DNA of 64,000 nt, from assembly GCA_000310025.1 (NCBI GenBank), contig FN648938.1:489406-553405 (forward strand). The letters are read 5' to 3'. The position numbers and the translations under genes were made by a program. Positions 1-64,000 of the stretch are shown in pieces; the first letter of the stretch is position 1; each line of letters begins with the position of its first letter. The notes beneath the pieces were generated by a model. That model saw nothing but the letters and a program-made list of their open reading frames with translations, was not told the origin of the DNA and searched no databases. This DNA comes from Ectocarpus siliculosus. Lineage: Eukaryota > Sar > Phaeophyceae > Ectocarpales > Ectocarpaceae.

Positions 1-3000
1 AGCGACAGCACCCGCCATGGCCTCCCGGTGTCACCTCTCATGCCTCAGCAGCGGGAGGGGGGGGCGGGAGCGGGGGCGGGAAGGTTTGCGCCAGCCGTCA
101 GGTCACCCCTCTCGAAGACGGCGTACGGCGGCGGTGACCCAATCGTGAACGTCGGCGGTGCAAGCCGCAGTAGCGGTAGCAAGCCAGCGTGGGACGGCGG
201 CAGGGTCTGCGACCTGGAGCCTCTCGCTCGCGAGCTGCCGGCGTTCTTGGCCCGAGCGGTGGGGCTCTCGGGAAGCTTACGGGCTCTCGCGGCGTGCCAG
301 GCGGTGAGCCGGGCATGGCGAGATGCCCTCGGCTTCGGTGATGAAAGCGGCAAGGAGTTGTTCGGGGGCATCGTGCGCTCGTCGGGGGTGCCTGCGAGCC
401 TCCGCCCCGCGGTGTGGCAGATGCTCGTGCAACGGGCCGTCGCGGGCGGGGGCGGCGGCGGCGGCGACGGTGATAAGGATCGTCGGGTCAGCAATGGCAG
501 TAGTATTGCTGGCGGCGGCGGCGGCGGCGGCGGTGGCGGCGGTGGCGGGAGCATCGGTGGCAGGGAATCGTTCTCGTCGTGCTCGTTCTCGTCGTCGCCG
601 AGCTCTTTCGCCCAGCTGGTCGAGATCGGCAGGGCCGGGCCCCACGCCGCCCTCATCGCGCGCGACGTGCCCCGGGCGTTCGGCGCCGTGGCCCCCCACA
701 AGCGCCGTGAGAGCGGCGACGGCAGCCGCAGCACGACCACTCCCGGCAACAGCAATAGCAACCGGCGAGGCTCGGCGTCGGCGACGGCCACGCCGAGATC
801 GACGGCGGCGGCGACTAGCACGCCCAGGCAGGGGGGCAGAAGGCGCATGACCATGGGGGGTGCTGGGGGTGGAGGCGGTGGCGGCGGTGAAAACCGCGGC
901 GGCGGTGGCGACGGGCTAGGTTTTTTCGGCGGCGCGCTGACCAACCTCCTGGTGGGCAACTGGAGACTCGACGACGATGAGCTGGTTGGCGCCAGGGGCA
1001 CGGGCACCCCGCCGAGGAGGCGGGGCTGGGGGACGACCCCGCACCGCCGACGGGCGTCGCTGCAGGGGGGGAACGGGGGCGGAGGGTTCAACGACACCGG
1101 CGGCGGCGGCGGCGGTGGCCCGTTCTCGTGGCTGAACCCGGGCGTGAGCCCGGGCACGGGGCCGGGGGCCCGGGTCGCCGCCGGTGGAGCGAGCCCGTCG
1201 CGGGAGCCGGCGGGAGGAGGCTTCACGCTTGCTTCCTTCCCGCTCTCTCCGTTCCGTAGAGACGACGACGGCGGCGGCGGCAGAGGTTCTACGCGCCGTC
1301 TCCCTCATTCTCCCCCCCCGTCCGCCCCCGACCCGTCGTCGGAGGGGGTGGGGGGCAGGATTAGGGCCTCGCCGCCGAGGAGCTCAAGGCGGATGACGAT
1401 CGGCGGCGGCAGCGGTGGTGGCGGCGGCAGTAGCGGCGGTGGTTTAACACCCAGGCGGCAGACGGAAAGAACGGCTGGCAGACGGGGGTGGTCGCCGACG
1501 GTTGTCCCCGTCATTAGCGGCAACGCGGTGGCGGCGGCCAGTGGTGGGCAGCAGACGGGCGGAGCAGCCGGGACAACAATACCGGCGCGGCAGGAGGCAG
1601 GGGTAGAGAAAGCAGTAGTGGCAGAAGACGACGCCGCCGTGCTGGAGAGGCTCGATGACGCCTGGGCCGCCGTGCCGGTGGAGTCCAAGAGGCGGTGCCT
1701 CGAGAACGTTTTGCGTGCCATCGCCGCTAGATTTCCGGCCGTGGGTTATTGTCAGGTGCGTGCTTTGGGTTGTGAGGCCCTTAACCCTACTAGTACTGGA
1801 AGCCCAAATGGGGTCACTTTAGGGAAACGGCGCTCAAACTTCCTATTTACCGCACTGTAGTCACCCTAGGCTCCACTGTGTGCGACGCACGTGAGACCTT
1901 GGTCTATCATGCTTGACTGAGGTGGTACGCTGTGTGATACCCTGTGTGATGCCTCTCCTGGGCCTCTACTTACTGTGTACACATCTCCCAACCCGCGTGC
2001 CCCCTAGGTCGAAAAAATGTACATCGCCTGGTACTGGACAAATTTGCTGACTTGCCTTAAGTACGAAAAGTGTCCCCGCGTGTTTTGGGGACACATTTCT
2101 TACTGAAGCCAAGTCACCCTTTGTCTGGCAAGGAGCTCAGATTCTTTGGGGGGACTGTAGCCCCTGGACCAATGGCTGACAAACAACTTTGCGAATTTTT
2201 TTTTGCGGAGGGACTGGGTACTAGGAGGGTTATGGAGCCGGGTATACAAGGCCACGGGGCTACGACGTGTCATTTTTTTTTCTTCTCTTGGAACGGAAGA
2301 GATCGTTGTCCATGTGTTATTTCCTTCTTGTCGGCGCATGGGAAGAAGGTGTCCGTTCAAGCGGCAAAACACTGAGCGCGTGTGCCGGGTATCACCCTAC
2401 TGCGGTTGTCGTTCCTGCCGTTGCGACATGATACCCTCTGGCTGCTAGGTTCGCGAATCGCGGCGATCGGGAGGCGAACAGTCGCTTACCCCTGCTCTCT
2501 CACCCACCTTGATGAGGATCTATCCCCCTATTACTTGCCGTTGCTACAATATCGTGCCGCATCAGGGCATGGACCGCTTGCTCATCATGTTGATGATGCT
2601 CTACTTCGTCTCGCCCGAAGACACCAACACCGCCGTGGGCCCCGCGGCTGTCGCACCCAAGCTCACCACGAGAACCGCAGAAGCGGCAGCAGCAGCCGCA
2701 GCACCGGCGGCACCGCTGCTATCGTCGAGCGGCGCCCGAGCGAGAGAGAACGCCGCCGCCGCCGGCGGTAGCGGCAGCGGTGAGCTGTTGCTGGTGGTCG
2801 ACAAAGACGCGGCTGGCGACGACGACGACGGAGCCCCGTCCCCGGCTTCCGTAAACCTAGATCCCCCTCCAACCCCGACAGCCTCCGCTGGGAACGCCCC
2901 CGATACCGTAGTAGGCGGGAAGGGTACGGACGTCGCCACCGCCGCCGACGCCGCCGGGGTCCGGGGTTCCGAGAATGCGCCGCCGACGCCGCCGCCGCCC

Positions 3001-4697
3001 CCCCCATCCCCTGCTGTCTTGGCCCCGTCTTCCGCGTCGCCGCCGACGCCCCCACGGCCGGCGGCTCGGGGGGGGGCAACGCTGCTGGGAGAACGGGTGT
3101 ATGCGGTGTTTTCGGGCCTGTTCGAAGGGTTTCGGCTGCACGACCTCTACGTGCCGGACAGGGGTGGGGTGTTCGTCTGCACGGAGGTGAGTATTTGGTC
3201 TCGTACTGATTGACGCCGGTCGGGAGATCGCCCGCTTTTTTTGCGTGGTTAGGCGCTGTGTATCTGGTCATGTTTTTTTGTTATTTTTTGTCTCGTTTTG
3301 GGGTGCACACGGGCGGGGTGGGGAACGCTCCTGCTTTTAAATTTCTCGTGAATGATGTGTGCGCAAACGGAGGGAGCTTCTTTCTCCCGTGTTTGTGTCA
3401 CCAGCTTGCAAGACGAGGATTGGAAATCTCATTCTTCATCGCTCGGTGTCACCCTTCTCTCTGTGGCGTGCCCTCTCTCGGTGTCATGCCCCCTCTTCTC
3501 GCCGGGAAGAGCGCGCCGCTGACTAATCCCCCCCCCGTTGTTTATTCACGTGTTTATGAGAGCTCTTTTGCTAGCTGCACCGAACGTGGGAACAAAACCA
3601 ACCGTGCTTTCCCCCCATGTCGTATACTTCGTAGCTTGCTTCGCTCCGCGCTCGGATTTTCATGCCGTTTGCTTCTTTTTGTTTTTGTGTTTTTTTTTCT
3701 TGAACAGGTGCTGACTCTTCTTTCGGGGAGTCGCCTACCCGCGCTGGCCGCCCACTTCGATAGCATCGACTTTTCCATCGACATGGTAAGCGCAGCGCTC
3801 GAACACACACAACCTACGCGAGGCACGAACAACAGCAACCACCGGTCGCATACAGCCGTCCCCAAGCATGCGGAAATGCATCGGCCGGCGGCAACAGCGT
3901 CAAGGTCACAATAACACGCCATGTATTTTCGCGGCCAACGTTTGGTGCTCTAGAATTGAGCGCATTTCAACAGCGGCATGATAATTGTCGTCAATGCTGT
4001 TGTCGCCGTTGATGATGTTTCTTGCGTCGCCCCGGCCTTGGTGCCTGTGTCGTTTGGTACAAGGTGGCGATGGGTTGGTTCCAGACCCTCTTCGTGTACC
4101 TGCACGCCATGCCGCGAGCAACGGTGAGGCGCATCTGGGACTGGTGGCTATCCTCGGGAGACTTCGAGGCGAGTACAGTACTCACGTACAATGCCGTGGA
4201 AGGGGCGCTGTTTAGCGCGAGTATATGCCCAGAGAATAGACCGGCACTACAATATTGTACCGGACACCGGCACGAATCAAAGTACCGAATGACTTGGCGA
4301 TCCAGTTTGTGCCAGATATCCCGAGCAACGGCACTATTCAGCCCGCACGAAACTCCTCCCCACACTGCTTGTAGAATTAGACGTGTATTTTTTATTTGGT
4401 GGATTTTGTGACGTCGCTCTCGCTGTCGCCGTTCGGCGAGACAACACCTGGCAGAAAACGCCGACACAGGGTGTTGTGTGTGATGCCATGCGTTAGTTCC
4501 GTGTCGCTCTGCCCTGTCTCCATCTTCCTCGCTGTTTTTGTTGCCTCTTGGATCGTGATGGTTTTGTGCATCTGTGTACCCCCCCCCTTCAGGTATTTTT
4601 TCGTGTTTCGATGGCGCTGCTGGAGCTGAGCGAGGAGCACCTTCTTGCTCTCGATTTTGACGGGACCGTGGAGTGAGTTCTCACACACACGACGAGG

Positions 4698-4736
<39 letters not shown>

Positions 4737-5643
4737 AAACACACGGGGCAAACGCTTGCGAGGGCGACGTTTTTGTTCGCGCACTTCATCAAAACCGCAG
4801 CAGTGCAAATGCCTCGTGCGTTGCTACAGCAGTAGTCCAGACCGCATCTTTCGTTGGCGATGTTCAAAGAGTTAGTTATACCGTCACCGAGAAGAGACAA
4901 CGTCTGCGGCGAGAGAAGACATCCGCCTAAAGACGGCGTCCGCGTGCTGTGGACGAAAAATACAGATTTCTCGTCATTCATGCTATCCGAGGTACCGTTT
5001 TGTCGTCCGTCAGTTGCAAGACAAGTTTTTTTTTTTTTTTACCAGGAAGGACCACAAATCATGCCGTGCCGTGTCGTTCGTACGCGGGGATCAGCCTGTC
5101 TGCAGGTTATTGTTTTTCACGTCTCTCTCTCTCTGTCTCTCTCTCTCTTTCTCTTTTTCCCAGGTACTTCAACAACTTCCCGGAGCTGAGCGTGCTGTCG
5201 CCGGACGTCCTTCTCCCCGCGGCCGCCGCCGTGGAGGTGGAGGATGGCGAGCTCATGTATTTGGAGCTGCAGGTGCGGAGGTTTCCTTCGTTATTCTGGT
5301 TGTTGTGTGTTGGGGCTTGGGTTGGATGTCGATCTCTTGTCCGAGGCTGGAGGTTGGTTGCCCCGGGGCATGAATTTGTATTGGATTGGTTAACACACTG
5401 CACGGAGAATGAGTAACACATGGGTGTCCTGCGTGCGTTCAACGGGAAAATTATGCTACGATGAAGCATCGAAAAAGGGTCTGTCTGCAGCCTGAGCTCC
5501 CTCGTACTTTGAACGTATAAGAAACCAAACGTAGGGCTGATGATGCGGCCAGAGAAGATCATTGCTTTGCAATGTCGCTACCGCTGCTGCGGCTGCTGGC
5601 GTGCTGCTGCTCCTGCTGTTATCTCTCTAGGTGTATGCATCTA

Positions 5644-5708
<65 letters not shown>

Positions 5709-6372
5709 TTATGTGTGTTGTTCAGCAGCGTCGACCGCTGCAAGCAAATCGTTGATGCACCGACCCCTCATCTCAAGCGGCAACGTCTCGTTTTCCTGTC
5801 CGGGTCTAGTTTCGTTTCCTTTTTGGTCAAGTCTTGCCCCGTTGCAATTACCGAGGCCCCGCCATAGGCCTGCCGTGTCTGCAGTAGCACAAGGTAGCGC
5901 CAATTCTGGCGAGGCTGTGAGCAAAATCCAAGGACCGAGTTGTTGCGACAAAAAAAAACAACTCATGTTTGTTGATTTTTGTTTCGACCGGCATCGGCTG
6001 GCTGTGGGCGGCACAGTAATCGTTTTTCTCCTCCATGCCCTTCCTGACGTAGTTCGGTGAACCTAGGACCTATCTGGGCCGACTGTTCTCACCCCTGAAA
6101 ACTACGTGTGGTAACATGTTTTTTGTCGCCCCTCTTGACCATTTTTCGTACATTTTTTCTTTTATGATTCATGCCCTTCCCCCCGTAGTTTGGTTGGACC
6201 TATTCGCGCGGACAATTCTCGTCGTTATCCCTGAAAACTCTACGTGTGGTAACATGTTTTTCACTCCCGCTGTTCTTTTTCCGCACACTTGCTTGTTTCA
6301 ATACAGGTGCGGCAAAGGGAAAAGCTGGAGGTACCGTCGGTTACCCAACTCATGCTGCGCCCGGTGCTGTGA
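1..6372 (+). CDS. TBC-domain Rab GTPase-activating protein, 5'-partial
   Basis: Exons are 1-1755 (open at the window edge), 2566-3186, 3708-3785, 4064-4168, 4593-4672, 5164-5272 and 6307-6372; all join in frame to a TGA at 6370-6372 (at least 937 aa). TBC proteins stimulate GTP hydrolysis by Rab GTPases. The TBC domain opens with GVPASLRPAVW (near 388-417). The arginine-finger motif IARDVPR is at 655-675 and the glutamine finger YCQ at 1747-1755. Later blocks are FSGLFEGFRLHDLY, LPALAAHFDSIDFSIDM, WFQTLFVYLHAMP, RIWDWW and LLALDFDGTVEYFNNFP. About 300 Gly/Ser/Arg-rich residues separate the two catalytic fingers, and about 160 Ala/Pro-rich residues interrupt exon 2. A weak F-box-like stretch (LPAFLARAVGLSGSLRALAA) precedes the domain. 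The intron after 4168 uses a GC donor. The true start lies upstream, because frame 1 is open to base 1; an internal ATG at 40 is possible. The TBC assignment is strong; the Rab target is unknown. Confidence 0.88.
4697..4736 (+). repeat. GA microsatellite
   Basis: A (GA)n run of about 40 bp just inside the TBC intron that follows the exon ending at 4672. Confidence 0.95.
5122..5157 (+). repeat. CT microsatellite at a 3' splice site
   Basis: An interrupted (CT)n tract ends just before the cccag acceptor at 5159-5163 and acts as the polypyrimidine tract of that TBC intron. Confidence 0.9.
5646..5706 (+). repeat. CT microsatellite
   Basis: A (CT)n run of about 60 bp within the last TBC intron (5273-6306). 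Confidence 0.95.
6033..6259 (+). repeat. Diverged tandem duplication in the last TBC intron
   Basis: Two copies of about 91 bp at 6033-6124 and 6169-6259 share catgcccttcc, gtagtt.ggt, gacctat, cctgaaaact and acgtgtggtaacatgttttt. Both precede the terminal exon. Confidence 0.8.
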
Positions 6373-9199
6373 TCCATTGCTGCCCCGGTCCGCGGATGCC
6401 CGCCCGTTTCTTCCCAACAGCTCCACCTTGGTTGATCATTCGGCGTCATACCTACTGACTGCTTTGCAGCGCCGCGGGGCGAGGTTGAGACTTGAAGGAG
6501 ATTATTTTGCCGGGTTTTCGTTGACATAAGATGAACACCACTCGAACAACTTACGCGCGGTGCGTGGCCCACTTGCCTCTTTTTTTTAGCTTAGGTCTTG
6601 CGCAGGGCGCCCCCCTACGTCGTCGCAGCAGCGTTTTTAGGTGTTGCGTTGTTTTCGTGGGAGGCGTGTTTTTGCGGGGTGTGGGGTTCGGTTCGGTTTC
6701 TGCGTCGTGTTCGGGGAGTGAGTGTGGATCCCACGCTTGGAGACGAGATTGATGAGGGACCGCGATCATCGAATTTTTCGGTGTTTTGTGGAGGTCGGTG
6801 CATGTGGCACTCATGTCGTGTGGTTCTTTGTGTGTGTCTGGTGGTCGAATTGCTGCTGCTCTTGTCTGTGGTTCCCGCTCAGAGCGCATGAGAGGCTCGC
6901 CGAAGGGGTTTTACAGGGCGGTTCGGGGAGTCGAAAAGCTGTTTGTTGATGTTGGCAAGGGTTCGGAAAGGTAGAATTTTGAGCATGTTTTGGATGCAAT
7001 TTTAATTTTTGCTGCCATGTGTGCTCCTCACCAGATGACGCGTAGTTTCTACGGGATGTCGTCACTCTCCGTGCGTTCGTTTTGACTTGTTTTTTTCTCA
7101 AGGGGTTTCTGTGAATGATTGCTGTATTTTTTTTTTTTCATTATTGTTGGCCCATGCAACACGTCCTTTGCTTCCTTTTCTCCTTTGTAGGCGGTTGGGG
7201 GGGGGGGGGAGAGAGAAAGGGAGACACGATGACTAAAAAAGACAGTACTGTGAAGAGGGAAAGAATGAGGCGGTCGGTGTTATGTATCCCTGGTTCATCT
7301 TCAGAAGAGTTTGTACTTTTTTCGTTTTTTTGTTTCGTGAATATATGTGAAGAACTCTGTCTGGGTGATAGAAAATCGCACATTGAGGGCGAGGCAACGG
7401 CGCTGATGTCGGCGCGCGTGTTTTGCCGAACGGCGTGCTGTTGTCTGGCTGTTCGACAGCACTGCGGAAAGTGTGACGTTAGCAAGCACTGAAGGAAGTG
7501 CGTAAGTCCATGTTCGCGGGGTGGCTGTACTCGATGTGAGATGCTGCTGCACTGGCTGTGTAAGTACGTAGAGCATGCTTTGGGGAATGAGTGTGGGCGA
7601 TTGTTGTGGGGTTACGTCTGATTTATGGTGTTGTTTGAATCAAGGCCATAGTTGAGAGGTGTATCTTGAGTTTTTTTCTTTTCGCGTCTTGGCCCGTCAA
7701 CGCTGCCTGTTATTTGTTGTAAGATTCGTTTGGTATGCGACAGCACGCAGCCGATGCGATTGAAGTTTATCATGGGCACACAGAAAGCGCGGTGGCTTCG
7801 AACGGGCACACGTCGATGTCTTGATAGCATACATACACAGTCTAGTGCTGCACGTATAGAGGCTGTTTGGTCGTGGTGCTTGAAAATCGCGTTCCATCTT
7901 TTGGGATATGAGTACTGATAGCGTGCAGGTTTGATTGACCCAAAGCTGTATACGCCGAGGCTGCTGTGTGTTGGAGATGTTTCAGAACGTGCGGGTCCTT
8001 TTGAGAAATATGGGAGCTTTCAAGGAGAGCCCGTCGACGCGACTGTGTGGCATCGCATGATGACGGTTGTGGTGTACGTTCAGTACATTTCACAGATCGC
8101 GTCATCCGGTTGGCCGATGAACATCGGCCAAGCTTTTGTGAAATGACTTTCAACCGCCGTCGAAGGCGTTGTACCTGGCGGACCATCGACCATGCGAAAG
8201 TCCCAAGTAGGACGAAATAGACCCAGACCTCTGATGCCCGTGAGTTTCCATGGCAGAAGGGAGTTTCGTAACGCGTTGTGTGAGCAAGAGTCTGTTCACC
8301 AACGAACATAAGTTTGTGTTTTCACGTGATGCGTTCTCGTTCATCTATGATTTTGAAATCGACAGGTTAACAGTACGCGGCCGTGGACTAATGTTTTGAA
8401 ACTATCGGTGGCCATGGTACCCCCGACACAGTGGGCGGCGCGACAAAAGCAAAGATATGTACAGCTCAAGCAATCAGTTTGATCCTCCACACAGCCGAGA
8501 GTAGTGAAGGCGTTTAGCCAAACTCAAGGCGGTGGTCCCGTGTCGGGGCACGACCACTTGTTGGTCGTACTCCGGCTGGGCGTTCTACGTCCTATCAATC
8601 AGGGTTACTCCACGCAGAGCGAATGGAAATCGTCCTGTGTTGAGGACCCTAAGTGGTGCTTGCAACGTATTCTGTATCGCATGTTAGGGGGGGCATTTAC
8701 CAGCCATGTGGCCTCTGTTGCAATCAAGTTAGCCTATCTATCTCTACGATAGAATGGCTTCCTGTTGACCCCTCCAAGACTCTCAACAGGTGCGCGCAGG
8801 AATATGCCGTGTTGATGATTAATATTTCACAGTATCTTGTACCAAGAATACTGCTGTGTGCGTCAAAGAGGGTACCTGTCAGCTAAGTCGAACAAGCTCA
8901 GCTCGTTGCTTTCTTCGCGTTGTTCCCACCGCATGCGTCAGCCCTAATACACACATATACGAATACGTTCCTCGGAAAAAACGCTGGGCCTGCAACCAGC
9001 ATGAGTGTGGGCCATGCCTCGGCCATTGCTTTCTGCGCTTTCCTCGTTTAGTTGACACACAAGACCTATTATTTACTGCCTACAGCAGTAGTGGACGAAG
9101 TGCCACGACAGGAAGGGGGACCGACACGGAACTCTCAAACAACAAGCCGAGAACCACCAAGCTCGCTAAAAACGCGACCCTCTATACCACAGCAGCAGT
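6373..9199. other. Convergent intergenic region, no gene seen
   Basis: This 2.8-kb gap lies between the 3' ends of the TBC gene (+) and RABL2 (-). It is T/G-rich on the plus strand, with poly-T runs (7124-7140) and a G-run (7198-7209). No open frame shows coding character or a recognisable motif. It presumably contains both 3' UTRs. Confidence 0.6.
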
Positions 9200-12100
9200 T
9201 TACTTTCCCTCTAATAGGGACAGTGCCTCGTCCACGAAGTCGCCTCCGTTCTTCTTGAACTCCATGCCGGCCTTGACGGCCTCGTCGAAGGCCTTCACCA
9301 CGTTCGTCCCGTCGGCCGCGGAGACGAAGAAAAAAGGGAGATCGTGCTGCTGGGCGAACTTGAAGCTCTTCTTCGTCACCTGTGGTTAGGGTACGTTTAC
9401 GTTGGCGGCGTGGATTGGGCAGGGGCGATATGTTAACGGTAATGGCGCAGGTTAACTTTGAGTCTTAAGGCATTCTCACTGATCATTGATTGATCATTTG
9501 CAAATACTGGTGTAGTGGCAAGTCGTGAAGTTGCCGCCCTGCAGCCCTTCGCGCCGTGTAGTCCATAGGTAGGTGTGTCTAGATTCTTAGCACCCGCGCT
9601 AACCACCTGACCAATGAAGAGACTTCAGTGACAGCGGGTAATATCAAGGTCTCGGGAATGGGGCCAATCAATTCCAAATCATGAATCTCTCAACGTATGT
9701 ACATGAACGCGTGTGTGCATACATACATACATACATATGTGTTCTTTCGAAGGTGTACCGATTCTGGTAAAAGTCAATCGATGGATACCCTGCGAATCGG
9801 GTCCTCTCTCCACCCACAGAATTTACCCTCAACTGGGAACCTTTTGTGGCCAGGACGGGTAATTCGATGGAAGTGTCACAAGCACACATCGGATAGATCA
9901 TGATCTAGATCATCTATGGTGTAGATCAAGAGCCGGTAGTATCACAGATGATCTGTGGAGTTTTAGATCAAGAGTCGGAAACATCCACAGATGATCTATG
10001 TAGTTATAGATCAGGAGCAGCAAACATGTGTAGATCTATCTGTCTGTGTCTATAGATCAAGAGTCGGAAACATCCACAGAAGATCTATGTAGTTATAGAT
10101 CAAGAGCAGCAAACATGTTCAGATCTATTTGTGTCTATAGATCAAGAGTCGGGAACAAGGACAGATCAACAGATCGCTATAGATCAAGAGTCGGGAACAA
10201 GGACAGATCAACAGATCGCTATAGATCAAGATTCGGAAACAAGGACAGATCGACAGATCGCTTTAGATCAAGCGTAGGAAACAAGGACAGATCGACAGAT
10301 TAGATCACTATAGATCAAGCGTCGGAAACAAGGACAGATCGACAGATCGCTATAGATCAAGAGCAGCAGACAATGTTGATGTTCCGATCTGTGTCTATAG
10401 ATGAGAGCCGGAAACAAGGACAGATGATCTGTGAGTTACAGATCGAGAGTGGCAAACATGTTCGGAGCTATCGATGTGCATAGATCAAGAGTCGGAATAT
10501 CAATATCACAGATGATCTGTGGATTATGGATCAAGGTTGGCATACATGTTCGGATGAATGGGAGTATGTATGTCTGCCCCGACACCACTCTGATACAATT
10601 GCACACCAAGATGTAAAGGTGAGCATTGTACAAGACGACGTAAATCTGAATGTAAATGTAAATGTGGTAGCAAAAACGTCGTGTCTACCCGCCCCCCCCC
10701 ACCTCTGAAGTAGCCCGGCCGCACGAAAATTGTTGTTCGCAAAATAAACGTACCAACAGCATTGTTGTTCATGTTGTCTTCGCATCACAAATTGTTCCGT
10801 TCTCTTTACCCAGTACCTTCTTCTGTCCGTACAAATCAAGCACTTGACGCGGTCGCCGTAGCACACACAAGAGAAGAAGCGAAAACCATGATTTTAAGCA
10901 ATACGCAAACAACAACGGCATCCGCAACGACGCAACCCCCCCCAGCCCCCGCCATTCAGATTCATGGTGATGCAATCTCGACCTCCAACGACTCGTCCGC
11001 GTATTCGTCGTTGTTGGTGTCCGGCACCACCTCGCCCACAGCGAGACTCTCCGTCTCCTCGCTTGGGTTGGAAAGCCGCCTTGGCACCGCCTTGATGCCA
11101 TCCGCCTTTGACAGTTTGGGCACCTCCAGCGGGATGTACTCTTGGTTGCCGTTGAGGAACAGCAGATGTATGCCACATCGGGAGTGTGGGAGCTGTGGGC
11201 TCTCTCGAGGAGCTGACGTGGCCCGTGACACGTGGTACGAAATACCACGTGATCTGTGGTCTACAGACCAAGAGCGGAAATACACCGATGACCTGTGGTC
11301 TACTACAGATCGAACTATCACCGATGACCTGTGGTCTACAGATGAGAGCAGCAACCATGTTCGGATCTATCTGTGTCTACATATATATGAAGAGTTGGAA
11401 ACATCACGGATGATCTGTGGTCTGCAGATCAAGAGTTGGAAATATCACAGATGATCTATGGTCTACAGATCAAGAGCAGCAGCCATGTTTGGATCTATCT
11501 TTGTCTATAGATCAGGAGTCGGAAACATCACAGATGATCTATGGTCTACAGATCAAGAGTCGGAAACATCCACAGATGATCTATGGTCGGAAACATCCAC
11601 AGATGATCAGATCAAGAGCAGCAAACATGTGTAGTCTATCTGTGTCTATAGATCAGGAGTCGGAAATATCCACAGATGATCTATGTAGTTATAGATCAAG
11701 AGCAGCAAACATGTGTAGATCTATCTGTGTCTATAGATCAGGAGTCGGAAATATCCACAGATCTATGTAGTTATAGATCAAGAGCAGCAAACATGTGTAG
11801 ATCTATCTGTGTCTTTAGATTCGGAAACAAGGACAGATCAACAGATCGCTATCGATTTTGGTGATCTGCGACCGAAATGATCTACAGTGATCTATAGAGA
11901 TCTGATCTATCCGATGTGTGCAAGGTTCTTTATAGGATCGATTCCAAGAGGTGTTCTCAGGACTGACACGCATATTGTGTCCATGGAAAAATGTCCAAGT
12001 CAGGAGAAAAAATGTGCACCCAAGGAGATTCGAACCAGTACCCTGCTGACGCCATATATATGCGAAGGTGCACCGATTCTGGTAAAAGTCAATCGACGGA

Positions 12101-14857
12101 CACCCTGCGAATCGGGTCCTCCTTAGGCCACTTGTTAAGCTGTCGTTTTTTGGGCTGTCTTTTTCTCAAAAAGGGACGAACCAAAAAATAATCTAGCAAA
12201 AAGATGACCCCCTTGTTACGGTGCTGGTCGATCCTTTTTGCTCATCCGCCAAAAAAAATGACCCTGCAACAAGTGCAACGGTCGTTCGTCACACAATAAG
12301 TACCTTGGCACCGAGTTGGTTTTTCGGTGATATCTCCGCACAGAGCGAAGCATCAGCAACTGTAAAGCTATCGCCCGCGAGCTGGGTGCTTGGTCCGCCT
12401 TGTGTGGCGGCTGATCGAGACCACAGGGCAGTGGGAGGCACGGCAACTGAGGTGGCGAGAGTCAACAGCACCTTGAAAAACCCCACCGCGCCAACAACCA
12501 GCTTTTTTTGCTCTTTTTTGCCCATGCCGCAACTTTGGTTCATGGATGCTCCCTCGCCACACACTGAAACAACAGCGATGACAAAGGTATCCGCCACGAG
12601 CTATGTGTATGGTCCGTCTTATGTGGTGGTTGATACAGACCAGGAGGCTGACGGGCGGTCAGAGGTTGTGAGCGCGAGAGTGGTGGACAAGCGGGAAAAA
12701 TGACCCGCCGCGCCTCCAAGCATAGTTTTTGTTCTTTTTCCCGTGTTGCAACTTTGGTTCATCGATGCTCCCTCGTCACACACCGAAGCAACAGCGATGA
12801 CAAAGGTATCCGCCATGAGCTGTGCGTCTGATTCGTCTTGTGTGGTGATTGATACAGACCAGGACGCTATAGGTCGCCCAGAAGTTGGGTTCGCAAAAGT
12901 TGACTGTGCACCAAAAAGACCCACCGCTGGTGCGTCCAGGCTCTTTCGGCTCGTTTGCCGCTTGTTTGCCGCACACATCGGGTTGTCCACCTGGTCAGCC
13001 GAATGACAACATTACGTCTATCGCCGAGGCTACTGACTCCGTACCAGTCACATGACACGACTCGTGCGAATACTGTTAGAGTTTGCGGGGATCATCCGTC
13101 GAGATATTCAAGTTTGTGGGCAAGTGTCATGTGTTGTGACAGAAAAAGGGCAACAAAAAAAAGACTGTCCCATCCTGTCACAAAGTTGCCCGAAAAGAGA
13201 CAGGATGGCGCTGTCTTTTTCTTCTGTCCCTTTTTCGAAGGTCCAAAAATGCAAAAAAAGACAACGTAACAAGTGGTTCTTTGGCCAGCTGTCCCTTTTG
13301 GAGAAAAAGACAGCCCAAAGAAGGACAGCTTAACAAGTGGCCTTAACAACTTCTCTCCCGCTCGCTCTCGCTCTCATTTGTTTTTTTGGCGCAAAAACCA
13401 AATCTGACAGTCCAGCCTAGACCCAAAAGGGTTAAACATTTTTGGGAGCAGGTGGCCGTGACGACGGTGTTTTGAAGACTACCACCGGGGATTTCGTCGA
13501 ATACTTCGAAGTACTGTAATATTATGGTGATACACGTGCTCGTCACGTAGGTACGCATTTACACTCTTCCGGTGAGATCCTCGGTTTCCGTGAAACCACC
13601 TCGTAATGTTGAGGCGCTAGTTCTGTAGGCACGGCGTACAATCATTTGAGAAGTTTTTGTAATTACGAAGGAGCCTTAGCGACACGGTTCGAGCCGATAC
13701 ACTCCTCTATTGGCCCACCTGGTAGTCAACATCTATCTTGTTGGCGATAAGCAGGCAAGGGATGCTCTCCGAGTACTGCCGCAGCTCCCCGTACCAGTCC
13801 GAAAGGTTCTTGTACGTCGCCTTTCGAGTCACGTCGAAAACCATGATGCAAGCGTGCGCCCGGTAGTAGTACGAAGGGTGCATGCTGCTAAACCGTTCCT
13901 GTCCCGCGGTGTCCCAGAAATCTGCGCCCGCCCACCGTCCGCCACGTCCAAAAGAAACAGTCCGGCAAAAAACAGACCCGGTGCGATTAGACCTGCGTGT
14001 TTCGCGGTTGCTTCTTGCAGGCATTCGTAGACTGCCCGAGGACGAACTCAGGGCGTGGCTCAGCTTTATGCACGTTTGACAGACGCACACCGTTTTCCTG
14101 GTTACCCCGCTGTCAAAGGTACACAGAAAACGTATCCGCGAGGAGGGAGTGTATCCGAGAGACGAGTGGTGGAGCATTTTCTTGCCTACTCTGATCACCA
14201 CCGCCGTCTACCACTACACAAAAAAAAAATCAACACGAAGAGAGCACGGTAAAAAGGTGGTCTACACTGCTCCTGTACAGTACAGTCGACCAACAAATTA
14301 TTTGTCCTCTTCACCAACTTTGACCTCGACGCCGTCATCCAGCTTAGCATTCTTCCGGAATAACGTCAGCGCGAATGTAGACAGCTGCCGGGGGTTGTAT
14401 TCGTCCATCAGGTACCGCTCCACTAGCTTTGACTTCCCCACGGCAGAGTCTCCCAGGAGGATAACCTTGTGTACATACCACACGACACGCATGAACAAAA
14501 TAACATCATCGTTTGCCTACAATTGCAGTCTGGAAGTTCCAGGGCGTCCTGCAGAAGTGCTGCTACATTATTACATGTAGAATCATCGGCCTTACAGGGA
14601 GCAGTAGATTCAGGGGTAGATACCGGACCTGAGAGAACCTTGTGCCAGGCGCTCGTTGTACGTTTTGCAGTGGACGGACCAACCAGGCCGCAGTACCACA
14701 ACGACCACTTACAGTTGCACCATCAACGGCCAGCGGCCATGACATCGATAGCAACAGCCGAGAGAAGCCCCTCCCTTCACACCTTCAGATCCGGGTCCTC
14801 TAGGTCCTCATCACCATCCTCCATGTGGTCCTTACCCTCCGTTTTTCGTTCAGACAT
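9200..14857 (-). CDS. RABL2: RABL2-type small GTPase (IFT-associated)
   Basis: Exons on the minus strand are 14857-14783, 14465-14315, 13921-13719 and 9379-9200; phases agree and give 202 aa. The protein has the P-loop GDSAVGKS (residues 30-37), DFWDTAGQER (76-85), NKID (136-139) and SAADG (163-167). Signature RABL2 stretches include RYLMDEYNPRQLSTFALTL, YYRAHACIMVFDVTRKATY and VSAADGTNVVKAF. The start is MSERKTEGKD; the next exon begins exactly where other RABL2 proteins have VILLGD. The C-terminus (EALSLLEGK) has no prenylation cysteine, as expected for RABL2, and is shorter than the roughly 228-aa human protein. In animals RABL2 is recruited by CEP19 at the ciliary base and triggers entry of IFT trains; the same role in algal flagella is inferred. 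The last intron (9380-13718) is large and full of mobile elements. The gene is divergent from the EF-hand gene at 15525. Confidence 0.95.
9748..9806 (+). repeat. 59-bp direct repeat, left copy
   Basis: Begins cgaaggtgtaccgattctgg and matches 12063-12121 with only a few differences, in the same orientation. The two copies bracket the 2.04-kb TIR element. Confidence 0.9.
10138..10375 (+). repeat. 42-bp tandem repeats inside the TIR element
   Basis: About five copies follow the plan ctatagatcaagagtcggg, aacaaggacagatc, aacagatcg. Related but longer units without the aaggac block occur at 9940-10130 and 11390-11830. Copies differ by a few bases. The array is not CRISPR-like: there are no unique spacers and the genome is eukaryotic. 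Confidence 0.85.
10962..11192 (-). CDS. Possible captured 3' exon inside the TIR element
   Basis: On the minus strand a cccacag acceptor at 11193-11195 is followed by 76 open codons and a stop at 10962-10964. The reading is non-repetitive with normal residue use: it starts LPHSRCGIHLLFLNGNQEYI and ends ADESLEVEIASP. I do not recognise the family. It lies in the unique centre of the 2.04-kb element, so a host gene fragment picked up by the element is one explanation. A fragment of the element's own ancestral gene is another. It is on the same strand as RABL2 but does not match RABL2 C-termini. Confidence 0.3.
   Translation of the reverse strand, partial: LPHSRCGIHLLFLNGNQEYIPLEVPKLSKADGIKAVPRRLSNPSEETESLAVGEVVPDTNNDEYADESLEVEIASP
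12063..12121 (+). repeat. 59-bp direct repeat, right copy
   Basis: Begins cgaaggtgcaccgattctgg. It lies between the 2.04-kb element and the TTA target site of the next element, which starts 5 bp further on. Confidence 0.9.
12126..13342. mobile_element. Harbinger-like MITE with TTA target duplication
   Basis: The element starts ggccacttgttaagctgtc and ends with its inverse gacagcttaacaagtggcc. The terminal inverted repeat continues imperfectly for about 55 bp (gggctgtctttttctc). TTA is present at both outer edges (12123-12125 and 13343-13345). A 3-bp TTA/TWA duplication is characteristic of PIF/Harbinger elements, which is the basis of the superfamily suggestion. There is no transposase ORF, so it is non-autonomous. 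The inside carries three diverged copies of a roughly 215-bp unit. Confidence 0.75.
12303..12905 (+). repeat. Three diverged ~215-bp tandem units inside the MITE
   Basis: Shared landmarks recur in order near 12303, 12527 and 12742: gcaactttggttcat.gatgct, acaacagcgatgacaaagg, tatccgccatgagct and ttgatacagaccagga. The first copy lacks part of the left landmark. All lie between the inverted repeats of the 12126-13342 element and appear non-coding. Confidence 0.75.
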
Positions 14858-15524
14858 TGCTTTGGATCCACCCCCGCACGCCCTTTTTCACAGAAGATAC
14901 CGTTCGGTTTGGGTGCCCCGCTCGCCAGGTTTGTGCGCTGGGTTGTCGCCTCCGGTAGCAAGAGGGATCGTGCACTTGTACACGTGGAAGGTTTTCTTGC
15001 AACAACGACGTCGAAAAGCTTGCAGGGTAGGTGGCTCGAGGTTGCACGAGATCACGATGGACTTCTGACAGCAGTAGCAGGTAGACGAGATCACGAGATC
15101 ACGCCGCAAATCGGGGGGTCTCGTGGATGTGACCACCCCCCCCGTTGCTGGCTGTGTCTGTAGCACCAACCGCAACACTCCCTGTGCAACCAAACGATGC
15201 CAAGTGCGCCAGCAACAAGGAGGAAGGATCTGAATGTTTGTCGTGCTCACGAGCGCCCGTTCTTCCCTCGTGCCTCGTGTGTTTTGATGTCAGTGCGAAA
15301 CGTTCGTATGCATGTGTGAGTAGATAAGGAGACAGCGCGAGAGGAGAGAGAAAAGAAAGTGTTGAGAGCGTGGCCGCCCGATCCCCCCGCGTGTAGACTT
15401 GGTGCGCACCGAACCGGCACAGAAGGGGGCAGCGAACCATACGCGAAACGAAACAAATTTCTGCTGCGCTCAAGTACACCTACACGCCGCTTTGTCCTCA
15501 GCAGCGACGAGCTGCACTAAGGGC
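14858..15524. promoter_or_regulatory. Shared divergent intergenic region, RABL2 / EF-hand gene
   Basis: These 667 bp separate the start codons of two oppositely oriented flagellar genes, so they must hold both 5' UTRs and both promoters, or one bidirectional promoter. I looked for an RFX X-box (GTNRCC...RGYAAC) and for TATA-like boxes and saw no convincing one. A C-run (15135-15145) and a GA-rich stretch (15328-15358) are present. Confidence 0.5.
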
Positions 15525-18500
15525 ATGACGGCGTCACAGGCTCTTGGTTCTGCCGGAAATCCTCTTAATAAACTTACCTACCCGTCCTTGATGCAGCATA
15601 ATACTTTGGAGGTTGACGATGGCGATGAGCCGATCATGATGAAGGTGACATATACTCTAGCCGCACCACAAAGACTGGATCATTGTACATACTGCCTACA
15701 TTGACTAGACTAATGGAGCACGGACGCACGGTGAATACGATGTAGTCTAGAACGCTTGTGGCATGTGGAGAGGCCCCTCATTGGTCCTGTGAAATACTGT
15801 AGTCAATGTCCCAGAGTTGAAAGTTGAAAGGAACGCCGGTGTTATTACTACTGCTGTAGACTACATGATTAGTTGTCCGTTGAATGCTTGCTGCAGTCGG
15901 AACCATCTGTGGATGATGTGAACAATGTGTGTGAGTCACTGATGTCGTCTATGCACAAATTTTTCGGGTCATGTTTTACGCGGGAACGTCAGGGCGAACG
16001 CGCGTCAGGCGAAATTCCAGCCAGCTGTCAATGGCAGAGAAACACGGATGAATCACAAAGAAAGCAGCGTGCTGAATGAACCCAGTGCCCGTTCTACTGT
16101 ACATAGAGTTCTTTCAAGGCAGAAGCAGGTCGTTCGTCCTTCTTTTCTTCGATCTGACCACCACAAGCAACCACAAGAAGTGGCTGCACTCAACTGAAAC
16201 GACAATGTACATCCTACAAAGTGAATGCCACGGCTTTTTTTTGCCTCTGGTTCTACATCGCACGCCCTTATTCGCATGTCTCACTTCTGTCTGTCTGTCT
16301 GCCTGCCTGTCTGTCTCGCTCTCTCTCTATTTCTCCGTTCCGAAAAAGGGTCATGATGGCATGGTACGACCCCTCAAGGATAAGCTTCGCACACTTTGCA
16401 AGCAGAGGCGGATTCGGCTGCAAGAGTTTTTCAAGCCATATGACGTACATCACAACAAAAAGGTAGTACGCGGCGAGTTTGAAACCGACCACAAATAAAT
16501 GCGTGTATGAACGTTGGCAATGTTGTCATTCGTTGCGTCGTTTCTTCTGATGTGCATGGTCTATAGCGCCAACTGGAAGTCTCTCTTGCACTGCAACAGC
16601 ACAGACGGCGCGAGCTCGTTTCTGCTAATGTACGTCATACGTTGTGCGGAGTGTACTTTCTAAACGAACCCTCCGATCGGTACTGCCGTTCGGTCGGTGG
16701 ATATCTGACCCACGACGTCAACCCACTATTTCTAGAATAGACGGAAGAACACGCTTATTCCACTCCTTGAAACCCCCAGCGGACCATCGCTTGGTGGCAG
16801 GGGCGATGTTAACGCTTCTTTCTTCAACGAAAACATGTTTTGAATTATGCAATTGCTCTTCCTGTGGTTGAACAGGTGTCCAAAGGGCAGTTCCGACGCG
16901 CCCTCGACCAAGCCGGCCTAACGGCGCCGGCAAGGGGCGCTCCTCCCTCGGACCTTCTGACCGTACAGGAGGTTGAGGTGCTAGTTAAGCGCTACGAGGT
17001 AAAGGGTGACGCGAGGGCTGGCGCTATCGGCGAAGGGGTGGTGAACTATTGGAAGCTGTGCGAGCAGGTCGAGAAGGTGCGCCTACCTGGTGGACAAAGA
17101 TGTGTATTTAGAATGTCTGCACCACGTTTAGCAACTGACATCAAATCACTAGACCAGTCAGCGCTGACTGGTCTAATGTGTTCTGGTTTGATTTCGGATG
17201 CTAAGCACCATTACTGTCTACTGCTGACTGATGTGATCGCCGGAAGAGGGCTCACTCCTGTTTGGTTCGCCGATAAACGTACAAGCAGCCACACAAACGA
17301 AGAGCCGCTTAGGCCCAAATACAGAATGAGAAAGTCCATTGTCCGGCACAGAATGCATCCGCTTTCGTGACGGGTAAACATTTATGCGGTCAGGTAGGAG
17401 GATAACATGCCCGCTGTGGGCAATACGGAACCCCGGCGATACCTCGGTCATGACCACGCAGCGCAACGCGCAATAGCTCTTGCACGCACACAAGGAAGGT
17501 TTTGTGATGTGTGATGACAATATCTCAAGGTTTCGCTGGGTTCAGGTTTTCACTCGCCGAGGGCTCGAGAAGAACCCTACCCTGGATGTCAAGCTATCCC
17601 TAGAAGACCGACCGGGGTCTGGGTATGGGGTACACCGCCCGGGACTCTCCACCCAGGAGGCGGACCAAGTGGCCACGCTGCTGGGACGGGTCAGGTTGTT
17701 TTCGGCTACGGAGGGCCTAATCGTGAAGGTGAGGCACCGGCCTTATATTTTCTTTTCTTCGCACTCGCAGGATGCTGCTGCTGTGGGACTTGGCCTTGAA
17801 GCATTGCAGTCTGTGCGCCGTTATTGTAGGGATGCTATGGTTGACACGGTCTCGAGATTCTTACGGGGGAGCCTGCGTTCGTCTGATGCCTTGACTGATG
17901 CTGTTTTTTTTGCCGGGTTTCTGCCGCTGATTTTTTCGCCGACGGCGGTGACTGTGACGTTTTCGTAGTATGGTGTGATTCGCTGCGTGCGAGCATGCAT
18001 GCCTCGCCAAGCCCCATCTAGCCTGAACGCCGCCCTCACCCTCGTTTGGCAAACTCCAGTCCCTGTTTGAGACGTTCGACAAGAGGCACAGCGGTAGGGT
18101 CACGAGCCCTATCTTCCTACGGCAGCTGGACTCTATGTTCAAGGGAAGGCTGTCCAAAGAGGAAGCCAGGCGAGGAAAATGACAAGAGTAGCATCAGACG
18201 GAAAGATTGGGGGCGAGTCGCGATTTTGTGGGGGGGGGTACATGGGGAAATACACCGAAGTTCGAGAATGTGCTATGCCGTTCGAACCAGAAGCTGTGTT
18301 GTCTTCAATATTCGTCAGCTGGTTTGTACACCCTAAGAGTCCGAAAATGAGGAAAAATCTCTTCCGATCCATGATTTGAGTTACGTATGCCCCCCCTTCC
18401 CTCGCACGGCACACACATGGCAAGACGTGGCCACAATGTTTCACGCGGTCTTGCACCCCCCTGCGGGCTCCCTGTGTCTCATGCCATCGACCTGAAATGA

Positions 18501-21500
18501 CACGCTTCCTGTGGCGTTGTGCCGGATTCAACAAAAACCTCTCACGAAACAAGGTTGCTGCTACGGGCATACCAGACTCGAGACGGCAGCGTGAGCTACA
18601 GAGCGATGCACGCAGATTGCGACGACGCTTCGGGTTCTGCACCTAGTGGTATTGGTCCTGTTGCTGCCGATGCTGGTGCCACCGATGTTGTACCGGTCCA
18701 ACAGCAGCAGCAGCAGCAGCAACAGCACCGACAGGGACATTGCACGCAGCTGCAGAAACAACGTCTCGCTCCTACAGAGGGGGCTGGAACGGCTGACGGA
18801 ACGACCGCGTGCCTTTCTCCTGACGGGTGCGTCCACAGAACCTTGCGCACACTACGTAAAACTAACTGCAGTTGCATAACTATTCGCGATGACAGCTCCC
18901 ACTACAGACGACATCATATGCGGCCTTCTCTCCTGTGGTTGGTGGCACCTAGCATGTGGTGAGTTTATGAGCGTGAGTAGTCACCTACGTTTTTCTATCA
19001 CACCACTACTCCCGCTTTCTGAGTTAACATTGCCAGTGTTTGCTGAACTTTCCCTCTCGAAACCCTCTCCAACCAGTGAAATAAGCCAAGGGTCGGTTGA
19101 GGCCGACGCAGAGGACTTCGACGACGGCTCTTCCATCAACAGCTCCGTCACGGGTTTCCCAACTCGCGGCGCCGTGGGTTTTATGGTGAGGAAGGTTTGT
19201 TTTCTCGGGAATGACGCAGCAGCAGAGTTGGGGTGCGGGGATGGGGGCCGTGCAGCATACGTCGCACAGCCCGCCTTCGTTTGGGCCTTGGTTTTGCCCG
19301 TCCAAAACGCTTGGACATCCCACCGCGTCGTACCTCCCAACACGACGCATCACACGAATGTATTTGCGACTGGTTAACTATCGTTGATCAGACGGAAGCA
19401 CCGTCCCAGACGGAAGAACCATCCTGGTCCCCAGCCGCCATCACCCACCAGCCCCCCCAAAAGGTGGTGCGGACAATCGCCCCTCCTTTGTACACGATCA
19501 CTAAACACGTCTGATCCTCTCGTCGTCGACGTCTGCCTGTGCCGGACATCTTCCAGGTGGGCGAGGAGCAGGGTTCCGGCTCTCCCGTGTCTGGGCGCGG
19601 GATAGCGGCTGGCTGCGGCGTTGGGTGGCGGCGGGCAAGGGGGCGAACCGACGGGACGGGGACGGCTCCGCCACCGAAAGACTCCTTGCCGATCGAACGG
19701 AAGATGGCGTCTAAGGTTCGTAATATAATGCCAAACAGACCTATGTGAGTGCTTTCATATCATGGAATCTTGCAGGGCGTTGGGTGGAGTGTGCCACACG
19801 CTCGCGCGTTCGTTGTCTATTGTTGTTAGGGTCGATGTGCCGAAGGCGTTTGGTACACACAGCTTGTGTATTTCGCTCACTGGAACGCTGTCAGTCTGTT
19901 CGAAGCACGGGGTATTCGACGAGCTCTGCGTCATTCGCCGCTGCTGGACATGATGGGGTGTCATCCCAACTCAATGTGGTGCTCAATGACGATCTGTACA
20001 GCGTCTCGCCATCTCCCCTAGTCCCTACCTTGCCCCGGTTTACTCACCGAACGGTGTGCTTGCTTTCTGCAAGGTGGTCTACCACCGGCTGATCCCCGAG
20101 GACGCCTACGCGCCGTACGACCCTACACGTTCTGGGTCGGTGACTGAGTCCGTGTTTCGGCGCGGACTCTCGGACGCATTTCGCCTGCCTTTCAGCGACG
20201 ACCAACTCGACACCCTCACCAGGCGGTATCGGCACGGCGAGAATAAGGTGAGAGGAACACCAAAGGGAAACATAAACAGTGTAGAGGGACAGTCGGGGGG
20301 GGGGGGGGGGTGAGAGTATGCGTTGCCTCATCGTCTCTCAACCCACTCTCGCCCGTCACTTCCCAATACATTCCTCTTGTCTCTCCATGTATACCTCCGT
20401 CTCTCTTCTTTCTCGCTCTTTCTCTGTCCTTGCCTTGTGCCTTGTCTCTCAGGTTAGCTTCCTTAATCTGTGCGAGCACGTGTATGCCATCGCTGACAAC
20501 ACCGTCGTTGGTTTCGGCCGCCAGCACCAGCACCAGTACCCACAGCAGCACGAGCGCGAGCAGCAGCAGCAACAACGGCAGGAGGGGGGCGTGGTCGAGG
20601 AGAGTGCGAGAGAGAGAGAAACGATCGACAAAGCGTTGGAAGAGGTATAAACGTACAAAAAAGACCGATTCCCTTGTCTCTCTTAACTTCTGTCTTCACC
20701 TATCTACCCCCTACTTTCTCACCACTTGGGGGCGTACTCACGTAAGCCCCAGAAATCCGGGCTTGAGACAGAGGCGACACACGAAACAACGGGAAGCAGC
20801 TGCGCAGCGAACGAGCAGCCCCATCGATTTTCTGCTGAGCTATATGCACCCCCCTTTCCACTCATTTATCCTACCACCGCGCCCCACACCCCACCCCTAT
20901 TCTCCAGTCAATTGTCGTGTTTCAAACTCCATTGTCCGCTCTTCCTCAGCGTCACCGCAATCCTCAAGTACCAAACCTCGACCCCGTGCATTTCCCTTTC
21001 TAACGGCGCAGATCCGCGCGACGCTGCGCAGACGCCGTCTTTCAATCCAGCCCGGTTTCCAGGAGTTCGACAGGAAGAATGAAGGGCATGTCTCGGTGGG
21101 CCAACTGGCGCGGGTTCTCTGTTCATTTGGCGTCCTTCCCGCGGATCACCACACTCAGGAGTTGCTGTCGAAGAGGTGCGTTCTTTGCGTCTCGCCGATC
21201 GTCGGTCATTAGAGGAGGTGATGCTTATTACCGCCGTGGCAGTGGAGGTGGTGGAACTCGTTTTCCTCGCGGAAGTGACGGGGTGCGCAGTGTACTCGAA
21301 GCTGTCTCCTCCCCTCCCTTTTTTCTTTCTCCCACTTTTTAGTGCCAGCCCATCTTGCATACACATACAACATCACCCGACAGAACCCCAACCCTCCTCT
21401 TCGCGCCAGGTACGCCGCCACCGACGACCCGAGGCACCCCACCGGCGTGTTCATCGCCTACCGACACCTCCTCGAGGACCTCGGCGAAGGGGCTCGGGGA

Positions 21501-24500
21501 TCGCCTGGTGGCTGCCTCGCTGTGGGCCACCACGAGGGCAGGGGGGGGGGTTCTCGCTTCAAGGGAAATGACGGCGGCGGCGGCACCTGCAACGGGGACG
21601 GGGACCGCGAAGACGGGTGTGGGGGCGGTTCGTCGTCGGTCGGCGGCGGCGGCGGCGGTAGTAGCTCGGGCTGCTGCGGGACGTCGGTCGCGGCGTCGCG
21701 CGTGTTCGGGAAACCTACCGGCCTCAGCAGGGTGCGTCGTACTTCGGTTGCTAAGTAGGATTAGGCACGGCGCGCAGAACTGTCTTGCCGTGAGAGGGCT
21801 TGTGAGCTGCGAGGAAAGAGTGGCAACAAGCAACTTTATCAGTTTGCCGGTGTGAAAAACATCCCCCCACGCGCTTGAAGCCCTCGTTTCATGTACTGTG
21901 CAACCCTGGGCACAGGATGCGGGGAGAACGTTGCGTTGGAAGAACCATGGCGTAAGCATGCTGGATGATAACCTACAGCACGTTCTCAGAATCAATAGAG
22001 AATTTCGGACAACAGTTCACCCCTCGCCCTACCTCCTCGTCCTGGGGAATCCGTTGACGACGCGTACATGCGTTGCGCGCTTTCGCGGCTCGGCACACGT
22101 GCGAACTCCAATCGTCACCCGTACGTACCTCGACACAGCCGGCCCACTCCGTGGTATCGGAGGTGAACATGACATCCTCGGTGGTGCTTGGGAGGGGCCG
22201 CGACAGAGGGCTAGCAGAGCTGCTGGCCCAACTGAAGGCCTTCACGTTTCGGTGGGTTTGATAAGGTGTTATTTGGTTCTAATCGTATATAATCATTCTC
22301 TCCACTCCTCCTGCTGATGTCTTCAGAACTACATCTGTCTAGTGAGGAACAAATGTGTACACCTCCTTTATTTCGGTGCCGACATTTCGTTGGACAGTTT
22401 TGGCAGTCCTTCCAAGGCGTGATGCACTCGACCTTTGAGGCGTCTCCTCTCCTGTTTCAACAATTTCTCATTTCCCCCGTTTTGGGTATTTCCTTTTAAA
22501 GCGGTAACCGAGGCATCCCATTTCAACGCTGAATGCACGCAACTGTCACTATTTGGTACAGACGTCCAATAATCGTCTCTTCTGTGTTTCTTTAACAGTA
22601 CTCCCAAAGACCCGATCCGTATGCGGCCGCGCATGCGGTCGTTCCCCACACCTCGTGCGGGACTCTTCAGAAACCACAGGACGCTGACTACCGAACACGT
22701 TTTGACGTTTCTGTTTTCTCGTTTCTGTTTTCGCTCGAACTGTAGCTCAAGGTTGCGCACGCTAGAGTTTTTCCGTTGCGATGACGCCATGAGGAGCGGA
22801 TCGATGAGCCGTGAGAAGTTTGGGCGAAACCTTCTCAGCACGGGGTTCCGCGTCTCTCCACTCGAACTCGAGGTGAACAAGGGTGCGGGGAATAGAGGGG
22901 AGGGGGCGGTTCCTCACTGTCATAGACGAGCGTGGTGTCTCCTGGAGTGCAGACCGTTGTTGCACCCCTGCTCGCAGGCTGACACAGGGGTGCTCAAACG
23001 TTCGGATGAATTGACGTTGGTCTTCGACGTAAGCGTTTTTCTTGTGAGGCGGGAACTCGGCGTACTTGCGGCGCCATCTCCTCGTTTGGACGACAGAAGC
23101 ATTTGACTTGATCATCTGCCGGGTTGGCACGTTTCAAAGACAACAGTGATGGGAAACTGTTGCAACTGCAACACCGGAGGTGCTAGGGACAATGTCCGCA
23201 CAAAATAGTGCAGCTGCGGCGCCTCTTATGCTGCACCGGTTGGGTTCGCCGGTTGTCGCAGTCTCTGGGAGAACAAGGAAGCCGTACACCTCCCTCCATG
23301 GACTATCACGAAGTCGGCGAAGACGGCCTAACTATAAGTCGGGGTTCCGTCTAGGGTGCAGCCCGCCTGACGTCAACCCTAGCCATTCTTGAACAAAGCG
23401 CAATGAACACGCCGGGGAATGGAAGTGGTAACACGTAGCGTAGGTCGCTGGGAGGCCAGGACGAGGGGGGGTTGAGGGAGCTCGAAAGTGGAATGACCAG
23501 CTGAGCGAGTACCCGAAAATAATATGAACGGCTAGATATTCTATCACCATCTAGGCCCACTTGCAACAATGCAGCCCTGATTCTGCATGGGAGACTGCGG
23601 CCGACACACGTCTGTCCCGCCAAGCTGTCCATCTCTTCGCTTGCTGATTCCTCTCGTCCGTCTTCGCCCTGGCTGAGGCCTGATGGTCTCTGGACGAGAT
23701 CCTTAGTTACCTTCGCGGGGTCGAACTGTAGCTTGAGTTCGCTACCCTTTGCTTGCTGAGGATGACGGAGTCTAGGGCCGCATCGACAACCCTGTCGGTC
23801 TTCAAATATTTTCCCACTCCCCACCATTGAGTCCCGTTGATGCATAATGCACAATGATTGTCTCTCCTGATATTCTAGACCGCAACACCGGTTATTCGTT
23901 CGTGCGCGTGGCAAATAAACTTGGAATTTTTCGTCCTCTGCTTAGGTTGTTTCTTTCTGGCTGTGCTGTTGCTGCTGCTGCTGCTGCTTCTGTTGGTGCT
24001 GCTACTACTACTGACAGACCCTCTGTGAGGCCTACGTCGATCCGAACGTATCCGACAAGGGCGGGGCCCCCTTCGTGCGCTACGTCCGCCTCGTGGAGGA
24101 GATCGAGGGCGTCTTTGGGGTGCGGGAGCTGGAGCGGAAGCCCGAGTGTGACGTCGACGCCTCGGTCAAAGCCGCACAGGTCGGAGCGGGCCACCATACT
24201 AGTGAACGGCAGTGGATGGGGGGCTGTGCTAGCCTGAAATGACAAATAGCAAGAAATCCGCCGTTCCGAACTAAACGAGACCTGACGTAACTATGACATT
24301 AGCACTCGCAAACACAAAGAAAATGGTATATATAATGCATGTAATCGAAACCCCGCGTGTGTCCTGACTGCTTGAAAGAGAAATCGAAGCGTGCCGAGTT
24401 CGTGTGGAGGGCGTGGGTGCGATACGTCTAGGATTCCGTCCTTCGGAGAGAAGAGGGAGGATGTATATCTTGTCCGGTTTTTATCACTTGGAATATGTGT

Positions 24501-27500
24501 CATCATTTCTCCGCTATTACAAACCAATGCGATGATGTTTTCCTAAAGGGTCGCTGCTACGCTAGAGTGCGCCCACAATTAAAATCATGCCAATGCCTTC
24601 CGAGAGCGCCATCGTGTAAAACCTGCAGAAAACTGGTGCAATTTGCGTATTTGCGCGGGTGACGGCAGCGTACGAGCTGCCTCTGTTGGTGCACCCACTA
24701 CTATTTCGGACCGTCCCGACGCTCGTGAACCCCAAATCGTCAGGCCTCTCTCTTCTTCTCGCTCTTTTCCCTCTCTCTCTCCCTCAAGTGTTCTCTCTCT
24801 CTCTCGCCCCCGTCACTATACCGCACCTTTCACCTGTCGCTTCTTTTGTCGCGTTCGTACGCACACATTCCAGGCGTCTTTCTCGCCGAATCCAGCGGCC
24901 GGTTCACCCTCGCCAAAGACGTGCTCGCTCTCTGCGGAAGAAGAGGAGGTCGTCATGGAGACCTTAAGGTCCGGCTTGTCTCATCGCCGTACGACACACA
25001 GCAGAAATTTCTGTGTGCATAGGAGCTGTGCATAGGAAACGGTTTCGTGTTGAGCGTAGCAGTAGCGTTAGAAAAGCATTGCACTGACGCTCGAACCGCG
25101 TAATTTAGACCGTCGAAATTATGGGCGAGTGTACATGTACGATGACGGGTATAAAACGAACCTAGCAGAGGGTTAGTTTGCTGAGGTTGAACAGGATTCT
25201 CGAGGTTCATGCTACTATTGTATTCGGCAGTGCAGAACATTGTTGAAAACCCAGAACATTCATTCGTGACAAAGGCACATTTCCTTTTCAGAGCCATATA
25301 TACAATTCTCCACGATGTTTAGAGTCGTTCATGCAGAGATGATGCGTGGACACCGTGTGAACAGCATGTGTGACAATAAACGTCAAACGCCTTGGCGATG
25401 CTTTCCCTTCGCCCGCTGCCGTAAATCCAACGACGAACCGCCCCGAGACCCTCGCACGTATCCGCGTTTTGTGGCAACTGTTGCAAATATTTGCAGGGAG
25501 CTCGGAGCGGCGATCCACCGGCGGCGACTGAGCCTAACCCCGCCGTTGCGCGACTTCGACCGGTTCAACAGGGGTGTGGTACCCGGTGCCATGTTCGACA
25601 GGGTCCTGAGCTCGGTCGGCTTGCTCCCTGCTCGCCCCAAGTGAGTAACAGATGACGGACATGACGAAAGCACCGTTGATGGGAGGGTACGCCAGCCCGA
25701 AAAAGCCTTCATACAAAAAAACGTAGGTATCGACGGCGTGGGGTGTGGTGTAGACTGCGCCGCCAGCAGCAGGCATGGGGGTTGACTCCAGCGTGTGCCG
25801 GTAGGCCGGTGGGCTGTCGTTCACGTTGAAACGGATAGATACCTCGAAAGGGGAAGAACCCCCGCACGTTTCTGGAGCTCTCGGTCGACACCGCCGGTAT
25901 TTGTAACCAACATTTGAAACCCAATACCGGCCCTAACCGAATGAAGGGCGAGGCTACTCCAGCGAAAATTTGCGGAGCGGTTCTCTTCCCCAGACTCGAG
26001 GTCCGACGTGAATTACATGGCCTTCCTGGAGGAGGTAGAAACGGCGGTGGCCGGCCACGACAAGGTGTGTGTTGGCGAAGTTCGGGGTTCCGTTGCGCTT
26101 CAACGACGATCACGCTGCTGTCCATTTGACAAAAAAAACAAGGCTGGTCGCGCTTGGGCAAGAACAGCTCTTTCCTCAACAACGCTCTCCGGGGCATGTG
26201 CGCCAACGAACACCAAATGGGACAGCGTACCCCATCCGACCATTTCACACACTCCATTGCCTCACGGGTTGTTTGCAGGACTCGCCGTGCGCGGGACCCT
26301 TCCTGTGTGTGGAGTGTACATGTTCAAGATTGGTCGTTGTCGAGATAGATAGATTGAAAGTATGCGACCGCTGCTGCAGCAGCAGCAGCAGCGGTAGCGA
26401 CAGCAGACATATTTCCCAGCCCGTCGCGTTGTTTCTCCCCTCGCACAGCATTAATCATCTTGTGAACGAAAATAGTCCAACGTTGATGTTGTGTCCGTTT
26501 TTTCAGCCTTGTCCCTCATGCTCCATTTCCCTTGAACGGCAGATCCCCGACGGGTTTCTGATTCGCGCACACGCCAGCACTGGCCATCGCCATCCTCCTG
26601 GTTCCGGCTCTACTGATGCCAGCGACACCAACGGTGCGTCCTCAAAGAACGATGTCAGCGGCGTCGGTGATACAGGCGGGAGCGTGGACAGAGCAAGTGT
26701 TGGGGGCGGTCGACCCCTCTCATTGGTCGTGAAGGAAGTCGCTCGACAGCTGGTAAGAGAAGCAGGAAAAGGGGTGGCGGCTGTCGGGCGGTTCATCCCC
26801 TTAGTGGGTTCGGTGGGCGTTTATGTCCGAGAGGCCAGGTTCGCGCGCGCTTTTTTCGTGGGAACGGCAACTAGTCCGTCTGAACAGAAACTTTGAGAGC
26901 ATGAGTGACGTGACTCATTCAACGAACGGACACACACACACACACCACGCCACCCCTCCTTTTTCGTCTGTCCATTCACTCTCTTCCGAAAAATGCCGGC
27001 ATTCTAACAGGCGGTTGGGTGGGCTAACATCGCGGACTTCTTGAACGACGCCGATCGCCTGAAGCAAGGGGAGGTGAGCACACTCGCGCGAACATTAACA
27101 GACGAACATTAGCCACGGATGAGAAGAGAGAGCCTGCATCGTCTGTTAATGTGTCAATGTACGAATCCTTGATCAGAGCGAGCAGCTACGGCTTGGTCAC
27201 GGTTGCATTGATGGTTTTGGCCGAGCCTCTCGAGGGAAAGAAATATAACACAAAATCCCTCTCATGCTCTTTCCTCCTATGCCTTGTGCTCTATCGCACG
27301 TCCCCTCGCTGCTTTGACCGGTCCGTTACATTATGCCCGGGAAACAAGATCACATTGCCAAAGCTAAAGGTAGCGCTGGCGCTGGCGGGGGTGCTTCTCA
27401 CCAACGAGGAATTGCACATCCTCGAGCACGGCTTTCGAAGTGACAGGAGCGGAGATATGGTATGAATATTTATCGAGCGGGTGGGGTGTTAACCGTTTGG

Positions 27501-29902
27501 CCTTTCGCACCAGCAAGAATGTCTATTGGCAGATTTTTTCCGCCTTTGACTGTAGGGAACTGGAGTGAGAGCGATACGCGCGCGCAAACTTTTGAGCACC
27601 TTCGTGGGAAGAGGGCTCTTCGAATTATACCCCTGCCGCCTCGACGCATATGGCTGCAGCAAAAAGTGTGTTCCATGCGGGTTTCACCGAAAAAAATGGT
27701 GATAACTCAGTGGTTTGGGTTTGGCCAGAGTCAAGTGTTTGGAGTTGACGCCTGACAGGTTTTCCGCCCATCGAGGCCGTGCTATGCCTTACCGTACCTT
27801 GTTCTGATGTACGCAACATTATTGCCGGGTGTCCCGGTGCACTGACTGAATGCTGCCGATTGTCGTTTTTGCTTGCAGGTGGATTGGAGGAGGCTAGCAG
27901 TCGCCGTGAACAAGGTCGGAGGTCCTCCCGTCGCCACGTCTTGGAACGGCGAGGTGAATACGGCATTCATAACGTGGGCTTGACGGAACGGCACTGGTGA
28001 TGCAAGCCCGCCTAGCGCCCTTCTCACTTCCCTGATCATTATTCCTCTCTGCAGTCCCTCGCGACGTTTGCCCCTCTTCTCCCGATCCCCCCGTGCCGTG
28101 CACCTTGCTCACCCAACCACCAGCTTCCCTCCTGTTGTAGCCCCAACCCTCTCTTGTATTGACATTCCGTTCGATACACCATAACCAACTGCGCACTCTG
28201 CTCGACGCTACCCTTCATGTGTACTTTCTTTTCTCAACAGGTATTCGACCCTTCCGTGGCCGCGGGTAACAACCACCGTCGATCCCAGCACAACCACCAT
28301 CAACCGCGGGGGCACCAGGCGGAGGGTGACTCCGCTCCTGTCCCTCATCTTGCATCTGGCGTGCCGTCGCCCAATACCACTCCGTCTCCTCCCCTCTCAC
28401 CGTTGTCATCGCCATCACCGCTCGGAAGCTCGTCCTCGCCTGCTCAACAGGGGCAGCAAGAGCATCGGCGGGCGACATGCGACGGTTCCAGCAGCGCTAC
28501 CGCTGTCACCAACAGAATGGCGGCTCGCCATCAAGATGCTGTCATGTACAGAAACATGGGCAACGGAAGTAGTGGCGGTGATGGTGGAGGTGTCGGCGCC
28601 GGGTGGAACCGTCGCCCAGTGATGGGTGGTGGTGGCGGCGGTTCAGGCGTGGGCCCAGGGAACGATATCGGAGACGCGGTTGATGTTGAGGTGCTGAATA
28701 AGTCGCTCGACGCGGTGCGGCATCGAGTGAAGCACTACCGCATGCACCTTAAGCCCTCCTTCCAGGTGAGCAGAGCTATATAGCCTTGGAAACAAGACAC
28801 TATTCCTTCAAAGATAAAGTCAAAGGCACCACCACCACGCGTAGTCGTACGAATGGGAAATCTTCGAAGTCTTGAACTGGGCAAACATGTTTCTGTTCCC
28901 TCACAATGTGATTCGCTTCCGTGATAAATTCCTCACGATTCCGTTTTGGAGAAAGTTCTCTCGGTAACATTCGTGGGTTGTACAATCAAAAACATTTATT
29001 CCTCGGCGGGTACCTTTCAGGGAAGCACCCATGTTGGTGGTTGTTTGGTTTCTGACCCAGGTCCAGTATTGACTGTTGCCACTTCGATTGCCACCGAAAA
29101 GTAGCCCCTTATGGCGCAAAACTATAAGCAAGGTAGGTGGCCTGTACGTTTCGCTCCAAACGGCAGCTTGATTGAGGCCATGCAACGAAATATTATATGA
29201 TTCAGCAGAAGAACAAGTACTACCAGTTGAATCGACGCCTGGGGCGGGCTAAGGACCCCCGGCATTTATTCCCGATTGAGCCAAAAAGACGCTCCTTGCA
29301 CGGCAACAACGCTTTCACTCAATTTCCTACCTTAGGACTTCGACCCGAACCGCAAGATGAAGATCACACGCCAGCAGTTCCTGTCGGTGCTGGGCAACAT
29401 GAACCTCAACCTAACCGAGCGCGAGCAAGACACGATCTGCTGCAGGTATGTGGGGAGGCTGAACAGCCGCGAAGAGGCAGGTATGGTCGATTTGCTGAAC
29501 GCCATGAACACTATTTATTTGTTCCAACCGATTGAAACGTGTGCCGTGGCGTCTTGTAAAGCCTCTTCCGTTCTCAAACATCTCTTCGCTCCTGATGTAC
29601 TAACCATTGCCGCGACTCTGAGTGTCTCCGCCTCTCTCCAACCAACCCGTCCGCGGTTTCTTTCTTATCATGATACACTATCCACGACGCACATCGAAAA
29701 CAATGTCAACAACAAGAAACGCAACAACAACACGTCGCTCATCCACCGCCGCAACCACCAATAAAAAAGAACGAACGCCAAATCCATCAGGTATACTGTG
29801 CATGAGCGGAGTCCAGGGGCTAGAGTGCAGTACGCTGTCTTCTGCGAGGACGTCGACCCCGAGCATGCGCGGGCCCAGGTGGCGATGGGAGCGGCGTACT
29901 AA
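15525..29902 (+). CDS. Large multi-EF-hand axonemal-type protein, EFCAB6-like
   Basis: Exons: 15525-15644, 16349-16462, 16876-17076, 17546-17728, 18060-18169, 18554-18826, 19077-19185, 19392-19508, 19557-19715, 20074-20247, 20453-20644, 21012-21175, 21410-21731, 22163-22251, 22752-22872, 24018-24179, 24874-24968, 25497-25640, 26001-26064, 26507-26752, 27011-27073, 27349-27459, 27879-27953, 28241-28765, 29336-29445, 29791-29902. All phases agree: 1,384 aa, ATG 15525, TAA 29900. About eight paired EF-hand modules repeat the plan RRxR..FF..FD..xxG..V...F...L...G..L...E...L...Y, then VxY..FC..V. Examples are RRIRLQEFFKPYD, LFETFDKRHSGRV, PGFQEFDRKNEGHV, LRDFDRFNRG, SFQDFDPNRK, VNYWKLCEQVE, VNYMAFLEEVE and VQYAVFCEDVD. 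Loops mostly lack the position-12 acidic residue, so calcium binding is doubtful. Architecture and length resemble EFCAB6 (about 1,500 aa), a doublet-microtubule protein. The first exon and exons 7-9 and 13-14, which are low-complexity linkers, are the least certain. Confidence 0.85.
17150..17175. repeat. Perfect 26-bp palindrome
   Basis: The half tagaccagtcagc is followed directly by its exact reverse complement gctgactggtcta, with no spacer. It lies in the EF-hand gene intron 17077-17545. Confidence 0.95.
18703..18728 (+). repeat. Coding CAG repeat (polyglutamine)
   Basis: (CAG)n with a CAA encodes eight or nine Gln in exon 6 of the EF-hand gene (18554-18826), in the linker after VSYRAMHADCDDA. 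The copy number is likely to vary between strains. Confidence 0.8.
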
Positions 29903-31364
29903 ATCGAACTGAAGGTTTCCGTCGAGTGATACAACCACTGGTGGGGCAGAGACGCATGGGATTGTCCACATGAACCAGGGTAACAGAGCGAAAGAAGTAT
30001 AGGGCAACACAGGACGGGCAGGTCTCGGCAACAACACCGTGCATGGGATGTGTGCTCCAGCCCTTGAGTTGGTGATAGGTGAATGGGAGATCGGTTTGGC
30101 GGCGGTTTCTCGTTGCCGCATGCGGCCAAACTACATGGCATATCGTTGTTACTCGTCGTAGCATGTCTGATGGCGCCGTTGTTTTTTTGTCTTCTGCTGC
30201 GCGTTGAGGCCTCCGACGTTCTGCTGGGTAGGTTGAGGCTACAGCATCTCATGCATATATGCGTACTGCATTGCGGAAAATGCTGAATCGGGGTGTGTAA
30301 AGATCATACTCCTACCATGTACATGCGCGGTGCTCGCATCGAAGGCACAGCCGCAGGCAAGGTCGGGTTGCAATCTGCAGTCCTGCGACGTTCATTCGTA
30401 AACACAAGGTTTCGGTTTTCGGTTTGTTGTGCCGAACACGATAGACAAGCTCCGTGGGTACCAATCTCCCAGTTCTAGCCATAGTCAAGGCATGTCTACT
30501 CCAAGTATTCATGGGTCCGGTTCTACGTAAATACCGAATACGATTAAGGGGTTTCACAGAAAGGGGATGGCCGAGGCGTTGGTGAAAGGAGTGCGGCGCA
30601 TAGGATAGTCATGCATAGTGTAGTCTACATCTTCAAATTTTCGGTTAGGGTCTGTCCATGTCTGTCGGTACTGGGCAAGAAGTGCCAAAAGCCTCTGCTA
30701 GACAGGACCCGGGAGTGATGTCGGGTGCGGGGAACGAGAACGAGAACGAGTCGTGTGTCGCGTCGCTCCGTCAGGAGACGTTCGCCACCCCCGACGAAGA
30801 GTACCTCCACCAAAGCAAGCAATAGGCACATGGCATACGCCATGTACATGGGAACGAAGGGGTGTGTGCGTGCAACCAACAATGAACCGCGGCTGTCGCG
30901 CTGTTTCTCTGACATTCCCCGCACGGACGGGTTCTGGGATAAATGATTGGCTAGGTGAAGGTATGGCGTAAACTAATGGGAGCAGGTAGCTGTAGTGGTC
31001 AACCTCAGTACGAATAGCCACGGTCGGTATAGGCCACACCGCGGTTGACTGTAACCGAAAATAAAGAAGAAAAAATAGTCAACGGAGAAAGGAGGACGCA
31101 CGTGACCTTAGCACGGTTCGGCGACCGCATCGAAGTTGATGACAGTGATTTTGGGCGTCTCTTCTTCAAACCACGAGCGCGTGCAGTGAATCATGGAAAC
31201 CGCAACACTACCTCTCTGTCAAGTGGACTTGGCTTTTCTCGCTACTGTTGCGATCCAGCGAAGCAAAGCAAGAGGCGACCAACTATATGCCCCCAACAAA
31301 CACAAGGGTTTGCTTTCGGTCGCTTTCCGCAAAATAGTTTCACAAAACTTCTTGGACAATTGAA
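29903..31364. other. Convergent intergenic region, no gene seen
   Basis: About 1.5 kb between the stop codons of the EF-hand gene (+) and NME7 (-). No motif-bearing frame was found. It should contain both 3' UTRs. Confidence 0.6.
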
Positions 31365-34300
31365 TCAAGGAGCACTACCACCACCCTGCTGCATCAGCTC
31401 GAAAAAGTAGCGGCATTCCGAAGGCCCGTCCTCGGTTAGGTCGGTGCAGTGCACCCCGGTTCGTGCTCCCCCACCGGAGGAGTCCTTAGCCCCCTCCCCG
31501 AACATCCCGCGGATGGAGTTCGGCCTCAGCTCCTTGGCCATCTCCACGTCCCACGGGCCGGCGGCCTCGCGGAAGGCACCCACCACGTTCTGCCCCCGAA
31601 TCTATCTCGTCGCCGCCAAAACGTTTTTCGCAGCACAAGAGAGGAGCGATGCCAACAGCATTCAATAACCATCATCACGGGGCACTCGCTAGTTGGTGGC
31701 GGCGGCGAGAAGCCAAAATCAGTGGTTTTGGATACAGGAGCCGGAGAGAGGGCCTGCTTGTCGGTCCCACAAAAATAACCACAACGAGGTGACCTGAGGA
31801 AACAAGCGAAGCGAGTGACCCCAAGAATAGCTCGGGGGAAAATACGTAGCTCTCCCTCTCTCGGGACGAAGGGGCACTACAAAAGGAATTGTGCAGGAAA
31901 TTTGTTCGACATGCCCATGGCAAGACGCCGAACATTCACGGTGTTCGGGCAAGCAGGCAGGTTTGGGCCGCGGTGGTTGTGCGTTGCCACGAGGGGCCTC
32001 ATGATCACGGCATGAAGCTGTCGTGGGGAGAAATGTAGGCGAAAACGCGGTCATCGTGATGCGGTGGGATAACGAGCGAAAGCTTTACCGGGATTCGAAT
32101 GTGATCGTGATGCGCGAGACGTGTCGCCGATCGTGCGCGTCGTGGGGGGGTATGCCGCGAAATCGGGGGCTGGTGCTGCTCTTCCTGCTCACCTCTAAGG
32201 CCACGCAGGTTCCGGTCGTCATTTCGTCCAGCACCTCGGTGTACTTGGGGATCACTCCCTTGTTGTTTCGATTCATTCCATCGAACGTCACCATCACGAA
32301 AACAAGCGCACCAACCCAAACGACGCGGGGGGAAAAGAAGCACATAGATTGACATGTGCACGGGGTGGAGTTACGAACGACCATGGCATGCATGTAGCGT
32401 GGCCCCAAAGAATACTACCGTAAGGAAATATCGATGCCGTGAGAGGTGTGTTTGACATCATGCACATACTCTAACCGTTCGCACCTAGAATTCAATCGAC
32501 GTCAAGATGGGCGCCCCTCCCTCCAGGTTTGACGAGGCAGGCTGCCGCTGGGAGGTGGCATTCGGGTCAGCCCACACCAAGAAAGAAAATACCCCTAAAG
32601 CTAGACCTGACCCTTTGCTAGCGTCGCCGTACCAACTCCCTCGTCCTCAAAAAGACCGCCACATGAAACGTCTCGAAACAATCTCCTCTTGCCTCCGCCT
32701 TTAACCAGGCTCAACCTTTTCCCGTCGCTACAACCTTCGTGGTTGTTGCCGCAGCTAAGACCTGACTAAGGCCCGACCGTACCTGGTAGACCTCGAAAAA
32801 CTCCTGCGCTTGTGTCCGGGTGAGCCGGAAGGATTCCATCGCGGAAATTTCGAACCCCTGATCGTTCGGTGCGTCAAAACGTTGCCCAGGAAAGGGTAAA
32901 TCGGGCTCATGTGGTTTGTGACGGTACAGCGGTACAGAGATAAAAACGGCAACGCAAAAAACAAAAGGGGCCAACAACAGCGCTACTCCACGTTGGTGCT
33001 TGGAGCATCGCGGGAGGGTACTTAAGCTGCTCGGGTCAATAGAAGGGGAGACCCGGGGACAACGTGGGTATGCGTAGGGAAGAGAGGTGTGTGTCCACGG
33101 CGTCACGAAGAACCGAATCACCGCGAACCTGATTCAGAATCTTGTCGATGATCTTGCCCGCGTTGCCCGCCTTCACCGCGTGCGGTTTGATCACGCAGCA
33201 GGTGCAGCTGTCGAACGTAGCCGTGGCGCCCCCTCCTTTCCTGGCAGAAGCAAGGGCGACGCCGGACCACACGGACCGAATGCCGTTTCACGTCGCAAAC
33301 CCCCGCACCCGCGGCGTTCGTGGCGCGCGCGTGCACGTCGACAAATCACGCCAAGCAAAGGAACAAGCGTGAGCATGGGAGAAGACAAGGAGGAAGAACA
33401 ACAACAACGCACAACCAGGCACGCATGCACAATACAAGGCGACGACAGCAATAACAACAACCTCCACAACTGCAACAACGGCGGAAAGATATCCTACCAG
33501 GAATCTGATCCATACTACGACGGGAAGATCACCCGCCAACAGCAGTCCCTTGTAGGTTACGGCGAAGAACGTGGATGTTCTCAGCTGATGCTCAAACAGT
33601 GCTACAACGTTCCCCCGCTGGCGGCGTCAGTTTCCCGTTTCGTTGTTTTAGCAATCGCTCGAGCTTTGACGCAGCCCCCCCCCCCCCTCGCCCCCCCCCC
33701 GACGTAGTTAACGACGAATCGGGCCAATGCATACAAGCAGCGAAGAACCAACAGTCGTTTTTCTTCTCGCTTGCGCTTGGTTCGTCCCTGGGGAGATGGT
33801 GTACGTCTTTGGGGAGGGGCGGGGTTGGGTTACTCACCCTCTTGAAACCGCCCCACCAGGTGCGAAGAGACTCTCCAGATTGGCGCCCTGTTGCTCCGAT
33901 CCGCAGCACCACACGCCGTCGGACTGCGGAGCGAATCTCGCGCATACCTTTCGGTACGGCATACGTAAAGGGGAGGGGGAGGGAACAGCACATATGGGGG
34001 CGTGGGGCACGTGGTGTGCAAGGGCGTGGCCAGGTTGACGTCAAACCGCACGTCGGTCCCCACAACACGCCGCACTATGCCGAAAAATCGCACAACAATC
34101 CACAGCAACGTAAAACGCAGAGCACCAAAATAACGCCCCATTCGTGTGCAACGATGGCCTACACCACAAGAAGAAAGAGGAGCAGTGGCGGTGGGGAGGA
34201 GGACGGGCAAGCGAAAACTAAACGGTGTGGACGTTAGGCCATCATAGCAGCATGCCCTTTTCTCACCTTCGCGGCTAAGTCACGCGCGTTGTGGCCCCGA

Positions 34301-36786
34301 ACGACGCCCAGCACAACACCTCCGCCGCGCGATCGGCAGAGCCCCGCCGCGGCATCTCGGGCGGCGGCCCCCTGTAGGCCGACGCACCTCGCCGCCTCTA
34401 GGGCGGAGGCGGGTTCCAGCCGGGCCTGCGACGGCCATCGGCGACGTCAAAAACCGTTATCCGTCACCGGGATCAGCCGCGTGTTGTGTGGTATGCCATG
34501 CGACGAGGAACCAAGCAGCGTGGATCGTCACAAGAGATCAGCGGTAAGCGATGAGAATGAACCTCGTCGAAAGAGTAGCGGCACCGGCAAGAGACTGAAG
34601 AAGCACGCGAGCAGCAGCAGTTCCAGAAGAGAACGCCACGACTGACCACAACAACAACAAAAAGGAATAGAACAGTATCAACGACGACGACAGCGACGAC
34701 TAGACACTTGTCACCATCTTGAGCTTCGCCAGCAGACCATGAGTGCAGGCGACAAGCTCGTCCAGTATCTTTCCAACGGCTAGAAAGCCCTCGGGTCCAA
34801 CGAGGAAAACCGCACTCTCCTGAAGCAGAAAACGATCAAGTAGGGCAGAGGCGAGGAACCACGACGGAGGGGGAGCAAAGGTGGAGTATTCGCCCGCGAA
34901 TGGGTTGGCGAAAGAGAAGGGCGGGGGGCCGTTGGGACACACGTAGCGGAGGCCGCAACCTACGGCGTGTGTGGGGGGGTACTGTAGCTCTTTCGCCGTC
35001 CACGTAACAAAGACACAAAGCCGATCACATGGAGAGCTGGGGTGGTCGACGTTCTGCCGTGAACCAGCTGGCGCTGAACGAACGACTTACACGCCAAGAA
35101 GGTGGAGGAACATACCGTCTCTGGTGTGAGGATGTTCTCCGTGGGCTTATCCGCAAAGGCTGCGATGGTCAGGTCTCGACCATACAAGATTATCTTTCGG
35201 TAAGATCGTCGAAAAAAAAAGAGGGAGGGACAGAAAATAAGTGGGTGGAGTCAGGGGGGTTAGAGAGAGAGAGGAACAAGGAGTAGCACAAATCAATATC
35301 AAGAAGGAATATCAACAGCAAAACATGAATTTATTAGCCAAGAAGAAGACAGAAGGAACCAGACGCCCGCAAACACCAACGGGTATCCTCCTTTCGCTTG
35401 TTGAAGGTGAAAAAGGAAACGGGAATCATCGGATGCTAACGTGGAACCCTTTCTAACCGAACGACACGCTTCCGCGTTGCTGGACCAAACCAACCCCACA
35501 GAGAGGCAAATCGTGAGACAGCGCCTACGAAATCGCCCTCCTTCCGCCCACCGCTCGGTGTGCTTGGCGTACCACAATCGACCACACGTGGTCCAATGCC
35601 AAAGCGCAACACCAGGAACAAACAGCCCATAGTGTGAGCGCCTTTCAATTTCTGGTTTACAAATCGTGATCGCGGCATTTCCTTCTGCTTTGCCTTGCAG
35701 AGTGGGAAGTGGGGGTCGGGACCGAAGTTAACACAAAGACTAAATGGCAATCGACAACGACAATAGGATGACACTCACGCCAAAATCGAGCGCCAGGCAA
35801 CGTGCCGCTTGCACGGCAGCAGGCCATTCAGCCGCGCGTATCATCGTTCTGCACGCACGCCCTGTACCCTCACCATCTCCCCTCCCAGCAAAGCTACGGT
35901 CAAGCATTCTGGAGGGGATTCGTCGCTAACACCATACTGCATCAGAAGGCCAAACGTTCCCTGTTCGGGTTCGTACGGGGAGCCAGGTCGCGTAAATACA
36001 TAAAAGTGCGCAGCTTGGGTCCAAGCCTTGAGGGCACGGGCGAAGCGAAGAGACCTATTGAACCGGCCGAGCCTCACGCATGTGAAGGTCCCATCCAATA
36101 AACAACACACCCCCGCACACTCCATGTCGCCCCAGAATGAACGCTGAATTATTGAATCGAACGACAACGACGGGACCCCTTTCCACTGGATGGAGAAAAA
36201 AAAAATGACCTTGCATCTGCGCTCCAGCCCGTGTACCGTACCGTGGGCTGCGAAACGCAAGAAAACCCCAGACAAGAGCCCTGGGAACGGTGTACGAGAT
36301 GACACCGTGGCACCCCGTCCGAGGCGTGGTACCTCACACAACCATTGAAGTTTCGCGATCCACGCCCCCCTCCCCCCGGAAGTACATAATCAAATCCCCA
36401 CGGAGCCACACGCATGCTAAGCGCAGGTCGAGAGCCCACCTTGGAGCCAAGGGCGAAGTCCTTGGAGGAAAAATGTGACGGGCAAGGGCTGCGCTTGAGG
36501 AAGAGCCTCTTTGTCTTGAGCTCCACCATCTCGGCCTCGTTGGTGTCGCAGTAGTACCTGAGCAGGTACTGAGAAATCAGCACGTGCGGCGCAAAATCTA
36601 CAGTGAGCAGCAACACACACACAGTGATTATGGTGTTGATGAGGTGTGCTTCCCGCCCCCCTCTGAGCCCAAGACCACCGTGACGACCACCTAGTTTTCA
36701 AACCCCACGTTGATTAGCTTTGCCGACAAGGCCAGGTTAACCCCCCGCCCCGCCCAGATCATGCTGTTGGCATATTTTTCGCTCAT
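31365..36786 (-). CDS. NME7: NME7-like protein: DM10 domain plus two NDK domains
   Basis: Minus-strand exons are about 36597-36440 (or from 36568), 35193-35116, 34819-34715, 34425-34267, 33947-33857, 33235-33129, 32857-32783, 32258-32193 and 31589-31365, in consistent phase to TGA 31365-31367. The DM10 domain has YYCDTNEAEMVELKTKRLFLKR-type sequence, then LYGRDLTIAAFADKPTENI. The second NDK domain is clear: CTCCVIKPHAVKAGNAGKI, GFEISAMESFRLTRTQAQEF, YTEVLDEMTTGTCVALE, ELRPNSIRGMFG and VHCTDLTEDGPSECRYFF, with the ATP-binding Lys and catalytic His. The first NDK domain is degenerate (LVGPEG where IKPD is usual). NME7 is a gamma-tubulin-complex and axonemal doublet protein in animals; a flagellar role here is inferred. 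The 5' end is unresolved: ATG at 36786 (MSEKYANSMIW) is a candidate, but I found no donor whose phase matches the exon start at 36597. A phase-0 donor would match the alternative start at 36568. Confidence 0.85.
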
Positions 36787-39700
36787 GTTCTTTCACCCGC
36801 ACTAGGTGAATCAAGTTGTCCGACGAAGGGAACATTTATCGCGCAATTCGGCGCGCGACTGGATGCCTTTTCACGTGCCAGCGTGAATCGGAGGGCGAGA
36901 GCCTGGCACGGGATCCTCCGCATTGCAAGGATGTGGGGGATACAGTGTACCAGGTATTGCATATTTTGTTCGTGTCGGATGGGGCCTACAGGTATGTATC
37001 ACTTGTGCCATGATCGTGACCTCCCCACACATCTGTAAGCAAGAGCGGTGAATACACCCTAGGACGAGGACAGAACAATGGGATAGTGTCATCTTGATTG
37101 GTGGCATTCGACTGCTCTTGTTGCCTTTCATTTTTCGTGGCGTCGCGTGTCGAGCAGGAACGGTGTGTGTTTTGATCGCCTCTACCATTATCCTTGGTCC
37201 ACCACGTCACGTTCTGCGAGTTCTGACTGTTTGGGGCACGTTTGTCTGTGCTTTTTTCTCTTATCGTGTTGTGTTGATTTTTCTGGCTCCTTCCATATAT
37301 CTCTGATTGTTCATCAAATTTATTCCAGTGCTCCGTTTGAGTAGATAGCTTGTGAAGGTGTCCGTGTCAGATGGACCGGGACGGATGCTTGGCGACAGTG
37401 AGAAATATCGGCATGGTTTGGTGTGCGAAGACAACAACGACAACACCACCACCACCACCGACAACAGCAATAGCAACAACAACATCAACATCAACATCAG
37501 CTATCCTGAACGGAGTGTCCACTTAGCAGCAACCTACCTGCTTGGTCAGCTGAGGGAGAGGGTCGAACCATTCCGCTAACAGGGAGAGTACCTGGATTAC
37601 CACATTTGGAAACAACGGCGGGGTGAGCGTCAGGTGCACGGGCATTGTTTGGGAGGGGGGAAGTGAACGGAAGCGAAATTCGTATGCAAATAGAGTCACC
37701 TGAAATTTTGCAGATAGTTGGCGGATCTTGGTCACAGCCAAAGAACAAGGGCCAACAGACACGAAGCATCCTACATAGTCTAGCCTACGTTTGGGCAGAT
37801 TTGGATCCTTCCCGGTTTTAGTTCTTCACGCTACAGCAAGTAGGACGGATCAATCCACACAATTGGTCATCACGTCATTCCATGAACAAAACACCAAAAA
37901 GCAAAACCATCTGGCCCAAGAAGTTTTCTGTACGATCCTCAAGCAAATGTCAATGCATCCCTGGAAAACTCCATCTGTTCTCTACCTGATGCCACTCCTC
38001 GAGCATTCCCACAAGAAAAGCCTTAATCAAGCACCGCCCATTGTTTCGTGCCTTTTCTCTGGATTGTGGAAATCAGTCTATCAGAGAGCTCCAAGCACTG
38101 TTTGGGCTCTAGAAATGAAAAATTATTCTCGGAGATGAAGTATTTACGGTACGGTCGGGATGTTCCATGTCGGACCATTGTCGAAGTACCCGTTGTTCGT
38201 TTGGCAACCGGTCCACTTCATGTTATGGGCTTGAGATTTTCCGTACATGGCTGCCCGTTTGGCAACGTTTCCGGTGCATCCGCCGGATCCGTGCGACATA
38301 TACATACGAAGTCGTGGCCTGTTTGTCTACCTCTTCTGGCCGCTATATGTGGGTCAACAGTGTCTCGAGAATCGAAGGCTTTCCACGTCTTCGACAAACG
38401 ATTTTTTCCACACATACTGCCTCTTGACAGCACCAGCGTTGCCACCGCTGGTGCAACTGACCAAAGACTAATGCTGCCTGTGCACCAGCAGGAAGACTCT
38501 AAAATTTCATTCTTTGCGTCCGTACATTGTTTATGTTCCGATCTTTTGCTTTGCCCCGTGTCACCACAACCGAAGTTCTGTTTCTTCAAACCTCTCGTTG
38601 CAATTCTCGGCACCAAAAACAAACGTTGGGGGTTGAAACACTTCCCGAATTTCTCAAGACTCGGTCACAACGGAACTACTTAGGCACGCTTACCACAGAA
38701 GCTTCGCACGAATTTTGGACCCGCAACAGGACAATCGCACCGGCGATGACTTCAATCGTGGTAGCGAGGTAATCATCCCGCGTTTACTGCCCCCCAAAAG
38801 TTAAAATTTATGGGACGTAGGCTCCTGACGAAGAAGAAGCCCTTTTCTACCGAAAACAGATCGGAACTTGAGCGCCGAGTTCTGATTCGAACGAGGACGT
38901 CAAGTATTGCTCGTGTATGTGATCATACAGAGGAGGTCTGGGGTGTCAATATAGGCAGGCAGACCTGTGGATCTTAACTACAAGGGAACAAATAACTACA
39001 GGGAAAAGCCGTTAAGGTTGAGTGGCTTTCTTGAGGTAAAGATGACGCTGGGAGCTCCTCATCAACTGTTAAGCCCAACCACAAACGGGAGCCTCTGTGC
39101 ACGAATGCAACACCGCGTTGCTAAACGAGCCCTTTACAATACTTGCAGACGAAATTTGTCTGAATTGGCCACCCAGGCCCAACCAATACCAATGCCTACC
39201 CCGAACTCGAACCCTTACCCGAGGGCCGATCCGAGGGCCAAGGGGCCTTAAGATGCCTCGCGCGGGGTCGTCGTGCATTCGGCAGGGGTTCGTGAAAATA
39301 ATGACTACACGGTGTTGGCCAACCAGAGTATTTCAAAACACACTTTACCATGCAACACGGCCTTCTCCGGGTTGACGAAAACAAACATATACGCACAACC
39401 AAGCTGACGCGGGTGTGCCTCACAGTTCCTCACGCGCCTTAGACCAGGAAACCCGAACCCACCACAATTCCAGCAGCCTCTGCTGTGAATAGCATCTAGA
39501 AAAGCGGTTGGTTTCAGCCAGCTGTCAAAAGGCGACTCGCTTGATGTATCGACAAGTAGAACACGACGGCTCGATAGCAGCGACCTGCTGCTGTACAGCG
39601 GTGTACTCGCAAATACCTGGCCCCACCTCCATCACGCGAGCACCAGTTACACGCCAGGAGTAGACGAGATAGACACAAAAAATTGGTTGTGTCTGTACAT

Positions 39701-40101
39701 GACCCAAATCCATGCGTACTGCGTACTGCGTATAATGCCTTGCTTCGAAGAACTATTGTATGTAGTAAAGAGCCACTCGCAGCGTCCAGTTAAGCAGGGT
39801 ACACAACACCTCGGAATGTACGAGCCATCCCCGGCATGTGAGCAAGACAGGGGAAGAGCGGGAGAGAGAACAACTGTGTCATCCCATCCATTCACCGCCA
39901 CTCGAAGCGCCAATATACCTTCCCCACGACCTTGCCTCTCTCACCGAAGAGCTCCGATCCGGGATCACCAGCTGGAGGATGTATCTGCGGTAATGCCTTT
40001 ATACTGGTACAAACAGCTGCTGTGACGGTCATACTACCTGTACCGCTCACGAAGAAGCGCTCTAAAAAGACTTCGTACCAGCTACCAATCAACTACACCC
40101 T

Positions 40102-40176
40102 CTCGCCGGCGGGATCTGAGCCCCCGACCTAGCCACTTTAGACAACTCACGGGGTTACTACCTAGACCACCGGAGA
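40102..40176 (-). repeat. tRNA-like (SINE-type) fragment
   Basis: On the minus strand ccggtggtctaggtagtaac resembles a tRNA-Glu-type D-arm. About 50 nt later a 5-bp stem encloses a 7-nt loop (cgggg/gctcaga/tcccg) like a T-arm, but the T-loop is not TTCRA. It is too degenerate for a working tRNA; a tRNA-derived SINE or tRNA relic is the likely explanation. Confidence 0.4.
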
Positions 40177-41390
40177 ACCGGCTCATGTACGCCTGATGAA
40201 TTCCCCTTTGCAAAAAACAATACCAGGACGATGTTCCATATGAGAGAGTCTCACACGGCGGAACAGCGGGATCTGCCTCATCTTGGAACTCACCTCCTGA
40301 TCTCGCGCACTTGGCATGGTTGTCTTCCCGCTTCCAAAACCTGGTTGCCGCTATTGCCACCAGCAGCAGAACAAGGCACAGAGAGAGTATTATAAGAATG
40401 GCGTGGGGGGGGCGTTCTATCTGGTGAGCTCCCTTGTTGCTCAGTGCTCGGCTTTGCTTGCCGTAACGCCGAAAGGCGTGAGTCGAGTGTGGAAACCCGG
40501 CGGGACCGTTGGCCTCGTGCGAGACTGTGAGTTTCAACAAATCAGTGCGCTCCAGTGCTCCCTCCAGCTCCTGGCTCCAGCCTCCGGACTCCGGAATCCG
40601 GACTCCGGACTCCAGACCAGAATCCAGACTAGACTGCCTCCTCTCCTGATTCCAGATTGGGAATTCGAAAACTGCTGTAACTAACCAAGTTGTGCGTGCC
40701 AACCTGGCGCACATGTGCACCAGGGTATCGTCTACATGTGCACCAGGGTATCTACCGGGTGTACCGGCGTACCGGCAGCAGCATGCTGATTTATTCGATA
40801 AAGGCTAAACCATTCTAGATCGCTCAGTCAGTGACTGACTGAAAGGCACCATTTACCATTTACACAGGCACACCTTCAGCATGGCGAGGGGTCCGTCCCC
40901 GGAGATCACTGCTGTCGCTGCTGGGAGGCCAAGAGCCCTCCGATACAGTCCAGTATGTCCTTTGTTCGCTAAAGGCTAAACCATTAGACTACGTAGATCA
41001 AGCCCAGTGCTGGAAATCGCACGGCGACCTTGGGGCTATGTTGTTGTGTGTTGTTGGTGCACTGGTGAAGCCAACCACGGGTTGCCATGTTGTAATCTGG
41101 GCCTGGTTGTCAGTTGTCGTCGACGCTCACTAATTGCTCCAAATGCGGGCTGCTCAGACGCGGTTTAGGATGTGAGCAACTAAATGCCCCGCGTCGCAGC
41201 TGGTGCTGCTCCTTCCTGATGATTGATTCTGATTGATCGTCATTGCTTGGTTGTTGCTGTTACGGCAGCATGCTAGCTGGGCGGAGTGGCAGACATGAAC
41301 CCGTACTTCGTCATACACTCCACTGCTGGTGCTCGCTCTTCCTTTGTCACTGTTCGCTGTTCGTTGCTCACCGTTCCTCAATCCCTCCAG

Positions 41391-41451
41391 TCGATATATC
41401 AACGAGGGCACCATGCGCGATAAGATGGGCGAAAACGAGTTCCGTGTGCTG
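41391..41451 (+). CDS. Isolated exon-like stretch, unrecognised
   Basis: A pyrimidine-rich ctccag acceptor is followed by a short open frame reading RYINEGTMRDKMGENEFRVL and then a good donor (CTG|gtaagt). A second short frame at about 42008-42062 (LDSILTSLISGPYLYE) ends at a possible donor. These could be exons of an unrecognised or dying gene, but two short stretches without family support may also be chance. Confidence 0.2.
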
Positions 41452-42833
41452 GTAAGTGCATTTTGTTAAGATAAAAAGGCTCAAATAATAAGGGAAACTA
41501 AGAAAATAGTACGAAGAAACACAGCTCAACCTTGGCCAAAACATAACAAACGTCCCAATAAGAAAAATGATCGTGCGATACCCCAAGAAAATGAAACAAG
41601 GGGTGGAAGCTGGGGGAGCGTGTCTAAAGAAACGTCCCACTGCCGCTCCTCCTGCTGCTGCCATGCTCCCACCCCCTACCTAGCTCATGTCATGCAATTT
41701 TCGGTGGGGGGAGAGCATGGTTACTTTCGCTGCGCCCCCCGCGCTCCACCGCCGCCGTGGGCTGCGCTACCCACTGCTGCTGTACTGTTGTACTGCCACA
41801 ACCCCAAATGTTCGCCACACCGAGCTGCTGTCGGTTTGATGCTGCATGAAGGCTTGGTGTGTTGTTGTTTTCTTCGCCATCAGAAATAAGAAAATAAGAA
41901 AAAAAAGAAATAAGAGAATCAGCAGGATGCGACAGCCCAAAGGGATAATCAGAAGTCCTTTTTAAGAAATTGGTCAACTTCGGCTGGTCCTTCTGCCCAG
42001 AACAAGAAATTGAGGCTCGACTCCATTTTGACGTCTCTTATCTCCGGGCCCTATCTGTATGAAGGTGCTCGTCAGTGAGTCGGGTGAGTGCTGTCAGCAG
42101 GGGGTCGGGACAGAGGCAGATGCGGCGCTTTCTCTAGCAATCACGCATGTGGGGCCGCATATACCCTCTCCGCATCTCCTGAAGCTCGTATTATAGCAGT
42201 ACCACTCTCTCCGATGCACCGTCTTGTTCTATTTTTTGCGTGCTGCAATGGTCACCCCGATGATGATGAAGCTGAAGGCTAGATAGACTGAACACTGCAG
42301 AAGGTTCAATTTTGGCGCGCTTTTACAAAGAGGGTAAGTAAGTGTCGCTTCCAGGGCGACTACAATTAGCGCCCGCAATTAAGAAACGCTCATTTCAGGT
42401 CCAGCCTTGAATTCTTATTGTGGGCTAGAAACTCAAGCGTATGTCGTTTAGTTTCTTATATCATGTTTCTTATTTTTTCGTGCAGCCACATCCTGCTGAA
42501 TTTCTTAAATTGGCAAATTCTTATTAATCTGCTTTCCTCGCCTGCACGTACTCAACCCCGATTCTCACCACCGACGGCTGCACGTAGGACCACTCCCTTG
42601 AAGCGAAATGTATTCAACGGCAACGTCTTGCTATCGCTACAAGGTCTGGTACCCCCCTCATGAGTGAGGGCTGCAACTAAACAAATACATATACACCGCA
42701 TGATGCCCCACCCGCACGCTGACATGCCAACAACGACAATCAGAGCTTTAGCGCCAACAGAGCAGAGCGCAGAGCCCGCAGGGGGCCGGAGGGGGCGCCG
42801 CAAAAAAAAAACACTCCCCCCCGCGTCGGTAAT

Positions 42834-43037
42834 GCCAACGTGCTGCTTTCATCGGAGAGCGGTCTGTAGGTACTAAAAAACCAAATACCCGTAGTAACTC
42901 TTTGAGTTTCTAGACCACAACGCGATCAACGAAACTGATGTGTGCTCTGCTGGATGTCAACTTCATGCCAACGTGCTGCTTTCATCGGAGAGCGGTCTGT
43001 AGGTACTACGTCAATGAAAAACCCGTCAACGACTCTT
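42834..43037 (-). repeat. Left arm of inverted 135-bp repeat array
   Basis: About one and a half copies of the 135-bp unit found to the right of the gap, in the opposite orientation. Landmarks are gtgctgctttcatcggagag, ctgtaggtacta, tctagaccacaacgcgatca and gtgtgctctgctggatgtca. The first copy is diverged around 42875-42900. Confidence 0.9.
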
Positions 43038-43137
43038 NNNNNNNNNNNNNNNNNNNNNNNNNNNNNNNNNNNNNNNNNNNNNNNNNNNNNNNNNNNNNNN
43101 NNNNNNNNNNNNNNNNNNNNNNNNNNNNNNNNNNNNN
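43038..43137. other. Assembly gap (100 N)
   Basis: Exactly 100 N. It sits at the centre of an inverted repeat array, so true length and copy number are unknown; a fixed 100-N run usually marks a gap of unknown size. Frames spanning it are not meaningful. Confidence 1.
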
Positions 43138-43513
43138 GATGAAAGCAGCACGTTGGCATGAAGTTGACATCCAGCAGAGCACACATCAGTTTCGTTGATC
43201 GCGTTGTGGTCTAGAAACTCAAAGAGTCGTTGACGGGTATTTCATTCACGTAGTACCTACAGACCGCTCTCCGATGAAAGCAGCACGTTGGCATGAAGTT
43301 GACATCCAGCAGAGCACACATCAGTTTCGTTGATCGCGTTGTGGTCTAGAAACTCAAAGAGTCGTTGACGGGTATTTCATTCACGTAGTACCTACAGACC
43401 GCTCTCCGATGAAAGCAGCACGTTGGCATGAAGTTGACATCCAGCAGAGCACACATCAGTTTCGTTGATCGCGTTGTGGTCTAGAAACTCAAAGAGTCGT
43501 TGACGGGTATTTC
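43138..43513 (+). repeat. Right arm: 135-bp tandem repeats
   Basis: Copies start at 43138, 43273 and 43408 (spacing exactly 135 bp), the last one partial, ending about 43513. Each begins gatgaaagcagcacgttggc. The copies look essentially identical to each other, which suggests recent amplification. Confidence 0.95.
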
Positions 43514-45660
43514 TTTGTTGGTCAAGAGTCACACTTGGCTTTTTTTCTACCTCAGACCCGAGCATTCAATCGCGCAAGGCTCGTTGCATTGAGTACCTGC
43601 GATATCAAGATCTTTCAACGCACAGGATCACGACCCATGTCCGGGACTATCGATCGCTGTCTGGGATGCCCTGCTCTCGCGGTCATGATTTGAATCATAG
43701 ACACGGGCACTTTCGGTTTTTCCGAACCGTTCTCGATTGATTCTCGATTTCAATGCAACCCCACTCGAGTACATACAAAGCCAACTCGAAACCTTAACTC
43801 GAAAGTCGAATTCGACCAGATATCGCACCTTCTTCTCAAGAAAGAATCTTGCCGCTGACCACTCTGAATGTATTACCCATAGACCATACCGGTCAACCCG
43901 TCGCTTGTATCACGTGCCGAACGTATCGATACCCTCTGTCTGGTACTCTTGGCAATTGGGGCGCGACAGGTGACACAAATTGTTCAACGTGAAAGACTTG
44001 GCGTTTTCCAGGGAAACCTCCTGACACATGTGTACGCCTCCTACATATGTGCAAGCCGTTTCCTTGTGTTGCAACGGGATACAGTACAAGTATTGCCCTT
44101 CAGTGTTCCCTGTCTACTTAAAACTTGACATAGCTGGCACAAACAGGAGGAGAACAACAAAGCCAGGGCTCCACCAAAAACACCGACACATATCACGAAG
44201 CAATCAAATTTGGGCGGCAGCAAGCCTCAGGAAGGACACGAGAACACAAGGCGGGGGGCAAAGGGCTGTCATCGCTACAAGACACCGCCGTTGCGACCAC
44301 GCACGTTTGTTTGAGGCATCATAGAGAAAACGTCGATACTTCGGGAAACGCCTTGCCTAATCATACGGTCATACTATTAATTCATGTTGCGAAAGTATTA
44401 CACAGTAGCGAAAGGAGACAACTACAGGATGTGTGCGTGCGTGGAAGCAGTGCCGCTCGTCCGTTTCCTGCAATGGCAGAGCTGATGAACCAACAACAGA
44501 CTACCATTCACAAACAGACCCATACAAGCCAGGCAAGAGCGTGCCACCCACTCTATCGTATCTACACACCCATCTACGCATCACTCCAGATACGAGCAGC
44601 CGCCCCGTGCAGGGGGGGGCATACCTGGGCGCAGGAGGAAAACTCTGTGTTAACCTTATCCACACGACAGCAAGAATAATATATTAATAGTATTACAGTA
44701 AACCAAAATTGCAAAGTGCTACAAGGAGTAAAGCCGGCTCCATTCTCCTCAAGCGCCACGACTGCACACCCGGCTGCGGGATGACAACTTTTCGCGGGCG
44801 AAGCATCAACTCTACTGCCTCAGGGTAGAGACAAGGCTCGAAATCCCACAGCGAACCTCGAAAAGAGGCTAACGCAGAGCTCTATTGTTGACGTGGTCGG
44901 AGAGTTCAGCTACCGAAACCCTTCCGTGAAATTTGCAATCACAATATCAGCACGATATCCTTCGAACACCGTTCTGGCGTCAGTTATCTGCGTGGCGCCA
45001 AAACGGGAAAAATAATGATCAGTTCCAAAGATTGTTCACCAAAACATCCGGGGACGGGCTTGAGGCTAGGCCGCACTTGGTTGGATGGCAACTTTCGTGT
45101 TGCGGAACAAGCATTATTGCTACGCGTGAATCGTGCTTCAAATGGCGGCCGGGGATGTCAAATCCGATGTCCCGACTCACCATGTGCGGCGAACGTTCAG
45201 ATAAAACAGCATTTCATCTCCTCCCTATCTATGCGCTGCACTTTCATCCTTGAGCTTTGACGTATCCCGGTCTCGGGAACATTACGTTTTGGCGACAACA
45301 ACGGCCAAACTGCGACACCCAGGCGCTGATGAAGGCGCTGATGGAAAACGGCTACCTAGAGCAGTTTTTCATTTTGCACCCATTCAAAGGCAATTCCTAG
45401 CATTGAGAGCAAGTCGAGTGTCGGGCAGACACATGTACTCGATACGCTTCTCAGTGGCGACGAAGTGCGACGAACCAAGAAGCGTGTCCGTTATCTACAC
45501 CATTAGTATGTTGAACTTATCGTGTTCCTTCCGAACTCTCCGCGTACCCAGCTGTCTTGGGAACTTGTCAAATCGTCCCCTAAATAGGTGCTGTTAACCG
45601 TAGCGACATACCATGGTAGAAACTATGACTTACCCCGGGGCTTTGTTGCGTCTTCAGAAT
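43514..45660. other. Intergenic region downstream of the epimerase gene
   Basis: No supported gene. It lies 3' of the epimerase gene (minus strand) and must contain its 3' UTR next to 45660. Frames here are short and carry no motif I recognise. Confidence 0.5.
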
Positions 45661-48600
45661 TCAGATGATGCACGGGGCTGCGTTGGTGTCCTCGCAGTAC
45701 ACGTTGCCAGCCAATACCTCTGAGCTGCAGCAAGATGCACCGTCGAGCCCGTTCGCGGAGCCAGCCGAACCGCATCCCGACCCCCCGCACTGACCACAGG
45801 CAAGCGGACAGCAGACTTCGCCCTTGTGGTCGATTCCTTCGATACCGTTGCTGCAAGTCTGTGTTTCGTCAGCTGATTCATCAGCTGATTCGTCAGCTGA
45901 TTCATCAGCTGATTCGTCAGCTGATTCATCAGCTGATTCGTCAGCTGATTCATCAGCTGATTCGTCAGCTGATTCATCAGCTGATTCGTCAGCTGATTCA
46001 TCAGCTGATTCGTCAGCTGATTCATCAGCTGATTCGTCAGCTGATTCATCAGCTGATTCGTCAGCTGATTCATCAGCTGATTCGTCAGCTGATTCATCAG
46101 CTGATTCGTCAGCTGATTCATCAGCTGATTCGTCAGCTGATTCATCAGCTGATTCGTCAGCTGATTCGGAATCGATATCATCTGTCCGGAGGAAACACGC
46201 ACCGTAGTGTCGAGCATTCATGTGCGGGCGGTGTTCTCTTTAGGACGCGGGTGTAATGGCGTGTCTCTATTTCTGCCGGCGATTTGGTCTGATGGAAACA
46301 GACTCTGAATGACGTGGAATTTATGCCAGGGCTTTCACTCACCGGTGTCCGGCCGGCTGCCGATGATGCACGGGGCTTCGTTGGTGTCATCACAGTACAG
46401 GCCGAGAGACTTCACCCCGTTACCGCAGCATGACTCCGAGCCGAGACCATTTGCAGATCCAGCCGTACCGCATCCATCCCCCGCGCACTGACCACAGCCG
46501 ATCGGACAGCAGACGACGCCATTCCCGTCGATGCCTTCGGTACCGTCGCTGCACGTCTGTGTTTCGTCAGCTGATTCGGAATCGACATCATCTGTCCGGA
46601 GGAATCACGATACGTAAGGTGGGGGCGAGGGTTCTTACGCGAGGCGTTTGCTCTTGCCGGTATCGGGTAGCCTCGTCACTCTTCTCTGGATCCCATTTTG
46701 TATGTGTAAGGCTCTGAACGAATGGTAGGAATTAATTGTAGGATTCTGCCAGGGCTTCCAATCACCACCACCCGGCAGACTACCGATCATGCACGGGGCT
46801 GTGTTCGTCTCATCACAACGAGTCTTTAGCCAGTACATCTGCTGTGCTGCAGAAAAACTCACTTCCGAGACCGTTGGCAACACTACCGTAACATAGATGT
46901 AGCACACCCCGTCCCGCAGCATTGACCACCGGCAAGCGAACAGCATGCTGTGCGCTTGCGACCGGTGTCTTCGATGCCGTTGTTGAGTGTGTCGGCTGCC
47001 GTAACTCAATCTGATCCGTCATGTGTCCGTAGTACACACCCCACATCGCGTGGGGTCGAGGATTCAATGCGAGCGGCGCTCTTTATATTCAGGAATGCGT
47101 ACATTGCGTGCCTCTATTTCTCTGCCGCAAATACTACAATATAAACGATAGACTTTGTGCGTACGTTGTGGGTGAACTGTTGTATCTGCCAGGGCTCCCA
47201 CTCACCGGTGTCCGGCCGGCTGCCGATGATGCACGGGGCTTCGTTGGTGTCATCACAGTACAGGCCGAGAGATTTCACCCCGTTACCGCAGCATGACTCC
47301 GAGCCGAGACCATTTGCAGATCCAGCCGTACCGCATCCATCCCCCGCGCACTGACCACAGCCGATCGGACAGCAGACGACGCCATTCCCGTCGATGCCTT
47401 CGGTACCGTCGCTGCACGTCTGTGTTTCGTCAGCTGATTCGGAATCGACATCATCTGTCCGGACGAATTACGTCGCGTACAGGAGCGTCAAGGATTCACT
47501 GCGGGTGGTGCTCCCTTGCAGGAAAAGGCAACAGTACTTGATACGTTGCTCATTTTGCGTCTGTGTGCATGCGTCATACGGGTAGACCGTAAAATCTAAC
47601 AGGGCTCCCACTCACCGGTATCAGGCCGGCTGCCGATGATGCACGGGGCTTCGTTGGTGTCATCACAGTACAGGCCGAGAGACTTCACACCGCCCCCACA
47701 GCATGACTCCGAGCCGAGACCATTTGCAGATCCAGCCGTACCGCATCCATCCCCTGCGCACTGACCACAGCCGATCGGACAGCAGACGACGCCGTTCCCG
47801 TCGATGCCTTCGGTACCATCGCTGCACGTCTGTGTTTCGTCCGCTGATTCGGAATCGACATCATCTGTCGGGACAACAGGATCATCTGTCGGGACAACAG
47901 GATCATCTGTCGGGACAACAGGATCATCTGTTGGGACAACAGCATCATCTGTTGGGAGGAACCGAGTACAGAACGTCAGAATGGATCAACAGGTTAGCGG
48001 CGGTTGAGTGGCTTTAAATGACTGCATCGTTTTCACACGGGCGCTGATCTATTACGCCTGAGTGGGAACATACCCCTCGTTATGACTTGTCCGCCTAAGC
48101 TACATGGTGTGCACCCTTGAAGAGCGACGCGGTTGATTCCGACCGCGAATGAGTAGATCGGTCCGTCTTGAGCGTGTTCTGCAAACCGATACACTGCCCT
48201 GACACTGACAACCCTCCCTCACGCAGGAAACGAGAATGGAGAGGATGGTCGTTTTTTTTTTTTGCGTAAATTTAGAGGATCCCAGGGGTTTAAGTCCTCG
48301 GGCGCAATAACCATCTTTATCCTGAGACTGTTCCGTCCACGACAAGAAGACATGTCGACACACCACACACACACCTGTTCCGTCGCACAAAGGCACGCCC
48401 GGGACATCCGTTCCGGTGGAAAAGCACGAGTTGGTAACCGAGAACTCGAAGCTGGAATCTGTGAACGTATTGTCGCGGACCAGGTTGTTGGTGCTATCTT
48501 CGAAAATAGCCTTCGACCCACTGTGGAACGTGTTGTCCTGCATATAGGTGCAGTGAACAACACGAACAGGGAGCGAGGAAACATGTGATATATGGTGTGG

Positions 48601-51600
48601 AGAAATTGCAAATATGTTGTGTGTGAGCGGATGGGCTTCCCCAGGTAAAGCTCCTCGCACACCGGTCACCACAGCCCATGGCGAGGCAAGGAATCGTTCG
48701 GTGGTTGTCCTTAGTCTCAACAACGCATCCAGAATGGAGAGTGAATGTTGCAACCGGTATGTGCATCGCACAAGCTTGAATCATCATGTGCATACATTAC
48801 GTAGGTTGAGCGTGTTGGATGCGTATCTTCGCATGAGTGGGGCGTGCACATGAGTCTAAACATGAGGTGGTCGAGTGTCGAAAAGGGAAGGAGAGCCCGA
48901 CAATCTCAGGTTTATTCACCCCACCGCAATCGCCAGATTCGATGGACACTTGCGAACCACGTCCTATCTACACAGAGTTGAAACACGCCAGGCAAATGTG
49001 GATGGGATGGAGGAACGAAAACACAGGCATGTCGCGAACAGCACGATGTCAACAGGTACGAGAAAGAACAACAACCAACACATGGTGAAGATATTTTGTG
49101 TAGGGTGTGCAAGCAAGAACCCGGGTCAAACAGTAATTGTGACAAGTTGCCCTACTGTATTGTACACTCTTCAACGTAGCAGCACCCCCGGTTTTGCTCT
49201 TTTCGTATTGTGACAGGTTTTGGAGCCAAAGGCGGGTGTTGACTCTTCTCCTGTGTCGAGAAATATAGCAACAAGCAGCGTGCACAATCGTCATGTCGAT
49301 TCAACGCCGTTGAAATGGTACCCTGGGAACGTTTCCACCGGAAGACACCTGTGCAAGAGGTTTCGCTGTAACTTGTATGTGGTGACGAGTAACATGGGCA
49401 AGGAGCGTGGAAGCTTTGCTGGCTCTAATTTTCTCATGGTACTCTTGCGTTGGGAGTGTTTCGAGTTGTGGCCATAGGGACGATCATTGTCTTGTTTATG
49501 AGCATGCATGCGTAAATCACCGCCAACATCGAGCACGTTTCGAATGGGTACAGTATTTGAACATCTCGATCACCCCATGGATCAGTCGAAAGAGGTTGCC
49601 TTGCGCTGGCCAAGTGTTCTACATGGACAAAATGACGGGTGCTTTCGTCGACCGCCGCCAAGCTATGTTGCTTTTCATTGCAGCTTGGGGCGAACTGACG
49701 GCAGAAACAGGAAATTAGCGGTGCCGCCATGATGCACAGAATCATGGCGACACACTTTTCTTGAGATATGCGCCATATTCGTTCGAAGCATCCGTTTGGG
49801 TTCTGAAGGCGTGTTTTCCGACAAATGAGAGTGCCAAGCGAACCTCATGCTTGCAACGGACATGGACCAATAATGCGCACTCTACAACAGTTGTCACTCA
49901 CGTAAAACTCGTTGTCTTCTGCATCCGTAGTTAACCACGCGACTTCCTTGCCGGAATAAATGTCGTTGTCGTAGACATTGTTGTCCCTAGGGTTGCCATC
50001 GGGGTTGCCGTCGGCTTGGGGCTCGTCGTTTCCGCGATCTGGACCAGAATCATACATGCACGTTACACAACATATTTCACTTCAAAGATAACATCGCGGA
50101 CCATGCTTTCGCCGTGCGTTTTTGGCGTGAAACATTCCAACATGTTTCTCCCGTGTAGACTGAAGGAGAAACTTCGAAACGAAAAAGGCAGGCGAAGTTT
50201 CGGGTGAACGTGTTCTTCACCAAACGTCTCTTTTTGTTACGCAAGTTGTGCTATCAGGAAAAAAACTGGTGTTGGTTCTCGCAGTGCGCACGTCTACGGT
50301 AGCTAGAGTCGGAATGACAGACGGGAATATATTGCATTGATTCCCGGAAAAAAAGCGAAAAACCGGATTGTGTCCGTTAACGTGCGCGTTATTTCTGCCC
50401 TTCTCCGTGTATCTTATGCGCTGGTCCACTGCAGTACGGATGTTTGAATTTGGACTTCAGAACTTAACACGTACATCTCGCCAAGAATGCACTCTAAGGT
50501 TGAGCCGAAAATGCCATTGCCGCAAAATTGGTACTAGATCGTTTGAACAATTTGAACAGATGTGTATCCGAGACTCATATACACGAAGAACTCACAAAAG
50601 TAGATGGCGTAGTCATCGTCGTCTCCGGACCCAACCGCGATCGTGTTGCTGTAGACGTTGTTCCTGTTCGCGCCATTGCTCCAACGCACACCACCTGTTT
50701 CAATGGATTTTCGCCATATACAACCGATGAGTCGACGAGAGCCACACGTGTCAACAACAGCAAATGGTGCGTTTTCATACACTTACAATGTAGGTGTCTC
50801 TGGTTGCGAGCCGTCTTCCAGCTCTCGCGCTCTGACCCCACCCCGCCTTGACGGATACATCATAATCGGCTGTGCTCTTGCCACCCAGCTGTTACGTGAA
50901 CATTGCATGTAGGGGGTCTGGACCGCAACCCTCCCCCACATTGTGAAGTACAAGTTCAGGAAACACCCGCTGTCTGCGCGCCACTTCGTACCCTCCGTCA
51001 GATGCCAAGAAAATTGATCCTTGCCTGCACCAAACTGTTTAAGCTGGCAACGACTAAGTCTGCTGTGGGATGCGCAGGGATCCGATCCATTCGGAGTTTC
51101 ATTTCGAGGGCAAGACCAAATGTTGCGGGTCACCACTTGGTCATCTTTTGATAGACATTTCCACACGGTTCTTTCGTTATCTACATGCTATTTGCGTGAA
51201 ATTACTATCTGCGAGTCAACCGCACAGCGGAGTCTGTCGTCGATGACCATCGAGTGCCAGAGGCGCATTTTCTTGATGACCACAAAGATTCGCTTGCGAG
51301 TTTTTGCTCGTGTTGTAATGTTGTCATTTTACATTTTGCTTCACTCAACAAAACGGAGCGTGTCTCCGCGGCATGTTATAACCAACCCTGCTATTATATC
51401 AGAAACCGATTCGGCCGGTGCCGCGACTCCTACGTATAATCGGTGGCGGTATCTACCAACCTTCGCAGAGAATAGTACAATACTGAACAGGTAACCTTAG
51501 GAACGTCGCCCCCTTGTCAGATTTCTCCTGGATATGCAAATAAGCGCCAAGCGTGGCCCAACATGCGACAGTGTTTTCTCTACCAATATTGACTATGCAG

Positions 51601-54600
51601 AGCCGTTTCATTCCTCATGTTGCCCTTGTTGACCTTTTGGTGATGGTTGGTAGGATGTATCGACGTTCTTGATTTCCCTTCAATACATTTTTGGCGTTTG
51701 TATTCGCATTCGCTTCAACGCAGGACCCTTTTTCGAGTGAACACTGGATGTGTCCATATCCTTCATACATATATAATGTCTCCAACCCACAACCAGCTGA
51801 GAGAAACACCATCGACAAACTCACGGGGATTGTCTTCAAAAACGTTGTCGTAGACGTCGCAGTCGGAGCTCTCGTACAAGGCGAGACCTGCATCGCCGGA
51901 GTCTCTGACGGTGTTACCGGTTACCGTCGCGCGATCGCATGACCGGTGGAGCATGATGCCGTTCTCGGCGTTGTCCCAGACCTACCCAGGCAGTTCAATG
52001 GAGTGAGCCGGGAGGGGAGTACGCGAAGTGGCGCGGAGGTAAGATGGTATTGGATGCGGTGGGGCTGGCTCAAGGGTGGTCGAGAAGGACGTCGTGGGAC
52101 ATCGAAGACTACGCCAGCCCTGGACTTCGGGGGCATCGGGGCCCCAGCGTTCCGTGCAGCGTGTGCTTGCATCGCGTAGTAAATTGGATGATATGGAATT
52201 GTTGCACCGACTTCTGCCTGACGAACGAACATCGATGGTGGGATAGGAGCTTCGACCGAACTCTCATAATAGTTTCAAGACGCAGCAAGCTCACACCGCA
52301 GTCATCAGGAAGCAATCGAGGGAGCTTCCCACGTAGACGAGAAAACACACGGCGAGGGCACAACCCGAAGGTATGCAAACTCTCGAAAGGTGTGGGTGGT
52401 GTCGGGAGGGCGGCTTATGCGCCGATACTCTGTGGACGACCAGCCACGCTTGACAAATTGTTGTTAGGCAACTGGTTTCGGGTGTATGAGCCTGATCAAC
52501 GTTACGCGTCTTCGAATAACACGAATTGGAAATCGCGCACGGTAGGCATCCGTTTGTGTGGGATCTTGTGCTTCTAAAGCCTATGATACAGAACATTTGA
52601 GACCAACCAATCGAGGCACTAGAAGAAAACACCCTACAGCAGTGTTTCTAGACAAGACACCGCGAGTTGGCGATACTTTCAATAGTTCTAACGTTCAACG
52701 AGAGCGGCTGCAGGTTTCCATGCACAGGTAAGGAGAAAATCACCCCAACAAAACAGGTCTCGATGTAGCTCGATGCAGGCGATGTCAGTAGACTCGGGGC
52801 ATCCTGTGGGATTCATTCCTGACGCCACTGACCTCATTGTCGGCAATAGTGATGTCGGTGCATCTCTTCGAAGCAACTAATTTGTTTTTGCGCGTGGTCG
52901 TGATGGCGGCGTCGGTGTTTGTGAATGATAATGGCGGCACCGACAAAAGGATCAACGGGACGCGGTGCAAAGGGTGCGCGGGGAGAGTCAATAGAACTGA
53001 GGTACTCGTGTCATGGGCAGGCATTATGGGTTGCACGTCGTCATTGTTTCGGTGCCGATGGCATAAAACAGATTTTGGCTGTCTACCGTCCCGGAGAAAC
53101 TGAAGGCCCCACAAAATCCATATTTCCGACGACATCGGCTATGCTACACACAACCAAGCGCATTATGTTTACTTTGCAGATGTGCTTAGCGGAAGGCGAC
53201 CACCGGGGGTAAGTACTGCGCGTTCTCATTTCGTACGACTCACTGATTCCGTGGTACCCGTTGCCCCAGACCTGGTGGATGCCCGATATATAATGTGTAT
53301 GTCGCGAGCGGGTACGGGGGGCGGAAGGAGACACACCCAATATGAACGATCGAGGAACAGGGAGGAGGAACATCAAGGAGTGACACAAGAGAGAGAGAGC
53401 CAGAGGCAGACATTAGCATAGTAAAGAGTGGTAAAGAGTTTGATAAACATTCCATGAACATTCGATACTGTGAGTGGGCACCGGAGCAGGTCAAGACGCG
53501 CGCAACATAAGCCGGGGCAAATCATGTACACATTTTGTTGACGACGTGCACGCAGCAACCCTTGACATTTTCCAACAAGGTTCCTTTGCCTACAGTGCAT
53601 GTCCCAGCAATTTAGGTTAACCGATTCCGCTGCCCGCTGCCCGCACCTTGTTGCCCCTAATTTCGAGGTGGTCGGAATCGTCGTGCGGGTCGAAGCCTGA
53701 TGCAGAGAACCGGCGTGCGAAGGTGGGCAAAGTGGAGGTGGAGCTGTAAGTGGAGGGTACAACAGGAAATATTTGTATGTATTGAGGAGAGGTAGAAAAA
53801 ACTGAAACATACGGAGCACCGTTGACCTCCACTTGTCACCCATCACACCTAACGAGCACAATTTTATTGCTGGCGCATTTCATGAATACAACTTGGGCTG
53901 CAGTAGTTGTTCTGCAGACGACCTCAAATCACCACCAGACGACGAGCCGTTGCTCGCTGAAGAACCGAATCACACCGTAGAACCGAATCAAACCGTAAAT
54001 CTGTTGGTTTCGACTCATGGTACGCTGGATTTTGTTCATCCTTAAATATCGGCCCAAGATGTCTTCGCAGGAAGCCTTCTCCAGCCGATCGAAAAAGAAT
54101 GGAAGAAAGCAACCGCATACAGAGTTTGTTGCAGTGCTTACCCTTTGTTGTGGAATAAATATGTGAAAACCAAGAAAAATGGTGTGGGCTGATTTGAGTG
54201 GTTACAGTGCTAAATATATAAAAATAACTACATTTTGCAAGCGTACCCATCCGCCACGAGCAAGACTAAGAGTATGGACAGAGCGATTGGGTACGCTTGA
54301 GCAAGATGTTCGTCAACTGGCGCTTACCGTAGCCGACGTTGTCGTAGACGTCGTTGTCGATCCACTTGCCGCCCTGGTGCCCGTAGGAGTAGTGCCCGAA
54401 CCACTGCAAACGCAATTATATTCGTCGAAATCAGCGAATACGTGCCAAGGAATCAACCGAACATGAAAAATCAATGGTACCGTGGTCGTCGACTCTCAGT
54501 TGTTGTCAACCAACACCTTTGGTCTTGTTGGTAGGTTTGTGGCGATCTATAGGCTTCATAACCTTCGCCACCCAAATCCTGCAGAATGTTCCAGGGTCCA

Positions 54601-57600
54601 CGAGTCCTTTCGTCACCCATACTCTAGCCGAGAACACTTCAAAGTGTCTCGAACCCACGACCACAATGTAACTATTATGGAAACCGAATCAAGACTAGAC
54701 TACTGCGCTTTCTTTCCTGAGACCCTGGATACTCCCGGCCAGAGTATGGGTGACGGAAGGACTCGTGTACCCTGGAACATTCTGCAGAATGTGGGTGACA
54801 AGTGATATGAAGCGAAATAAAGATTGGACGGATAGTAGCGCTGGCAAAGGGAATCACCCTTTACGGAAGTGAAAGTACGGGGGCTCATGTCCCGTTGTTG
54901 TGGTCGAGACTTCACGCATCTACAACCGTAGTTTGCTTGCTGATATCTCTATCGTCTCGATGCCGTCAGTATCCTGAGTTACCACTGTTTCATGGCAATC
55001 AAACGAACATCAGGTCGCCGCTTGACGGAGGACAAACAAAATGAAACGTTTGACCACTTTCTATTCCTTCAATGCAAGGGCACAATGAACAGGGGGGCTG
55101 AGACCGGAGGAATCCCTAACTCTCTACAAATCGCAAGGTAGGATCAAAACATCGCCATTGAAATCGAGGGAGTACTGCCCCACATGGTACTTACACCAGA
55201 CACACAGGTAAAGTAGATGTGAACAATAAAGGGGCATTTCTCTGTATTCTTACGTTGTTGTGGATCTTGGACCTGTAGATGTCTCCGTAGACCGCGTAGG
55301 CTCCGTACACAGGGAAATCCTATTGAATGTTGCAGTGTCAATAGCAAAGGCAACGAAAATCGTAGTATTTTTTCAGATAACCTTAGCGTTTCCCTAAGAG
55401 CAGCTGGCTAAGTCCACTCCGCACACTTCTCTCAATCATGACCGACCTCTCTCTCGCAACACTCCAGTCACTGGCTACCCTAAAAGCAGTGAAAACTCAG
55501 GAAAACGCCTTACAAGTATCTAGCACGCGGGAAAGAAGCCCTCCGGTGATGAATAGTTTTGACTATTAGATAGGCTCGAGAGCGAAGCGAAGTTCGGAAA
55601 AAAAAACCAAGCGCGAACTATGTAGACTACTGTGTACAGTAGCAAACAGCTTTATCTGTTGGGGATGCATTGGTGACTTGCTTGTTGCAGCGAAGGCAGG
55701 GCGAACCAATGCCTGATTCGCAAGAAGCGCAGCACCGATCCCAAACGAAGCAAAGACAAATTGACCTGATCATCGTCGAAGATGTCGACATTTTCGAGGG
55801 TCTTGCACAACCCGCGAGCCTTGTAGGAGACACCGTACGACTCGCTCTCAGAGTACCCGAGATCTGTGGTCAAGATGCATACGGAAATGCATAGGACAGC
55901 AAGCAAGAGGGGGGGGGGGGGGCGTGGTTCGCGACACAGCTTGTCTACCGCACCATTTCACACCGATGAAGGTAACTTGTTGGACAAATGGTACAAGCTT
56001 CTTTTGGATATCGACTTTCATGGAGAAAGCCACGTCATGTTTCCATGGAAGTCCATGAAAGGTTCACACGCTTCCTTCATGAAAGAAAGCACGGCTTTCA
56101 TGGAAGCCGCTCATTTCCGTGGAAGCCGCGAGCTGCGTGTCGGATTCCGGCGCCAGCTTCCTTAAGCTCCCATGGAAATTGCCCCTATCAACTGCAAAGA
56201 AGTTGCATTCGTCGTGTTAACAGCAGGTGGTTGCTTCCGTGGAAGTCTCGTCATTAACTTCCACGGAAAAGTTCAAACGCCTCCCCGAAACTGTAAGAAA
56301 GTATCTTCATGGGAGCAGAGCAAATTTTCTGTGACAGCAACTTCCACGGAAGCGTTTGTCAGGGCTGGACGGGGCAACCAAGCCATACATCTTGCGTGAC
56401 GAGATTCAGGTATCCTTCCATTGTCTCTCAGGCATTCGCTTTCGCTCACTTCCAGGCAACACTGAGGAAGGGGGAACGCTTGCACATGGCTTGCTGGTGC
56501 TGCTGCGTTTTAACAGGTCCTAACCATCGTACCGCTTTTGTACCTGCCTAATGACGGAATAACAAGAACCTGGGCAGATGGTCGGGATATTCCTAAAACA
56601 TATACCCGCCCAAATGGCATCTTAGTCCAAGGCTCCAAATACCATAACATTCGTCAACAACTAATGTAGGAAATCGGCCGTAGGGCCCCCTGTCACAAAA
56701 TATTTGGGAAACACCCGAAACACGTATGAAGTACTTGGAAAGGCACGTGAGGAGCGACCTTGAAGTACTTGGTCGACACGTTCATGCCTCGGCACATATC
56801 TGTGGGAGCGATGATGACCACACTCGTCTGAAGCGGCGTCGCCCCCCAAAAAGTACAACATACTTACTTGCAGAGTCCGGTTCGCGATTGTTCCCCCGCC
56901 CATGCACTCACTGAATTTAAGAAAATACCTCCGACTAATACTGCCGTGGTATGTGTGTATGTAGCAATCTAAGAGCGGCCCGCAGAGTCTCTATACTTCC
57001 CTTTCGATGTGTGGCAAGAATCCACTTTTCACAAGTCGAGCCGTCACTGCTTGGGAGACCCAATATCAAACTCAGAGTGGGCACGATTCGTAACATCTCG
57101 CAGGTTGTTCGCACTTTGATGGAATCTGTATGCTAACTCTTATACTGTAGAATGCTCACATGCCAGCTCCGAGTCGTAGATGTCCATCCTGGCGACCCCC
57201 ATCTGTTCTTTAGCTTGACCGGTGCTATATCCATCTTCGCCGGCTTGGGTGTCGGACGGGCACAAGTCCTCATCGCGACCAGTAATGAACTCGGTAATCG
57301 CGCTCAAATACCTGTCCACAAGATGGGTAAACGCCAGCAACTCTCCAATAAATAACCCTAAACGCCCTGCCTACTCGGGGCCCACACGTACGCTTAATTC
57401 AGTTTTTTGGAGTACCAGTAGCTAAACGCGGTGACGAGATGAAACGCAACGAGATTGTTCGCAGGCCGACGGTATATGGGCCAAACAATCTTTTTGGCGA
57501 CACTCATTCAAGAGACGACAAAGCCCGTACCAAAGAGTCTTCGGGTATGGAGCCGACCGAAGGTATCACGGCGTTTGGTACTTCCTTGCAACTTACGGCC

Positions 57601-60600
57601 GGCCGTTGCCCGTGTCCGTGTCGTAAGTACCCGTGGTTATGTCCCACGAGAAGATCTTCGTGTCACGGACAACCAGGTTCCCTCCATGGGCGCGAATATT
57701 CAGGCTGTCCGTGCCCGTAATATCGTCGTTGCCCGCCTGCGGTTGATGTGCGTTATTAATTGTAGTGATAGAGGTGACAGCGACGGTCATGATGTGGTGG
57801 CCTGGTCTCGTACGTTGTTCTTTATCGCTTTGATTGTGTTAATAGCGTTTGGATACCGCTATTTCCTCGTTGGAGGAGCTCCGGTGCGTAGCAGTTTCAA
57901 CGGTGTTCACTCGCAGGTTCTACTGTAGACTGTCTCACCATAAGAAGAGTCTCGCACGCGAGGGCTCCCGTGCCGTCGATCTCGAGAGTGGCGGCGTTCC
58001 TGATGTGGATGTGGCTGTCGAGATAGTATACACCAGTGTAAGTGTCTGAAATGACGTTGTTCTCCTGAACTCGCAACGACGGGCAGACGCACGAACAAAC
58101 CATATGTACGGCCGAATCAGCATGAATGGAAGCTTGCCAAGTTAGGGCGTGCGTCTCCGGTTGGTTGTTTTTGGCCCAGAGCCCAGCCGGGTGGTGGGTA
58201 GTTTGTGCTTAAGTACATGTAGTACACTATACATGGGGCTACGGGCGCATCTACAGCAGCAGTATCACCGCGGCGACGAAAAACAAGCACAGAAAAAGGA
58301 ATCGTTAATTAAATTTGGCTCTTCTGCAAGTACCAAGCAAGGTGTATCAGGGTTGCCAAGGGCGCACAAAAAAAGGTTTTCCCAACACCCGCCAGGAGGG
58401 GTGTGAAAAAAGTTTCTTCTTTTCACAACTTTTCATGAAATTTTTTCGTACAGGCTTTCTTGTCTTTCTCCCTCTATCCATTCCGTGTGCTTGCGTGTGG
58501 TGATATTTACGGCACGACGTGCACGCAGGACCTGGCTACAGGAAGGTGTAGATTGTTCCCACCTGACCCGAACTATATCTCTGACTGGACGTCTATTTCG
58601 TAGGTCGCGGGTTCGAGCCCCGAAAAAAAGCTTCCATCTTTTTTTCCATTTGAGCAAAATATTATATTCCATACCATGGTATATATTTTTTTTCGCTAAT
58701 TTTCTTGGCCCAAAGGTCATCTCAGTTTTCAGTTGTCCCATTTTCGCATGTTGAGTAGAAAAAAACTGTACAATGTGAAAAAAACGTTGTTGAAATAAAA
58801 GGCCAGAGTGCCAGCAGAAATATCACAAAAATAATACGACCAAAATATGTAAGTCTTGCCCCATACGAGCACTTTGAAGCAATGGTCAACTTTCCATCGT
58901 TTGTTAGGGAAAAATCCGGATCATCCCCCCGTTATCCCCCGGGTATCTATCCCCTTTTTTATAGGGTTGCATATCACATTCATTCATCATCTGTGTGTTG
59001 CAGGAGTATTGCTGTGAACGCATTCCGGTCTATAATCAATCATGTCTGACACATAAAACTCCAATTATCCCGAATATTCCGTTCACCCTCAAATAAATAT
59101 CGCATAGAATTTGGCTCAGATTGAGTGGTTCTTCATGCAAAAAGCCGTGACGGGCTGGGGACACTTCAAGTTTGGATTTCAAATTTTGGAGTACTGTACA
59201 GCAGTAAGTAGTGCTTAAGGACAACCCCCCTCACCTACAAGTAACTCAGAACTTCTCAAAGCCCCTGCGACAAGTCCACGAAATTTGACCTTGGGCGAAT
59301 ATGGCGAAATAACACAAAACAAATAAATGACAAACCAGAACCAAAATGACACATACCCACACATCACATGCGTTGAAACGCCATCATTCCAAGCTTACTC
59401 AAGCGGGCAACATACCGAAGAGGGGCTGTCCATGAGCCTACGGCGGTGGCATCACCTTCGCCACGTGCAACACCCCATGCCATCCACAATTACTTACTTA
59501 ATTACAATTTGCCTTGCATTGTACTTATTTTCACTCCCCGAAGCCCCCCCACCTCCTCCCTCAACAAGACTACACCGCAGTTTCTACGAGCGCTCTCGCG
59601 TCGAGCGCCTTCGCCCTCCATCTCCCTCCTGCGGAGTGTGCTCATCGTGACAACTCTCCCTAAGCTCTCTCTCTCTCTCTCTCTCTCCTCAACTGCTGGT
59701 TACTACATGCGGGAGGCTGGTTCAGAGGCAGTAGACATTTGGCTCTCCAGGAATCGTACGCCTGTTCTATTCTATCTTCCTATAAATAATCTCACTCTCA
59801 ATTTCATGCTTCGCTCTCAATTTCGCGAATATGTTGTTAAACAATATTTAGGGTTATCGCACGGCCTTTGCTTTTTTTTAGCTGCTTTTTTCTTCAGTCT
59901 GGCTTTGTCAGCTGGAGACCTGCATAATGCGTGTGTGTGTGTGTGTGTGTGTTTTTATGTGATCTCGAACATATTTGTGCCACACTCAGCTCGCTCCAGA
60001 GCTCACGCATCTTGTCGCGTCTACACCCAAGACTCAGTATTGCCAGAGAGATTCCTTCTACACCAGAACCAGTGTCCTGATGATCTGGGATAACACGTGT
60101 GTCATACTGGTTGGTGCCGTCACATGTCCATGCCTACTGCTGCTGTGTATTCGTCCCACACCGCTGTGGCTTTTTTTCTAGCGTTTGATGGCTGGCGGAC
60201 CGCATGTAGCTCACAACCATGCTCACATCATGCACACACATGCACACTCGTGCGACACAAATATGTCCGAACCATGTAGCTTCACTTCCCGTTGCTCTGC
60301 ACCCTCTCTCCTGACACCACGAAAGTTCTTGATCGCTCTGCCCACCCCTGACACCGCAATGGCATAGCTCTGCTACGGACGGTACCGCGGCTGGCTGCGA
60401 GCTGCGGTACGCTGGAGGGCTACTACGTGGATTGTACGACCCCCTTGCATGAAATGTGCCCCCGTTACATGAAGGATTTAGTAACAACTTGTTTATACAG
60501 GAAATAATGTGGCGTTTGCATTGGGGGATGCAAGCAAATCAATGCAGTCCACCGAGAGGCCTTGCCCAACGGCGCATCCAACATCAACTGCCCTCGGGAG

Positions 60601-62363
60601 TTTCTCGTGTTGTTTGTCTACATGATGATTTTCCAAAATATTTCCAAAATATTAGTGCAGCAAAACGTCCCTCTCGTGGCCAGTTCGCACATTCACTACT
60701 ACTGTGTACGTACGCACGTACATGATCACTGAGTTTTTGTCGTTTTCGTGAACTCGCTATATTCCCATAAAAAACATAATTTCCGAAATCAACGAAAAAC
60801 AAACCCGTTTTTTTTTCCAGTCTTCGAACCTTGTCGGTCCCAAAGTTACTTGGCGCTAAAGCAGCATGATGTAGAAGAGTGGGGTGTCAATGTTGATGTT
60901 GTGCCAAATTAAGCATCTTGTTGCATGCTTGGTATATATTGACTGATAATTAGCAGCATTGAGGGATAAATACAGCGCTGTCCCGCCCAACTCACATTCG
61001 TTTTCGTTCCTTCAAGAGTTGATTCATTGCAAAAGAACTTGAAGAATATGTTGCGCCTGACTATATCTATGTAGTCTATGTATCGTCAAAGGGAGTTTTC
61101 TTTCTCGCCCTTCCTGTCGGGTTCGAGCAATTGTCATCACTGCTGCTATTGATCGTTTTGTCAAAAGACAAAATAGTCTACAGCAGTAGTTGCACATCGC
61201 GTTCCCAACTTGAAAATTGGCAAAACCCAGAAGGAAAACAAAGCATGACTTCCGCACACACAGCATTACTAATAATACGGACGGACGGACGGACGTGTAT
61301 CCATCAGGCGATCTCGGAGGAGTCACCGCCCTTACGTTTTACGCTATAAAATTGTCCCGTGAAGCAGTACATTTTTCATCGTGGCCTTCATGTCGAGACT
61401 AGAAGTAAATGAGATACAGCAGTGGTACATTATTACGATAATACGGCTTTTCAACAACTGTTAGTCGGTGCTATTTTTATATGTACGTACCTGGTCAAAG
61501 TAGTACAGAGGGCCCTTTGCCCCAAGGTTGTCAGAGCGATCTTCATAGATGTCAGCCATCGTTGCGCAGCCGCCGTTGATGTACAGGCGGTTAGAGGATT
61601 CCGCCCACGAGATCTCCGGAGCGCTTCGCAAGTAGTGACCAGGGGGGGAGGTGTAGGACGGTCAGACAAAAGTGAACGAGAAGAGGAGCGTCACGATCGT
61701 TGAGAATATACTACTTCTACAGTAGAGACGGACGAACAAGAACGCCACACGCACGCACGCGTAGACACTCGCGACTTACAGCAGATCAACTCTACGCGAT
61801 GACTAAGCCAACCAAGCGATTCGACAGTACGTGCTTGCAGCAATCGCTTTGTCCCAATGCACAACAAGTCAGGAGTCTGGTTCACGATTGTCGATCTGCT
61901 GCTGCACACGGGCACACGGGCACACGGGCAGCGCCTACACGGAACCACAGAAGAAGCATTGAGGCATGAGCACATCTATCTGTCTCCTTCTCATTCATCA
62001 TATTTCAATATTTTTAAAAGAACAGAAAAGGAGATTGTTGGAGCAAAGGCGAAGAAACGTGTTGCAATCAAATTGCCCACTGCATGTCCAGAGTGAACAA
62101 ACCTCACTGTATCCGAACAAGGTAGCAGAGTGAGTAGTCGTCGCTACCGTTCTACGACCTTGTACGCGCAAATCTTTGAAGTTGTCTCTGGGGAAATCAT
62201 GGTCTGTCCGTCTAACTCGCCAAGGCCGGGTCATACTGCTCTGAGCCACCACCACTCACCTTTCGCCGTCGCATGCAGCATCGACGGCTCCCAGGTAGCA
62301 AGTCAATGCGGCTGCCACCACCGCTAGCGGGGCGACACTCCGCTCAGCCGTTCGAAGCACCAT
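45661..62363 (-). CDS. ManC5-E: Secreted mannuronan C-5-epimerase with Cys-rich modular tail
   Basis: Minus-strand exons: 62363-62260, 61623-61491, 58064-57939, 57736-57597, 57311-57160, 55863-55766, 55319-55254, 54403-54328, 53696-53647, 53271-53244, 52876-52833, 51981-51825, 50694-50596, 50038-49902, 48537-48375, 47948-47616, 47454-47206, 46591-46343, 46181-45661. All phases agree, giving 974 aa. Residues 1-29 form a signal peptide (APLAVVAAALTCYLGAVDA). A right-handed beta-helix follows: SWDITTGTYDTDTGNGR, SELAYLGYSESESYG, YSYGHQGGKWIDNDVYDN, YGFDPHDDSDHLEI, HGIIASKRC, NGIMLHRSC, DAGLALYESS and YRGNDE. The YGxDPHD motif is the catalytic signature of alginate epimerases (AlgG, AlgE and brown-algal ManC5-E), which convert D-mannuronate to L-guluronate in alginate. 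The C-terminal 330 or so residues are four Cys-rich modules (CSDGTEGIDGNG...CCPIGCGQC...CIIG) joined by Asp/Pro or Ser/Ala/Asp/Glu linkers. Action in the cell wall or apoplast is inferred. Confidence 0.93.
45865..46164 (-). repeat. 25 exact copies of a 12-bp SADE-encoding repeat
   Basis: The last exon of the epimerase gene carries 300 bp in 12-bp steps encoding Glu-Ser-Ala-Asp 25 times on the minus strand. Aspartate codons alternate GAC and GAT, so the real unit is 24 bp. The sequence also stays open in other frames (QLIHQLIR on plus, NQLTNQLM on minus), but only the SADE frame continues the spliced gene and matches the single SADE present in the sister exons. Products would be acidic linkers between Cys-rich modules. 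Confidence 0.95.
46768..47010 (-). pseudogene. Decayed copy of the Cys-rich module exon
   Basis: This stretch lies between the live module exons at 47206-47454 and 46343-46591. It still aligns with them: NNGIEDTG, ACCSLAGGQC, then after a frameshift YGSVANGLGSEFFCS, and PCMIG near the end. The linker that encodes DSESADE is lost. In-frame stops occur (TAG after the TGC..GGG..TGT block and TGA near the end), and the terminal donor-like sequence is altered. It is therefore probably skipped and spliced out as part of a roughly 614-bp intron (46592-47205). Confidence 0.75.
47858..47948 (-). repeat. 21-bp coding repeat (VVPTDDP linker)
   Basis: About four copies of a 21-bp unit encode Val-Val-Pro-Thr-Asp-Asp-Pro at the start of the first Cys-rich module exon. 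They form the linker joining the beta-helix to the modular tail. Confidence 0.85.
54570..54797. repeat. Long imperfect inverted repeat (hairpin, MITE-like)
   Basis: The arms at 54570-54629 and 54737-54797 are about 60 bp and reverse-complementary with few mismatches: gcagaatgttccagggt...cacgagtcctt...gtcacccatactct. They are separated by about 107 bp. It lies in the epimerase intron 54404-55253. No coding capacity; a foldback MITE is plausible. Confidence 0.8.
56018..56355. repeat. Cluster of TTCC(A/G)TGGAA palindromes
   Basis: About ten copies or near-copies of the palindromic word ttccatggaa, ttccgtggaa or ttccacggaa occur in 340 bp (for example 56041, 56117, 56237, 56258, 56341). They lie in the epimerase intron 55864-57159. 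Spacing is irregular, so it is not a simple tandem array. Confidence 0.8.
58065..61490 (-). other. 3.4-kb intron of the epimerase gene
   Basis: This intron separates the exon ending GPLYYFDQ from the one starting ENNVISDTY. It is AT-richer than the exons, with a CT microsatellite (59659-59688), a TG microsatellite (59933-59952) and a tRNA-like T-arm fragment (58601-58623). No nested gene was seen. Confidence 0.8.
59659..59688 (+). repeat. CT microsatellite
   Basis: A (CT)n run of about 30 bp in the 3.4-kb epimerase intron. Confidence 0.9.
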
Positions 62364-63508
62364 TGCGAATACTTCGGCGGTGCGAGTGAGTCCAACTAAC
62401 CACGCTTCTTGTGACGACGGGCAGCGGTGTGTTGCGGAGGCGTGGCTGAAGAGTGATTGTTTGGGGTGGTTCGCGCAGGATAACGGCTACTGCCCCTTTC
62501 GGCGGCCCCTTTCGACCGCCGACCCTGTTCACAGATGATGGCTGCGGTATCCTGAGCGTTTCAGACCACACACGGTTTCCAGCCACGGTTTCCAGCATTT
62601 ATCTCCGGTCTCTGCTGGACTTCCGTTCATTTCTTCTCGAACTCACTCACCCGTTCAATGCCCAATGCCAATGAGAGGGGGGTACGGGAAAAAGCGTCAC
62701 ATGAACACCAATTAATTGGTACAACTACGTACGTGTCGGGTGCTAACGTCGGGTGCATCATAGATAACCTGCAAAATAGAGTTTGTCTGCGCCCATCCTC
62801 ACCGGGCAACGCACATGCGCACATGCGCCTGCGAGTTGCTATCAACGTTAAGCCGCCGCGCCTGGCCGCTGAAGTACACAGTATGAGAGAGCTCCACCGG
62901 TAGAACGCCGGTAGGATCTTGGAGACTACTACACTGAATGAACGAAATGTAGCCGTTTCTTATTTCTTATCGTATGTCGTCCATCCTCTGGTGGTTCGGG
63001 TTAATTTGCTCGCGGTCAGCATGAAGAAAGTGGTCCTATCGTCCAAGCTACTTCGTTCTGGGTTCGTTCTCGGTGGTACTGACTGGCGGAAAGTGTTGCT
63101 GTGAGATGGTTACATCACCCGCGTTGGCTGACCGCTGATCGCCACAGCTCGATCGCCAACAACAAACATATATATATACAAAGTGGATCTCACGTATTGG
63201 AGGTGAAACAACAAGCACGAAAAGGCGCAAACAACCGTTTTAGAAGTTGACCGCCAGTTTATTAGTGTACATGTATTTTTTTCGTGTTCTTTTTTGTCGT
63301 CAGCGCTCGCAGCACTTGGTGCCGTTTTCTCCAACCCGTGGACACACAGAAGAAGGGTTCCCCTCCCTGAGGCCCCCTTCCCACCCCTCCTGCGGGGATG
63401 TAATGCAAGCACTCTCATTCGTCTGTGCACACACGAACTAAAGTAGCGCTTTACACCCAGGCCAGGAACGGAAGCGAGAGAAAACTCACTTTGGCTTGAA
63501 AAGCTCGC

Positions 63509-63540
63509 TTCCGCCAGGATTCGAACCCCTGACCCCGGCT
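63509..63540 (-). repeat. tRNA-like T-arm fragment
   Basis: The minus strand reads gtcaggggttcgaatcctgg, a T-arm-like string with the standard TTCGAAT loop. No matching acceptor or anticodon arm was found at tRNA distance, so I read it as a tRNA-derived repeat piece. Similar strings lie at 12014-12053 (-), 38871-38904 (-) and 58601-58623 (+), and a D-arm-like piece at 9580-9620 (-). Confidence 0.35.
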
Positions 63541-63850
63541 ACTATTTTAATAAATAACAACGGAGGGGAGTTTTCGAGCACACCAACTATACAGGACAAT
63601 TTGTCATGACTCAAGGCTTCCAGGTAAGTTACATTGCATGTTTCACGCAAGGCACCCTGGACCACCCGGGTACTACCGGAGGCTGCAAAAATGTGTGAGC
63701 ATGTAGTATGTATCCCCTCTTCTTGCTGCGCGCCTTCTTCTACATGACTTGGTTGGGTATTGCCGAGGCAAGAACGTCCCGTGCTGCCGCCAATAATTGA
63801 CGACAGCTAAAAACGATACCAGGTAGTAGAGTGCGTGGGGTCCAGCCCAT

Positions 63851-63937
63851 GTTGTTGTTGTTGTACCGTTCCGATCTCTCTCTACCCAGTACCTTCGTAT
63901 GTATGTCCGTACTGATCCAACACTCGACGCGGTCGAT
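63851..63937 (+). repeat. Dispersed repeat shared with 10784-10855
   Basis: Shared pieces are acccagtaccttc, gtccgta and acgcggtcg in the same order and orientation in both places, with gttccg just upstream. The copy at 10784-10855 lies in the unique centre of the 2.04-kb TIR element, so this may be a second, diverged family member. Confidence 0.5.
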
Positions 63938-64000
63938 TCCCGTGGTCACAGGTTAAAACTTAAAAAGGTACCTATATAAACTGGCCCCGAGGGGTCCGCA

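Follow-up and report, generated by a model that had tools for sequence, protein, structure and literature searches.

A repeated cysteine-rich module on a brown-algal mannuronan C5-epimerase: bacterial relatives and probable exon-by-exon homogenisation

Judged by homology, the 64,000-nucleotide stretch of Ectocarpus siliculosus DNA analysed here (the window; contig FN648938.1, positions 489,406 to 553,405) holds the 3' end of a gene for a brown-algal, AlgG-type mannuronan C5-epimerase. The predicted enzyme ends in four cysteine-rich modules, and the best explanation overall, which we hold with moderate confidence, is that these are copies of an unnamed accessory domain of polysaccharide enzymes, carried here by an epimerase and converted exon by exon. 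The anatomy of the exons is sound and proves richer than a sequence-only reading of the same DNA had indicated; the function of the module is a reasoned guess. The stiffness of alginate is set by epimerases, of which brown algae have many, and a repeatable accessory domain with a changeable number of copies and a changeable linker would offer one source of their variety.

The epimerase gene and its module exons

The resolved part of the gene, its 3' end, extends from 55319 to 45661. Its 13 minus-strand exons have AG/GT borders and join in consistent phase with no stop; the first nine (55319 to 48375) are catalytic and the last four encode the modules (Table 1). The interval 45661-48537, in which the tail had originally been noticed, has as its exact limits the first base of EI, the last catalytic exon, and the final base of the stop codon. 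For the catalytic part, the PDB matches were AlgG (4OZY, E 4.8e-11, residues 14-161 of 273; 4NK6, E 6.6e-11) and AlgE4 (2PYG, E 9.7e-10), and the Pfam matches were Beta_helix (3.8e-24) and NosD (1.2e-19), as for a right-handed beta-helix related to AlgG. The DPHD motif is present as GYGFDPHDDS across exons EB-EC, aligned to YGIDPHDRS of 4OZY. No further copy of the catalytic part or of the module was seen elsewhere in the window, and tRNA and Rfam searches gave no match.

According to the available part of one study, the ManC5-E enzymes form a large gene family in brown algae and, among stramenopiles, are found outside the brown algae solely in the sister species S. ischiensis (PMC11468063). 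The DPHD motif and the beta-helix are features that the present gene has in common with ManC5-E and bacterial AlgG; the four-module cysteine-rich tail sets it apart, no such tail having been found in the accessible portions of the descriptions of either.

Table 1. Exons, decayed module copy and tandem arrays of the epimerase gene, in the direction of transcription (positions in the window)
Feature	Position	Strand	Basis
Catalytic exon EA	55319-55254	-	phase join without stop
Catalytic exon EB	54403-54328	-	phase join without stop
Catalytic exon EC, carries DPHD motif	53696-53647	-	phase join without stop; structure and Pfam matches
Catalytic exon ED	53271-53244	-	phase join without stop
Catalytic exon EE	52876-52833	-	phase join without stop
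Catalytic exon EF	51981-51825	-	phase join without stop
Catalytic exon EG	50694-50596	-	phase join without stop
Catalytic exon EH	50038-49902	-	phase join without stop
Last catalytic exon EI, phase-1 donor into tail	48537-48375	-	exon joining
21-nt tandem array over M1 acceptor, 4.7 copies, 97% matches	47957-47860	-	repeat search
Module exon M1, phase 1-1, PTDDPVV-repeat linker	47948-47616	-	tblastn, exon joining, copy comparison
Module exon M2, phase 1-1	47454-47206	-	tblastn, exon joining, copy comparison
Decayed fifth copy R and start of its downstream intron	about 47025-46745	-	alignment, shuffles, tblastn
Module exon M3, phase 1-1	46591-46343	-	tblastn, exon joining, copy comparison
Terminal exon M4, diverged module, enters phase 1, ends in TGA	46181-45661	-	tblastn, exon joining
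Perfect 24-nt tandem array, 12.6 copies, 100% matches, codes M4 ESAD-repeat linker	46167-45865	-	repeat search

A tblastn search of the window with M1 recovered four copies at E 2.5e-50 to 6.6e-19, values that put chance out of the question. Borders, phases and nucleotide comparison bear out the earlier description of three near-identical phase 1-1 exons followed by a diverged terminal copy: over the shared 249 nt, M1 differs from M2 at 12 positions and from M3 at 11, and M2 differs from M3 at just 1 (99.6% identical); the M4 protein is 68-69% identical to the other modules. About ten cysteines had been claimed for each module, and the count is exactly 10 in each of M1-M4.

Descent of the module copies

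A fifth copy, R, which had been overlooked, sits between M2 and M3. Its identity to each of the four living copies is 67-72% and its alignment scores are 114-157, where 200 shuffles per copy reached no more than 36; it is closest to M4 (score 157). The acceptor, CAG in the other copies, has become CAC in R, the donor GTGAGT has become GTGATT, and the reading frame is split over three frames.

The introns between the copies are also related. By one method 64-74% of their aligned columns are identical, a figure that alone says little, since shuffles reach 64-65% at the same loose gap costs; it is the scores that differ. MAFFT gave 53-59% identity (JC 0.59-0.74). With the splice-proximal ends removed, the intron interiors of five of the six pairs scored above all 300 dinucleotide shuffles, the score of the sixth (I1/I2b) being reached by 5 of 300; local alignment of the interiors placed four of the six pairs above all shuffles, with 1/300 reaching I2a/I2b and 120/300 reaching I1/I2b. 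In 12 control pairs, formed with the gene's other introns, 7 to 170 of 200 shuffles reached the score. We therefore consider the introns between the copies to be old relatives, I1/I2b being the weakest case.

The exons have diverged less. Ks is lowest for M2/M3, at 0.019; M1 compared with M2 and M3 gives 0.14-0.17, and M4 compared with the other three gives 0.40-0.55. Between M2 and M3 there is at most one synonymous change in 54 sites, for which P is at most 1.7e-6 at intron-like divergence (even at 26%), and their near-identity extends beyond the exon by 9 nt on the upstream side and 7 nt on the downstream side. For M1 there are 8 synonymous changes in 54 sites (P 0.037 at 26% divergence, 0.0005 at 36%), and here the sequence makes a weaker case for conversion. 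Such old, diverged introns between exons so alike call for homogenisation of M1-M3 by gene conversion. An exon together with its intron would have been duplicated long ago, one copy, R, would have died, and exon-limited conversion, halting where the diverged introns start, would keep M1-M3 alike. For the one haplotype covered, a draft sequence with a gap nearby, this history appears very probable. The idea that the tail grew by symmetric exon duplication consequently survives in part: the phases agree with it, as does the dead fifth copy, but recent duplication by itself does not account for how alike M1-M3 are.

Two readings would dispense with conversion. If M2 and M3 were a young tandem duplicate, arising by plain exon duplication, their 99.6% identity would follow, and symmetric exons arise most simply by tandem exon duplication; however, similar introns would then be expected, in place of introns 53-59% identical, and a decayed copy would hardly be expected to stand between the two. 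This is very improbable, and recent plain duplication as such was rejected because the diverged introns contradict it. Least probable of all is that strong constraint on the DNA, for example by splicing signals, holds the synonymous sites alike: although the first intron bases are conserved too (16 nt identical in M1 and M2), and copy R retains GAAGCCCTGGCAG-like intron sequence, M4 encodes the same module with a Ks of 0.40-0.55 to the other copies, so that the synonymous sites of the module are free to change, and constraint on the exon DNA was rejected on that ground. Duplication of one segment during assembly was likewise rejected, because the introns differ.

Downstream of the module donors, conservation covers the first ~16 bases of the intron, GCCCTG among them (47205-47184, 46765-46745, 47615-47600), and this holds even in copy R. 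Perhaps these bases are a splicing signal, or else the edge of conversion tracts.

Brown algal ROCO genes, in which each symmetric exon encodes one LRR, likewise show exon duplication and shuffling; the paper that describes them (PMC11378527) never uses the term gene conversion. The epimerase modules resemble these LRR exons in placing one protein repeat on each symmetric exon, but they are 249-nt, phase 1-1 exons of a cell-wall enzyme, whereas the LRR exons are of 72 bp and phase 2. Conversion exon by exon, with a dead copy left between living ones, would be a small but clear example of how copies are born, die and are homogenised inside a single gene.

Relatives and possible role of the module

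The family of the module had not been recognised from the sequence, and the searches of Pfam, NCBIfam and PDB leave it equally unnamed, with no well-described domain of different function among their results. Modules M2/M3 and M4 matched no Pfam family at E up to 10, which applies to the WSC domain as well; there was no match in NCBIfam at E 1 or, by profile, in PDB at E 10, and a PDB sequence search with one module returned two matches (E 0.42 and 0.76) that we take as chance. The EsV-1-7 family is also cysteine-rich, and has a Cys/His motif; M1-M3 contain no His, and again no Pfam family was found. None of six module peptides occurred in any paper searched, and no description of the module was found among the papers listed. 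AlphaFold modelled the algal module poorly (pLDDT 62.7) and a bacterial member with pLDDT 82.5 in one model and 44.7-52.0 in the other four; Foldseek found no fold match for the model of the bacterial member.

Relatives do exist in bacteria. A DNA pattern for the central motif, CC-x3-CG-x-CGG-x-GC, which imposes only six Cys, retrieved 50 bacterial contigs, 24 of which encode, on inspection, the full ten-cysteine module; the remaining 26 appear to be chance hits. Of the 24 proteins, 15 pass the HMMER inclusion threshold with an algal-only profile in what is a small, preselected set, and the other nine score weakly. Alignment A1 of the module (27 rows) has 14 invariant columns, all Cys, Gly or Pro. 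Genome surveys added three full-length relatives beyond the pattern contigs (L075, L076 and L077), L073 being the L006 protein again. One carrier, L028, is recorded as coming from a cultured isolate, Microbulbifer okhotskensis, so the bacterial presence of the module is not confined to metagenome bins.

The taxon surveys used profile A1 at E 0.001; the group names are inferred, and the samples overlap and include the centre genomes. Matches were found in 8/188 Myxococcota, 1/274 Gammaproteobacteria, 3/100 members of the family of L028, 2/145 and 4/144 members of the orders of L024 and L043, 2/58 of the class of L009 and 5/112 of the phylum of L048. Surveyed with no positive control, Bacteroidota (0/247) and Verrucomicrobiota (0/194) gave none, and the single matches in Planctomycetota (1/199) and Actinomycetota (1/296) were fragments of 21-24 positions, taken as chance. 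The distribution of the module in these surveys is rare and patchy. A phage search for relatives gave two unrelated weak matches, and viral contigs gave no relatives and one chance match.

The partner of the bacterial module is PL14 in L028, L075 and L076 (Pfam E 1.2e-32, 3.4e-35 and 5.7e-36, respectively), and the best PDB match of L028 is an alginate lyase (1e-17). A GH16 partner is confirmed in L024 (Pfam 4.5e-16, with beta-glucanases as the PDB matches), which L023 resembles by eye. Nineteen of the 24 proteins share, also by eye, one beta-helix-like and weakly lyase-like architecture; the four of these partners that were checked gave no Pfam family above cut-off, and L003 matched the NCBIfam BT3328 hyaluronic acid endo-lyase at 2.1e-10, with 39.5 bits against a cut-off of 1100. 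No Pfam partner family was recognised in L009 or L048. L003, L043, L013 and others are beta-helix-like secreted proteins of Myxococcota-type bins with the module at the end; judging from their sequences, they possibly form an undescribed polysaccharide lyase family. In 23 of the 24 proteins, 2-11 residues separate the last cysteine from the stop. The exception, with the sole non-terminal module, is L048 (1-394 aa) from a bacterial bin, in which 270 residues follow the module and include a C-terminal domain of ~250 residues; the second half of the protein had no match in PDB.

By these sequence comparisons, the module is an accessory domain, without a name in the libraries searched, that is common to a brown-algal epimerase and bacterial enzymes. 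The recognised partners have a polysaccharide substrate in common, alginate in the clearest cases, and holding on to a polymer or to the wall is for this reason the best guess: the module is probably wall- or alginate-binding, a property we infer from its carriers. The suggestion that it anchors the epimerase in the wall or binds alginate gains from the bacterial relatives on polysaccharide-active enzymes, the role itself being putative. A domain found on bacterial alginate lyases and missing from the family libraries searched could also be a new alginate-binding or alginate-modifying tool.

A parallel in layout is found in Azotobacter AlgE, whose R-modules, as the accessible part of one account describes them, are tandem CBMs, one to seven of them after the catalytic module, that raise epimerase activity (PMC12269086). 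The present enzyme, too, has a catalytic module followed by repeated modules. R-modules are defined by repeat-in-toxin repeats, which form a calcium-binding beta-roll. That family was absent from a Pfam scan of the catalytic part with M1 and M2, which returned Beta_helix and NosD only, and the ten-cysteine module is unrelated to the R-modules; the likeness is one of plan only. By analogy, the modules would hold the epimerase on alginate or another wall polymer, and the copy number and the flexible acidic linkers would tune avidity and reach, a proposal over which we are evenly divided. Among alginate lyases, CBMs are often in tandem, according to the available portion of a further paper (PMC9971899). 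Like CBM96 and the other CBMs of those lyases, the modules are non-catalytic parts of alginate enzymes; in Pfam, the algal module shows no match at E 10. Ectocarpus relatives of the alginate lyase SjAly, with C-terminal extensions, are also counted among the closest known systems.

The module is, as a CBM should be, a discrete domain on carbohydrate-active enzymes (three PL14, one confirmed GH16 and the AlgG-type epimerase). Conserved aromatic binding residues are common, if not universal, in CBMs. Among 30 modules we counted 0-4 aromatics per module, none of them in the invariant or nearly invariant columns of A1 or A2; the algal modules are acidic, with a net charge of -6 to -7, and contain a single aromatic residue apiece. 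Acidity and the lack of a conserved aromatic tell against a classical CBM, and would be awkward for the binding of a polyanion unless Ca2+ bridges the two; calcium bridging, or another wall component as the ligand, would reconcile acidic modules with binding.

The main rival to polysaccharide binding gives the module a different task in secreted enzymes, as a disulphide-rich structural cap or a protein-protein dock. Invariant residues that are solely Cys, Gly and Pro, few aromatics and a variable charge would all suit such a role, as would the bacterial modules that end 2-11 residues before the stop (23/24). We nevertheless think it unlikely, for the PL14, GH16 and AlgG-type carriers have a polysaccharide substrate in common, and four tandem copies on long linkers are more than a cap would need. 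A C-terminal sorting or surface-attachment signal is improbable: the module is C-terminal in 23 of the 24 bacterial proteins and in M4, but M1-M3 are internal and 270 residues follow the module in L048.

Linkers and other tandem repeats

The array over the M1 acceptor includes five acceptor-like sites (ACAG|ATGAT), which would start the exon at 47948, 47927, 47906, 47885 or 47864, all in the same phase; the acceptor as modelled is the first of the five. M2, M3 and M4 have one such site each, at the position that matches the fifth of M1. Duplication of the splice acceptor therefore appears to be the origin of the PTDDPVV linker and, from the sequence of these sites, the choice of acceptor at M1 could alter the length of the linker in seven-residue steps.

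A more far-reaching reading, which we offer tentatively and regard as somewhat doubtful, is that the module founds a new alginate- or uronan-binding family of brown algae and bacteria, the alga having converged on the AlgE design by exon duplication, with exon-limited conversion and a splice-acceptor minisatellite that sets the linker length, possibly variably by way of the five in-phase acceptors.

Two other repeat regions were noticed in the window. At 42897-43542, a 100-N gap separates 135-nt tandem repeats from inverted copies (141 nt, 99% complementary), an arrangement that may reflect either a hairpin-like repeat or a fault in the assembly. The region 9922-11820 holds several arrays whose tandem repeats, of 41-47 nt and 82-124 nt, are related and have AGATCAAGAG(T/C)CGGAAACAT-like units in common.
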